Part shown: positions 1-33,745 of the stretch, in pieces | Position numbering within the stretch: the stretch's first letter is position 1 | How the letters are laid out: the number at the start of each line of letters is the position of its first letter | IMG/VR virus record: IMGVR_UViG_3300007734_000599 | Span: 1 to 33,745 of that record | Origin: a virus | Direction: 5' to 3' (one strand) | Length of the DNA stretch: 33,745 nt | Made by a program: the position numbers and the translations under genes | Notes under the pieces: model-generated | What the model saw: only the letters and a program-made list of their open reading frames with translations | Told to the model about the DNA's origin: nothing | The model's database searches: none

Positions 1-122
1 GAGGGCGGGATGATGAAGACCGAGCGCGTACCGATTGACTCCGTATCGCTCGATCCCGCGAATGTCCGCCGGCACGGCGAGCGGAACCTCGCGACGATCA
101 AGGCGAGCCTATCGCGCTTCGG
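1..122. repeat. Exact repeat of 32260-32381 (wrap-around overlap)
   Basis: The first 122 bases are identical by eye to 32260-32381; the first mismatch is at 123 (A here, C at 32382). The repeat begins nine bases before the ATG of the ParB-like gene, so the window opens exactly where the second ParB-like gene opens. This fits closure of a circular or permuted genome better than a gene duplication. Confidence 0.9.
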
Positions 123-501
123 ACAGCAGAAGCCGATCGTCGTCGACGCGGACGGCATCGTCCGCGCCGGCAACGGCACTTGGACGGCGGCGAAGGCGCT
201 CGGGTGGAAGGAGATCACGGTCGTCCGCACGAATCTCAAGGGAGCGGAGGCGACGGCCTACGCGATCGCGGACAACAGGACCGGCGAACTGGCGGAATGG
301 GACGACGACGCTCTCGCGCAGACACTCGCCGCGCTCCAGATCGAGGACGAGGAGCTAGCAAAGGCGACGGGCTTCATGCCGCAAGAGGTCGAGCGGGAAA
401 TTACGAACGCGATCGGAAAACAAGACGCTCCTTCCGAGTTCCCGTCCGCAGAGCGCGATGCGAACCATGCTTGTCCAAAGTGTGGATATACATGGAACTA
501 G
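10..501 (+). CDS. ParB/Srx-like domain protein with C-terminal Cys knuckle (copy 1)
   Basis: The 163-residue protein starts with a ParB N-terminal-type fold. Visible features are VPIDSVSLDPANVRRH near the N-terminus, a central GNGTWTAAKALGW (the G-x-G/H-R-x-A-A-like segment) at about 55-67, and AIADNRT at about 85-91. ParB-like proteins of this kind are common beside phage DNA methyltransferases and may bind or nick DNA; none of that is proven here. The last ~45 residues end in CPKCG, a single zinc-knuckle half. Residues 1-110 are nearly the same as the copy at 32269-32763, but the C-terminal part is quite different. The next gene's possible upstream start (492) overlaps its end. It probably acts with, or regulates, the downstream modification genes; that is an inference from position. 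Confidence 0.8.
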   Translation: MMKTERVPIDSVSLDPANVRRHGERNLATIKASLSRFGQQKPIVVDADGIVRAGNGTWTAAKALGWKEITVVRTNLKGAEATAYAIADNRTGELAEWDDDALAQTLAALQIEDEELAKATGFMPQEVEREITNAIGKQDAPSEFPSAERDANHACPKCGYTWN

Positions 502-521
502 GCGTGTACAGAATCCCGACT

Positions 522-1550
522 ATGTCAGAGATTGCGGCGACGAAGCCGAATGGTCTCCGATCGGCTTCGCTATTCGCCGGCTGTGGCGGATCGAGTCTCG
601 GATATAAGATGGCCGGATTCCGAGTCGTCTTCGCCGTTGAATTCATAGAGGCGGCGAGATTGGTCTATCGCGAGAACTTTCCAGGAACGCCGATCATCGC
701 AGACGACATAAGGACGGTCGATCCGATAGAGACAATCGAATCCATAGGAATCAAGGTTGGAGAGTTGGATGTCCTCGATGGATCGCCTCCGTGCGCATCG
801 TTCTCGACCTCTGGAAAGCGCGAGAAGCTATGGGGCAAGGAAAAAGACTATAGCGGAACGACACAGAGGACAGATGACCTCGTCGGCGTCTATGTCGACT
901 GGATCGAAAGAATCCAGCCGAAGGCATTCGTATTCGAGAATGTTGCAGGTATCGCGATCGGAAAAGCGTCTGGAGTTCTTCGCGACTTCATTGATAGGAC
1001 GAGGTCTGCGGGATACATCGTCGATTCGCGTCTTGTCGACGCAAGTTTGCTCGGCATCCCGCAATCTCGTGGAAGAGTATTCACGGTCGGAATCCGCGCG
1101 GACGCTAGACGCTCTGACTTAGAGTTCCCGAAGCCGTATCCACGGCGCGTGTCGATTGCAGAAGCATTTGGAAATGCGGAAAGCGTCGAGCCAGTAGAGT
1201 CCGAAGCATGGTCGAAGGGATACGCGATCGAAGCAGAATGGCGGAAGTGTAAGGAGGGTGGCAAATCTACGCGATATTTCAATCTGTTGAGAGCACACCG
1301 TCGACTTCCATGCCCGACAATTACGGCTATGCACTCTCAGCGTGGCGCGGCGTCTGTCATGCACCCGACGCAATGCCGAAAGTTCTCCGTAGCGGAGCTG
1401 AAGCGTCTATGCTCTTTTCCAGACGACTTCGCTATGAGAGGTACATACAAAGACCAGGCGGAGCGATTCGGCCGTGCTGTACCGCCTCTCATAACATTTG
1501 AAATCGGTCGCGCGATAGCGCGCGCACTGAAAGGGAACCAGTATGTCTGA
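522..1550 (+). CDS. C5-cytosine DNA methyltransferase with unusual motif X (GRAVPP)
   Basis: The 342-residue protein has the ordered C5-methyltransferase motifs. Motif I is FAGCGGSSLGYKMAG near the N-terminus. Motif IV is SPPCASFS with catalytic Cys91. Motif VI is FENV with Glu139. Motif VIII is PQSRGR with Arg183 and Arg185. Motif X is FGRAVPP near the C-terminus. In the family motif X is normally GNAVPP or GNSVP; here the Asn is replaced by Arg318. An Asn to Lys/Arg change at this position is known to let such an enzyme use carboxy-SAM. The gene overlaps the CmoA-like gene by 8 bases, so the two are probably co-translated. The region is AT-richer than its neighbours, suggesting later acquisition. 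Start chosen at 522; an in-frame ATG at 492 would add 10 residues. Target sequence unknown. Confidence 0.93.
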   Translation: MSEIAATKPNGLRSASLFAGCGGSSLGYKMAGFRVVFAVEFIEAARLVYRENFPGTPIIADDIRTVDPIETIESIGIKVGELDVLDGSPPCASFSTSGKREKLWGKEKDYSGTTQRTDDLVGVYVDWIERIQPKAFVFENVAGIAIGKASGVLRDFIDRTRSAGYIVDSRLVDASLLGIPQSRGRVFTVGIRADARRSDLEFPKPYPRRVSIAEAFGNAESVEPVESEAWSKGYAIEAEWRKCKEGGKSTRYFNLLRAHRRLPCPTITAMHSQRGAASVMHPTQCRKFSVAELKRLCSFPDDFAMRGTYKDQAERFGRAVPPLITFEIGRAIARALKGNQYV

Positions 1551-2277
1551 TTCGCTATCGCATATCCCAACCGGAGCATGGAAGTTCGACGAGACGGTCG
1601 GAGAATGCTTCGACGACATGGTCGAGCGATCGGTTCCCCTCTACAGGGAGACGCTTGACCTGCTTGCCCGCATGGCGATCCCACACCTCGGATCAGGACG
1701 AAGCGGTACCATGGTCGACCTCGGGTGCTCGAACGGCAACGCCATCGACCGCATCCTCTCAGTCGCATCCGAAGATCCCAAGAATGGAAAGATCAGGGTG
1801 GTCGGCGTGGACCGAGAGCAGCACATGCTCGACCGATGCCGTGCCAGACACGGAGCGACCATCGAGCTCATCAAGCACGACTTGTCGGAACCGCTTCCGT
1901 ACCGAATCCACGCGCTGAAGCCGGACTGCGTGTTCCTGCTGTGGACCGCCCAGTTCATCGCCCTTGAGCACAGGGCGCGCCTCTTCAGGGAGATCAGGGA
2001 GTCGATCAGCCCTTCTGGAGCGTTGTTCGTCGCCGAGAAGCTGAGAGGACAGACCTCGCGGTTCCAGAATGCGCTCGACAGGCAGTACAGGGACTTCAAG
2101 GTGCGCAACGGCGGGTATTCGCGCGAGGCCGTAGATGCTAAGGCGAAGTCGCTTGAGGGAGTACTGGTCTCCCTCTCCGCTCCAGAGCAGAAGCAGTTCA
2201 TGCAGAACGAGGGATGGAGCGTAGAGGAGGTGACGCGCTACCTTGGCTTTGCCTCGTACTATTGCATTCCACGATGA
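1543..2277 (+). CDS. CmoA-like carboxy-SAM synthase homologue
   Basis: The 244-residue protein aligns along nearly its whole length, from memory, with E. coli CmoA (247 aa). CmoA converts SAM and prephenate into carboxy-S-adenosylmethionine. Shared landmarks are WKFDETVGECFDDMVERSVP (11-32 region), SAM-binding VDLGCSNGNA (58-67), VGVD with Asp90, MLDRCRAR (95-102), TAQF, SGALFVAEK, NGGYS and the C-terminal aromatic stretch. CmoA's usual partner CmoB (tRNA wobble uridine) is not encoded; its neighbour is a DNA C5-methyltransferase overlapping by 8 bases. One caution: the CmoA Arg199 said to hold the carboxylate aligns with Ala201 here, though Lys202 is adjacent. It may make carboxy-SAM, a different SAM analogue, or act as a plain methyltransferase. 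Confidence 0.82.
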   Translation: MSDSLSHIPTGAWKFDETVGECFDDMVERSVPLYRETLDLLARMAIPHLGSGRSGTMVDLGCSNGNAIDRILSVASEDPKNGKIRVVGVDREQHMLDRCRARHGATIELIKHDLSEPLPYRIHALKPDCVFLLWTAQFIALEHRARLFREIRESISPSGALFVAEKLRGQTSRFQNALDRQYRDFKVRNGGYSREAVDAKAKSLEGVLVSLSAPEQKQFMQNEGWSVEEVTRYLGFASYYCIPR

Positions 2278-2294
2278 ACGGAGCATTGTAAGTT

Positions 2295-2615
2295 ATGGCA
2301 AGACCTAAGGCCGACATCAAGCCGGAGCAGGTCGCCGCGCTCGCGCGCATCGGATGCACGCAGGAGGAGATCGCCGCCGTCCTGAAATGCACTCCGCGTA
2401 CCCTGCGGAACCGCTTCAAGGAGGAGATCCGGAGCGGCATGGACGAGATGCGCGCGAGCATCCGCCGATGGCAGTACATGAAGGCGAAGGACGGCAATGT
2501 CGCCATGCTCATCTGGCTCGGCAAGCAGTACCTCGGACAGAAGGACAGGACCGAGGAGACGCACAAGGCCGAGGTCATCGAGATCGAGCGCATCGCGCCG
2601 AAGATGCTCGAGTGA
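2295..2615 (+). CDS. terS: Small terminase subunit (copy 1)
   Basis: The 106-residue protein is basic at the N-terminus (ARPKADIKPEQVAALAR) and has a helix-turn-helix stretch, CTQEEIAAVLKCTPRTLRNRF (about 21-41). A C-terminal helical part (YMKAKDGNVAMLIWLGKQYLGQKD) is typical of phage small terminases, which bind the packaging site and hand DNA to the large subunit. It sits directly upstream of the large terminase with a GTGA overlap. Its first ~100 residues are identical, except for Ala2, to the truncated copy at 33447-33745. Confidence 0.85.
   Translation: MARPKADIKPEQVAALARIGCTQEEIAAVLKCTPRTLRNRFKEEIRSGMDEMRASIRRWQYMKAKDGNVAMLIWLGKQYLGQKDRTEETHKAEVIEIERIAPKMLE
2487..2593. repeat. Exact repeat of 33639-33745 (wrap-around overlap)
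   Basis: These 107 bases are identical by eye to the last 107 bases of the window. The nearest mismatch on the 5' side is G2486 against A33638. Further 5', mismatches become more frequent toward the modification cassette. Confidence 0.9.
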
Positions 2616-3790
2616 AGCTCCGCGTACCGGCGATAGAGTCGGTCCTCCATGACTCGCAGCGCGAGGTGTACCGATCGCTTGCGAGGTTCTCCGTCCTCGA
2701 GATCGGAAGACGATGGGGGAAGACCACTTTCGGGGAGCAGGTCGCGCTCGACGACATCATCTCGGGTCGACCCGTCGCATGGTTCGCTCCCTCCTACAAG
2801 TACTTGGCCGACCCGTGGAGATGGTTCGAGCGGACGCTCGGGCGGGTCTGTTCGCGCGTCGACAAGGTAGAGCGTCGCATGGAGTTCAGGACCGGCGGGT
2901 CGCTCGACTTCTGGACGCTCGAGGACGGAGACTCCGGGCGCGGCCGCTCCTACTCGCGGATCATCGTCGACGAGGCGGGATTCGCCCCAGGCCTTCTCGC
3001 ATGGTGGAGATCCGTCGCACGGGCGACCCTCGCGGATCGGAAGGGAGGAGCGATCTTCCTCGGCACTCCGAAGGGTACTGGGGACTTCCATCGACTCTTC
3101 CTCGAGGCGGAGGGAGACACGGCCGGCGAGTGGCGCGCGTTCCGACTCGGCAGCGCGGCGAACCCCCATCTCGATCCCGCCGAGATCGAGGCGGCCAGAC
3201 GGTCGCTTCCCGCCGAGATATTCGCGCAGGAGTTCGAGGGCGTTCCCGCCGAGGACGGAGGGAACCCGTTCGGCCTCGACGCGATCAGGGACTGCATCGG
3301 ACCGATGTCGTCCGCCGATCCCGAATGCTACGGAGTCGACCTCGCGAAGAGTTCGGACTTCACGGTCGCGGTGGGACTCGATCGAGACGGATGCGTATGC
3401 CGGATTGAGCGATGGCAGTCCCCGTGGTCGGTCACGCGCGAGCGGCTCGCGCGGATGATCGGGGACAAGATCGCGCAGATCGACTCGACGGGAGTCGGTG
3501 ATCCGATCGTCGAGGATCTCCGCAAGGTCTGCCGGCGCGCCGAGGGATTCAAGTTCACCTCGCAGAGCAAGCAGCAGTTGATGGAGGGACTCCAGATCGC
3601 GATACAGACGCGGGAGATCCGCTATCCAGACGGATGGCTGCGGTCTGAATTGGAGTCCTTCGGATTCCGATACTCAGGTCGGAGCGTCTCCTACGAGGCG
3701 ACCGTCGGTCACGACGACGGAGTGTGCGCGCTCGCGCTCGCCGTCCATGCGAGGAGATCGAGGAGGCCGCTGCTCCTGAAGGTTCTATGA
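2612..3790 (+). CDS. terL: Large terminase subunit (packaging ATPase/nuclease)
   Basis: The 392-residue protein powers DNA packaging. Walker A is GRRWGKTT (32-39), Walker B is IIVDE with Asp120-Glu121, and the coupling segment is GTPKG (151-155). The RNase H-like nuclease half starts near YGVDLAKSSDFTV (Asp243) and has IDSTGVGDP (Asp291). The GTG start at 2612 overlaps the small terminase stop (GTGA); no better ATG lies nearby. The length is at the short end for the family but both halves are present. The portal ATG overlaps its stop. Confidence 0.93.
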   Translation: MKLRVPAIESVLHDSQREVYRSLARFSVLEIGRRWGKTTFGEQVALDDIISGRPVAWFAPSYKYLADPWRWFERTLGRVCSRVDKVERRMEFRTGGSLDFWTLEDGDSGRGRSYSRIIVDEAGFAPGLLAWWRSVARATLADRKGGAIFLGTPKGTGDFHRLFLEAEGDTAGEWRAFRLGSAANPHLDPAEIEAARRSLPAEIFAQEFEGVPAEDGGNPFGLDAIRDCIGPMSSADPECYGVDLAKSSDFTVAVGLDRDGCVCRIERWQSPWSVTRERLARMIGDKIAQIDSTGVGDPIVEDLRKVCRRAEGFKFTSQSKQQLMEGLQIAIQTREIRYPDGWLRSELESFGFRYSGRSVSYEATVGHDDGVCALALAVHARRSRRPLLLKVL

Positions 3791-6700
3791 ATCCACTCCG
3801 ACGAATCATCAAGGCGGCATTCGACTCGCGCAGGTACATCCGGTCGACGATGGCGATGCTGTCGGGAGGGACCGGAGCGCGCCGTCCCGACTTCGACTAC
3901 AAGGCAGCCGTCAACTCGTACCGCTCCTGGGTGTACGCGGCGGCGAATCTGAACGCCGTAGCGGTCGCGTCCGTCCCGCTTCGCCTCTATGTGAGATCCG
4001 GTGGAGGCGCGAAGCTCTGGAGGACATCGAAGGTCGCGTCACGCTCGAAGGCGTATCTCTCCGGCTCTCTTGCGCAGCGTCCGTCCGCGCGAGTGATCCG
4101 CAAGGCTGCGGAGATGGGCGAGGGATTCGAGGTCGTCACCGACACGCATCCGATCCTCGAGCTTCTCTCGAAGGTCAATCCGTACCAGAACGGATACGAT
4201 GCGACAGTCCTTCGCGTCCTCCACACGGAACTCACGGGCAACGCGTATCTCCATCCCGTCATCGACCGCGAACTCGGGATACCCGTCGAACTCTGGCCGA
4301 TGTTCCCGCAATGGACGGAGATCGTCCCAGGCGACGCGGCGAGCGGAGAGTTCATCTCGGGATACCGCTACGGCGCGACCGAGCAGCAGAAGCAGGACTT
4401 CGCTCCCGACGAGGTGATCCACTTCCGCCGGCCGAACCCCGCTAACCTCTACTACGGGATCGGTAAGGCCGAGGCCGCGTGGGCCGCGATCATGTCGAAC
4501 CTCGCCGTCCACGAGATGGATCTCGCGTTCTTCGAGAACAAGGGTCGTCCCGACTGGCTGCTGACGATCAAGAGCGACGCGTCGCCCGAGGAACTCGAGA
4601 GGCTCGAGGTCGAGATCGAGTCGAAGCTGAGGGGACGGAGCAGGACCGGACGCTTCCTTACGGCGACCGCCGATATCGACATCAAGCCTCTTTCGTTCCC
4701 GCCGAAGGATCTTGCGGGACGCGACGAGATCGTCGAGGAGATCGCCGCCGTGTTCGGCGTTCCCGTGTCGATGCTGAAGGCGAACGACCCGAACCTAGCG
4801 TCATCGACGACGGGATTCGCGCAATGGAAGGAGACGACCATCCTCCCCATCCTGCGGATGGACGAGGAGACGCTCAACCAGTCGCTCATCCCGCTGTTCG
4901 GCCTCGAGGGAGACGCGTTCCTCGCCTATGACAACCCAGTCGTCGAGGACGAGCGGTTCGCGCTCGAACTCAGGAGATCCGCCGTCGCCGGCGGATGGAT
5001 GACCGTCAACGAGGCTCGTGTCGATCAGGGACTCGAGCGGTCGGACGATCCCGCAGCCGATCTCCTGCTATTCTCGAATCAGCCGCTCGGAGGACCGCCT
5101 CCCGCCGCTCCGATGCCTCTGCCGGCCTCGGAGGCTCCTCTGGCGGCGAAGGCCACGGACGAGGCCGCAGGGCGCACGGACGCGCCGAGACAGGACGCTC
5201 GCCTTCTCCTCGGAGCGATCGAGGAGAAGGACGCACTCTCCGACTGCGTATCCGAAAAGATCCCGAAGCTGATCTCCGAGGGATATCCGCAGGATCAGGC
5301 GGTCGCCATCGCCTACTCCATGTGCGCCGAGGGGAAGTCCTTCGAGGACGCGATCTCCGCGCTCGAGCGCGGCGAGGCCGTCCGCGAGAAGGCGATCTCC
5401 GACATCGACACCCGTCCGCCGCAGAGCGTCGCGGACAACGCGCGGCGCGCGCTCGAGGTCAGGGCGACGAAGCCGGAATCGCAGCGCGGGATGACGGCCG
5501 TCGGCATCGCGCGAGCGCGCGACCTCCAGAACAGGAAGCCGCTATCCGAGGACACGATCCGCCGGATGCTCGCGTACTTCGAGCGTCACCAGTCCGACAA
5601 GCAGGGCGAGACATGGGACGAGCAGGGAAAGGGATGGCAGGCTTGGAACGGATGGGGAGGTGACGACGGATGGTCGTGGGCGCGACGGAAGGTCGAGCAG
5701 TTCGACCGCGAGCGCGAGAAGCGGATCGAGCGCGGGAAGATCAGGAAGTCGTGCGGCTGCGGATGCAAGTCCCGCTCTGGCTCCACCGATGCCGCAACGG
5801 TGGAGTCGAAGGACTGCGGCACGGGAGCCGGAGGCTTTCAGCCGGGGAACACTTGCGGAGGAGGTGAAGGTGGAGAAGGAGATGATGTCGAATCGAAACC
5901 GGCTCGAGTAGTAGAAACAGATGCCGGACATAAGGTCGAAGAGTTCGAGACCGATGCTGAATCCGCGCTAGATGTCCTCGACGACGAAGCCGACAAGAAG
6001 TCCGATGTAGTCGTCGATTGGGACGGAGCAAAAGACAAGGTAAAGAACGATGCCATTGATGGAACATCGGCGCGAGAGTCGATGAAGAAATACGAAGGTG
6101 ACCTTTATCGTGTATTCACGGATATGGCTCCAGACGCGCCAGAGGTGAATCAAGCGATGCTGTTCGCATCGAATCATGAACCGGAACGGCATGGAGGGAT
6201 GTCGAACATTGAATACAATGAAAGAAGTCTTTCGACACCTAAACAAGCGGAACAAGATATCCGCAGAATGGTCGAAGAAGGAACATTTTTCTCTCAGGAT
6301 GACGAAGACAATCTGAAGCCATCTGAGAAAGAAGAAAAGATTCAGATTGCGGAGGCGAATCGTAGAATAGAACTGATGGGTGAGCTGGATCGCGAAAGAT
6401 CAGAGAGAGCAGAGTCAGCCCTGAAGTCGATCCGAAATGAACTGGAGACAAAGGTCGCAGATAGCAGACTAAAATGCTGCGTTCGTCTTCTGCGAGGGAT
6501 ACGGAATCTTGATCCTTCGCAACTGGATGAGATGATTCAAAGCGGTTTCGTATCGCATGAGGGTCTCAACTCATGGACGACAGATCGAAAGGTCGCCGAT
6601 CTTTTCATGGGGGACGCTAGCCAAGGCGGAGTTCTTCTCGTGACCAAGTCTCCGAAGGTTGGATGGGTGAACATGATGGATTCGCGACAGGAAAAAGAAG

Positions 6701-6804
6701 TCGTTCGACCTCCCTCTTCCATGAAGATCTCGAAAGTGACACGAACCAAAGCCGGAACGATCATCGAGGTCGAGGAAGACGAGGACTACGATGGAAATAG
6801 ATAA
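3787..6804 (+). CDS. Portal protein fused to an ADP-ribosyltransferase-like C-terminal module
   Basis: The protein has 1005 residues, about twice a normal HK97-type portal. Residues ~1-440 are portal-like (NSYRSWVYAAANLNAVAVASVPLRLY; HPILELLSKVNPYQNGYD; GRDEIVEEIAAVFGVP). Residues ~500-645 hold two phage linker domains (KIPKLISEGYPQDQAVAIAYSM; DTIRRMLAYFERHQSDKQG). A Cys cluster KSCGCGC lies at 654-660. The last third comes from AT-richer DNA and has the R-S-E pattern of ADP-ribosyltransferases: LLRGI (Arg903), SWTTDRKVADLF (Ser929, Thr931) and EKEVV (Glu969, Glu971). The portal part forms the head vertex. The last part may be a toxin carried in or on the virion or cleaved off; that is inferred. 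ATG overlaps the terL stop (ATGA). Confidence 0.85.
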   Translation: MNPLRRIIKAAFDSRRYIRSTMAMLSGGTGARRPDFDYKAAVNSYRSWVYAAANLNAVAVASVPLRLYVRSGGGAKLWRTSKVASRSKAYLSGSLAQRPSARVIRKAAEMGEGFEVVTDTHPILELLSKVNPYQNGYDATVLRVLHTELTGNAYLHPVIDRELGIPVELWPMFPQWTEIVPGDAASGEFISGYRYGATEQQKQDFAPDEVIHFRRPNPANLYYGIGKAEAAWAAIMSNLAVHEMDLAFFENKGRPDWLLTIKSDASPEELERLEVEIESKLRGRSRTGRFLTATADIDIKPLSFPPKDLAGRDEIVEEIAAVFGVPVSMLKANDPNLASSTTGFAQWKETTILPILRMDEETLNQSLIPLFGLEGDAFLAYDNPVVEDERFALELRRSAVAGGWMTVNEARVDQGLERSDDPAADLLLFSNQPLGGPPPAAPMPLPASEAPLAAKATDEAAGRTDAPRQDARLLLGAIEEKDALSDCVSEKIPKLISEGYPQDQAVAIAYSMCAEGKSFEDAISALERGEAVREKAISDIDTRPPQSVADNARRALEVRATKPESQRGMTAVGIARARDLQNRKPLSEDTIRRMLAYFERHQSDKQGETWDEQGKGWQAWNGWGGDDGWSWARRKVEQFDREREKRIERGKIRKSCGCGCKSRSGSTDAATVESKDCGTGAGGFQPGNTCGGGEGGEGDDVESKPARVVETDAGHKVEEFETDAESALDVLDDEADKKSDVVVDWDGAKDKVKNDAIDGTSARESMKKYEGDLYRVFTDMAPDAPEVNQAMLFASNHEPERHGGMSNIEYNERSLSTPKQAEQDIRRMVEEGTFFSQDDEDNLKPSEKEEKIQIAEANRRIELMGELDRERSERAESALKSIRNELETKVADSRLKCCVRLLRGIRNLDPSQLDEMIQSGFVSHEGLNSWTTDRKVADLFMGDASQGGVLLVTKSPKVGWVNMMDSRQEKEVVRPPSSMKISKVTRTKAGTIIEVEEDEDYDGNR
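5746..5766 (+). repeat. Direct repeat, left copy, encoding KSCGCGC
   Basis: This 21-base segment matches 6890-6910 at 19 of 21 positions and encodes the same KSCGCGC peptide. Together the two copies bracket the AT-richer ADP-ribosyltransferase-like module. Confidence 0.7.
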
Positions 6805-7903
6805 GTTCGTCGGAACATCTCAGACCGTGAAGCCCGGAAGATTCAAGAAGCCTGACCACCTTCTGAACCGATCAGAAAAAGAAAATGAGAAGTCATGCGG
6901 ATGCGGATGCGGCGACCCGAAGGCGAACGCCGCGCCGGCGATCAAGCCGAGGAAGAGCGTCCGCGACGACGCGATCTCCCACAAGTCGCTCTGGACGGAA
7001 TCCATCTCGATCAAGGCGAGCCGGCGCGACGCGCAGTCGGAGTTCGACGACATCACCGAGGACGAGCGCGAGATATCGCGCAAGGTCGACCGCGTGCTAC
7101 AGGCCCAGATCCGCTCGGTGCTGAAGCAGTTGAACGCATCCGAGGCTCCGAGCGCGGAACTCACGGCGAAGGTGGAGCAGATCCTCAAGTCATCGAAATG
7201 GGACTCCGCGATCGCGGACGCGCTGCGTCCGTACTTACAGAGGTCGATCGCGCAGGGGATCTCCGTCGGAGGCGACACGGTGCGGAAGTTGGCGGACCTC
7301 GGTCCCGACTGGACTCCCGCGACGACGGAACTCGACCGATACGCCGAGAGTGAATCCGTCCGCCTCGCGACGGGAGCGGCTCGCTCGATCAACAGGTACA
7401 CGGCGGTCCGTGTTGCCGACATCATGGGAACCGCGATCGGTGACGGACTCACGGTCGACGAGATCGCCGGGAAGGTCCGCGACTGGGCCGGCAAGGCAGG
7501 AGATCCAGAGCGGCAGACGCGGAGCCGATCCGTGATGATCGCGCGGACCGAGGCGCAGCGCGCCTCGAGGGCGGCCGAGGTCGAGGCCTGGAGGCAGACG
7601 GGACTCGTCAAGGGAAAGACATGGCTCCTCGCTCCCGACCCTTGCGAGTTCTGCGAGGCCGCAGCCGCGCAGTACTCGTCGAACCCCGTTCCGCTCGACG
7701 GCGCGTTCTTCCGCAAGGGATCGACGCTCGAGGGAGCCGACGGCAACGCCATGACGCTCGACTACGAGGATGTCCAGGGTCCGCCGCTGCATCCGAACTG
7801 CCGATGCTCAATGCAGCCGGTCCTCGACCCGATGTTCTCCGAGATCGAAGCGGACATCGAGCGGCAACTGAAGGAATCACTCGAGCAGGGCGGTGAAGCA
7901 TGA
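6791..7903 (+). CDS. MuF-like head morphogenesis protein
   Basis: The 370-residue protein carries the MuF domain in its C-terminal half: MIARTEAQRASRAAEVEAW, the metal-type pair DPCEFC, and GPPLHPNCRCSM. MuF proteins are minor head proteins that ride in the capsid and interact with the portal. The N-terminal ~33 residues are AT-rich and precede KSCGCGC (34-40), the same peptide as in the portal protein at 654-660. Its ATG overlaps the portal stop by 14 bases. The original N-terminus may have been rearranged when the upstream module was inserted. Confidence 0.85.
   Translation: MEIDKFVGTSQTVKPGRFKKPDHLLNRSEKENEKSCGCGCGDPKANAAPAIKPRKSVRDDAISHKSLWTESISIKASRRDAQSEFDDITEDEREISRKVDRVLQAQIRSVLKQLNASEAPSAELTAKVEQILKSSKWDSAIADALRPYLQRSIAQGISVGGDTVRKLADLGPDWTPATTELDRYAESESVRLATGAARSINRYTAVRVADIMGTAIGDGLTVDEIAGKVRDWAGKAGDPERQTRSRSVMIARTEAQRASRAAEVEAWRQTGLVKGKTWLLAPDPCEFCEAAAAQYSSNPVPLDGAFFRKGSTLEGADGNAMTLDYEDVQGPPLHPNCRCSMQPVLDPMFSEIEADIERQLKESLEQGGEA
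6890..6910 (+). repeat. Direct repeat, right copy, encoding KSCGCGC
   Basis: Second copy of the 21-base repeat (see 5746-5766). The AT-rich stretch ends here and high-GC sequence resumes within a few codons. Confidence 0.7.
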
Positions 7904-8574
7904 GGAACCTGATGCGCAAGGCGTTGGCGGCCGAGATCAGTGGAACGGCGAGCGGATTCTCCGCCGTCATCACGGCCGAGACGATCGACCGAGACGGTGA
8001 GGTGTTGATACCCGCCGGCATGAACTCGAAGGAGTTCGACCGCAACCCTACGCTCTTCTGGAACCACGACTACGAGGAGCCGGTCGGCCGCGCGACTGGT
8101 CTGAAGCGTCGCGAGAAGGACATCGTTGGCGAGTTCGTCTTCGCGAAGCGTCCCGACGGATACTCGGGCGAGTTCTTCCCCGAGGTCGCCGCCGCGCTCG
8201 TCGGTCAGGGGATCGTGCGCGGTGTCTCGGTCGGATATGTGCCTGAGGAGGGAGGCACTCGGCGCGCGACGGACATCGACCGCAAGAAGTACGGGAGCGG
8301 TGTCCATACGATCTACTCGCGGTGGAAGCTCCTTGAGATCAGCCTCGCTCCGCTCCAGGCGAATCCGGACGCACTCATCACGGCCGTGCGCAAGAGCGTG
8401 CGTAGCGGAGCGATCTCCGAGGCCGCAGCCAAGAAGTGGTTCCGGATCGAGCCAGTCCGTCGGATCATCGTGACGGTCCCCGCGCTCTCATCCGAACCCG
8501 CGCGGAGGCCGATCGACATTCAAGCCGTCGTCCGTCGCGAGATCGACAGGTCGCGCGGCCGGCTCTGGGAGTGA
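7900..8574 (+). CDS. HK97-type prohead protease
   Basis: The 224-residue protein has the herpes/HK97 assembly protease landmarks: His56 in WNHDYEEPVG, Ser110 in RGVSVGY and Glu146 in LLEISLAP. It cleaves the scaffold part of the major capsid protein during head maturation. The ATG overlaps the MuF stop (ATGA), and the capsid gene follows after a 78-base gap. The C-terminal ~60 residues are variable and basic. Confidence 0.92.
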   Translation: MRNLMRKALAAEISGTASGFSAVITAETIDRDGEVLIPAGMNSKEFDRNPTLFWNHDYEEPVGRATGLKRREKDIVGEFVFAKRPDGYSGEFFPEVAAALVGQGIVRGVSVGYVPEEGGTRRATDIDRKKYGSGVHTIYSRWKLLEISLAPLQANPDALITAVRKSVRSGAISEAAAKKWFRIEPVRRIIVTVPALSSEPARRPIDIQAVVRREIDRSRGRLWE

Positions 8575-8652
8575 ACCCGGTTCTGCTACGGCGCGTGCCT
8601 GAAACGGAGCCTCGGGACGATCTTCCTCGGCCGACAGATACAGGAGCATGAG

Positions 8653-10023
8653 ATGAAGACCATGGAAATGAACCGCTTCACCGAGGCACTCGAGCGTGCC
8701 GGCCGCGTGAAGGGCGAGCAGGGCGTGATCGCCCAGAAGAAGCTGATCCTCGACAACTACATGATCGTCGACGAGAACGGAGTCGCCGTCGATCCGGAGA
8801 CGCTCGACATCACCATCGCGCCGGCTGCGGCCGCCCCGATGGAGGATTCCGCGAATCCCGCCGACCTCGAGCAGAAGATCGCGAAGAGCGTCCGCTCGGC
8901 GTTGTCGAACCGCTCGTTCCTCGAGCGTCCGATGTCGGTGACCGCCGAGCCGAAGGAATGGGACAAGGCGAAGGTGTACGGCCGTCTGAAGGCGTTCAAG
9001 TCGAAGGAGTCCGCGTACCGTTTCGGTGCGTTCTGCCTCGCCGCGATGGGCCACCAGAAGTCCGCCCAGTTCTGCAAGAACAACGGCATCCAGGTCAAGG
9101 CGCATTCGGAAGGCGTGAATACCGCCGGCGGATACCTCGTTCCCGACGAGTTCGAGAACGAGATCATCTCGCTTCGCGAGAACTACGGCGTCTTCCGCCG
9201 CAACGCGAAGGTCTACCCGATGTCGAGCGACACGCTCCGCATCCCGAAGCGTGCGAGCGGACTCACCGCGTACTTCGTCGGTGAGATCACCGCTGGCACG
9301 GAGTCGACTCAGACCTTCGACAATGTGAACCTCGTCGCGAAGAAGCTCATGTGCATCACGACCATCTCGAACGAACTTCTCGAGGACGCGATGGTGAACA
9401 TCGGAGACGACATCGCGAACGAGATCGCATACCAGTTCTCCTACAAGGAGGACGATGCGGGCTTCAACGGCGACGGAACCTCGAGCTACGGAGGCATCGT
9501 CGGCCTGAAGGGCGCGCTCTCCGACGCGACCTACCAGGTAAGCGACGGCGCGCAGACGGCCTACAGCGGCGTGACCTTCGCGGAGATCACGGCCGGCCTC
9601 AAGAAGCTCCCGCAGTGGGCGTTCCAGAGGAACAATGTCAAGATCTTCTGCTCGAAGAACGCCTATCACGGCGTGTTCGAGCGGCTCTGTGTCAACACCG
9701 TCGGCACGACGACCGCGAACGCGAACGGGACCGAGGTCGCACGCGGATTCGGAAGCCCGACCTTCCTCGGCATCCCCGTCGAGTTCACGCAGGTCATTCC
9801 GGTCACGGAATCGGCCGGCGCGGTCTTCGCGTACATCGGTGATCTCTCCCAGGCGTGCTTCTTCGGTGACCGCCGTTCGACCTCGGTCGCGTTCTCCGAT
9901 TCGGCACTCAATGCGTTCGAGCAGGACGAGCGTGTCGTCCGTGGAACCGAGCGGTTCGACATCGTTTGCGCGAATGTCGGCTCGTCGTCGGCCACCGGCG
10001 CGATGGTCAAGATGACGCTCTAA
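8653..10023 (+). CDS. Major capsid protein (HK97 fold)
   Basis: The 456-residue protein has an N-terminal scaffold-like, charged delta region of about 150 residues. The conserved HK97 start follows: GVNTAGGYLVPDEFENEI (Asn156 lies within it). Other landmarks are MSSDTLRIPKR, AYFVGEITAG, ISNELLEDAMVNIGDDIANEIA and FNGDGTSSYGGIVG. The upstream protease probably removes the delta region. An AGGAG lies about seven bases before the chosen ATG. Confidence 0.95.
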   Translation: MKTMEMNRFTEALERAGRVKGEQGVIAQKKLILDNYMIVDENGVAVDPETLDITIAPAAAAPMEDSANPADLEQKIAKSVRSALSNRSFLERPMSVTAEPKEWDKAKVYGRLKAFKSKESAYRFGAFCLAAMGHQKSAQFCKNNGIQVKAHSEGVNTAGGYLVPDEFENEIISLRENYGVFRRNAKVYPMSSDTLRIPKRASGLTAYFVGEITAGTESTQTFDNVNLVAKKLMCITTISNELLEDAMVNIGDDIANEIAYQFSYKEDDAGFNGDGTSSYGGIVGLKGALSDATYQVSDGAQTAYSGVTFAEITAGLKKLPQWAFQRNNVKIFCSKNAYHGVFERLCVNTVGTTTANANGTEVARGFGSPTFLGIPVEFTQVIPVTESAGAVFAYIGDLSQACFFGDRRSTSVAFSDSALNAFEQDERVVRGTERFDIVCANVGSSSATGAMVKMTL

Positions 10024-10042
10024 TCGGAAAGGAACCAACACC

Positions 10043-10453
10043 ATGAAGAGCAACAGCAAGATCGTCACCGGTGCTTTGTCAGCAACTAATGCTGGATCGG
10101 TGACCGCCCAGTTCGACTGCACGGGATACAACTTCGTGAAGATCGTTGCGTTCGGCAACACGACCCACCCTGCATCAACGCAGAACTGCACGATCGTCGA
10201 GTCGGAGACATCCGGCGGAACCACGACGAGCGCGATCACCCATGCGCAGATCACGCAGAACACGGCGGCGACGACGACATCCGGATCGAAGATGACATGG
10301 GCGATCCCCATGCAGGGTCGGAAGCCGTTCCTCACGGCGACTTTCACTTCTGCCGCAACCGGCCAACATTGGATCGTCGCCGAGATGTCCGATCCGTATG
10401 ACACGCTCAACAGCCGAATCCAGTCGGCCGTCGGCTCGTCCTACGGAATCTGA
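10043..10453 (+). CDS. Putative capsid decoration or virion protein
   Basis: The 136-residue protein is Thr/Ser/Ala-rich and looks all-beta (GALSATNAGSVTAQFDCTG; KPFLTATFTSAATGQHWIVAEM). It is not recognised. Its place immediately after the major capsid gene, inside the same transcription unit and before a terminator, suggests an abundant head-surface protein. A GGAAAGGA sequence precedes the ATG. Confidence 0.7.
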   Translation: MKSNSKIVTGALSATNAGSVTAQFDCTGYNFVKIVAFGNTTHPASTQNCTIVESETSGGTTTSAITHAQITQNTAATTTSGSKMTWAIPMQGRKPFLTATFTSAATGQHWIVAEMSDPYDTLNSRIQSAVGSSYGI

Positions 10454-10470
10454 TCCTCCTCTCCCTCGCA

Positions 10471-10510
10471 GGGACGGGCGCGCGGTCCTCGGGCCGCGCG
10501 TCTTGTTTTT
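10471..10510 (+). terminator. Rho-independent terminator after head genes
   Basis: The stem GCGCGCGG / CCGCGCGT with a TCCTCGGG-type loop is extended by wobble pairs to about 10 bp and followed by TTGTTTTT. It separates the head genes from the connector/tail genes. Confidence 0.85.
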
Positions 10511-10540
10511 CCGTGCTAGCATTCCGCCCAAGGAGGAAGC

Positions 10541-11686
10541 ATGCCACACACGGACGGGACAGACATGATGGAAGGCGCGCTACTAGTCGAGACTCTCGAA
10601 GGACTTCGTCTCGAGGATCACGCGGACGGCAGCATCCGCGCACTCGACATCGGGAACCTTCTCGAGAAGGTCGATCCGGACAAGGCGTGTCCGATGCTCG
10701 AGTATCTCGCCAGGAAGATCGCTCCGGAGGGAATGCTCCAGTTGACGGTGGCCGACTTCGACCAGATCGTCGGAGCCTACAAGTCGAGCAGGACCGATCC
10801 AGAGGCGATGCTCTTCCGCGACGGTCGCGTCTCGAGCCTCTGGAACCGAGCCAAACTCGGGGACGCGCTGAACCTCTGCGGATTCGAGATCGAGGGAGGA
10901 CTCGAAGGACATTCGTGGGGAACGGACGGTCTGCGAATCGGTGTCAGGGCGCGCCGGCGGTCGGCTCCGATTCCGTCCGTTCCGATGACCGATGTCGAGG
11001 CCATCATGTCGATGCCGCGCATCGCGTGGACCGAGACGATGGCTATGTGCGTCGAGGTCTGCGCGAAGCTCGGTATGCACTTCACGAAGTCAACCGGCGT
11101 GTTCTGGGGGCAATGCCTCGAGCGTATGCTCGAGAGGGCGGAGGAGCGCGGGACGAAGTATGTCCTTACGATCGACTACGATTCGATCTTCGATCCGCGC
11201 GATGTCGTGCGCCTCTGGCAGATCATGGAGCAGAATCCCGATATCGCCGCACTCTGCCCGACGCAGATATCGCGGGAAAAGAACGCGGTACTCGTCTCGA
11301 TCGAGGGAGTACAGACGATGGAGCGCGACGGTATCCCGATGATGCACATACCGACCGACCTCCTATGGCGGGAGGCGTTCCCGATCATCCACGGACACTT
11401 CGGCCTCACGATGATCCGGATGTCGGCCCTGAGGGACATTCCGCATCCGTGGTTCATCGGACATCCGAACGACGACGGAAGATGGCATGACGGGAAGACG
11501 GACGACGACATCCACTTCTGGAGACTCCTGCGGAAGCACGGCAAGAATGTGTGCATGACCCCGAAGGTGAAGATCGGTCACCTGCAACTCCTCATCACCT
11601 GGCCGACGGAGGATCTCGGCTGCCGTCACCAGTACCTGAAGGACTTCCATGCGGACGGGAGGCCCGACGGATGCCGGACCTACTGA
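10541..11686 (+). CDS. GT-A glycosyltransferase-like protein with N-terminal methyltransferase-like half
   Basis: The 381-residue protein has two parts. Residues ~30-140 resemble the C-terminal half of a class I methyltransferase (LDIGNLLEKV, LARKIAPEGMLQLTVADFDQIV, LNLCGFEIEGG), but the glycine-rich SAM motif is missing. Residues ~150-350 resemble a GT-A glycosyltransferase: YVLTIDYDSIFDP with the D-x-D at 212-214, HFGLTMIR, DDDIHFWRLL (321-330) and metal-type His347 in KIGH. The substrate could be capsid, tail or modified DNA; the structural-gene position favours a virion protein. It has a strong AAGGAGGAAGC ribosome-binding site and follows a terminator, so it probably opens a new unit. 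Confidence 0.7.
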   Translation: MPHTDGTDMMEGALLVETLEGLRLEDHADGSIRALDIGNLLEKVDPDKACPMLEYLARKIAPEGMLQLTVADFDQIVGAYKSSRTDPEAMLFRDGRVSSLWNRAKLGDALNLCGFEIEGGLEGHSWGTDGLRIGVRARRRSAPIPSVPMTDVEAIMSMPRIAWTETMAMCVEVCAKLGMHFTKSTGVFWGQCLERMLERAEERGTKYVLTIDYDSIFDPRDVVRLWQIMEQNPDIAALCPTQISREKNAVLVSIEGVQTMERDGIPMMHIPTDLLWREAFPIIHGHFGLTMIRMSALRDIPHPWFIGHPNDDGRWHDGKTDDDIHFWRLLRKHGKNVCMTPKVKIGHLQLLITWPTEDLGCRHQYLKDFHADGRPDGCRTY

Positions 11687-12003
11687 TCGTCCGAAAGCCG
11701 TTCGCGATCCATGATCCGTCGAGCGGACGGAGGGATCTCAGGCCCGGCACGATCGTCTCTCTCCCTTCGGAGTTCGCGGAGCAGTTCGTCCGGAGCGGAC
11801 ATCTCGAGCGCGTCGCGCCCGAGGCTCCGCTGTTCGCGCAGTCCACCGAAGCCGACCGCGAGCCGATCAAACGGAGGAGGAAGCGCGACGATGGCGACCG
11901 ACAGCAATCCCCTCACGACGCTCGCGGTGATGAAGGCGTGGATCGGCGCGACGACGACGACCGACGACGCGCAGATCCAATGGGCGATCAACGCCGCGTC
12001 TAG
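11671..12003 (+). CDS. Small unknown protein overlapping the connector gene
   Basis: The 110-residue protein begins MPDLLIVRKPFAIHDPSSG. Its first ~65 residues look like a genuine small beta protein (RPGTIVSLPSEFAEQFVRSGHLERV), typical of short phage head/connector-region proteins. The last ~37 residues are low-complexity and Arg/Asp-rich because they are read out of frame with the next gene, which it overlaps by 113 bases. The start overlaps the upstream stop by 16 bases. Function unknown. Confidence 0.65.
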   Translation: MPDLLIVRKPFAIHDPSSGRRDLRPGTIVSLPSEFAEQFVRSGHLERVAPEAPLFAQSTEADREPIKRRRKRDDGDRQQSPHDARGDEGVDRRDDDDRRRADPMGDQRRV

Positions 12004-12706
12004 GATCGTCCAGGCGTACTGCCGGCGGAACTTCACCGAGCAGCGGTACTACGAGATCAGGGACGGCAACGAGGCCGCGCGGATCGCGCTCTCGAACTAT
12101 CCCGTCTCGGTCGTCCGTTTCGTCGGAGTCGGGTGGGATTCGGTGATGACCGTCTCATCGACCGTTTCGACGGACACGGCCGCGACCGTCTCGGTCGACT
12201 CGGATCACCTCCACCTCTACCGGGTGACATCGACGGGAGCGGCGACATCGACTACTGCGACATTCGGATCGCACGATGTCACCTCGGAACTCGTATCCCA
12301 TGTCAACGGAGAGACTGGATTCTCCGCGAGCCTGATCCTCAATGTTCCGTCGGTCTATCTGCGGAAGCTCGGAGGACGGAGTCTCAGGAACGGTCCCGCC
12401 TATCTCGAGGCTCCAACGGATGCTCTCGAGGACTACCAGGTCGACCTCGACTCGGGGATCGTCTACGGCGAACTCCTGCGGGGACACCGTAGCCTCCTCG
12501 TCGACTATACGGCGGGATTCGCGACGATTCCGTCGGATGTCGAACAGGCGACCCTCCAGATCGCATCCCGTCTCTTCCGGCAGCGGAAGCGCGACACGGC
12601 GGTCGCGAGCGAATCGCTCGGAGGCTACTCCTATTCGCTTCGAGGGATCGCGGAAGTCGAGCAGTCCGAGCGGATGATGCTCGAGCCGTACAGGAGGAGA
12701 CGGTGA
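11891..12706 (+). CDS. Head-tail connector/adaptor protein (gp6-like)
   Basis: The 271-residue protein shows the connector pattern LTTLAVMKAWIG...DAQIQWAINAASRIVQAYCRRNF at the N-terminus. At the C-terminus it has YTAGFATIPSDVEQATLQIASRLFRQRKRDTAVASESLGGYSYS. Such adaptors form a ring under the portal. A central insert of about 110 residues (Thr/Ser-rich, beta-like) makes it longer than the usual ~100-200 residues. AGGAGGAAGCG precedes the ATG. Confidence 0.8.
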   Translation: MATDSNPLTTLAVMKAWIGATTTTDDAQIQWAINAASRIVQAYCRRNFTEQRYYEIRDGNEAARIALSNYPVSVVRFVGVGWDSVMTVSSTVSTDTAATVSVDSDHLHLYRVTSTGAATSTTATFGSHDVTSELVSHVNGETGFSASLILNVPSVYLRKLGGRSLRNGPAYLEAPTDALEDYQVDLDSGIVYGELLRGHRSLLVDYTAGFATIPSDVEQATLQIASRLFRQRKRDTAVASESLGGYSYSLRGIAEVEQSERMMLEPYRRRR

Positions 12707-13083
12707 GCATCGAATCACTCGTCTCCGAGTTCGGCACGACGCTCTACCTCTACCGCCCGACGGTCACGCGCTCGAGCGATGGTCGGATGCTGCGCACCTT
12801 CGCGCTCTCCTCGACCCTCACGGGATTCGTGCAGCCGAACGGACAGAGCGAGGACACGCGGAACGGACGGCAGAACTCGCGGACCGGATGCACGGTCTAC
12901 TTCTCTGGGTCGCAGGACATCAGGATCGAGGACGAACTCTCGTCGACCTCGAGCGGAGCCGGCGACCGTTGGCGCGTGACTGGCGCATGGAATCCCGGCG
13001 AGGTCAATCGGCTCGGCGGTTCGCATAGGCTGAACATGACGGTCGTCGACGCGGTGGAGGTCGCTCCGCAGGTGTCTCCATGA
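12703..13083 (+). CDS. Head closure/head-tail joining protein
   Basis: The 126-residue protein resembles small phage head-tail joining proteins: LYRPTVTRSSDGRMLRTF and a late GDRWRVTGAWNPGEVN. It would seal the connector beneath the portal. The GTG start overlaps the adaptor stop (GTGA). Identification rests on length, pattern and gene order. Confidence 0.65.
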   Translation: MSIESLVSEFGTTLYLYRPTVTRSSDGRMLRTFALSSTLTGFVQPNGQSEDTRNGRQNSRTGCTVYFSGSQDIRIEDELSSTSSGAGDRWRVTGAWNPGEVNRLGGSHRLNMTVVDAVEVAPQVSP

Positions 13084-13595
13084 GCGATCCGAAGGTCGAG
13101 ATCCGTCTCGGAGCGATCCTCTCGGCCGTCGAATCCGCGACGGTCGAGGCGATGAATGCGACGCTCCTGATCCTCGGAAAGACCGTGCGGACGACCCTCT
13201 CGCAGCCCGGTACGGGGCGGATCTACAGGATCTCGCGCGGAAGGAAGGCAGGACGGAACCTCCGCGCGCAGGGACTCCACCGCGCGTCCGCTCCGCTCAG
13301 GCCGCCGGCCGTGAACACGAACCGCCTGCGGGCATCGTGGACCGTCTCGACGGTCCCGCCCGTCGGTGGGCGCGTATCGTCGAAGGACGGATTCGTCGCC
13401 TCGAGGAAGGACGGATCACGCATCGTCCTCTCCTACGGATCGCGCGTCCCCTACGCACGGATGCTCGAGACGGGAACGCGTCGAATGAAGAAGCGGCCAT
13501 ACCTCGCCGTCGCCGTCCCGCTCGTCCGATCCGCCGCACCGAGGATCTTCGAGAAGGTCTTCCAGAGACGCTTCGGTCCGGGAGCGATCCTATGA
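13080..13595 (+). CDS. HK97 gp10-like neck/tail protein
   Basis: The 171-residue protein has the gp10-type ending VPYARMLETGTRRMKKRPYLAVAVP, preceded by KTVRTTLSQPGTGRIYR and a basic stretch. This family acts at the head-tail junction. ATG overlaps the previous stop (ATGA). Confidence 0.75.
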   Translation: MSDPKVEIRLGAILSAVESATVEAMNATLLILGKTVRTTLSQPGTGRIYRISRGRKAGRNLRAQGLHRASAPLRPPAVNTNRLRASWTVSTVPPVGGRVSSKDGFVASRKDGSRIVLSYGSRVPYARMLETGTRRMKKRPYLAVAVPLVRSAAPRIFEKVFQRRFGPGAIL

Positions 13596-13984
13596 GCGCG
13601 AAGGCGATCCTCGACGCGGTGCAGGTGCGCCTCATGGCTACCTCGTTCACGAACGGGACTCGGTACGCGTTCGGACAGGTCGAGGCGGACACCGCGCTCC
13701 CGCTCTTCGTCTGGGATGTCGAGCGTGCCGACACGACGAGCCTCTTCGGAGGTGCGGAGCGGTTCGAGGTAGTCCTCGCGTTCACGATCCACCAGTCCCC
13801 GTCCGACGGGGTTTCGATGCACACGATCTCGGCCGAGATCAAGGCGGCCATGTCCTCCGATCTCGCGGCGACCGGATTCGACCGCGTGTCCGTCCAGAGG
13901 ATCTCGAGCGGCACGCCGTCATACGATGACGACTCTTGGTCGATGACTGATCGGTACAGGGCCGTCGGCCACAGGACCAGTTAG
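13592..13984 (+). CDS. Tail completion/terminator-like protein
   Basis: The 130-residue protein has the alpha-beta pattern of tail terminator (Gp17/DUF3168-type) proteins: AKAILDAVQVRLMAT, ALPLFVWDVERADTTSLFGGAERFEVVLAFTIH and a late MTDRYRAVGH. It is expected to cap the tail tube before head joining. Assigned mainly by position before the tail tube gene. ATG overlaps the previous stop. Confidence 0.65.
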   Translation: MSAKAILDAVQVRLMATSFTNGTRYAFGQVEADTALPLFVWDVERADTTSLFGGAERFEVVLAFTIHQSPSDGVSMHTISAEIKAAMSSDLAATGFDRVSVQRISSGTPSYDDDSWSMTDRYRAVGHRTS

Positions 13985-13994
13985 GAGCGAATCA

Positions 13995-14456
13995 ATGCCA
14001 CAGACCTATCTCGTCGGGAACGATGGAGCGGTGACGATCTCGGTCGGAGGGACGACACACGACATCATCAAGGTGCAGACCTTCTCCCTCAACCTCTCCC
14101 GTCCATCGTTGAACCTGACGGGCTTCAACGACACGGGCGGCCGTCGCCGTCTCGGAATGCTCGATGCCACCGGAACGCTCAACGGAGTGGCGGGTGTCAA
14201 TGTGACCGGCTCGACCAATACGAGTTCGAGCTTCTTCCATTCGACCTTCTCCGATGCCGCGACGAACACGACGAACTCGCCAGCGGAACTCACCCTCACG
14301 CTCTACGATGGAGCGAGCACCTCAGACGCGAAGCTCGTCGCGAAGACGGTCCTCTACAACTTCGCCTTCAACTCGAACAAGCAGGGCGACTCGACCGTCT
14401 CCTGCAACTTCGAGAATGCCGACGGCGTGGCTCCCGTCCTGACCTGGCTCGTATGA
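13995..14456 (+). CDS. Major tail (tube) protein
   Basis: The 153-residue beta-rich protein (TFSLNLSRPSLNLTGFND; GTLNGVAGVNVTGST; DSTVSCNFENADG) has the size and pattern of a siphovirus tail tube subunit. It lies just before the tail assembly chaperone and tape measure genes. A moderate ribosome-binding site (AGGAGCGA) precedes its ATG. Confidence 0.82.
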   Translation: MPQTYLVGNDGAVTISVGGTTHDIIKVQTFSLNLSRPSLNLTGFNDTGGRRRLGMLDATGTLNGVAGVNVTGSTNTSSSFFHSTFSDAATNTTNSPAELTLTLYDGASTSDAKLVAKTVLYNFAFNSNKQGDSTVSCNFENADGVAPVLTWLV

Positions 14457-14722
14457 ACCATCCGAATGCGGCGACGATCTTCCAACCCAACGGGGACGAC
14501 TGGATCGTCACGATGGTCCTCGCGGATCGGACGATCCGCACCCGTCGCGTCACTCCCGGCTCGATCGGACGCGAGGAGGCGATCGCGTCCGCGCTGCGCG
14601 CCCAGAGGGTCTCGAGATCCGATCTCGTCGACCTCGCGGCGGCGCGCGTCGGTAGTTCCGCTAGGATGGAGGCCATCGACCGCGACGATCCGTTCGCGGC
14701 ATTGGTCCGGAGGCTCGCATGA
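14453..14722 (+). CDS. Small tail-region protein, unknown
   Basis: The 89-residue protein (DDWIVTMVLADRTIRTRRVTPGS then EEAIASALRAQRV) is not recognised. It sits between tail tube and tail chaperone with ATGA overlaps on both sides, so it is co-translated with them and probably concerns tail assembly. Confidence 0.65.
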   Translation: MNHPNAATIFQPNGDDWIVTMVLADRTIRTRRVTPGSIGREEAIASALRAQRVSRSDLVDLAAARVGSSARMEAIDRDDPFAALVRRLA

Positions 14723-15105
14723 ATCAGGTCGTCCCGTTCGGAGTGGATGTCGGAGGAAGGACCATCGAGGTCCGTCCTTTGACGGTGCGCGAGCGGATGC
14801 TCCTCGCGGAGCGGTTCGCGGAGTCGGAGCGGTCGAAGGCGATCGCGCTGTCGAAGTCCCTCTCCATGCCTCCGAAGGACGCGGCCGAGTTCGTCTCGGC
14901 GCGCGCGTCGGAGGCGGAGCGGATGTCCGCGTTCGTCATGTCGCTGTTCACGCTCGAGGGAGCGATGGCCGTTCTCCTCAAGGCGTGCGCCTCGCCATCC
15001 GATGCGGAGGCGATCGGATCGGCACTCGAGCCGGCGGCCGTCGGAAGGATCGCCGCCCGATGCCTGAACATCGCGGTTGCCGAGGACTCGCAGGGAAACG
15101 CCTGA
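14719..15105 (+). CDS. Tail assembly chaperone, short (G-like) product
   Basis: The 128-residue helical protein (VDVGGRTIEVRPLTVRERMLLAERFAE; AMAVLLKACASPSDAEAIG) lies just before the tape measure. This is the position of the lambda G/GT-type chaperone that binds the tape measure protein. It ends two codons after a slippery heptamer (15093-15099), so a longer -1 frameshifted form is expected. Confidence 0.82.
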   Translation: MNQVVPFGVDVGGRTIEVRPLTVRERMLLAERFAESERSKAIALSKSLSMPPKDAAEFVSARASEAERMSAFVMSLFTLEGAMAVLLKACASPSDAEAIGSALEPAAVGRIAARCLNIAVAEDSQGNA

Positions 15106-15278
15106 GGCCGCCGGCGGGACCGTCGGCGGCATCCGAGCGTGATCCGATCGCGGAGGCGCACCTCATCGCGAGGACGGCTCCGGGCCTCGGGAACCCGCTC
15201 GACCTGACCTGCGCGGAGTTCGACCGCCATCTCGACCTCTCGATGGCCGGCGGAGAGATCGGAGGCTTCCGATGCTAG
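14719..15278 (+). CDS. Tail assembly chaperone, long (GT-like) -1 frameshift product
   Basis: A -1 shift at GGGAAAC lets ribosomes skip the TGA at 15103-15105 and continue to the TAG at 15276-15278, adding 60 residues. The extension (for example DPIAEAHLIARTAPGLGNPL and CAEFDRHLDLS) looks like a genuine protein domain and is not preceded by a good independent start. In lambda-like phages the T part recruits the tail tube protein. The stop overlaps the tape measure start by 7 bases. Confidence 0.8.
15093..15130 (+). promoter_or_regulatory. Programmed -1 frameshift signal
   Basis: The heptamer G GGA AAC is exactly in the zero frame (15093-15099). Seven bases later a perfect 7-bp stem begins (GCCGCCG at 15107-15113, CGGCGGC at 15124-15130, 10-base loop). 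Slippery site plus hairpin at this spacing is the standard arrangement. Confidence 0.82.
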
Positions 15279-16309
15279 GTGGAGCCGGCGACATCGAACT
15301 ACGGATAACAGCCTCGTATGCTGTCCTCGAGGAGAAGCTGAAGGAGTCGACGCGGGTCGCGACGGCGAGCGGCCGCGAGGCGGGTATCTCCTATGCGCAC
15401 GAGTTCGAGTCCCAGGCGACCGGATGGCTCGACCGTGCTTCGGCTCAGATCAAGAACAAGCTCCGCGCGGCGACGAGTCCGCTCGCGCTAATCAACACGC
15501 TGTCGACCGCTCTCGAGTCGGCTGCGGAGGGAGCGGACATCGGGACGATCCTCGCGAACTCGATCAAGTCCGTTCCCGTCGCCGGCGCGATCTACGGAAT
15601 AGGCGAGGCACTCGGAGCGATCATCACGGGAGCCGCGCAGAAGGCGCAGGAGACGCTCGCGGCCGAGGCCGAGACGAAGCGGCTCGAGGAGCGGACGCGC
15701 ATCCTCAAGGCAAGCGCGGAGTCGGAGCGGAAGATCGTCGAGGAGACAGGCGCGGTCCGTCGGAAGATGGAGATCGAGGCGGCCCGTTCCGCCGGCGACG
15801 AGATACTCGCTCTCAGGAGGACGCAGGAGGACGAACTCGTCCGTCTGCGCGAGCAGACCGCTCGGCAGATCGAGGAGATAGAGAAGAAGGGTCGCTCGGC
15901 GGTATTCGAGGACGAGAAGAAGGCCGTCCGGGATCTCGAGGCGGAGCGTCGACGGGAGATCGAGCAGCGGTACTCGAACCAGATCGAGAGGGCGCGGATC
16001 GCGGCCGAGCGCGAGGAGCGCGACAGGGCCGAGCGAGAGGCGGCGGCCCAGAAGCGGAGGGACGCGGAGATCGCGCGCATCCGCAAGGAAGGCGAGCAGG
16101 AGATGGCCCGTCTCGAGCAGCAGCGTATGGGAGTCCTGAGCGCGGTCGGACAGACGAACACGGCGTTCGGGACATTCCGCTTCTCCGAGTACACCGATGC
16201 GGAGAAGAAGGAGATCGACCGCTCGATCCTGCAACAGATCATCGCGATCGGGAACCGCACGATCGCGCTCGTCGACGCGGTCCGTAGCGGCGGAGGAGGA
16301 TTCCAATGA
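15272..16309 (+). CDS. Short tail tape measure protein
   Basis: The 345-residue protein has a Gly/Ala-rich hydrophobic stretch at about 80-120 (SVPVAGAIYGIGEALGAII). This is followed by a long highly charged coiled coil (about 120-290, Glu/Arg-rich with many RxxE repeats). Tape measure proteins set tail length at about 1.5 angstroms per residue, which would give a tail near 50 nm. Position after the chaperone supports the call. ATG overlaps the frameshift product's TAG. Confidence 0.8.
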   Translation: MLGGAGDIELRITASYAVLEEKLKESTRVATASGREAGISYAHEFESQATGWLDRASAQIKNKLRAATSPLALINTLSTALESAAEGADIGTILANSIKSVPVAGAIYGIGEALGAIITGAAQKAQETLAAEAETKRLEERTRILKASAESERKIVEETGAVRRKMEIEAARSAGDEILALRRTQEDELVRLREQTARQIEEIEKKGRSAVFEDEKKAVRDLEAERRREIEQRYSNQIERARIAAEREERDRAEREAAAQKRRDAEIARIRKEGEQEMARLEQQRMGVLSAVGQTNTAFGTFRFSEYTDAEKKEIDRSILQQIIAIGNRTIALVDAVRSGGGGFQ

Positions 16310-17130
16310 CGGCAACGCAGCAGGTCGTCGAATCGACGGAGACGAGATCGCTCTCTGAATCGGGAGGACGGCTCTCGGGACGGCGTTCGTTCTTCGTCTG
16401 GGACGACACGGCTCCGATCACGCAGCCCATCCAGATCGACTTCGGCGTGAACGGTCTTCCCGATCGCGGCGACCTCTTCCCCGGCGAGTCGGAGATATTC
16501 GCGGCGACATTCGAGATCGAACTCGTCGCGGGATCGACGAACACATGGCGCGTCATCTGGAACTACGCGTCGAACTCGGGAGGCTCGATCCCCGACTCGA
16601 CGGAGCCGTCGGTCCCGACGCAGCCGGGATTCGTCCAGTTCTCCGCCGAGGTCGGAGGAGTGTTCAAGGACGCGTGGAGATCCCCTCCGAGCATGACCTA
16701 CTGGGGACCGACATACGCGGATGCCGACATACAGGGTCGGAAGATCGACTGCGCCGGCGAGCCTCTCTCGGTACTCGTCACGCAGACGACATTTCAGGTC
16801 GAGGAGACGGTCGGCAACTTCGGCATAACGAACCGCTTCTTCCGCTACCTCGCCTACATGGGCGCGAGGAACTCGGCGCAGTTCCTCGGATGTCCCGCAG
16901 GGACGCTCCTCTACCTCGGAGCCTCGATGCGACGGGTTTCGATCAGCACCTACTCGGTGTCGCACAGGATGCTCTACGATCAATGGGCGCACGCCGTGCA
17001 GCAGCCCAAGCGGAACTCGTCGCGGCAGGTCGAGGTGGAGCAGACGACATTCCCGTTCGCAGCGTGGGTGCGGTGGGTTCAGCCGTTCCCGATCACTCTC
17101 GACTTCCGCGCACTCTCGGAGAACTTCTGA
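16306..17130 (+). CDS. Tail protein, unknown (distal tail region)
   Basis: The 274-residue protein is not recognised. It is beta-rich with many aromatics (RRSFFVWDDTAPITQPIQIDFGVNGLP; FPFAAWVRWVQPFPITLDF). It lies directly after the tape measure gene with an ATGA overlap, where distal tail and tail-tip genes normally lie. Confidence 0.7.
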   Translation: MTATQQVVESTETRSLSESGGRLSGRRSFFVWDDTAPITQPIQIDFGVNGLPDRGDLFPGESEIFAATFEIELVAGSTNTWRVIWNYASNSGGSIPDSTEPSVPTQPGFVQFSAEVGGVFKDAWRSPPSMTYWGPTYADADIQGRKIDCAGEPLSVLVTQTTFQVEETVGNFGITNRFFRYLAYMGARNSAQFLGCPAGTLLYLGASMRRVSISTYSVSHRMLYDQWAHAVQQPKRNSSRQVEVEQTTFPFAAWVRWVQPFPITLDFRALSENF

Positions 17131-17495
17131 TGGCGAATGAGATCACGACTTCCTTCACCTTCCTCGTCGAGAAGGGATACCTCCGCGAGAGAATCCAGTA
17201 CGGCTCGATCCAGTCCGACATGACCGGAAGCACGGCCATCGGCGGCATCCAGACGATCGGGACGACCGCCGAGACGATCAGCCTCGTAGATGTCACCACC
17301 CCTGGATGGTGCGTGATGCGAAACCTCGACACCGCGAACTATGTCGACATCGGCATCCTGAGCGGATCGTACATCCCGTTCCTGAAGCTGAAGGCCGGCG
17401 AGGCGGCCATGTTCCGCTTCGGAACAACGGGGACGATTCAGGCTCGGGCGAACACGGCCTCCGTGAACCTCCAGTACTACATCATCCAGGACTGA
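17130..17495 (+). CDS. Minor virion/tail protein, unknown
   Basis: The 121-residue beta-rich protein has a pattern seen in many small phage structural proteins (VDVTTPGWCVMRNLDTANYVDIG, then PFLKLKAGEAAMFRF). The function is not established. Its start codon shares one base with the preceding stop (TGATG). Confidence 0.68.
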   Translation: MANEITTSFTFLVEKGYLRERIQYGSIQSDMTGSTAIGGIQTIGTTAETISLVDVTTPGWCVMRNLDTANYVDIGILSGSYIPFLKLKAGEAAMFRFGTTGTIQARANTASVNLQYYIIQD

Positions 17496-18224
17496 ATGCC
17501 GTTCCCGCGATTCAACTCCGGAAGCGTCGGCCGACTCGACTTCTCGACGATGAACGAACTGTTCTCGAGGGTCGAGTCGCTTTCGTCGGGACAGAGGACG
17601 GGGAACTTCCGCAACGCGTTGCAGGAGCCGTTCCCCGTGAAGCTCGGGGCCGCGACCGCCGTCGGCACGCGCACGGAGTTCGAGTGGAGGGAACAGAGGT
17701 ACAACGCGACCTCGAATGCCTTCGAGGATCTTCCATCCGGTCGGATGCACTCGTCTGGATTGACAGGCAGTCCGAAGGTCTGGACGAGCGATATCTCGAT
17801 CGCGACGGGAGAGGTCGTCTGGTGCATCACCGCGTACGCAGGTACGGGCGAGGCCCATCTCCAGATAGTCTCGAGGTCGTCGACGAGCATCGTCGTCGCC
17901 CGGATCACAGGAGCGACGGAGTTCACCCAGTCAGGGCAGCCGAGCGGGATCTTCAAGTATCAATGGATCGAGGTCCGTCCAACGCTCACGGGCGGCATAC
18001 TCTCTATGCAGTCCTTCACGGGATCGCGGACGGGATTCGCGCTCAACGGGACGGAATGGGTCTCGGACGCGGGTGGAGTGTACGGAGTCGGAATGATCCC
18101 GCAGGCCGGTCCTACCCTCACGCGGCAGAGGATCAGGAACGATGTCGTCGTGCAGTTGAGTCCGAGCGGTCATCCCGACTACTGGTTCTTCTCGTTGCCC
18201 ATCGGGTACAGGGTGGTCTGTTGA
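17496..18224 (+). CDS. Tail-region structural protein, unknown
   Basis: The 242-residue protein begins immediately after the preceding stop. It contains FNSGSVGRLDFSTMNELFSRVESL (helical N-terminus) and a beta-rich remainder (IATGEVVWCITAYAG; IFKYQWIEVRP; PDYWFFSLPIGYRVVC). No family recognised. Context suggests a tail-tip or baseplate component. Confidence 0.68.
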   Translation: MPFPRFNSGSVGRLDFSTMNELFSRVESLSSGQRTGNFRNALQEPFPVKLGAATAVGTRTEFEWREQRYNATSNAFEDLPSGRMHSSGLTGSPKVWTSDISIATGEVVWCITAYAGTGEAHLQIVSRSSTSIVVARITGATEFTQSGQPSGIFKYQWIEVRPTLTGGILSMQSFTGSRTGFALNGTEWVSDAGGVYGVGMIPQAGPTLTRQRIRNDVVVQLSPSGHPDYWFFSLPIGYRVVC

Positions 18225-18586
18225 GCGCGCTACCGAACACGATCAACCTCGAGCAGCGTCTCCGTTCGCGGAGGAAGCTCGCATCGAGAACCGTTCCCGC
18301 GTCCGCCGTGATCCTCTACGAGTGTCCGATCTCGCGGTCATGCGAGGTCTCCTCCGTCGTGATCGCAAGCGTGACGACTTCTACCGCGACCGTCCGCGTC
18401 CACCATGTCGCAAGCGGGGAAGGGTCGACATCCACCGCGAACGCCCTGCTCTACGATGTCTCCGTCGCGCCGGGGACGACGACGGTACTCGAGGTCGCGC
18501 TCTACATGAACTCGGGCGACAGGCTCGTCGTCCAGTCCGGTACGGCATCCGCGCTATGCGCGACCGCCTATGGGTCCGAGGCATGA
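18221..18586 (+). CDS. Small beta-sandwich virion protein, unknown
   Basis: The 121-residue protein starts with TTG, overlapping the previous stop (TTGA). The central part (VILYECPISRSCEVSSVVIASVTTST, then GTTTVLEVALYMNSGDRLVV) has the pattern of small phage surface or tail proteins. No specific function can be given. Confidence 0.65.
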   Translation: MSALPNTINLEQRLRSRRKLASRTVPASAVILYECPISRSCEVSSVVIASVTTSTATVRVHHVASGEGSTSTANALLYDVSVAPGTTTVLEVALYMNSGDRLVVQSGTASALCATAYGSEA

Positions 18587-19299
18587 CGATCGAGGTCGTC
18601 GGATGCTGCTGCGGAGGCACGGGGCCATGCTGCGGACCGAACGCCATCGTCGCGATCGAATCGCTTCCGTCGATGCCGTACAAGATCCAATGCAACGGGA
18701 ACTTCTACGGCCTCGACAGCGGATTGCAGGATCTCTCGAGCGGCCGCTACGAGAAGATTCCCGTCGTCGGGAACGGCTCCGAGCCGGCGGGTAGCGCGCT
18801 CGTCAACTGCGGAGCGTCGCAGGTGCAGCGGTGCTTCGGATACTCCGACACGGGAGGTCCGTTCGGGATCTCCTGCGATCCTCCGTATCCGACCTGCGGA
18901 CTCGGGAACGGAGACTGGTCGGCGTTCTCGTCATGGGGAGTCGCCGTCCGCAGGACGGCCGCAGGACATCCGCTCGGACCATACGCATACGAAATAGGTT
19001 TCACCCATTCTTGGTATCCGAATGTCAGTCCGTTCACCGTGGGACAGCAGCCGCTCCTGATCTCCGTGACCGCGACCTTCTTCGCGTTCGGCTCGAACCA
19101 ATGCTGCAAGGGACGGACATCGCAGCCGCTCGGATACTCGTATGTCAACGCGATCGGGCAGACGCGGGTGTCTGGACTCGCATGGAGCTTCGTGCAGCAG
19201 CCTCCGACCTATGTCGTCGCATGGCCGCCTCCGACCTCGAGCGGAGTGCCGTCGGTGTCGTTCGGAGGAACCGGCACGGGAGTCGTGACCCTTGTCTGA
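18583..19299 (+). CDS. Cysteine-rich tail-tip protein, unknown
   Basis: The 238-residue protein opens with a striking Cys cluster (CCCGGTGPCCGP) and has further Cys residues (CNGNFYG, NCGAS, CFGYS, ISCDPPYPTCG, NQCCKG). The rest is Gly/Ser/Pro-rich and beta-like. It may bind metal or use disulfides outside the cell. ATG overlaps the previous stop (ATGA). Confidence 0.68.
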   Translation: MTIEVVGCCCGGTGPCCGPNAIVAIESLPSMPYKIQCNGNFYGLDSGLQDLSSGRYEKIPVVGNGSEPAGSALVNCGASQVQRCFGYSDTGGPFGISCDPPYPTCGLGNGDWSAFSSWGVAVRRTAAGHPLGPYAYEIGFTHSWYPNVSPFTVGQQPLLISVTATFFAFGSNQCCKGRTSQPLGYSYVNAIGQTRVSGLAWSFVQQPPTYVVAWPPPTSSGVPSVSFGGTGTGVVTLV

Positions 19300-19567
19300 A
19301 TGCTCCTATGCGTCCTTCGGATCATGCTCGAATCCAGAGCGGACGAGGTCGGCCGAGCCGACCGTGTTCCCTCTCTCCTGCGCGTCGTGCGCGCACTACG
19401 ATGGACCTCCGCGCGGAGCAGGCGACATCATCCACTCGGTGATCGAGGCGACGGGAGTCGGATCGGTCGTGCGGAGCGTCGTCGGTGACTGCGGAGGATG
19501 CGCGGCGCGTCGCGCGGCGATGAACGCGGCCTTTCCGCTCGCGGACGCGGCGAGCCGATCAGAGTGA
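19292..19567 (+). CDS. Small CxxC phage protein, unknown
   Basis: The 91-residue protein starts with TTG inside the end of the previous gene. It has CASCAHYDG and a C-terminal GVGSVVRSVVGDCGGCAARRAAMNAAFP. The latter resembles a small family seen beside phage tail genes (a helix, C-x-x-C, then RR..xN). Probably binds zinc; role unknown. Confidence 0.6.
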   Translation: MSECSYASFGSCSNPERTRSAEPTVFPLSCASCAHYDGPPRGAGDIIHSVIEATGVGSVVRSVVGDCGGCAARRAAMNAAFPLADAASRSE

Positions 19568-19578
19568 CGAGGTGACCA

Positions 19579-20952
19579 ATGGGCCTGACCTACACCGGAA
19601 CGAACGGACTCTTCACGCGGCTCGGCACGATCATCTACATGATGGACGCCATCCGCGCGCACCAGACGAACCTGCGGACGCTGTTCGCGAACATCCAGGA
19701 CGAGTACGCGTCGACCGACCGCTACATGCTCGACCAGTTGAGCGGCAAGCTCGAGGAGCGGATCGCGGAGGCCGGCTCAGTCCTCGAGGATGTCCGCGCG
19801 GCCGCCGAGAAGACGCTCGTCGAGATGTGCTTCGCGGAGGCGCAGGTCTCGACGACGAACGCCATGCGGTCGAAGACCGTGGTCGACGCGCTCGTCTGGC
19901 TCATCCGGCAGATGGATGCCGACACGAAGACGATCGACGGAACGACGATCGGGAAGTCGTCCCTGACGCTCGGAGCGTCGAACAACGGGAACGGGACATT
20001 CACCTATCTGTTCGATGCGCCGAACATCCTGCTCGGATCGACGGCCGACTGGCCGAACATCCGCACCGAACTCATGGAGGTCCGCTGCATCCAGGACGCG
20101 CAGGACGGTGCGGTGAACTCGGGCAGCGAGATATTCGAGATCCGTGGGCAGCCTTCGTATCCTCCGCTCGACTACCGCTTTCCCGCCGGCAGCGGCACGA
20201 CGATGCGCATGACGAGCCTCTGCGCGAATGTGGATCAGGGAGGCCGCTTCCAGAACATCCTCCGCAACTCCGATCTCGAGGACTGGACGAGCAACATCCC
20301 CGACGGATTCACGGTCTCGAGCGGGACGGCGGGAACCGACTTCATCTCGACTACGACGGCGTTCCGTGGGACGAACGGACTCCGCGCGCCGGCGACATCG
20401 ACCCTATGGAAGATCCGGCAGCAACTCGGATCGCAGTCGGGGACGCTCGCGAGGCTGACTCCCGACAGGCCGTATGTGATCGCGTTCGCCGCGAAGAAGG
20501 ACGCGGGAGCGACCGGGACGATCCGCGTATCCGTGCAGGACGGCTCGAGCAACATCATCTCCTCGGGTGCGTTCGCGATCTCGCAGTCGGTGGCGACCCT
20601 GACGACATCGTGGGTGATCTACACCCTGACGATCCGCGCTCCACGCGTGATCCCGACGGACACATATCTCGTCGTCGAGGCGACGACGGGAGTCGCGACG
20701 GCTGCGGCCTACATCGACGAGGTGATCCTCGCGGAGATGCCGGTGATCGCTCCCGGAGGACAGGCTCTCGCGATCATCTCAGGTTCGTCGAACTGGTTCG
20801 CCGACGACTACGCGAACTACTCGTTTACGAACAACTCCGAGGGAGCGGTCGCGATCGGATTCGACCGTCTATTCGACATGTACGCGAAGGGACTCAGCCT
20901 TCCCGCGAACTACGCGGGAGGCGAGAACATCCCCGATACGGTCATCGCATGA
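19579..20952 (+). CDS. Minor tail/virion protein with carbohydrate-binding-like domain
   Basis: The 457-residue protein has a helical N-terminal third (TRLGTIIYMMDAIRAHQTNLRTLF onward). A jelly-roll-like domain follows at about 230-395: NSDLEDWTSNIPDGFTVSSG, LTPDRPYVIAFAAK, AYIDEVILAEM. Domains of this kind bind sugars, so cell-surface contact is plausible. It is the last gene of the tail cluster. Confidence 0.68.
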   Translation: MGLTYTGTNGLFTRLGTIIYMMDAIRAHQTNLRTLFANIQDEYASTDRYMLDQLSGKLEERIAEAGSVLEDVRAAAEKTLVEMCFAEAQVSTTNAMRSKTVVDALVWLIRQMDADTKTIDGTTIGKSSLTLGASNNGNGTFTYLFDAPNILLGSTADWPNIRTELMEVRCIQDAQDGAVNSGSEIFEIRGQPSYPPLDYRFPAGSGTTMRMTSLCANVDQGGRFQNILRNSDLEDWTSNIPDGFTVSSGTAGTDFISTTTAFRGTNGLRAPATSTLWKIRQQLGSQSGTLARLTPDRPYVIAFAAKKDAGATGTIRVSVQDGSSNIISSGAFAISQSVATLTTSWVIYTLTIRAPRVIPTDTYLVVEATTGVATAAAYIDEVILAEMPVIAPGGQALAIISGSSNWFADDYANYSFTNNSEGAVAIGFDRLFDMYAKGLSLPANYAGGENIPDTVIA

Positions 20953-21235
20953 GGCGGAGCGCGATCGCGGTCCGCGCCTGACCGATCAGTCCCCGGACGA
21001 GATCGTCCTCCGCGAGATCGAGCGCAAGCGTATAGAGGTCGTGCGATCTCCATGACACCTCCCAGACGGATAGGCAAGCGGTGCATTCGCGGCCCGAGCA
21101 TCCGGCGGGAAGGCGCGATCCGTGCAGACGGCGAGCGCGCTCGAGTGTGAGGATCACCTCGCGCATGACCCGCGCGGAGCGGAGCTTCTCGGGCGGATCG
21201 TCCGGTCCCGAGGAAAATTGGAGGACGGGGTCCAT
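20942..21235 (-). CDS. Lone minus-strand small protein, unknown
   Basis: The 97-residue protein (start MDPVLQFSSGPDDPPEKL) contains a helical REVILTLERARRLHG, a CSGRECTAC double Cys motif and an amphipathic end (LALDLAEDDLVRGLIG). A GGAGGAG precedes the ATG by only two bases. It is the only convincing minus-strand gene, filling an otherwise empty stretch and converging by 11 bases on the tail gene. Unknown function; a regulator is possible. Confidence 0.6.
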   Translation of the reverse strand: MDPVLQFSSGPDDPPEKLRSARVMREVILTLERARRLHGSRLPAGCSGRECTACLSVWEVSWRSHDLYTLALDLAEDDLVRGLIGQARTAIALRLMR

Positions 21236-21258
21236 CTCCTCCGATATACTAGCCTCAC
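21236..21258. promoter_or_regulatory. Candidate divergent promoter region
   Basis: The minus-strand gene and the rightward early genes are transcribed away from this AT-richer stretch. A TATACT (21245-21250) could be a rightward -10 box, and the opposite strand reads TAGTAT. No convincing -35 box at normal spacing was found for either direction. Confidence 0.3.
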
Positions 21259-21285
21259 GCGGGAATGATCCCGCAGAAGGAGACA
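21259..21285 (+). promoter_or_regulatory. Hairpin + Shine-Dalgarno leader (copy 1 of 5)
   Basis: GCGGGA-ATGA-TCCCGC forms a 6-bp hairpin (21259-21274), followed directly by AGAAGGAGACA, eight bases before the start at 21293. The same design occurs before the genes at 23193, 24013, 24368 and 26583. Confidence 0.65.
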
Positions 21286-21292
21286 TACCGAT

Positions 21293-21388
21293 ATGCCGAT
21301 GGATCTGGACCTCACGCCTCTGGCCATGATCGCGTTCCTCGCGGTCGTGGAGATCACGCACCGCATCCGAGAGAGGAGGGGAGCATGA
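21293..21388 (+). CDS. Small hydrophobic peptide (31 aa)
   Basis: A 31-residue peptide (MPMDLDLTPLAMIAFLAVVE then ITHRIRERRGA) has one possible membrane segment and a basic tail. It has a good ribosome-binding site (AGAAGGAGA) and the hairpin leader, and it overlaps the next start (ATGA). It may be a real membrane peptide or a leader peptide coupling translation to the downstream gene. Confidence 0.6.
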   Translation: MPMDLDLTPLAMIAFLAVVEITHRIRERRGA

Positions 21389-22179
21389 GTACCGACCTTG
21401 CACGCGCGGGTACGGCCGCGCTCGAGTCATACATCGCCGCCGGCGACATCGGTCGCCTCAATCCCGAGCAGAGGATCGCGCTCTACCGTGGAGTCTGCGA
21501 CTCCCTCGGCTTGAATCCCCTGACTCAGCCGTTCCAGTACCTCGTCCTCAACGGGAAGACAGTCCTCTACGCCACGAAGTCCTGCACGGAGCAACTCCGG
21601 CAGATTCACGGGGTGAGCGTGATGGATCTCTCGATCGAGACGAGAGGGGACATCCTCTGCATGACGGCGACCGTCCGCTCGAAGGACGGCCGCGAGGACC
21701 GCGCGACGGGAGCGGTGAACCTGAAGGGTTTGGCAGGAGACGCGCTCGCGAATGCATGGATGAAGTGCGAGACGAAGGCGAAAAGGCGCGCGACGCTCTC
21801 GATCTGCGGACTGGCCGTCCTCGACGAGAGCGAGGTCGACTCGATCCAGGGAGCGGTGCGCGAGGAGGCTCGGATCTCCTCGGCTCCCGAGAGCGCGCCG
21901 GCAGCCGCTCTACCCGAGAGGGAGCATCGGCGGATCGACGCTCCGCTCCCGAGCGAGGTCGAGATCGGCGACGGATGCACGATCTCGCCCGTCACGAACA
22001 AGGCCGGGAAAAAGATCTGGAAGCTCGAGACTCCATCCGGAGTCCTCGCGGTGATCGACCAGACGCTCGCGGCAGGGATCGAGGCGAGCATCGCGCTCGG
22101 CGCGCCGATCGTCGCGACGGTCGAGGAGCGCGGAGGGAAGCGAGTCGTCTCGAGGATCGAGGAGGCCGTCGATGCGTGA
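21385..22179 (+). CDS. Putative single-strand annealing recombinase (RecT/Erf-like)
   Basis: The 264-residue protein has a conserved N-terminal ~160-residue domain: GVCDSLGLNPLTQPFQYLVLNGKTVLY, ATKSCTEQLRQIHG, DALANAWMKCETKAKRRATLSICGLAVLDESEVDSI. The METKAKRR-type segment recalls phage RecT-family annealing proteins. A variable linker and a small C-terminal beta part (GCTISPVTNKAGKKIWKLETP) follow. If correct, it supports replication or recombination in the absence of a phage polymerase. Assignment is from pattern memory only. Confidence 0.6.
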   Translation: MSTDLARAGTAALESYIAAGDIGRLNPEQRIALYRGVCDSLGLNPLTQPFQYLVLNGKTVLYATKSCTEQLRQIHGVSVMDLSIETRGDILCMTATVRSKDGREDRATGAVNLKGLAGDALANAWMKCETKAKRRATLSICGLAVLDESEVDSIQGAVREEARISSAPESAPAAALPEREHRRIDAPLPSEVEIGDGCTISPVTNKAGKKIWKLETPSGVLAVIDQTLAAGIEASIALGAPIVATVEERGGKRVVSRIEEAVDA

Positions 22180-22534
22180 GATTGAGCCAGGAATCTCGGC
22201 CATCCGATCGCAACTCGGAGTCGTCGCGGAAGATCCTCGGATCTTCAAGGCGTACTCCGAGGATGAGGCGATCAGGGCGGCGAGGACGATCGCGGAGGAC
22301 GATCTGCTCGACCGCCGCGTGAGGAGGCTCGTCGCGGTCGGAATCCCGTTCGACCTGCGGCCGGCGCACCTCATGCCGAGGGTGGAGCGGTTTGCCGCGA
22401 GGATCAAGCGGTCGCCCGAGCGCGTCCGCTCCGATCTCATCCTCTGGGAGTCGCTCGATCCCGTGACGAGGTTCGATCTCGTCCACCGAGCGGTGCGGAT
22501 GATCCTCGCATGGAGGGCGGCGGCGACCTACTGA
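22172..22534 (+). CDS. Early-region protein, unknown
   Basis: The 120-residue, mostly helical and basic protein (AYSEDEAIRAARTIAEDDLL; RRLVAVGIPFDLRPAHLMPRV) is not recognised. It overlaps the annealing-protein gene by 8 bases and is followed by a strong terminator, so it ends this unit. Confidence 0.7.
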   Translation: MREIEPGISAIRSQLGVVAEDPRIFKAYSEDEAIRAARTIAEDDLLDRRVRRLVAVGIPFDLRPAHLMPRVERFAARIKRSPERVRSDLILWESLDPVTRFDLVHRAVRMILAWRAAATY

Positions 22535-22550
22535 GACAGCCATCGCATCG

Positions 22551-22590
22551 CGGAGCCGTCGGTTTCGGCCGGCGGCTCCGTTCTTTTTTC
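22551..22590 (+). terminator. Strong rho-independent terminator
   Basis: CGGAGCCG / CGGCTCCG is a perfect 8-bp stem, extended inward by a few pairs, followed by TTCTTTTTT (22581-22589). Confidence 0.9.
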
Positions 22591-22805
22591 GGAATCCGAA
22601 CATTTTTCCGCTTTACGGATCGCGTCTCCCCCCCTAGAACCCCCCCATCTCCCCGATCGAACTGATCCAGGTCTCGGGATCTCACCTCCGACTCTCTATC
22701 TCTCCTCCTCTCTCGGAGTCCTCCCTCGGGTTCCGATCCGGTAGTTGAGCGTCAATTGCACGACGCGCGCGAGGCGCGTCCGCCGCGCGAGCCGATGATC
22801 CGCGC
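22591..22805. other. Non-coding region with C-runs and a hairpin
   Basis: About 215 bases contain no supported gene. Two C-tracts lie near 22628-22655, followed by a pyrimidine-rich stretch to about 22730. A perfect inverted repeat, GACGCGC-GCGAG-GCGCGTC (22762-22780), lies just upstream of the next gene. No convincing promoter boxes were found. The region could hold an origin or operator, but nothing decisive is visible. Confidence 0.4.
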
Positions 22806-23162
22806 ATGGCGAAGGCGCATCCGCATCAATGGAGGTTCCCCGTACTCGCGGTCGAGCGCGTCATCGACGGCGACACGGTCGACCTCGTTCTCGATCTCGG
22901 ATTCGCGCTGCGGATGAAGCAGAGGATGAGGCTGCTCGGGATCGACACGCCGGAGATCGCCTCGAAGGATGTCGGTGACCGCGAGCGCGCCAGGGCGGCG
23001 CGCGAGTTCGCGGCCGCGTGGTGCGCGCGTCAGGAGGCGATCGTCGCGGAGACGACGAAGGATGAGAAGTACGGGCGGATTCTCGGGGATCTCGTCGGGG
23101 ACTCGACGCGGCTCACGGAGGAACTTCTCTCCGCGCGGCTCGCGAAGCGGTATACTCCCTGA
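22806..23162 (+). CDS. Staphylococcal-nuclease-like (thermonuclease) protein
   Basis: The 118-residue protein has the SNase pattern: VIDGDTVDLVLDLGF (about 18-32), MRLLGIDTPEI (about 41-51) and DEKYGRILGDL (about 95-105). Catalytic-type Asp/Arg/Glu residues are present. These enzymes are calcium-dependent phosphodiesterases; a phage role in host DNA breakdown or recombination is inferred. No signal peptide is visible, so it should act inside the cell. Confidence 0.85.
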   Translation: MAKAHPHQWRFPVLAVERVIDGDTVDLVLDLGFALRMKQRMRLLGIDTPEIASKDVGDRERARAAREFAAAWCARQEAIVAETTKDEKYGRILGDLVGDSTRLTEELLSARLAKRYTP

Positions 23163-23187
23163 GCCGCATGACGCGGCACAAGGAGAC
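23163..23187 (+). promoter_or_regulatory. Hairpin + Shine-Dalgarno leader (copy 2 of 5)
   Basis: GCCGC-ATGAC-GCGGC hairpin (23163-23177), then ACAAGGAGAC before the start at 23193. Here the stem polarity is inverted relative to the other copies. Confidence 0.5.
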
Positions 23188-23192
23188 TACCA

Positions 23193-23774
23193 ATGACGAG
23201 AGCAGAACTGACGAACTGGGTGCAGAGGGCGCGCGCGTTGTTCCGAGGTGACTGGGACGAGACGACCTTCGCGGTCGCGTTGCCGCGCATCGCGGCGGCG
23301 GAGTACGAGGACGCGGTCGCCGCGCTCGACGACTACGCGGCGGTCTGGGGAGGCGATCGCTCGAGGTTCATCGCGTCTCGGTTCTGGGAGTCACTTGAGA
23401 AGCACCGCGCTCGCCGGCGGGAGTCGAGCGCGGAGGCGAGCGCGGAGCGTCGCCTCGCGTGGGGAGTCGAGGCTACGGCCGAGGCCCGTCGAGTCGCCGC
23501 CGAGTGGAAGGCGATCGCGGAGCGCGTCGCGGACGCGCCGGCATCCGAGCGCGCTCGCGCGCTCGCGATCCTCGCGGGGTTCGGTTGGGGATCTCCTCCG
23601 GCCGATCCCTCGAGGTGGGGTCGGTCTTGGACGCTCGCGGTCGACGACCTGATCCGAGGAACCGCGTGTCCCGCTCGCGACGAGTCCGGAGGATGGGGAG
23701 CCGTCGTCGGTCCCGTCGAGTTCTGGGCGCGCGCTCCTCGGCCGTCGGAGATCGCCGCTAGCGGCCTCGGCTGA
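23193..23774 (+). CDS. Early-region protein, unknown
   Basis: The 193-residue protein is Ala/Arg/Glu-rich and helical (ELTNWVQRARALFRGDWDETTFAVALPRIAAAEYEDAVAAL-type start), with a Trp-rich C-terminal part (WGRSWTLAVDDLIRG; GGWGAVVGPVEFWAR). The N-terminus resembles loaders and replication accessory proteins only loosely, so no function is assigned. It has an AAGGAGAC ribosome-binding site. Confidence 0.72.
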   Translation: MTRAELTNWVQRARALFRGDWDETTFAVALPRIAAAEYEDAVAALDDYAAVWGGDRSRFIASRFWESLEKHRARRRESSAEASAERRLAWGVEATAEARRVAAEWKAIAERVADAPASERARALAILAGFGWGSPPADPSRWGRSWTLAVDDLIRGTACPARDESGGWGAVVGPVEFWARAPRPSEIAASGLG

Positions 23775-23794
23775 CGGACGGCTCGGAGGCCGCT
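23760..23794 (+). terminator. Stem-loop at gene end (possible weak terminator)
   Basis: A perfect 9-bp inverted repeat, AGCGGCCTC and GAGGCCGCT with a 17-base loop, spans the stop codon at 23774. No T-tract follows, so it may be a weak terminator or RNA-stability element. Confidence 0.3.
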
Positions 23795-23943
23795 CCAGTC
23801 GGAGGAACGCCTTGGGGCGAATCCCTGCCGTGTTTCCGTTGATCCTCGCCGCGAGTCCGATCGTGGTTCGGAATCCGTTCGGATTGAATACGGTCCGAAT
23901 ATACATACAATCCAGAATATTCTGAGAATTGCCGCGATTCATC

Positions 23944-23976
23944 TTGACGAGCGGTCGATCGGGAGTAGTATCCCGA
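23944..23976 (+). promoter_or_regulatory. Sigma70-type promoter with operator-like inverted repeat
   Basis: TTGACG (23944-23949), a 16-base spacer and TAGTAT (23966-23971) make the best promoter in the window. TCGGGA-GTAGTA-TCCCGA (23959-23976) is a perfect 6-bp inverted repeat over the -10 box, so a repressor could block it. The surrounding 240-base gap is AT-richer than the genes. Confidence 0.65.
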
Positions 23977-23984
23977 CATCGAAC

Positions 23985-24012
23985 GCGGCAGGAGCCGCAG
24001 AAGGAGACAGCG
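23985..24012 (+). promoter_or_regulatory. Hairpin + Shine-Dalgarno leader (copy 3 of 5)
   Basis: GCGGC-AGGA-GCCGC hairpin (23985-23998), then AGAAGGAGACAGCG up to the start at 24013. It lies just downstream of the promoter, so it would be near the 5' end of that transcript. Confidence 0.7.
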
Positions 24013-24285
24013 ATGGACAACCCGACGAACGACAACACGAACGACACCCCGATGATGCGCGCCATCCGCGCGCACGATGCCGCTTGCGACGCGGCCCAGG
24101 CTCGCAGGGCGCGCGAGGAGCGCGAATACCGGCAGATGTCGGGGTGGGGGAACTCCCTCACGGCCGGCCAATACCGCGAGTTGAACCGCTATATCGACCG
24201 CGTGATGCTCGACTCCCGCGAGATGGAGGCCGTGCAGCAGACTCGGATCGCGCTCTACGCGATCTCTGCGACGGATACGAAGTGA
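24013..24285 (+). CDS. Small early protein, unknown
   Basis: The 90-residue protein has an Asn/Asp-rich N-terminus (MDNPTNDNTNDTPMM) followed by helical charged sequence (AQARRAREEREYRQM; ELNRYIDRVMLDSREMEAVQQ). It is first after the promoter at 23944. Not recognised. Confidence 0.72.
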   Translation: MDNPTNDNTNDTPMMRAIRAHDAACDAAQARRAREEREYRQMSGWGNSLTAGQYRELNRYIDRVMLDSREMEAVQQTRIALYAISATDTK

Positions 24286-24337
24286 GGAACACCCCGTCCT
24301 CGCGGGAGGAATCCCTCGAGGACGATTCAATCGAACA

Positions 24338-24367
24338 GCGGCAGGAGCCGCAGAGAGCGAGACAGCG
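24338..24367 (+). promoter_or_regulatory. Hairpin + Shine-Dalgarno leader (copy 4 of 5)
   Basis: GCGGC-AGGA-GCCGC hairpin (24338-24351), then AGAGAGCGAGACAGCG before the start at 24368. It is nearly identical to copy 3, but the GGAGG core is degraded to AGCGA, so this gene may be translated less. Confidence 0.65.
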
Positions 24368-24667
24368 ATGCGGAATCACAACGATGGACGACTTGAGACG
24401 GCAGCGGCAGACTTCGAGGAGGTCGAGCGGCAGGAGAGCAACGGCGAGGTAGCAATAGAGTTCTGGGATGGCGGAGTCATCCAGATGTCGGTCGGCATCG
24501 AGTGGCTGAACCGGCAACTCCGCCGAGACGACATCTCGATGGATCAGACTCCGCTGTCGGAGGCGCAACTCAGGAGAGCGAGGGAACTGCTCCTCGGCCG
24601 CATCTGCTACATGATCGACGACAACATCGCGCGGATGGCATCGTCTGCTCTCGCGGAGGTGCGATGA
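24368..24667 (+). CDS. Small early protein, unknown
   Basis: The 99-residue protein (SNGEVAIEFWDGGVIQMSVGIEWLNRQLRRDD; LLGRICYMIDDNIARMASSAL) is mixed alpha/beta and acidic in the middle. Not recognised. It heads a run of five short genes joined by stop-start overlaps. Confidence 0.7.
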   Translation: MRNHNDGRLETAAADFEEVERQESNGEVAIEFWDGGVIQMSVGIEWLNRQLRRDDISMDQTPLSEAQLRRARELLLGRICYMIDDNIARMASSALAEVR

Positions 24668-24861
24668 TGAATCCGCTGTACCTCCGCGCAGTCGCGCACA
24701 TCGTCCGGCTTGGATTCACGCAGCCCGAGGCCGAGGCCATCGCGAGCATGGATCTCGACTCGGAGTGCGAGTACGAATCGCACTGGGAGTACATCCTCGA
24801 CTGCGATGCGAGCGACATCACCTTCTGGATCGGCATTTATCCGACAGGGGGCGCGTCATGA
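24664..24861 (+). CDS. Small early protein, unknown
   Basis: The 65-residue acidic protein (AHIVRLGFTQPEAEAIASMDLDSECE; ILDCDASDITFWIGIYP) is not recognised. It overlaps the preceding stop by an ATGATGA arrangement and the next start by ATGA. Confidence 0.65.
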   Translation: MMNPLYLRAVAHIVRLGFTQPEAEAIASMDLDSECEYESHWEYILDCDASDITFWIGIYPTGGAS

Positions 24862-25037
24862 TAGATCCCATCTACGCACGATGGTCAGATGGCGTCTACA
24901 CGATGATCGTAGACGGAGTCACCTACGCATCCTCCGACGGTATGTCGTGGATCAGAACGGACACCGGCGATGATGATGCACCAGAGGGGTATGTTCGTCT
25001 CGTCGGCGGACCAATGAATGATAGGGAGGTAGCATGA
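24858..25037 (+). CDS. Small early protein, unknown
   Basis: The 59-residue protein (YARWSDGVYTMIVDGVTYASSDGMSWIR) is predicted beta-rich. The surrounding sequence is slightly AT-richer than its neighbours. Overlaps both adjacent genes by 4 bases. Not recognised. Confidence 0.62.
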   Translation: MIDPIYARWSDGVYTMIVDGVTYASSDGMSWIRTDTGDDDAPEGYVRLVGGPMNDREVA

Positions 25038-25330
25038 GGCTCGCCACACTCGGTATGCTCGCCACCGAGTACGCGCACCGCTACGGATGCACGCACGAGG
25101 AGGCCGTCACCGAGATCGCCGCTACGCACCGGCTCGCGGAGATCCCGGAGATGCCCGTCCTGGTATTCGATGACGGAGGAGTCCTCGCGCTCGGGGACCA
25201 TTCCGATCCCGCGCGGCACGCGCGGCACGCGGAACTCCTCGACCTCGGGAGATCGTTCAAGTCGCACTACGCTCGGCTCCTCGCGAGGAGCCGGGACAGG
25301 AGGGAGGCCACCGATGCCGACGCTCTATGA
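25034..25330 (+). CDS. Small early protein, unknown
   Basis: The 98-residue protein begins with a helix-turn-helix-like stretch (MLATEYAHRYGCTHEEAVTEIAATHRL) and is His/Arg-rich toward the end. It could bind DNA, but the motif is weak. It overlaps the Gp157 gene by 17 bases. Confidence 0.65.
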   Translation: MRLATLGMLATEYAHRYGCTHEEAVTEIAATHRLAEIPEMPVLVFDDGGVLALGDHSDPARHARHAELLDLGRSFKSHYARLLARSRDRREATDADAL

Positions 25331-25823
25331 GATCAGTTCCGACCTCGCCGCGCTCGCGGAGATCCTCCGCGAGTCGGCCGGCGAGATCACTCCCGAGGCC
25401 GAGGCCGCGTTCTCCGCGCTCGAGGCGGAGATGATCTCCCAGACCGAGACGAAGGTCGACTCCTACTGCGCATTGATCGCGGAGCTTCAGGCTACCGCCG
25501 ACGCGCGCAAGGCAGAGGCCGCTCGCCTCTCCGCGCTCGCGCGGACCGACGAGAGGGCGGTCGAGTCCCTCCGATCCCGCCTCCTCTGGTTCATCGAGAC
25601 GAACCGCCTCGGGAAGATCAGGACGAGACGGTTCTCCGTCGCGGTCGTCGGCAACGGTGGACGCGCTCCGCTCGTCGTCGATCCGCTCGCGGATCTCCCC
25701 GACTGGGCGGCCGTCGTCGACCGCCGGCCGAACTCGGACGCAATCCGAGAACGGCTCGAGGCGGGAGAGACGCTCCCGTTCGCCTCGCTCGGGGAGCGCG
25801 GCAGGAGGCTGTCGATCCGATGA
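25314..25823 (+). CDS. Siphovirus Gp157-family protein
   Basis: The 169-residue protein has the Gp157 layout. A short N-terminal helix (LYEISSDLAALAEIL) is followed by a long coiled coil (about 20-95; SYCALIAELQATADARKAEAARLSALA) and a C-terminal beta part with RTRRFSVAVVGNGG. Gp157 was linked to phage resistance in Streptococcus thermophilus; in most phages it sits with replication/recombination genes, as here. Confidence 0.78.
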   Translation: MPTLYEISSDLAALAEILRESAGEITPEAEAAFSALEAEMISQTETKVDSYCALIAELQATADARKAEAARLSALARTDERAVESLRSRLLWFIETNRLGKIRTRRFSVAVVGNGGRAPLVVDPLADLPDWAAVVDRRPNSDAIRERLEAGETLPFASLGERGRRLSIR

Positions 25824-26065
25824 TCCGCCGACCCTATCTCTCCTCCCGCGTCGTCTCGGGACTCCAGTCGATCGCGGCACGGAACTCCGCGACCGATCCG
25901 GACGAGGCGACCGCTCTCCTCTGGATCTCCCGCCTCGCGGCGTGGAGGCTGCTACCATCGGAGCCGACGCGCAGGATGCGCGCGTCTGTCTCCCCGGCCG
26001 GCGAGGGACTCGATCCCTCGCCGGCTGAAACGGACGACGACGAAGGAGGCTCGATTGACGACTGA
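25820..26065 (+). CDS. Small early protein, unknown
   Basis: The 81-residue protein (SSRVVSGLQSIAARNSATDPDEATALLWISRLAAWRLL) has a helical core and an acidic tail (AETDDDEGGSIDD). ATGA overlap with the preceding gene and an 11-base overlap with the next. Not recognised. Confidence 0.62.
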   Translation: MIRRPYLSSRVVSGLQSIAARNSATDPDEATALLWISRLAAWRLLPSEPTRRMRASVSPAGEGLDPSPAETDDDEGGSIDD

Positions 26066-26249
26066 ACAGGGACGCGTGATCCGCGCGATGCGCGAGGGTG
26101 ACGAGGTTCGACTCATATCCGACGAAGGAGCGGAGATCGGATCGGTCCGACTGATCCAGTCCCCGAACAACACCCGTGTTCGCGTCGCGTTCAAGTTCGA
26201 CCGCGACATCCGCATCGACGCTCGCGCGAGGGAGGCCAACGATGCGTGA
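26055..26249 (+). CDS. Small beta-rich early protein, unknown
   Basis: The 64-residue protein (GRVIRAMREGDEVRLISDEGAEIGSVRLIQ; TRVRVAFKFDRDIRI) looks like a small CsrA-like or SH3-like beta barrel, but no family is certain. The TTG start has a good GAAGGAGG site upstream. CsrA-type identity was considered and is not supported strongly enough. Confidence 0.6.
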   Translation: MTTEQGRVIRAMREGDEVRLISDEGAEIGSVRLIQSPNNTRVRVAFKFDRDIRIDARAREANDA

Positions 26250-26565
26250 CACGCGCACGACGAGGCTCCCTCCGGCTCCTCTCCCTCTCTGGATCGCCGC
26301 GCGCAACACAGACCCAGAGACGAGCAGGGCTGCGGCGGCGAGCATCGACCGTCGCGGACTCTGCGCGATCCTCGAGCGCGCCTACCGCGAGGCAGGAGCT
26401 TCAGGACTGACCGACGCGGAGGCGGCGGAGCGGGTCGGGATCGACGGAGCATGGAAGCGATGCAGCGACCTCCGACGGCTCGGCATCATCGTCCCGACGG
26501 GCGCGACGCGCACGGCTCCGAGCGGGAGGCAACAGCAGGTGTGCAGGATCAATTATGCGGCATGA
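26242..26565 (+). CDS. Winged-helix-like DNA-binding protein
   Basis: The 107-residue protein has a helix-turn-helix region (GLTDAEAAERVGIDGAWKRCSDLRRLGIIV, about 54-83) followed by a wing-like TGATRTAPSGRQQQVCRI. Proteins of this type occur in phage replication regions as accessory DNA-binding proteins. Its stop lies inside the next gene's leader hairpin. Confidence 0.65.
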   Translation: MRDTRTTRLPPAPLPLWIAARNTDPETSRAAAASIDRRGLCAILERAYREAGASGLTDAEAAERVGIDGAWKRCSDLRRLGIIVPTGATRTAPSGRQQQVCRINYAA

Positions 26566-26582
26566 GCCGCGAGGAGACAGCA
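26557..26582 (+). promoter_or_regulatory. Hairpin + Shine-Dalgarno leader (copy 5 of 5)
   Basis: GCGGC-ATGA-GCCGC hairpin (26557-26570), then GAGGAGACAGCA before the start at 26583. The loop ATGA includes the upstream stop codon TGA, so ribosomes finishing the previous gene would open the hairpin. Confidence 0.65.
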
Positions 26583-26981
26583 ATGCAGGATGAAGACAGC
26601 GAGATCAGGGCGCGCCTCGAGCGCGACAGAGCGTACTGGATCGACGCAAGTATTCTCCACGACCTTGAAAAGGGGAAGGCGTGCGACTACGGGCAGCGGA
26701 TGGCGGCGAAGATGCTTCGCTCGCGTGGGGACTGGATCGTCCACGCCGAGAGCGAGATTGCACGGCTGCGGAAGGAACTCGACGAGGCGCGTCGGGAGAT
26801 CTGTTTCCTTCGCGCGTCGTCGACGAACGCGACGGAGATCGAGGAGCCGGAGGAAGTCGACGCGAGCGACCTCGAAGCGATGATCGCCGCCGCTCGAACG
26901 CAGGGACGGGACTCTATCAGGATCTCCGCTCGCGACCTCTGGCGGATGGCATCCGACAAGCGCGTAAGGGAGGAGGAATGA
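26583..26981 (+). CDS. Early coiled-coil protein, unknown
   Basis: The 132-residue acidic protein has a predicted coiled coil (AESEIARLRKELDEARREICFL, about 57-78) between helical segments. The C-terminal part (DLEAMIAAARTQGRDSIRISARDLWRMA) is also helical. Not recognised. Overlaps the next gene by 4 bases. Confidence 0.68.
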   Translation: MQDEDSEIRARLERDRAYWIDASILHDLEKGKACDYGQRMAAKMLRSRGDWIVHAESEIARLRKELDEARREICFLRASSTNATEIEEPEEVDASDLEAMIAAARTQGRDSIRISARDLWRMASDKRVREEE

Positions 26982-27292
26982 ACCGCAGGATCTCAAAGGC
27001 GATCGAGAATCCGGTCGTTCTCTCGACGAAGACGCGGGGAGAAATTGCGATCCTCGCGTCCTCCGCCTCGAAGATCGTCTCCGCGATCTGCTATTCGGAG
27101 GAGGCTCGACGGATGCACGGACCGACCGCCGTCAGGATCGCGAAGGGTCGAGGATCGCTCCGCAGTCTCGCGAAACGCTGCGGACTATCTGCGACTTATC
27201 TCTCTCTCATCCAGAAGAGGAAGGCGATTATCTCTCCGGGAGCGTTCGTGCTTTTGGTCCAGATATGCGCGGAGGACACCGATGCAAAATGA
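26978..27292 (+). CDS. Cro/C1-type HTH protein
   Basis: The 104-residue protein ends in a helix-turn-helix of the Xre/Cro type (GSLRSLAKRCGLSATYLSLIQKRKAIISPGAFVLLVQIC, about 58-97). The N-terminal half carries a helical segment with no clear motif. It is a candidate regulator of the early genes, possibly through the inverted repeat at 23959-23976; that link is inferred. AGGAGG precedes the ATG closely. Confidence 0.72.
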   Translation: MNRRISKAIENPVVLSTKTRGEIAILASSASKIVSAICYSEEARRMHGPTAVRIAKGRGSLRSLAKRCGLSATYLSLIQKRKAIISPGAFVLLVQICAEDTDAK

Positions 27293-27533
27293 CATCGTGG
27301 CGCGGCTGCGCAACAAACACGCCGACGATCTGCTTGCGTGGGAAGTCGCAGACGAGATCGAACGGCTGCGGTCAGCTCTCCTCGAGCTTCGCGAGGCCGC
27401 CGACGCGGTGTCGTGGACCGAGACTCTCACCGTCGCGGCTTTCGAGCGCGTCAGGATCGCGGAGACGGTCGCGGACGAGATCCTCGGGAGGAAGGCCGGT
27501 CGCGTGCCGATGGAGGATGAATGCGGCGGGTGA
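27282..27533 (+). CDS. Small helical protein, unknown
   Basis: The 83-residue protein (ARLRNKHADDLLAWEVADEIERLRSALLELREAADAV) is a predicted amphipathic helix pair. Similar short phage proteins are common and uncharacterised. Overlaps both neighbours (11 and 13 bases). Confidence 0.65.
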   Translation: MQNDIVARLRNKHADDLLAWEVADEIERLRSALLELREAADAVSWTETLTVAAFERVRIAETVADEILGRKAGRVPMEDECGG

Positions 27534-27652
27534 CCGACTTCCTCGCGGAGTTCCTCCATCGGTTCGTCCTCTACACTCTCTGGACGGCCCTGACCGTCGC
27601 CGCCGTACTGTTCTGGCTCCTCGCCGGCAGGGCGATCGCGGCCATCCTCTGA
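27521..27652 (+). CDS. Small single-pass membrane protein (43 aa)
   Basis: A 43-residue protein has one strong membrane segment (LYTLWTALTVAAVLFWLLAG, about 17-36) and a short amphipathic N-terminus. A GGAGGATG precedes the ATG and it overlaps the previous gene by 13 bases. It could be a holin-like or membrane-targeting early protein. It closes the early operon before the terminator. Confidence 0.65.
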   Translation: MRRVTDFLAEFLHRFVLYTLWTALTVAAVLFWLLAGRAIAAIL

Positions 27653-27671
27653 CCATTCTCCCCCAGTTGCG

Positions 27672-27706
27672 GCGGCCCGGACCTCGAGTCTGGGCCGCTG
27701 TTCTTT
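27672..27706 (+). terminator. Rho-independent terminator after early genes
   Basis: GCGGCCCGGAC-CTCGA-GTCTGGGCCGC forms an 11-bp stem with one G-T pair, followed by TGTTCTTT. Confidence 0.85.
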
Positions 27707-27747
27707 CCGCCCTAATCAAAAAGACGGAGCGAGCCGATCAAACGCGC

Positions 27748-28089
27748 ATGAACTCACGCGAGAAGGGCAAGCGTGTCGAGCGAGAGGCGGCGAAGGCCGT
27801 CGAACTCGCCCTATCGGTATCCGCACGGCGTTCGGTCCAGTACTCGGGAGAGAACGGAGACGCGGACATCTCCACGACGCTCGAGGGCGTCCACTTCGAG
27901 GTCAAGGGAAGGAAGTCGGTCGGCGCGCTCCGATGGTACGAACAGGCCGAGGAGGACTCCGCGAAGACCGGGTCGATCCCCGTCGTCCTGATCCGCGAGG
28001 ACGGCGACACCGACTTCTTCGTGCTTCTCCGCCTCGCGGACCTCCGCACCGTCGCCGGCAAGATCGCCGTGATCGGGGAGCGTCCGTGA
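27748..28089 (+). CDS. Hjc-like Holliday junction resolvase/PD-(D/E)XK nuclease
   Basis: The 113-residue protein has the ordered nuclease residues: an N-terminal REKGKRVEREAAKAVE with Glu, SVQYSGENGDADIS with the Asp, then HFEVKGR (E-x-K). Size and pattern match archaeal-type Hjc/phage resolvases that cut branched DNA before packaging. It follows a terminator, so it probably has its own promoter, but none was recognised in 27707-27747. Confidence 0.75.
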   Translation: MNSREKGKRVEREAAKAVELALSVSARRSVQYSGENGDADISTTLEGVHFEVKGRKSVGALRWYEQAEEDSAKTGSIPVVLIREDGDTDFFVLLRLADLRTVAGKIAVIGERP

Positions 28090-28340
28090 GCGTCGAGGAT
28101 GTACTGAAGGTCGTTTCGGTCGTCCTGATCCCGTCCATCGCGGCCGTCGTCTGGCTGCTCCGCGAGGTCTACGGACTACGATCCGACCTCCGCTCGCTCG
28201 CGCAGGACCAGAAGAACCAATGCAGCCGAATCCACGATCTCGAGCGGAGCGTCGAGAAGCTCGCCTCGAGCGTGCAGGATCTCACCCTGATCCTCGCCCG
28301 TCGCGGACTCGACTCGAAGGACGGTACGCATCATGGCTGA
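28086..28340 (+). CDS. Membrane-anchored coiled-coil protein (holin/XhlA-like)
   Basis: The 84-residue protein has an N-terminal membrane segment (VLKVVSVVLIPSIAAVVWLL, about 6-25) and a C-terminal coiled coil (DLRSLAQDQKNQ; DLERSVEKLASSVQDL). This layout resembles XhlA-type lysis accessory proteins. GTG start overlapping the previous stop (GTGA). Confidence 0.65.
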   Translation: MSVEDVLKVVSVVLIPSIAAVVWLLREVYGLRSDLRSLAQDQKNQCSRIHDLERSVEKLASSVQDLTLILARRGLDSKDGTHHG

Positions 28341-28674
28341 CTCCTACAACCCGATCATCACCCAGGGCGAGACATGGTCGCTCTCCCTCACCGTGACGGG
28401 CGTGAACCTCTCCGGATACTCCGCGAGGTCGAAGGGGAAGTCCTCCCACGCATCGACGACGAACCTCTGGAGCAAGTCGACGACCGCCGGCGGAATGACG
28501 ATCACGGCCGGCACGAACTCGGTCGTCACCCTGACGCTCTCGGCGGCCGAGACGGCCGCGCTCTCGGCGTGGTCCGCCGGCGTGTTCGACATCGAGTACG
28601 AGTCGGCCGGCGGAGTGGTCACGAACATCCTCAAGGGATACTTCATCGTTCAAGGGGAGGTGACGAGTGCCTGA
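28333..28674 (+). CDS. Baseplate upper-protein-like (BppU-type) virion protein
   Basis: The 113-residue beta protein (YNPIITQGETWSLSLTVTG; TLTLSAAETAALSAWSAGVFDIEYESAGGVVTNILKGYF) has the repeating pattern of the BppU-type domain found in phage receptor-binding regions. Likely attaches a receptor-binding protein to the tail tip. ATG overlaps the previous gene by 8 bases. Confidence 0.65.
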   Translation: MADSYNPIITQGETWSLSLTVTGVNLSGYSARSKGKSSHASTTNLWSKSTTAGGMTITAGTNSVVTLTLSAAETAALSAWSAGVFDIEYESAGGVVTNILKGYFIVQGEVTSA

Positions 28675-29464
28675 TGTGACCGTGACTCCGTCGACGACAT
28701 CCGTCACCGTCGCGGGAGCGACTCAGGTTCTAGTGCCGTCGCAGCCATACGAGTCGTCGACGATGTTCTCCGACATGGTCGGCAACGCGTATCCGTTCAA
28801 CACGGTCGTCGGTACAGTAGCGAATACGAGCGGTGGCCTCATATCGTTCACAGGTGCGGCTACAGGTAGTTGGGGGATATGCACGATGGCAGTCGGAACA
28901 TACGGAGGCCAGGCAAGGGCCGGCATTCACGCGGCTCCGACATCATCCGGGCAAGTGACTAGATTCAATAATTGGGGATTGGGGAACTTCGATATCTCGA
29001 CCCGCTGCGTCATCACGCAAGGTGCGACGACCCTGCGGACCTTCTTCGGATACGGAGTCACCCACGGACCAGACGACACCTCCGTCGGACAGCGTTTCAT
29101 GCTTGCGGACGGAGCGGGATTCGTCGCATACGGCAACAGCGGATTCTGGGAGCTTCAGATCAACTACACGACCCTCGATGAGGATACTGGAGAGCGAATC
29201 CTCCACGAAAGCACCGTTGTCTCGACAGCGTCTCCGAATGACTGGCACAACCTTCGTCTCGTCGTGACGGATGGCCCGACTTCCGTGCGTTGGTACATCG
29301 ACGAGGTACTTGTGAGGGAGATGACATCGAACTTTCCTCCGATAGTGTCGTCGGTCACCCCAGGAATCGAGATCCGAGACAAGGCAGCGGGAGGGACCGG
29401 AACACTTGGAATCTGCTCTGTCGACTGGATGAAGGTCACCTACACCGGCGACCGCCTCCCGTGA
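28667..29464 (+). CDS. Lectin-like (LamG/concanavalin-type) tail protein
   Basis: The 265-residue protein has a jelly-roll pattern over most of its length: NFDISTRCVI, TLRTFFGYGV, FWELQINY, DWHNLRLVVTDGPTSVRWYIDEVLV, GICSVDWMKVTY. Such domains bind glycans, so it is a candidate receptor-binding protein. GTG start with GGGGAGGT upstream. AT-richer than its neighbours, as expected for an exchanged host-range gene. Confidence 0.72.
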   Translation: MPDVTVTPSTTSVTVAGATQVLVPSQPYESSTMFSDMVGNAYPFNTVVGTVANTSGGLISFTGAATGSWGICTMAVGTYGGQARAGIHAAPTSSGQVTRFNNWGLGNFDISTRCVITQGATTLRTFFGYGVTHGPDDTSVGQRFMLADGAGFVAYGNSGFWELQINYTTLDEDTGERILHESTVVSTASPNDWHNLRLVVTDGPTSVRWYIDEVLVREMTSNFPPIVSSVTPGIEIRDKAAGGTGTLGICSVDWMKVTYTGDRLP

Positions 29465-29497
29465 CGCGCTCTCGCGCGGAGCTTCTGGCGATCCGAT

Positions 29498-29827
29498 ATG
29501 AGGAGCATGGCGAACTGGTTCTTCACGAAGACCGTCAATGCAGCGAGCGGGACGAATGCGACGACATTCATCCAGTTGAACTCCTCGATCACGCAGCAGG
29601 TGCGCGTGCAGTTCTACCCCACGGCCAATGTCACGATGGTCAAGGCCGCGAGCGCGGGAGAAGCGGCAACGGAGAATAGCGGCGACTACCGATACCTGGC
29701 GGCCTCCGGTGCGACCCAGTCGATCGTCTGCAACCCATCGACGACATGGATCAGGAACGATTCGATCACCACGACTTCGTCCCTCTACTGCATCGCGTGG
29801 ACGCTCGAGAACCAGGATCTCGCATAA
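29498..29827 (+). CDS. Small virion protein, unknown
   Basis: The 109-residue beta-rich protein (FTKTVNAASGTNATTFIQLNSSI; VRVQFYPTANVTMVKAAS) resembles small phage surface proteins. The start could also be ATG 29507, giving 106 residues; the AGGAG at 29501 lies between them and does not decide. Function unknown. Confidence 0.65.
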   Translation: MRSMANWFFTKTVNAASGTNATTFIQLNSSITQQVRVQFYPTANVTMVKAASAGEAATENSGDYRYLAASGATQSIVCNPSTTWIRNDSITTTSSLYCIAWTLENQDLA

Positions 29828-29837
29828 GGAGCGAATC

Positions 29838-30023
29838 ATGGAAACGAAGCCCGGATACAAGACAACCGAGTTCTGGCTTTCCGTCGCGGCGAGCCTCGTC
29901 GGATTCGCCTTCGCGGCGAACATCTTCCCGAGCGAGTCAGCCGGCGAGAAGTTCCTCGGCCTTGCCGCGATGGTCCTCTCGAGTCTCGGATACTCCGTCT
30001 CGCGGTCCATCGTGAAGAAGTGA
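29838..30023 (+). CDS. Holin-like small membrane protein
   Basis: The 61-residue protein has two membrane segments (FWLSVAASLVGFAFAANIF, about 12-30, and FLGLAAMVLSSLGYSVS, about 39-55) and a basic tail (RSIVKK). This matches small class II-type holins. A holin makes the lesion that lets lysis proceed at a set time. AAGGAGCGA precedes the ATG. Confidence 0.75.
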   Translation: METKPGYKTTEFWLSVAASLVGFAFAANIFPSESAGEKFLGLAAMVLSSLGYSVSRSIVKK

Positions 30024-30232
30024 CGATGGATGTCGACCGCTGGCACACGGCCTCCGAGCAGCATTGGAGGCTCGTCATCGAGTGCGAGGACCGCATCGAG
30101 AGGATGAGGCTCCTCGCGTCGAGTCCGCTCTACTCGCTCTGGACCGAGGTCAGGCGCGAACTCGAGGAGGCCGCAGCGGAGATCGAGGCACTCCGCGCGA
30201 AGGTGCGCAGCCTCGAGGAAGGCAAGCGATGA
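30020..30232 (+). CDS. Coiled-coil protein of the lysis region, unknown
   Basis: The 70-residue protein (DRIERMRLLASSPLYSLWTEVRRELEEAAAEIEALRAKVRSL) is mostly coiled coil without a membrane segment. GTG start overlapping the holin-like stop (GTGA); ATG 30026 is an alternative. Its position suits a lysis accessory protein, though an inner-membrane spanin would need an anchor it lacks. Confidence 0.62.
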   Translation: MTMDVDRWHTASEQHWRLVIECEDRIERMRLLASSPLYSLWTEVRRELEEAAAEIEALRAKVRSLEEGKR

Positions 30233-30233
30233 G

Positions 30234-30434
30234 ATGCTCGAGAGGATCGTCGCGCAGGTCGCCGTCGCCATGCTCGCATGGCTCGACAAGCGGATCGAGA
30301 GGCAGTCGACGGCGGTGGATGCGGACATTGATCCCGCTCGCCTTCGCCGTGCCGGCGATCGCATATCAGAGTGGCTGCGGAGGAACGAGGACCGTCTTCG
30401 TCCCGGAGGAGAGTCCGATGCGGACCGGCCCTGA
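30234..30434 (+). CDS. Small amphipathic protein of the lysis region
   Basis: The 66-residue protein (MLERIVAQVAVAMLAWLDKRIERQ then DPARLRRAGDRISEWLRRNED) has a mildly hydrophobic N-terminal helix that may associate with membrane. It overlaps the lipoprotein gene in another frame by 116 bases, as in Rz/Rz1 pairs, but no clear membrane anchor is visible. Confidence 0.6.
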   Translation: MLERIVAQVAVAMLAWLDKRIERQSTAVDADIDPARLRRAGDRISEWLRRNEDRLRPGGESDADRP

Positions 30435-30561
30435 CTCGATCATCCGCGTCTATCACCGCGTCAACGGCGAATGGACGCTCTCGTCGAACCGAATCCGCAT
30501 CCCCGAGGGATGGTATCTCGTCCCTCCGTCGTTCGTGAAGGAAGCGGATGCCGCTCGGTAG
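30319..30561 (+). CDS. Lipoprotein, candidate outer-membrane spanin
   Basis: The 80-residue protein starts with a short signal sequence (MRTLIPLAFAVPAIAYQSGC) ending in a lipobox-like QSGC with Cys20. The mature part (TRTVFVPEESPMRTGPDSIIRVYHR; RIPEGWYLVPPS) is short and Pro-containing. Outer-membrane spanins are small lipoproteins encoded in or over the partner gene, which fits. This implies an outer membrane in the host. Confidence 0.6.
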   Translation: MRTLIPLAFAVPAIAYQSGCGGTRTVFVPEESPMRTGPDSIIRVYHRVNGEWTLSSNRIRIPEGWYLVPPSFVKEADAAR

Positions 30562-31240
30562 AATCGGCAACGATCGCGGAATCCTCACGCCGAGGAGGCT
30601 CGTCGTCCGCTCGAGCGAGATGGATCAGGCCGCGCAGTTCACGACGACCGTGAGCGGAGGGACCGTCGCGTTCACGACGGCCTCGCTCGCAGCCGTGAAC
30701 CGCTACGGGATCGCGGAACTCGCGACGGGCATCACGACGACAGGACGCGCGGCCGTCAACTCTCCCGCCATGGACCAGTTGACGGCGGGAAGCGGACTCA
30801 TACGGTTCACGGCGATACTCAAGACTCCGAGCGCGCTCTCCGACGCGACAAACCGGTACTCGATCTCGACAGGACTCGGCAATTCCGCGACCGTGCTGAA
30901 TCCTGGAGTCTCACTCATCGTCCGCTACCGCGACAACATCAACAGCGGGAAGTGGCAGATCTTCACTAACGCGGCATCCGGAGCTTCGGCCATCGACACG
31001 GGGATCACGGTCGCGGTGGACACATGGTATCGGATCGAGATGGAGGTCGCGAAGGACTCGTCGAACTGCCTCGTCTGGATCAACTCCGCGCAGGTCGGAG
31101 CGTTCTCGTCGTCGGGCGGAATCCCGACTGGGACGACCGAGGCCGTCGGAGCAGTCTGTCTCCTTCTGAAGTCCGCGGGGACGACATCGAGGACGATGTA
31201 CCTCGACTACATGGACATCGTGCAGGAGATCGAGCGATGA
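30548..31240 (+). CDS. Lectin-like (concanavalin-type) virion protein
   Basis: The 230-residue protein has a jelly-roll pattern: SGLIRFTAILKTPSALSD, GVSLIVRYRDNINSGKWQIF, TWYRIEMEVAKDSSNCLVWINSAQVG, YLDYMDIVQE. It is probably a second surface-binding virion protein. It overlaps the lipoprotein gene by 14 bases. Confidence 0.7.
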   Translation: MPLGRIGNDRGILTPRRLVVRSSEMDQAAQFTTTVSGGTVAFTTASLAAVNRYGIAELATGITTTGRAAVNSPAMDQLTAGSGLIRFTAILKTPSALSDATNRYSISTGLGNSATVLNPGVSLIVRYRDNINSGKWQIFTNAASGASAIDTGITVAVDTWYRIEMEVAKDSSNCLVWINSAQVGAFSSSGGIPTGTTEAVGAVCLLLKSAGTTSRTMYLDYMDIVQEIER

Positions 31241-31602
31241 GATGGGCCGTACTCGACGGAGCCTCGGTCGTCGTCTCGATCGTCGACTCGCCGGCGAAGC
31301 CGGAATCGTCCGTCATGCTCTCCGACGGGGACGGAGCGGCCGTCGGCAAGGTCTGGACCGGGTGCGACTTCATCGCGCCGAGATGGACGACCTACGAGTT
31401 CCTGAACCGATTCACGGTCGCGGAACTCGACGCGTGCCTGGCGGCATCGCTCTCCGACACGATCACCAGACGATTCCTCGCGTATTGCGAGGCGGCCCAT
31501 GAGGTCGTGTCCGACGATCCCGCAACCGTCTCAGGCATGGACTACCTCGTCTCCTCTGGTCTGCTAGCATCCTCGAGGCGCGACGAGATCCTCGCCGCGT
31601 AG
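31237..31602 (+). CDS. Tail-fibre-associated small protein
   Basis: The 121-residue protein matches a common small phage pattern: an N-terminal beta part (MRWAVLDGASVVVSIVD, WTGCDFIAPRWTTYEFLNRF) and a helical C-terminus (TITRRFLAYCEAAHEVVSDDPATVSGMDYLVSSGLL). Such proteins lie near tail-fibre genes; the role is unproven. ATG overlaps the previous gene by 4 bases. Confidence 0.65.
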   Translation: MRWAVLDGASVVVSIVDSPAKPESSVMLSDGDGAAVGKVWTGCDFIAPRWTTYEFLNRFTVAELDACLAASLSDTITRRFLAYCEAAHEVVSDDPATVSGMDYLVSSGLLASSRRDEILAA

Positions 31603-31612
31603 GAGGACCGAC

Positions 31613-32272
31613 ATGGACAATCAGATCAGGCCAGAGCGATTTTTCGGTCAGGCCGCGCAGGACTTGTTTGTTGCCTCAATGTCGAGCAATGACTTTGGAT
31701 GTTTCGTTGACCTCGGAGCGGGAGATCCGGAGGTTCATTCCAACACCGTCCTACTCGAGCGTGTCTTCGGATGGCGCGGAGTGCTTGCCGACATCGCGAC
31801 CCGCGATCTCCTTGTCCGCGATCGCTCGAGCCAGAACGCCATCTTCGGTGATGCGTTCGACGATGATGTCGACGCGGCCATCGTCAAGCTCGCGGGAGAT
31901 CGTGGTTGGATTGATTATCTTTCGCTCGATCTCGAACCTCCAGACCTAACTCTTCGGAGGCTCTGCTCTCTTCCTCTTGATCGCGTCAGGTTCGGCATCG
32001 TTACTTGCGAGCATGATCTCTATCGCGATCCGACTGGATCAATCAAGGCGGCAATGGCCGGCATTCTCGTTCATCACGGATATCGACTCGTCGCAGACAA
32101 TGTGTCGATGATCGCCGGATCTAAAGATGAATGCGGTCTCGTTCATGTCGAGGACTGGTGGGTTCACCAGTCGATCCACGACTGCCGGGAAGCGTCCCGA
32201 GTTGCCGACGAACTGCGATTCGAGATCATGCGGAGACAGCGCGAGGCCATCATCAAGACGAGGGCGGGATGA
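31613..32272 (+). CDS. FkbM-family methyltransferase
   Basis: The 219-residue protein has the FkbM pattern: FFGQAAQDLFVA near the start, CFVDLGAGDPEVHSNTVLLE with the SAM-binding motif, GWRGVLADI, DYLSLDLEPPDL and a late RFGIVTCEHD. FkbM enzymes O-methylate sugars or small molecules. AT-richer than most of the genome. It is joined to the ParB-like gene by an ATGATGA overlap, so it borders the modification cassette. Its substrate is unknown. Confidence 0.82.
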   Translation: MDNQIRPERFFGQAAQDLFVASMSSNDFGCFVDLGAGDPEVHSNTVLLERVFGWRGVLADIATRDLLVRDRSSQNAIFGDAFDDDVDAAIVKLAGDRGWIDYLSLDLEPPDLTLRRLCSLPLDRVRFGIVTCEHDLYRDPTGSIKAAMAGILVHHGYRLVADNVSMIAGSKDECGLVHVEDWWVHQSIHDCREASRVADELRFEIMRRQREAIIKTRAG

Positions 32273-32381
32273 TGAAGACCGAGCGCGTACCGATTGACTC
32301 CGTATCGCTCGATCCCGCGAATGTCCGCCGGCACGGCGAGCGGAACCTCGCGACGATCAAGGCGAGCCTATCGCGCTTCGG
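32260..32381. repeat. Exact repeat of 1-122
   Basis: Identical to the first 122 bases of the window; the two sequences then diverge progressively toward the 3' end of the ParB-like gene. Confidence 0.9.
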
Positions 32382-32763
32382 CCAGCAGAAGCCGATCGTC
32401 GTCGACGGAGACGGAATCGTCCGGGCCGGCAACGGAACATGGACGGCGGCGAAGGCGCTCGGATGGAAGGAGATCATGGTCGTCCGAACGCCGCTGAAGG
32501 GAGCGGAGGCGACCGCCTACGCGATCGCGGACAACCGGACAGCGGAGCTCGCCGAGTGGGACGACGACGCGCTCGCGCAGACGCTCGCCGCGCTCCAGAT
32601 CGAGGACGAGAAGCTCGCGCTCGACACGGGCTTCGACGCGAAGGATATCGACGCGCTCACCTCTCCACCGAACTTCGGTCCTGCAAGCATTGAGGAACAA
32701 GGCCGACTCGATCAGAAGAAGCCGATGCAATGCCCAGAATGCGGACATGAGTTCACGACCTGA
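32269..32763 (+). CDS. ParB/Srx-like domain protein with C-terminal Cys knuckle (copy 2)
   Basis: The 164-residue protein is nearly the same as copy 1 over its first ~110 residues (differences include D/G at 49 and ITVVRTN/IMVVRTP). It then diverges: residues ~115-150 are different and the end is MQCPECGHEFTT instead of ACPKCGYTWN. The conserved C-P-x-C-G knuckle at the end of two otherwise different tails suggests function. ATG 32269 overlaps the FkbM stop (ATGATGA); the Mom-like start lies inside its last codons. Confidence 0.82.
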   Translation: MMKTERVPIDSVSLDPANVRRHGERNLATIKASLSRFGQQKPIVVDGDGIVRAGNGTWTAAKALGWKEIMVVRTPLKGAEATAYAIADNRTAELAEWDDDALAQTLAALQIEDEKLALDTGFDAKDIDALTSPPNFGPASIEEQGRLDQKKPMQCPECGHEFTT

Positions 32764-33454
32764 ACTTCGTCTCGACTGGTGCTCGCATGATGCCGCGAAG
32801 TACGCGGTCGAGAAGTGGCACTACAGCAGATGTCTCCCATCAGGCAAGATCGTGAAAATAGGAGTGTGGGAGGATAGTTCATTCATCGGTGTGATCTTGT
32901 TTTCCAAAGGTGCAGCACCGCAATCGCATTGCCCATATGGATTGAAAAACACCGAGATATGCGAGCTGACTCGCGTTAGTCTGGCTCGACATCGGACGAC
33001 AGTATCGAAGATCGTCTCGATCGCGATTCGCATGCTATTGAAGCAGTCGCCTGGGCTTCGTTTGATCGTCTCGTATGCTGATCCGGAACAAGGTCATCAC
33101 GGAGGAATCTATGCCGCAGGGAACTGGACCTATGTCGGGCCAACATCTGCGTGCGAACACTTCGTCTATGTTTCAACTGGAGAACGAGTACATAGCAAGA
33201 CACTAAAAACCGGGCGAAGGGGACTTGCAACAAAACTGAAGTCCCAAGGCCTCATCCGATCTATAAAGGTATGGAAACACAAGTTCATCATGCCGCTAGA
33301 TCAGGAAATGCGCGCTAGAATCGCGCCTCTTGCGAAGGCATATCCAAAGCGCGCCGGAAGTGCTGCTAGCGGCACGACCGACTTCCAGTCGGTAAGGGGC
33401 GGTGCAACTCCGACCCCGGCGCTTCCCCACAACGAACGGAGATCCGATGGGTAG
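32747..33454 (+). CDS. mom: Mom-like DNA adenine modification protein
   Basis: The 235-residue protein (phage Mu Mom is about the same length) has the Mom/GNAT signature. Motifs are WHYSRCLPSGKIVKIGVWED (24-43), CELTRVSLARHRTTVSKIVSIA (72-93) and VSYADPEQGHHGGIYAAGNW (108-127). Mu Mom converts adenine in DNA to a methylcarbamoyl-modified form that protects against many restriction enzymes. It starts 17 bases inside the ParB-like gene, recalling the com/mom overlap of Mu. The last ~35 residues (TDFQSVRGGATPTPALPHNE) are encoded by a tRNA-like element and may not be part of the functional fold. Its stop overlaps the small terminase start. Confidence 0.85.
   Translation: MSSRPELRLDWCSHDAAKYAVEKWHYSRCLPSGKIVKIGVWEDSSFIGVILFSKGAAPQSHCPYGLKNTEICELTRVSLARHRTTVSKIVSIAIRMLLKQSPGLRLIVSYADPEQGHHGGIYAAGNWTYVGPTSACEHFVYVSTGERVHSKTLKTGRRGLATKLKSQGLIRSIKVWKHKFIMPLDQEMRARIAPLAKAYPKRAGSAASGTTDFQSVRGGATPTPALPHNERRSDG
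33352..33421 (+). ncRNA. tRNA-like element, anticodon-type TCC (Gly), inside mom 3' end
   Basis: A 70-base stretch can fold as a cloverleaf. The acceptor CGCCGGA (33352-33358) pairs with CCCGGCG (33415-33421) at 6 of 7 positions. The D-stem is TGCT/GGCA (one wobble). The anticodon stem is a perfect ACCGA/TCGGT with loop CTTCCAG. The T-stem GGCGG/CCGAC pairs at 4 of 5 positions, with loop TGCAACT in place of the canonical TTCRANN. The D-loop lacks the usual GG and no CCA follows, so it is more likely a tRNA mimic or remnant than a working tRNA. Confidence 0.45.
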
Positions 33455-33745
33455 GCCGAAGGCCGACATCAAGCCGGAGCAGGTCGCCGCGCTCGCTCGC
33501 ATCGGATGCACTCAGGAGGAGATCGCCGCCGTCCTTAAATGCACTCCGCGTACCCTGCGGAACCGCTTCAAGGAGGAGATCCGAAGCGGCATGGACGAGA
33601 TGCGCGCGAGCATCCGCCGATGGCAGTACATGAAGGCAAAGGACGGCAATGTCGCCATGCTCATCTGGCTCGGCAAGCAGTACCTCGGACAGAAGGACAG
33701 GACCGAGGAGACGCACAAGGCCGAGGTCATCGAGATCGAGCGCAT
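33447..33745 (+). CDS. terS: Small terminase subunit (copy 2, cut by window end)
   Basis: The first 99 residues are identical to the copy at 2295 except for Gly2 in place of Ala2. DNA differs at scattered, mostly synonymous positions that cluster near the 5' end; the last 107 bases are identical. The gene is cut by the window end. ATG overlaps the Mom-like stop. Confidence 0.88.
   Translation, partial: MGRPKADIKPEQVAALARIGCTQEEIAAVLKCTPRTLRNRFKEEIRSGMDEMRASIRRWQYMKAKDGNVAMLIWLGKQYLGQKDRTEETHKAEVIEIER
33639..33745. repeat. Exact repeat of 2487-2593
   Basis: The last 107 bases of the window are identical to 2487-2593 within the first small terminase gene (see that entry). Confidence 0.9.

Follow-up and report, generated by a model that had tools for sequence, protein, structure and literature searches.

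A predicted 5-carboxymethylcytosine cassette in a putatively exchangeable DNA-modification slot of a small phage

A three-gene cassette encoding a ParB-like protein, a CmoX-type transferase, and a CmoA-like protein was found at the start of a viral contig of 33,745 nucleotides, the whole of which is referred to here as the window. By homology, this cassette probably makes 5-carboxymethylcytosine in phage DNA, a reading to which we assign a probability of roughly 0.87. A natural 5-carboxymethylcytosine system, that of Synechococcus phage S-B43, was published in December 2025 (PMC12783734); thus, the central idea of an earlier note on this DNA was right but is not new any more, and its caveat that such a system might since have been published was correct. 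In S-B43, CmoA (SpCmoA) is a carboxy-SAM synthase that is faster than Escherichia coli CmoA, CmoX (SpCmoX) is a C5-methyltransferase that has Arg in place of the motif-X Asn and makes 5-carboxymethylcytosine, and CmoY adds glycine, the glycine amide being the sole form detected in virion DNA (PMC12783734). The same study counted 5,615 CmoX candidates among phages; the contigs of these candidates carried 4,257 CmoA, 2,251 ligase, and 1,660 ParBc sequences (PMC12783734). Relative to that system, what is new here is a second version of the locus, which carries Mom, and a modification slot whose contents appear to be exchangeable. The earlier note had overlooked that publication, the ParB-like gene immediately 5' of the transferase gene, and the Mom-carrying version near the contig end.

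Results

All genes of the cassette and its flank lie on the plus strand. The first (positions 10 to 501) encodes a ParB-like protein with a C-terminal zinc ribbon (CPKCGYTWN), which matched PHROG 620 (E 2.3e-38) and, under the Pfam cut-off, PF02195 (E 1.2e-4). It is followed by cmoX (492 to 1550; PF00145, E 1.6e-50), a predicted DNA cytosine C5-carboxymethyltransferase gene, and by a cmoA-like gene (1543 to 2277), a predicted carboxy-SAM synthase gene with matches to TIGR00740 and PHROG 4752. The small terminase subunit gene (2295 to 2615; PHROG 309, E 2e-7), which forms the right edge of the slot, and the large terminase subunit gene (2615 to 3790; PHROG 2, E 3.7e-30) come next. The earlier note had described, within 522 to 2277, a C5-methyltransferase gene with an 8-base overlap with the downstream gene; the transferase ORF (522 to 1550 when read from Met522) is indeed present, and its stop codon (1548 to 1550) and the ATG of the cmoA-like gene (1543) overlap by 8 bases. 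An in-frame ATG at 492, upstream of Met522, gives MELGVYRIPTMSEIA, with MELGVYRIPT as the added residues. Since several homologues share YR(V/I)PxM immediately ahead of the corresponding Met, ATG 492 is probably the true start rather than 522, the Met start of the earlier note. As this start overlaps the end of the ParB-like gene, the three genes would form one tightly packed unit; in most related loci, a ParB-like gene likewise stands immediately 5' of cmoX or mom.

Elsewhere in the window, most of the predicted genes were compared with Pfam and PHROG, which gave ordinary phage functions and a glycosyltransferase-like match; a glycosyltransferase family 2-like ORF (10541 to 11683; PF13632, E 4e-6) lies right after the capsid region. 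A scan of genome contigs gave one close terminase relative: the large terminase of a Rhodobacteraceae metagenome-assembled genome (RFQY01000039; L275) is 78% identical to that of the window, a weak hint of the host group.

The sequence and predicted structure of the transferase both led to SpCmoX. Counted from Met522, its catalytic SPPC occupies residues 88 to 91 and its motif X, GRAVPP, residues 317 to 322, with Arg318 at the place given by the earlier note. The best PDB sequence match was 8YF3 (E 6e-49; runner-up, 1e-19), the crystal structure of SpCmoX with carboxy-SAM, in which Arg350 contacts the carboxylate (PMC12783734). An AlphaFold2 model of the window protein (pLDDT 89.4) also had 8YF3 as its top structural match in Foldseek, and VIA-align gave 8YF3 a Z score of 36.9 over 309 residues with an rmsd of 2.3, the next structure scoring 33.0. 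Sequence alignment placed window Phe18, Glu40, Phe41, Asp62, Cys91, and Arg318 at SpCmoX Phe25, Glu47, Phe48, Asp69, Cys98, and Arg350, respectively, and Arg318 at HhaI Asn304; because the predicted model is ligand-free, the orientation of Arg318 toward carboxy-SAM was judged through the 8YF3 alignment. Overall identity to SpCmoX is only about 33%. The window protein thus combines the C5-methyltransferase fold and SPPC, the motif-X Arg, the named carboxy-SAM contacts, and a nearby CmoA homologue. These features support its assignment as a CmoX-type carboxymethyltransferase, with the chemistry of this pair predicted from homology.

To relate the motif-X residue to gene neighborhood, relatives were fetched with transferase, ParB-like, and large terminase queries; CmoA was not used as a query. 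The earlier note had proposed looking for CmoA-like genes beside C5-methyltransferases with GR or GK in motif X. In the loci fetched here, a CmoA-like gene was nearby in 32/32 loci with an Arg-type transferase (the window included), compared to 0/16 with an Asn-type and 0/14 with a Met-type enzyme, where the unit is loci rather than independent lineages, some loci being near-identical or from one contig, and two contigs are counted twice in the Met-type tally. Among cultured phages, S-B43, S-CRM01, PaBG, TurkishDelight, and Mcat8 have a motif-X Arg and a CmoA-like gene, while CL131 has a motif-X Asn and no CmoA annotated nearby. Because the profile E-values are below 1e-30 and the motif-X Arg coincides with a CmoA-like neighbor throughout the relatives, we judge that the pairing of the two ORFs is not chance. 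That the transferase is instead an ordinary 5-methylcytosine enzyme, with a neutral Arg in motif X, is a very remote prospect. It does have the fold and motifs common to C5-methyltransferases; however, the association of the motif-X Arg with CmoA is complete in the loci examined, and in SpCmoX the corresponding residue contacts the cofactor carboxylate, the unmutated enzyme takes carboxy-SAM only, and R350N is inactive (PMC12783734). We therefore rejected the neutral Arg on the CmoA association (32/32 versus 0/30).

Several Arg-type transferases (e.g., L130, L153 to L156, L165, and L167 to L170) were considered as CmoA-less enzymes with another partner, a candidate that was dropped when a divergent second CmoA-like subfamily was seen to sit just downstream. 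C5-methyltransferases with GMSVPP, that is, Met for Asn, and no CmoA nearby were seen in L027, L029, L038 to L040, L116, L117, L120, L142, L145, L146, and L148; these Met-type transferases mostly adjoin the same kind of ParB-like gene as in the window.

The product of ORF 1543 to 2277 aligns with CmoA over almost its whole length, in keeping with the end-to-end alignment reported in the earlier note. It matched PHROG 4752 (E 5.6e-42 over residues 6 to 242) and, in the PDB, 1IM8 and 4GEK, and it retains Tyr39, Asp62, Gly64, Ser66, Asp89, Asp117, and Glu164, so that most SAM contacts are kept. The two marks of the tRNA-pathway equivalog, a TIGR00740 score above the curated cut-off of 193 bits and Arg199, are both absent: the protein scored 119 bits (E 2.3e-34) and has Ala at the position of E. 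coli CmoA Arg199, a residue that binds the carboxylate (PMC3663124). For these reasons, we class it from its sequence as a phage-type CmoA rather than a tRNA-pathway equivalog. Loss of Arg199 was considered as a possible reason for disqualification; SpCmoA, however, has Glu there and is active, and the Ala is thus no argument against the CmoA assignment. The low TIGR00740 score and the Ala could also be taken to mean that the protein makes another SAM derivative, or none, and that the transferase moves another group. This is highly improbable, given that SpCmoA, which also lacks Arg199, makes carboxy-SAM faster than the E. coli enzyme does and that Glu164 and most SAM contacts are retained in the window protein. 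A homologue with 76% identity occupies the same position in one relative (L093), and an IMG/VR scan with CmoA returned only L194, on the same contig as L093, because this search reaches close relatives only. Altogether, the 8YF3 match, the kept contacts, and the 32/32 CmoA association support the proposal of the earlier note that carboxy-SAM synthesis is coupled here to an Arg-altered transferase.

A CmoY-type pathway includes an Asn-synthetase-like amide ligase whose gene accompanies those for CmoA and CmoX. On this contig, which may in principle be incomplete yet overlaps itself, no such ligase was found: tblastn with the CmoY proteins of three phages gave a best E value of 0.33 against the window, and PF00733 (Asn_synthase) had no match there even at E 1. 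Because these searches detected no CmoY-type ligase, we predict that modification in the window phage ends at free 5-carboxymethylcytosine. It is unlikely, but worth weighing, that the base, once made, is amidated or esterified by an enzyme of the host or by an unrecognized phage enzyme, giving a different final mark. In favor of this, virion DNA of S-B43 yielded the glycine amide alone, and a conserved ORF with no assigned function (31613 to 32272) adjoins the slot. On the other hand, CmoY-like and Asn_synthase matches are absent from the contig, that ORF is kept whatever the slot contains, even where nothing in the slot is recognized, and the same ligase-free gene order recurs in L093 and Mcat8. 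Thus, we retain the free acid as the predicted mark.

A second version of the locus, likewise on the plus strand, occupies the last part of the contig. The conserved ORF at 31613 to 32272, which forms the left edge of the slot and precedes it in most relatives, had no match in Pfam and PHROG searches and resembles an FkbM-type methyltransferase by eye only. It is followed by a second ParB-like gene (32269 to 32763; PHROG 620, E 8e-39), a gene for a Mom-family DNA modification protein (32747 to 33454; PHROG 1384, E 1e-49; PDB 8BV8, E 1e-9), and another copy of the small terminase gene (33447 to 33745), which is truncated by the contig end and is 97% identical to 2295 to 2593. The Mom protein scored 156 bits against PF25680 (E 9.5e-46), for which the cut-off is 27. 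Window nucleotides 1 to 122 are identical to 32260 to 32381, and the last 107 nucleotides are identical to 2487 to 2593. Between these exact overlaps, the two ParB-like genes share about 91% nucleotide identity over their first 375 nucleotides and then diverge, whereas the small terminase copies are 97% identical at the nucleotide level from the ATG on and do not align 5' of it. The simplest reading of the assembly is that the map is circular, with a length of 32,259 bp, and that the sampled population contains two alternative versions, CmoX-CmoA and Mom, of a single slot. Because a single contig carries both versions, the Mom version might instead be a true second locus in the same genome or an assembly chimera. 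This is quite unlikely: exact self-overlap at both slot edges (122 and 107 nucleotides) is expected when an assembler circles into a variant branch, and two relatives (L002 and L003) whose flanking DNA right beside the slot is 86 to 93% identical to that of the window hold a third content inside, an amino-methyltransferase fusion (PF01555). Moreover, none of the 14 relatives of 29.6 to 35.4 kb has more than one ParB match or more than one full small terminase gene, in keeping with one slot per genome.

We then tallied what lies between the conserved ORF and the small terminase gene in the 59 large-terminase relatives whose sequence covers that ORF as well as the terminase. A fusion of the ParB domain with an N6/N4 amino-methyltransferase filled this interval in 27 relatives, ParB with Mom in 6, ParB with a C5-methyltransferase in 4, and ParB with a TET-associated glycosyltransferase (PF20691) in 3, while the remaining 19 had no recognized gene there. 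In L093, as in the window, ParB is accompanied in the slot by CmoX (51% identity) and CmoA (76%). These contents suggest that the interval is an exchangeable DNA-modification slot and that phages may swap DNA chemistries at one locus. Among the papers listed by literature searches on ParB, Mom, and phage modification slots, none was seen to describe this slot, with most subscription journals and bioRxiv lying outside the search.

Other features of such loci were also recorded. PF20691 genes stand in the ParB-to-terminase slot of L024 (4806 to 5669), L041 (2467 to 3393), L043, and L123, and L266 and L259 have a tandem pair of mom genes. In G002, the contig of L039, a truncated extra small terminase start lies between the C5-methyltransferase gene and the intact small terminase gene (12076 to 12210 and 12227 to 12550); this copy is possibly a scar of cassette exchange.

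Discussion

The cassette of the window resembles that of S-B43 in having a CmoA homologue beside a transferase with SPPC and a motif-X Arg, with the same contacts and fold; it differs in the 33% identity of its CmoX, in the lack of a detected CmoY, in its ParB-CmoX-CmoA arrangement adjoining the terminase genes, and in the alternative slot version that carries Mom. The same layout is seen in Moraxella phage Mcat8 (KR093632; L277, 2430 to 4994), where a ParB-like gene with a zinc ribbon, an Arg-type cmoX (40% identity), and a cmoA-like gene are followed by small terminase-like, terminase, and portal genes with no ligase in between; unlike in the window, however, the CmoA-like gene of Mcat8 is similar to those of the short, divergent subfamily, and its host is unrelated. 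The Mcat8 cassette genes are annotated as encoding hypothetical proteins. Engineered M.MpeI N374K is a carboxymethyltransferase (cited in PMC12783734) in which a basic residue at the motif-X Asn permits the use of carboxy-SAM, as is predicted for the window enzyme; it is nonetheless a CpG enzyme with an engineered Lys, whereas the Arg of the window enzyme is natural and is accompanied by a predicted partner that makes the cofactor. Fusions of a phage ParB-CTPase fold to an N6/N4 methyltransferase are known (PMC12704722), and close relatives of the window phage hold such a fusion in the slot; the ParB-like protein of the window, by contrast, is short and unfused and accompanies a separate, chemically different enzyme. 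Finally, the second slot version encodes a Mom-family protein, as phage Mu does (PDB 8BV8; PF25680), but couples it to a ParB-like gene.

The most likely route begins with the CmoA-like protein, which would convert SAM and prephenate into carboxy-SAM. CmoX would then flip a cytosine out of the helix, Cys91 would attack C6, and the carboxymethyl group would be moved to C5 while Arg318 holds the cofactor carboxylate. The free acid is the predicted final mark and should protect phage DNA from restriction, with both the protective role and a target motif being presumed. The cassette would sit in an exchangeable slot that reaches from the conserved upstream ORF to the small terminase and that in other variants of the same phage holds Mom or amino-methyltransferases.

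The ParB-like protein may act as a loader or adaptor. A wider scheme, which we put forward tentatively and regard as possible rather than probable, is that the phage population holds alternative slot versions, one giving a cytosine carboxymethyl mark and the other a Mom-type adenine mark; that the N-terminal ParB-like domain works as a common loader for chemically unrelated enzymes (amino-methyltransferases, Mom, TET-associated glycosyltransferases, C5-methyltransferases, and CmoX); and that recombination at the ParB and small terminase edges changes the DNA chemistry in one step.

The cassette extends a natural modification, first demonstrated in December 2025, to a small phage whose gene order is terminase-linked and ligase-free, and it makes the window phage a candidate for free 5-carboxymethylcytosine as the final mark. 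One slot with differing chemistries in close relatives would help to explain how phages outpace restriction systems. Furthermore, the slot points to the ParB-like protein as a partner common to many DNA-modifying enzymes and offers a practical hunting ground for new modification enzymes.

Follow-up and report, generated by a model that had tools for sequence, protein, structure and literature searches.

The window, by which we mean the whole stretch of viral DNA analysed (33,745 nucleotides), carries five early genes that are each preceded by a short GC hairpin followed by a Shine–Dalgarno (SD) sequence (Table 1). All five hairpin leaders lie where the original prediction had placed them, and in copy 5 the stop codon TGA of the upstream gene (26563–26565) falls inside the loop, as had also been claimed. 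The SD described as common to all copies is generally present, but it is degenerate in copy 4 (AGAGAGCGAGACA), and the linker is shorter in copy 5 (GAGGAGACA). No Pfam or PHROG assignment was obtained for the early gene behind leader 2. The early region also encodes a small CsrA-like protein, which is the proposed trans-acting factor.

Table 1. Leaders, promoter-like boxes and genes in the early region of the window
Feature	Position	Strand	Description	R1 score
Leader 1	21259–21285	+	Hairpin 21259–21274, GCGGGA-ATGA-TCCCGC, 6 bp, loop ATGA; then AGAAGGAGACA	27.0 bits, E 3.7e-5
Leader 2	23162–23188	+	Hairpin 23163–23177, GCCGC-ATGAC-GCGGC, 5 bp, loop ATGAC; then ACAAGGAGACT	22.3 bits, E 5.3e-4
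Leader 3	23984–24009	+	Hairpin 23985–23998, GCGGC-AGGA-GCCGC, 5 bp, loop AGGA; then AGAAGGAGACA	31.1 bits, E 3.6e-6
Leader 4	24337–24364	+	Hairpin 24338–24351, GCGGC-AGGA-GCCGC, 5 bp, loop AGGA; then AGAGAGCGAGACA (degenerate SD)	20.0 bits, E 0.0019
Leader 5	26556–26579	+	Hairpin 26557–26570, GCGGC-ATGA-GCCGC, 5 bp, loop ATGA with upstream TGA stop; then GAGGAGACA	18.3 bits, E 0.005
−10-like box TATACT	21245–21250	+	8 nt upstream of hairpin 1	
−10-like box TATACT	23151–23156	+	6 nt upstream of hairpin 2	
31-aa hydrophobic ORF	21293–21388	+	Directly after leader 1; overlaps start of recombinase-like gene 21385–22179	
Conserved early gene	23193–23774	+	After leader 2; homologs in 23/35 records; ortholog set for the unselected leader test	
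Early gene	24013–24285	+	After leader 3	
Early gene	24368–24667	+	After leader 4	
Siphovirus Gp157-like gene	25314–25823	+	Pfam PF05565, E 4.8e-28; CsrA-like gene usually next	
CsrA-like protein gene	26055–26249	+	64 aa, starts with TTG; no hairpin/SD leader of its own; proposed trans-acting factor	
Early gene	26583–26981	+	After leader 5	

A covariance model (R1) built from 17 leaders of related phages, with no window sequence included, returned the five leaders as the five best sites of the window (E 3.6e-6 to 0.005). The leaders are confined to early genes, and the claim that late genes lack the hairpin was borne out: the five copies scored 18.3–31.1 bits, and the best other site in the window was antisense, with 12.9 bits and E 0.11. 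Single-sequence folding of the leaders was unimpressive (z −0.7 to −2.3), and the hairpin of copy 4 is disrupted in the lowest-energy fold and kept in the centroid. Our conviction that the leaders are real comes from comparison across relatives and not from folding energy. Against Rfam, nothing in the window reached the gathering score, and positions 21000–26700 gave no match at E ≤ 1. Whatever protein may act on it, the hairpin leader stands as a well-supported RNA family, and one that Rfam does not contain.

The same RNA model matched 29/35 related virus records at E ≤ 0.1. Among 97 deduplicated matches of at least 18.3 bits, all 97 lay on the coding strand, 95 stood before a start codon and 96 had an ANGRN or ANGA loop. 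When relatives were selected by protein homology only, a leader was found upstream of 23/23 orthologs of gene 23193–23774, compared with 64 of 2,300 shuffles, with a loop pattern learned from the same phages. The original prediction would have fallen if relatives lacked hairpins at orthologous genes, and the opposite was found; it would also have fallen if chance in GC-rich spacers explained the pattern, which the ortholog and shuffle test, together with the top-five ranking by a relatives-only model, rules out. A DNA-level operator or promoter element would share the palindromic form, and promoter-like boxes are nearby in half the cases. However, within one genome the copies have different half-sites but keep both the pairing and an asymmetric loop, and the element occurs in a single orientation in 97/97 matches and at 23/23 orthologs; the compensatory pair changes described below and this single orientation rule out a plain DNA palindrome. 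We consider a DNA element or chance so improbable as to be negligible, and the existence of the RNA element is near certain.

The stems vary in sequence while the shape stays constant, as had been proposed, and the pair changes between relatives are compensatory. A MAFFT alignment (A1) misaligned the stems and was replaced by a second alignment (A2). The rows of A2 were picked for exact hairpins, which biases its covariation result, and the ortholog set, which was not picked for hairpins, was used instead. In the 14 more distinct of the 23 orthologs, compensatory changes occurred at 5/6 pairs, with a covariation score of 0.535 versus 0.145 after shuffling. The first loop base A and the third loop base G were invariant both in A2 (17/17 rows) and in the ortholog alignment (14/14 rows). 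The loop keeps to A-N-G-R-(N) or A-N-G-A; downstream of it come GAGAC and a start codon. Compensatory stem changes together with a constant loop therefore indicate selection on RNA shape plus loop.

A −10-like box precedes 49 of 90 leaders, mostly 5–12 nt upstream, where 14.3 were expected. This spacing suggests that transcripts often begin at the hairpin or close to it. Such a position, and an SD outside the stem, would suit 5′ hairpins that work without a protein, shielding the ends of the mRNA and leaving the ribosome-binding site accessible. Stability, however, does not need a constant A-N-G-R-(N) loop while the stem sequence drifts, and the other 41 of the 90 leaders are without a −10-like box. 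Hence we regard protein-independent stabilisation as improbable.

The loop resembles known protein-binding sites. RsmE sites are described as a stem topped by an A(N)GGA(X) loop, with high affinity for AAGGA and AGGGA pentaloops (PMC4005645). Like CsrA/RsmE operators, the phage leaders present their loop motif on a stem next to the SD, and in many of them the SD carries a further A-N-G-G-A. Filtering by loop, stem and start kept 98 of 115 matches, so that loop invariance in these 98 is partly imposed by the filter, whereas the loop counts given above for A2, for the ortholog alignment and for the 97 matches did not pass through it; their SD reads A-N-G-G-A in 62/98, at 9–18 nt from the loop G, and does not in 36/98. 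Unlike CsrA/RsmE, the loop requirement is relaxed to A-N-G-R-(N), and the same standard operator recurs at many genes within one phage. Among 60 distinct hairpins, counted with the loop pattern learned from the same phages, 36 have GGA in the loop, and the loops of the other 24 read ANGA(N), or ANGG followed by C/T. In the window only 2/5 copies have GGA, the CsrA core, and three are without it. The loop class, GG or GA, largely follows phage lineage.

The same phages encode an early protein of 56–89 aa that resembles divergent CsrA/Rsm. A search for a phage RNA-binding protein, as the original prediction had advised, covered the window and 25 fetched records and found a candidate in the same early region. 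In the AlphaFold model of the window protein, RsmA/CsrA came first among 350,542 chains (probability 0.97; Foldseek E 0.47), and CsrA/Rsm structures made up eight of the nine best structural alignments (top Z 6.0, below 8). Against Pfam CsrA, two members of the protein family gave E 0.001, the best reaching 19.5 bits (E 0.00099), and 4/16 members of the family alignment A5 matched at E ≤ 10. When a CsrA profile was run against 7,562 phage ORFs, the same two family members ranked first, weakly (E 0.013). Family against CsrA in hhalign scored 20.5, compared with a maximum of 17.2 in 200 column-shuffled CsrA decoys, with a probability of only 16%. No family member reached the Pfam PF02599 cut-off of 27 bits, and we therefore call the protein CsrA-like, not CsrA.

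Other searches with this family were less telling. An initial CsrA scan, over nine records, was negative; the best NCBIfam score of the window protein was to the unrelated MCE family (E 5e-5); the family profile against PDB gave RsmN only at E 1.7; and a single-sequence PDB search gave repeat-protein noise and was discarded. The CsrA/Rsm fold is a five-stranded, domain-swapped dimer; the model of a second member (L379) has five strands, with CsrA not on top and only RsmF/RsmN at ranks 30 and 33 (Z 2.9). A small csr-like query (L256) matched only in its own two phages, and tblastn of three family members against 50,697 phage records gave no match. CsrA has a conserved arginine, Arg44, at the end of its last strand. 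At this position Arg is invariant in alignment A6; by eye on A5 it is Arg in 13/16, and the window protein has Ala there, with Arg one residue later. Compared with CsrA/RsmA/RsmE, the phage protein is likewise small and beta-rich, with a fold matched by the model of the window protein, but it is strongly diverged. Taken as a whole, kinship of the phage protein with CsrA/Rsm is likely.

Protein and leaders occur together wherever a contig spans both regions. The protein was found in 23 of the 29 leader-positive records of the first set, and the remaining six contigs end before its region; among 23 more distant virus records, neither protein nor leaders were found (0/23). In the DNA of 25 fetched records (five of them, G003, G007, G021, G023 and G028, in part) plus the window, the CsrA-like gene adjoins Gp157 near the leaders, and the co-occurrence could come from shared ancestry of a syntenic block. 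In these same records, other early genes are equally conserved, 22172–22534 in 21 records and 23193–23774 in 22, counted from an ORF list that contains shadow frames.

Several of these equally conserved genes are without assigned function, and the GGA core of CsrA is missing from many loops. Another conserved early phage protein might bind the loops, leaving the CsrA-like protein to other targets such as host mRNAs, in the manner of plasmid RsmQ; a plasmid Rsm acting on the host has been published (PMC9928087). No other candidate, however, resembles a known hairpin-loop binder, and separate routes led to the ANGGA/AGGA loop and to the CsrA-like fold, which agree with each other, so we hold another binder to be unlikely. 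The leaders might also be targets of host CsrA/Rsm, through which the phage reads host physiology, and GGA in the loop of 36/60 distinct hairpins would fit. We think this very improbable: the loop class differs between phage lineages, the phages bring their own CsrA-like gene, and the one MAG in which a phage of this group occurs (G108, Rhodobacteraceae, binning unverified) has only one weak CsrA-type match, of 28.7 bits.

The leaders probably serve as RNA operators through which a Csr-like system, encoded by the phage itself, controls the translation of early genes. The earlier reading, shared translational or RNA-stability control with a phage RNA-binding protein, gains support from the conserved element and the CsrA-like candidate. 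According to our model, the short stem on each early mRNA, capped by an A-N-G-R-(N) or A-N-G-A loop, lies 9–18 nt upstream of the SD. The CsrA-like protein, whose gene sits towards the end of the early region, would be a small dimer with the CsrA/Rsm fold and would attach to the loop and in many cases to the SD as well. Ribosomes would thereby be kept off every leader-bearing early gene simultaneously, and the outcome would be an early-to-late switch like that of T4 RegA, but with structured operators. We infer that the protein binds the leaders and that it represses rather than activates or stabilises, and we likewise infer the timing. A fuller version, plausible but short of probable, is a self-contained Csr system in which a diverged CsrA-fold repressor acts on several operators of identical shape per genome, protein and loop specificity have co-evolved from GGA to A-N-G-R, and shut-off of early translation is coordinated.

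The likeness to RegA is one of proposed role only. RegA is a single phage protein that shuts off many early mRNAs by occluding initiation; its operators are described as unstructured, A+U rich and overlapping AUG, and it has 122 aa (PMC3014915). The phage operators, in contrast, are GC hairpins upstream of the SD, and RegA is larger and of another fold than the candidate. The RegA family is absent from the Pfam matches of the 16 CsrA-like family members. Other phages, too, repeat an element at the start of many non-structural genes that belong to different families and lie in one half of the genome (PMC3203893, PMC7302621). The Start Associated Sequence of cluster K mycobacteriophages is a fixed 13-bp GGGATAGGAGCCC-like sequence that contains the SD (PMC3203893). 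The ESAS of Microbacterium cluster EF phages is similar to it, and in their discussion of this element its authors judged support for RNA pairing to be lacking (PMC7302621). Unlike SAS and ESAS as described in these reports, the leader stems vary with compensation (60 distinct hairpins) and do not include the SD, and there is a candidate factor.

CsrA-family genes carried by phages are also not new. A 2020 survey, which searched by PSI-BLAST from E. coli CsrA, recorded csrA alleles in 30 phages, and in its passages on these alleles it called for loss-of-function tests and named no phage targets (PMC7366521). Compared with the alleles described there, the present family comes with an apparent regulon. 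If our reading is true, this would be the first phage regulon with a Csr-type factor and own-genome targets both in view. Since a factor and its probable targets lie in one small genome, phage self-timing by a Csr-type protein can be asked about directly. In addition, lineage-specific change of the loop (ANGGA, ANGAT, ANGA) beside a diverging protein is natural material for studying the evolution of Csr specificity.

The window has no close DNA relatives among sequenced phages; there, its recombinase-like protein had 3 partial matches (<60% identity), and its terminase 1,021 matches, all <60% identity. A terminase-based host search gave 6 candidate loci, one of them close (78% identity, a Rhodobacteraceae MAG). 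The RNA model was run on 72 of 80 terminase loci (25, L077 through record G007, and 46), with eight fragments of about 4 kb left out. In a second set, 10/50 records matched the model, most of the 50 being short structural fragments; the match in G058 (16.1 bits) is probably due to chance. A scan of viral contigs for ANGGA-6N-AGAAGGAGACA returned 102 stretches, and among those with a hairpin near the SD, ANGRN loops occurred only in L156, L165 and L169, all of which belong to this phage group.

The original prediction that five early genes share a leader of a hairpin and a Shine-Dalgarno site (SD) was borne out for all five copies, and only details, namely the SD of copy 4 and the linker of copy 5, needed correction. 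A covariance model (R1) was built from an alignment (A2) of 17 leaders from relatives only, with no window sequence, and its top five matches in the window, with filters off, were exactly the five leaders. At E<=0.1, R1 also had matches in 29 of the 35 related records. A further set of 50 records, made up of 46 relatives by terminase and 4 others and consisting mostly of short structural fragments, gave matches in 10 at E<=0.01; none of 23 more distant virus records was matched. Among five MAGs, the one match (G108, Rhodobacteraceae) adjoins a member of a small early phage protein family (CsrA-like, below), indicating that this contig is a phage of the same group. All 97 matches of at least 18.3 bits were on the coding strand, and 95 lay before a start codon. 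Because leaders precede 47 unlinked protein clusters (a few by weak matches), the element goes with expression context and not with one gene family.

In A2, both-side changes were found in 6/6 base pairs. However, A2 rows were chosen for perfect hairpins, and hence orthologs of a single early gene (table) give a fairer test. Homologs were collected by protein profile alone from 23 of the 35 records, and upstream sequences were then read. A hairpin of at least 4 bp with an ANGRN or ANGA loop was present in 23/23 orthologs, compared with 64 of 2,300 dinucleotide shuffles. In the 14 distinct ortholog leaders (A7), 94.8% of cells pair and double changes occur in 5/6 pairs, whereas shifting the partner by one base left only 21-29% pairing. 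Judged from these alignments, the leader is conserved as RNA, not as DNA.

Loop position 1 is A and position 3 is G in every row of A2 (17/17) and A7 (14/14), position 4 is G or A across 60 distinct hairpins, and four-base loops are AGGA or ATGA. A short linker and GAGAC follow the hairpin before the start, and GAGAC is retained even with a degraded SD (AAGCGAGACA, AAGAGAGACA). An SD of the form A-N-G-G-A, spaced 9-18 nt from the G of the loop, occurs in 62 of 98 leaders. A -10-like box accompanies 49 of 90 leaders (14.3 expected), mostly 5-12 nt upstream; window leaders 1 and 2 have TATACT, and the box of leader 2 lies in the end of a staphylococcal nuclease-like gene (Pfam SNase). Some relatives (G001, G002, G003, G019, G024) carry two tandem hairpins 5' of the first early gene, and in G001-G003 the second loop is TCGGA, not A-N-G-R-N. 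Some leaders (L272, L276, L281, L248) have a conserved block, CTCxTCGAATCxGCGCCGT, at about 30 nt on their upstream side, which is possibly part of another stem-loop or a promoter.

The window, a virus record of 33,745 bases from an uncultured phage, has genes for terminase, portal and major head protein ahead of the early region, which begins at about 21 kb and had no DNA-level match to sequenced phages. Relatives found through the recombinase-like protein split in two: L002-L009 (52-56% identity) have leaders; the other 25 loci (41-58%, mostly partial matches) are without them. The first leader often precedes a tiny, mostly hydrophobic peptide of 27-33 aa and not the recombinase-like gene directly, as in the window and at L250, L259, L262, L271 and L275, and peptide sequences vary among phages. 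A tRNA-Gly near the right end might help to find the host.

Coordinates of features in the window and in related loci (L-numbers)
Feature	Sequence	Position
Five leaders	window	21259-26582
Tiny hydrophobic peptide	window	21293-21388
Recombinase-like gene	window	21385-22179
Staphylococcal nuclease-like gene	window	22806-23162
Gene used for the ortholog set	window	23193-23774
Siphovirus Gp157-like gene	window	25314-25823
CsrA-like gene	window	26055-26249 (+)
tRNA-Gly (TCC)	window	33351-33423
CsrA-like with CxxC...CxxC extension	L263	5052-5318
CsrA-like with CxxC...CxxC extension	L265	3156-3416
CsrA-like with CxxC...CxxC extension	L381	461-721
CsrA-like with CxxC...CxxC extension	L382	1439-1705
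Long GCAA-loop hairpin before CsrA-like gene	L248 (also present in relatives)	about 10810-10849 in L248

The loops resemble the A(N)GGA(X) motif of CsrA/RsmE binding sites. In a structural study of RsmE, loops of this kind are described as sitting on stems, and high affinity is cited for AGGGA and AAGGA pentaloops (PMC4005645). A first Pfam CsrA scan of nine records gave no match, and comparison of early ORFs revealed the family of 56-89 aa. Two members matched Pfam CsrA in the expected register at E 0.001, below the cut-off. When a CsrA profile from a Planctomycetales MAG was run against 7,562 ORFs, the same two came out first, with a weak E (0.013); five members were in the top 21 and the others far lower. 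The hhalign score of the family against CsrA was 20.5 versus at most 17.2 in 200 shuffled decoys; the nominal probability was 16%. Modelled without templates, at a pLDDT of 78, the window protein had P. aeruginosa RsmA as first PDB match (probability 0.97, TM 0.58/0.64, E 0.47); on re-alignment, CsrA/Rsm entries filled rows 1-7 and 9 with Z from 6.0 to 3.1, the first unrelated row also reaching 3.1. Two results speak against CsrA: the five-stranded model of a second member did not retrieve CsrA on top, and the best NCBIfam score of the window protein was to an unrelated MCE family. Taken together, kinship of this protein with CsrA is probable. G006-type phages have another kind of hairpin, long and perfectly paired (12 bp), ahead of the SD of the CsrA-like gene.

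The gene was found in 23 of the first 35 records, all with leader matches at E<=0.1, weak ones only in G009, G020 and G023. Six records (G002, G003, G004, G005, G021, G034) have leaders and no gene, and their contigs end <2 kb from the last leader; where records reach the gene, it lies up to about 5 kb past the recombinase leader, usually adjoining Gp157. Of the next 50 records, 7 had both and 2 had the gene alone, near a contig end; a leader alone was present in 3, close to contig ends in G074 and G079 and as a weak match in G058. The 23 distant records had neither (0/23 for each). A syntenic block inherited from a common ancestor would look no different, so the co-occurrence fits a functional pair without proving it.

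As the proposed partner of the leaders, the CsrA-like protein is most likely a translational repressor acting on structured operators. Its gene lies late in the early region, and the product, once made, would dampen early translation; we infer both the timing and the sign (repression) of this control. The CsrA-like gene of the window has no such leader, and hence self-feedback is not suggested. Csr control is already known, as are csrA genes in phages and translational repressors of phages (PMC7366521, PMC3014915); searches of open-licence literature found no description of a phage factor of the Csr type with operators in its own genome. The nearest repeated phage element, the start-associated SAS/ESAS of mycobacteriophage cluster K and Microbacterium cluster EF phages, is unlike these hairpins in structure.

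Loop class largely follows the phage, not the gene. Only GG-type loops occur in G005, G006, G007, G026, G030 and G032 (36/36), and only GA-type loops, all ACGAT, in G021, G022 and G025 (6/6); the remaining records are mixed. A Cys pair motif is present at the C-terminus of the CsrA-like proteins in both G022 and G025; the G021 contig stops short of the gene. In one lineage, a C-terminal CxxC...CxxC extension looks like a zinc ribbon, and the loops are ACGAT or ATGAT wherever leaders of this lineage are read.
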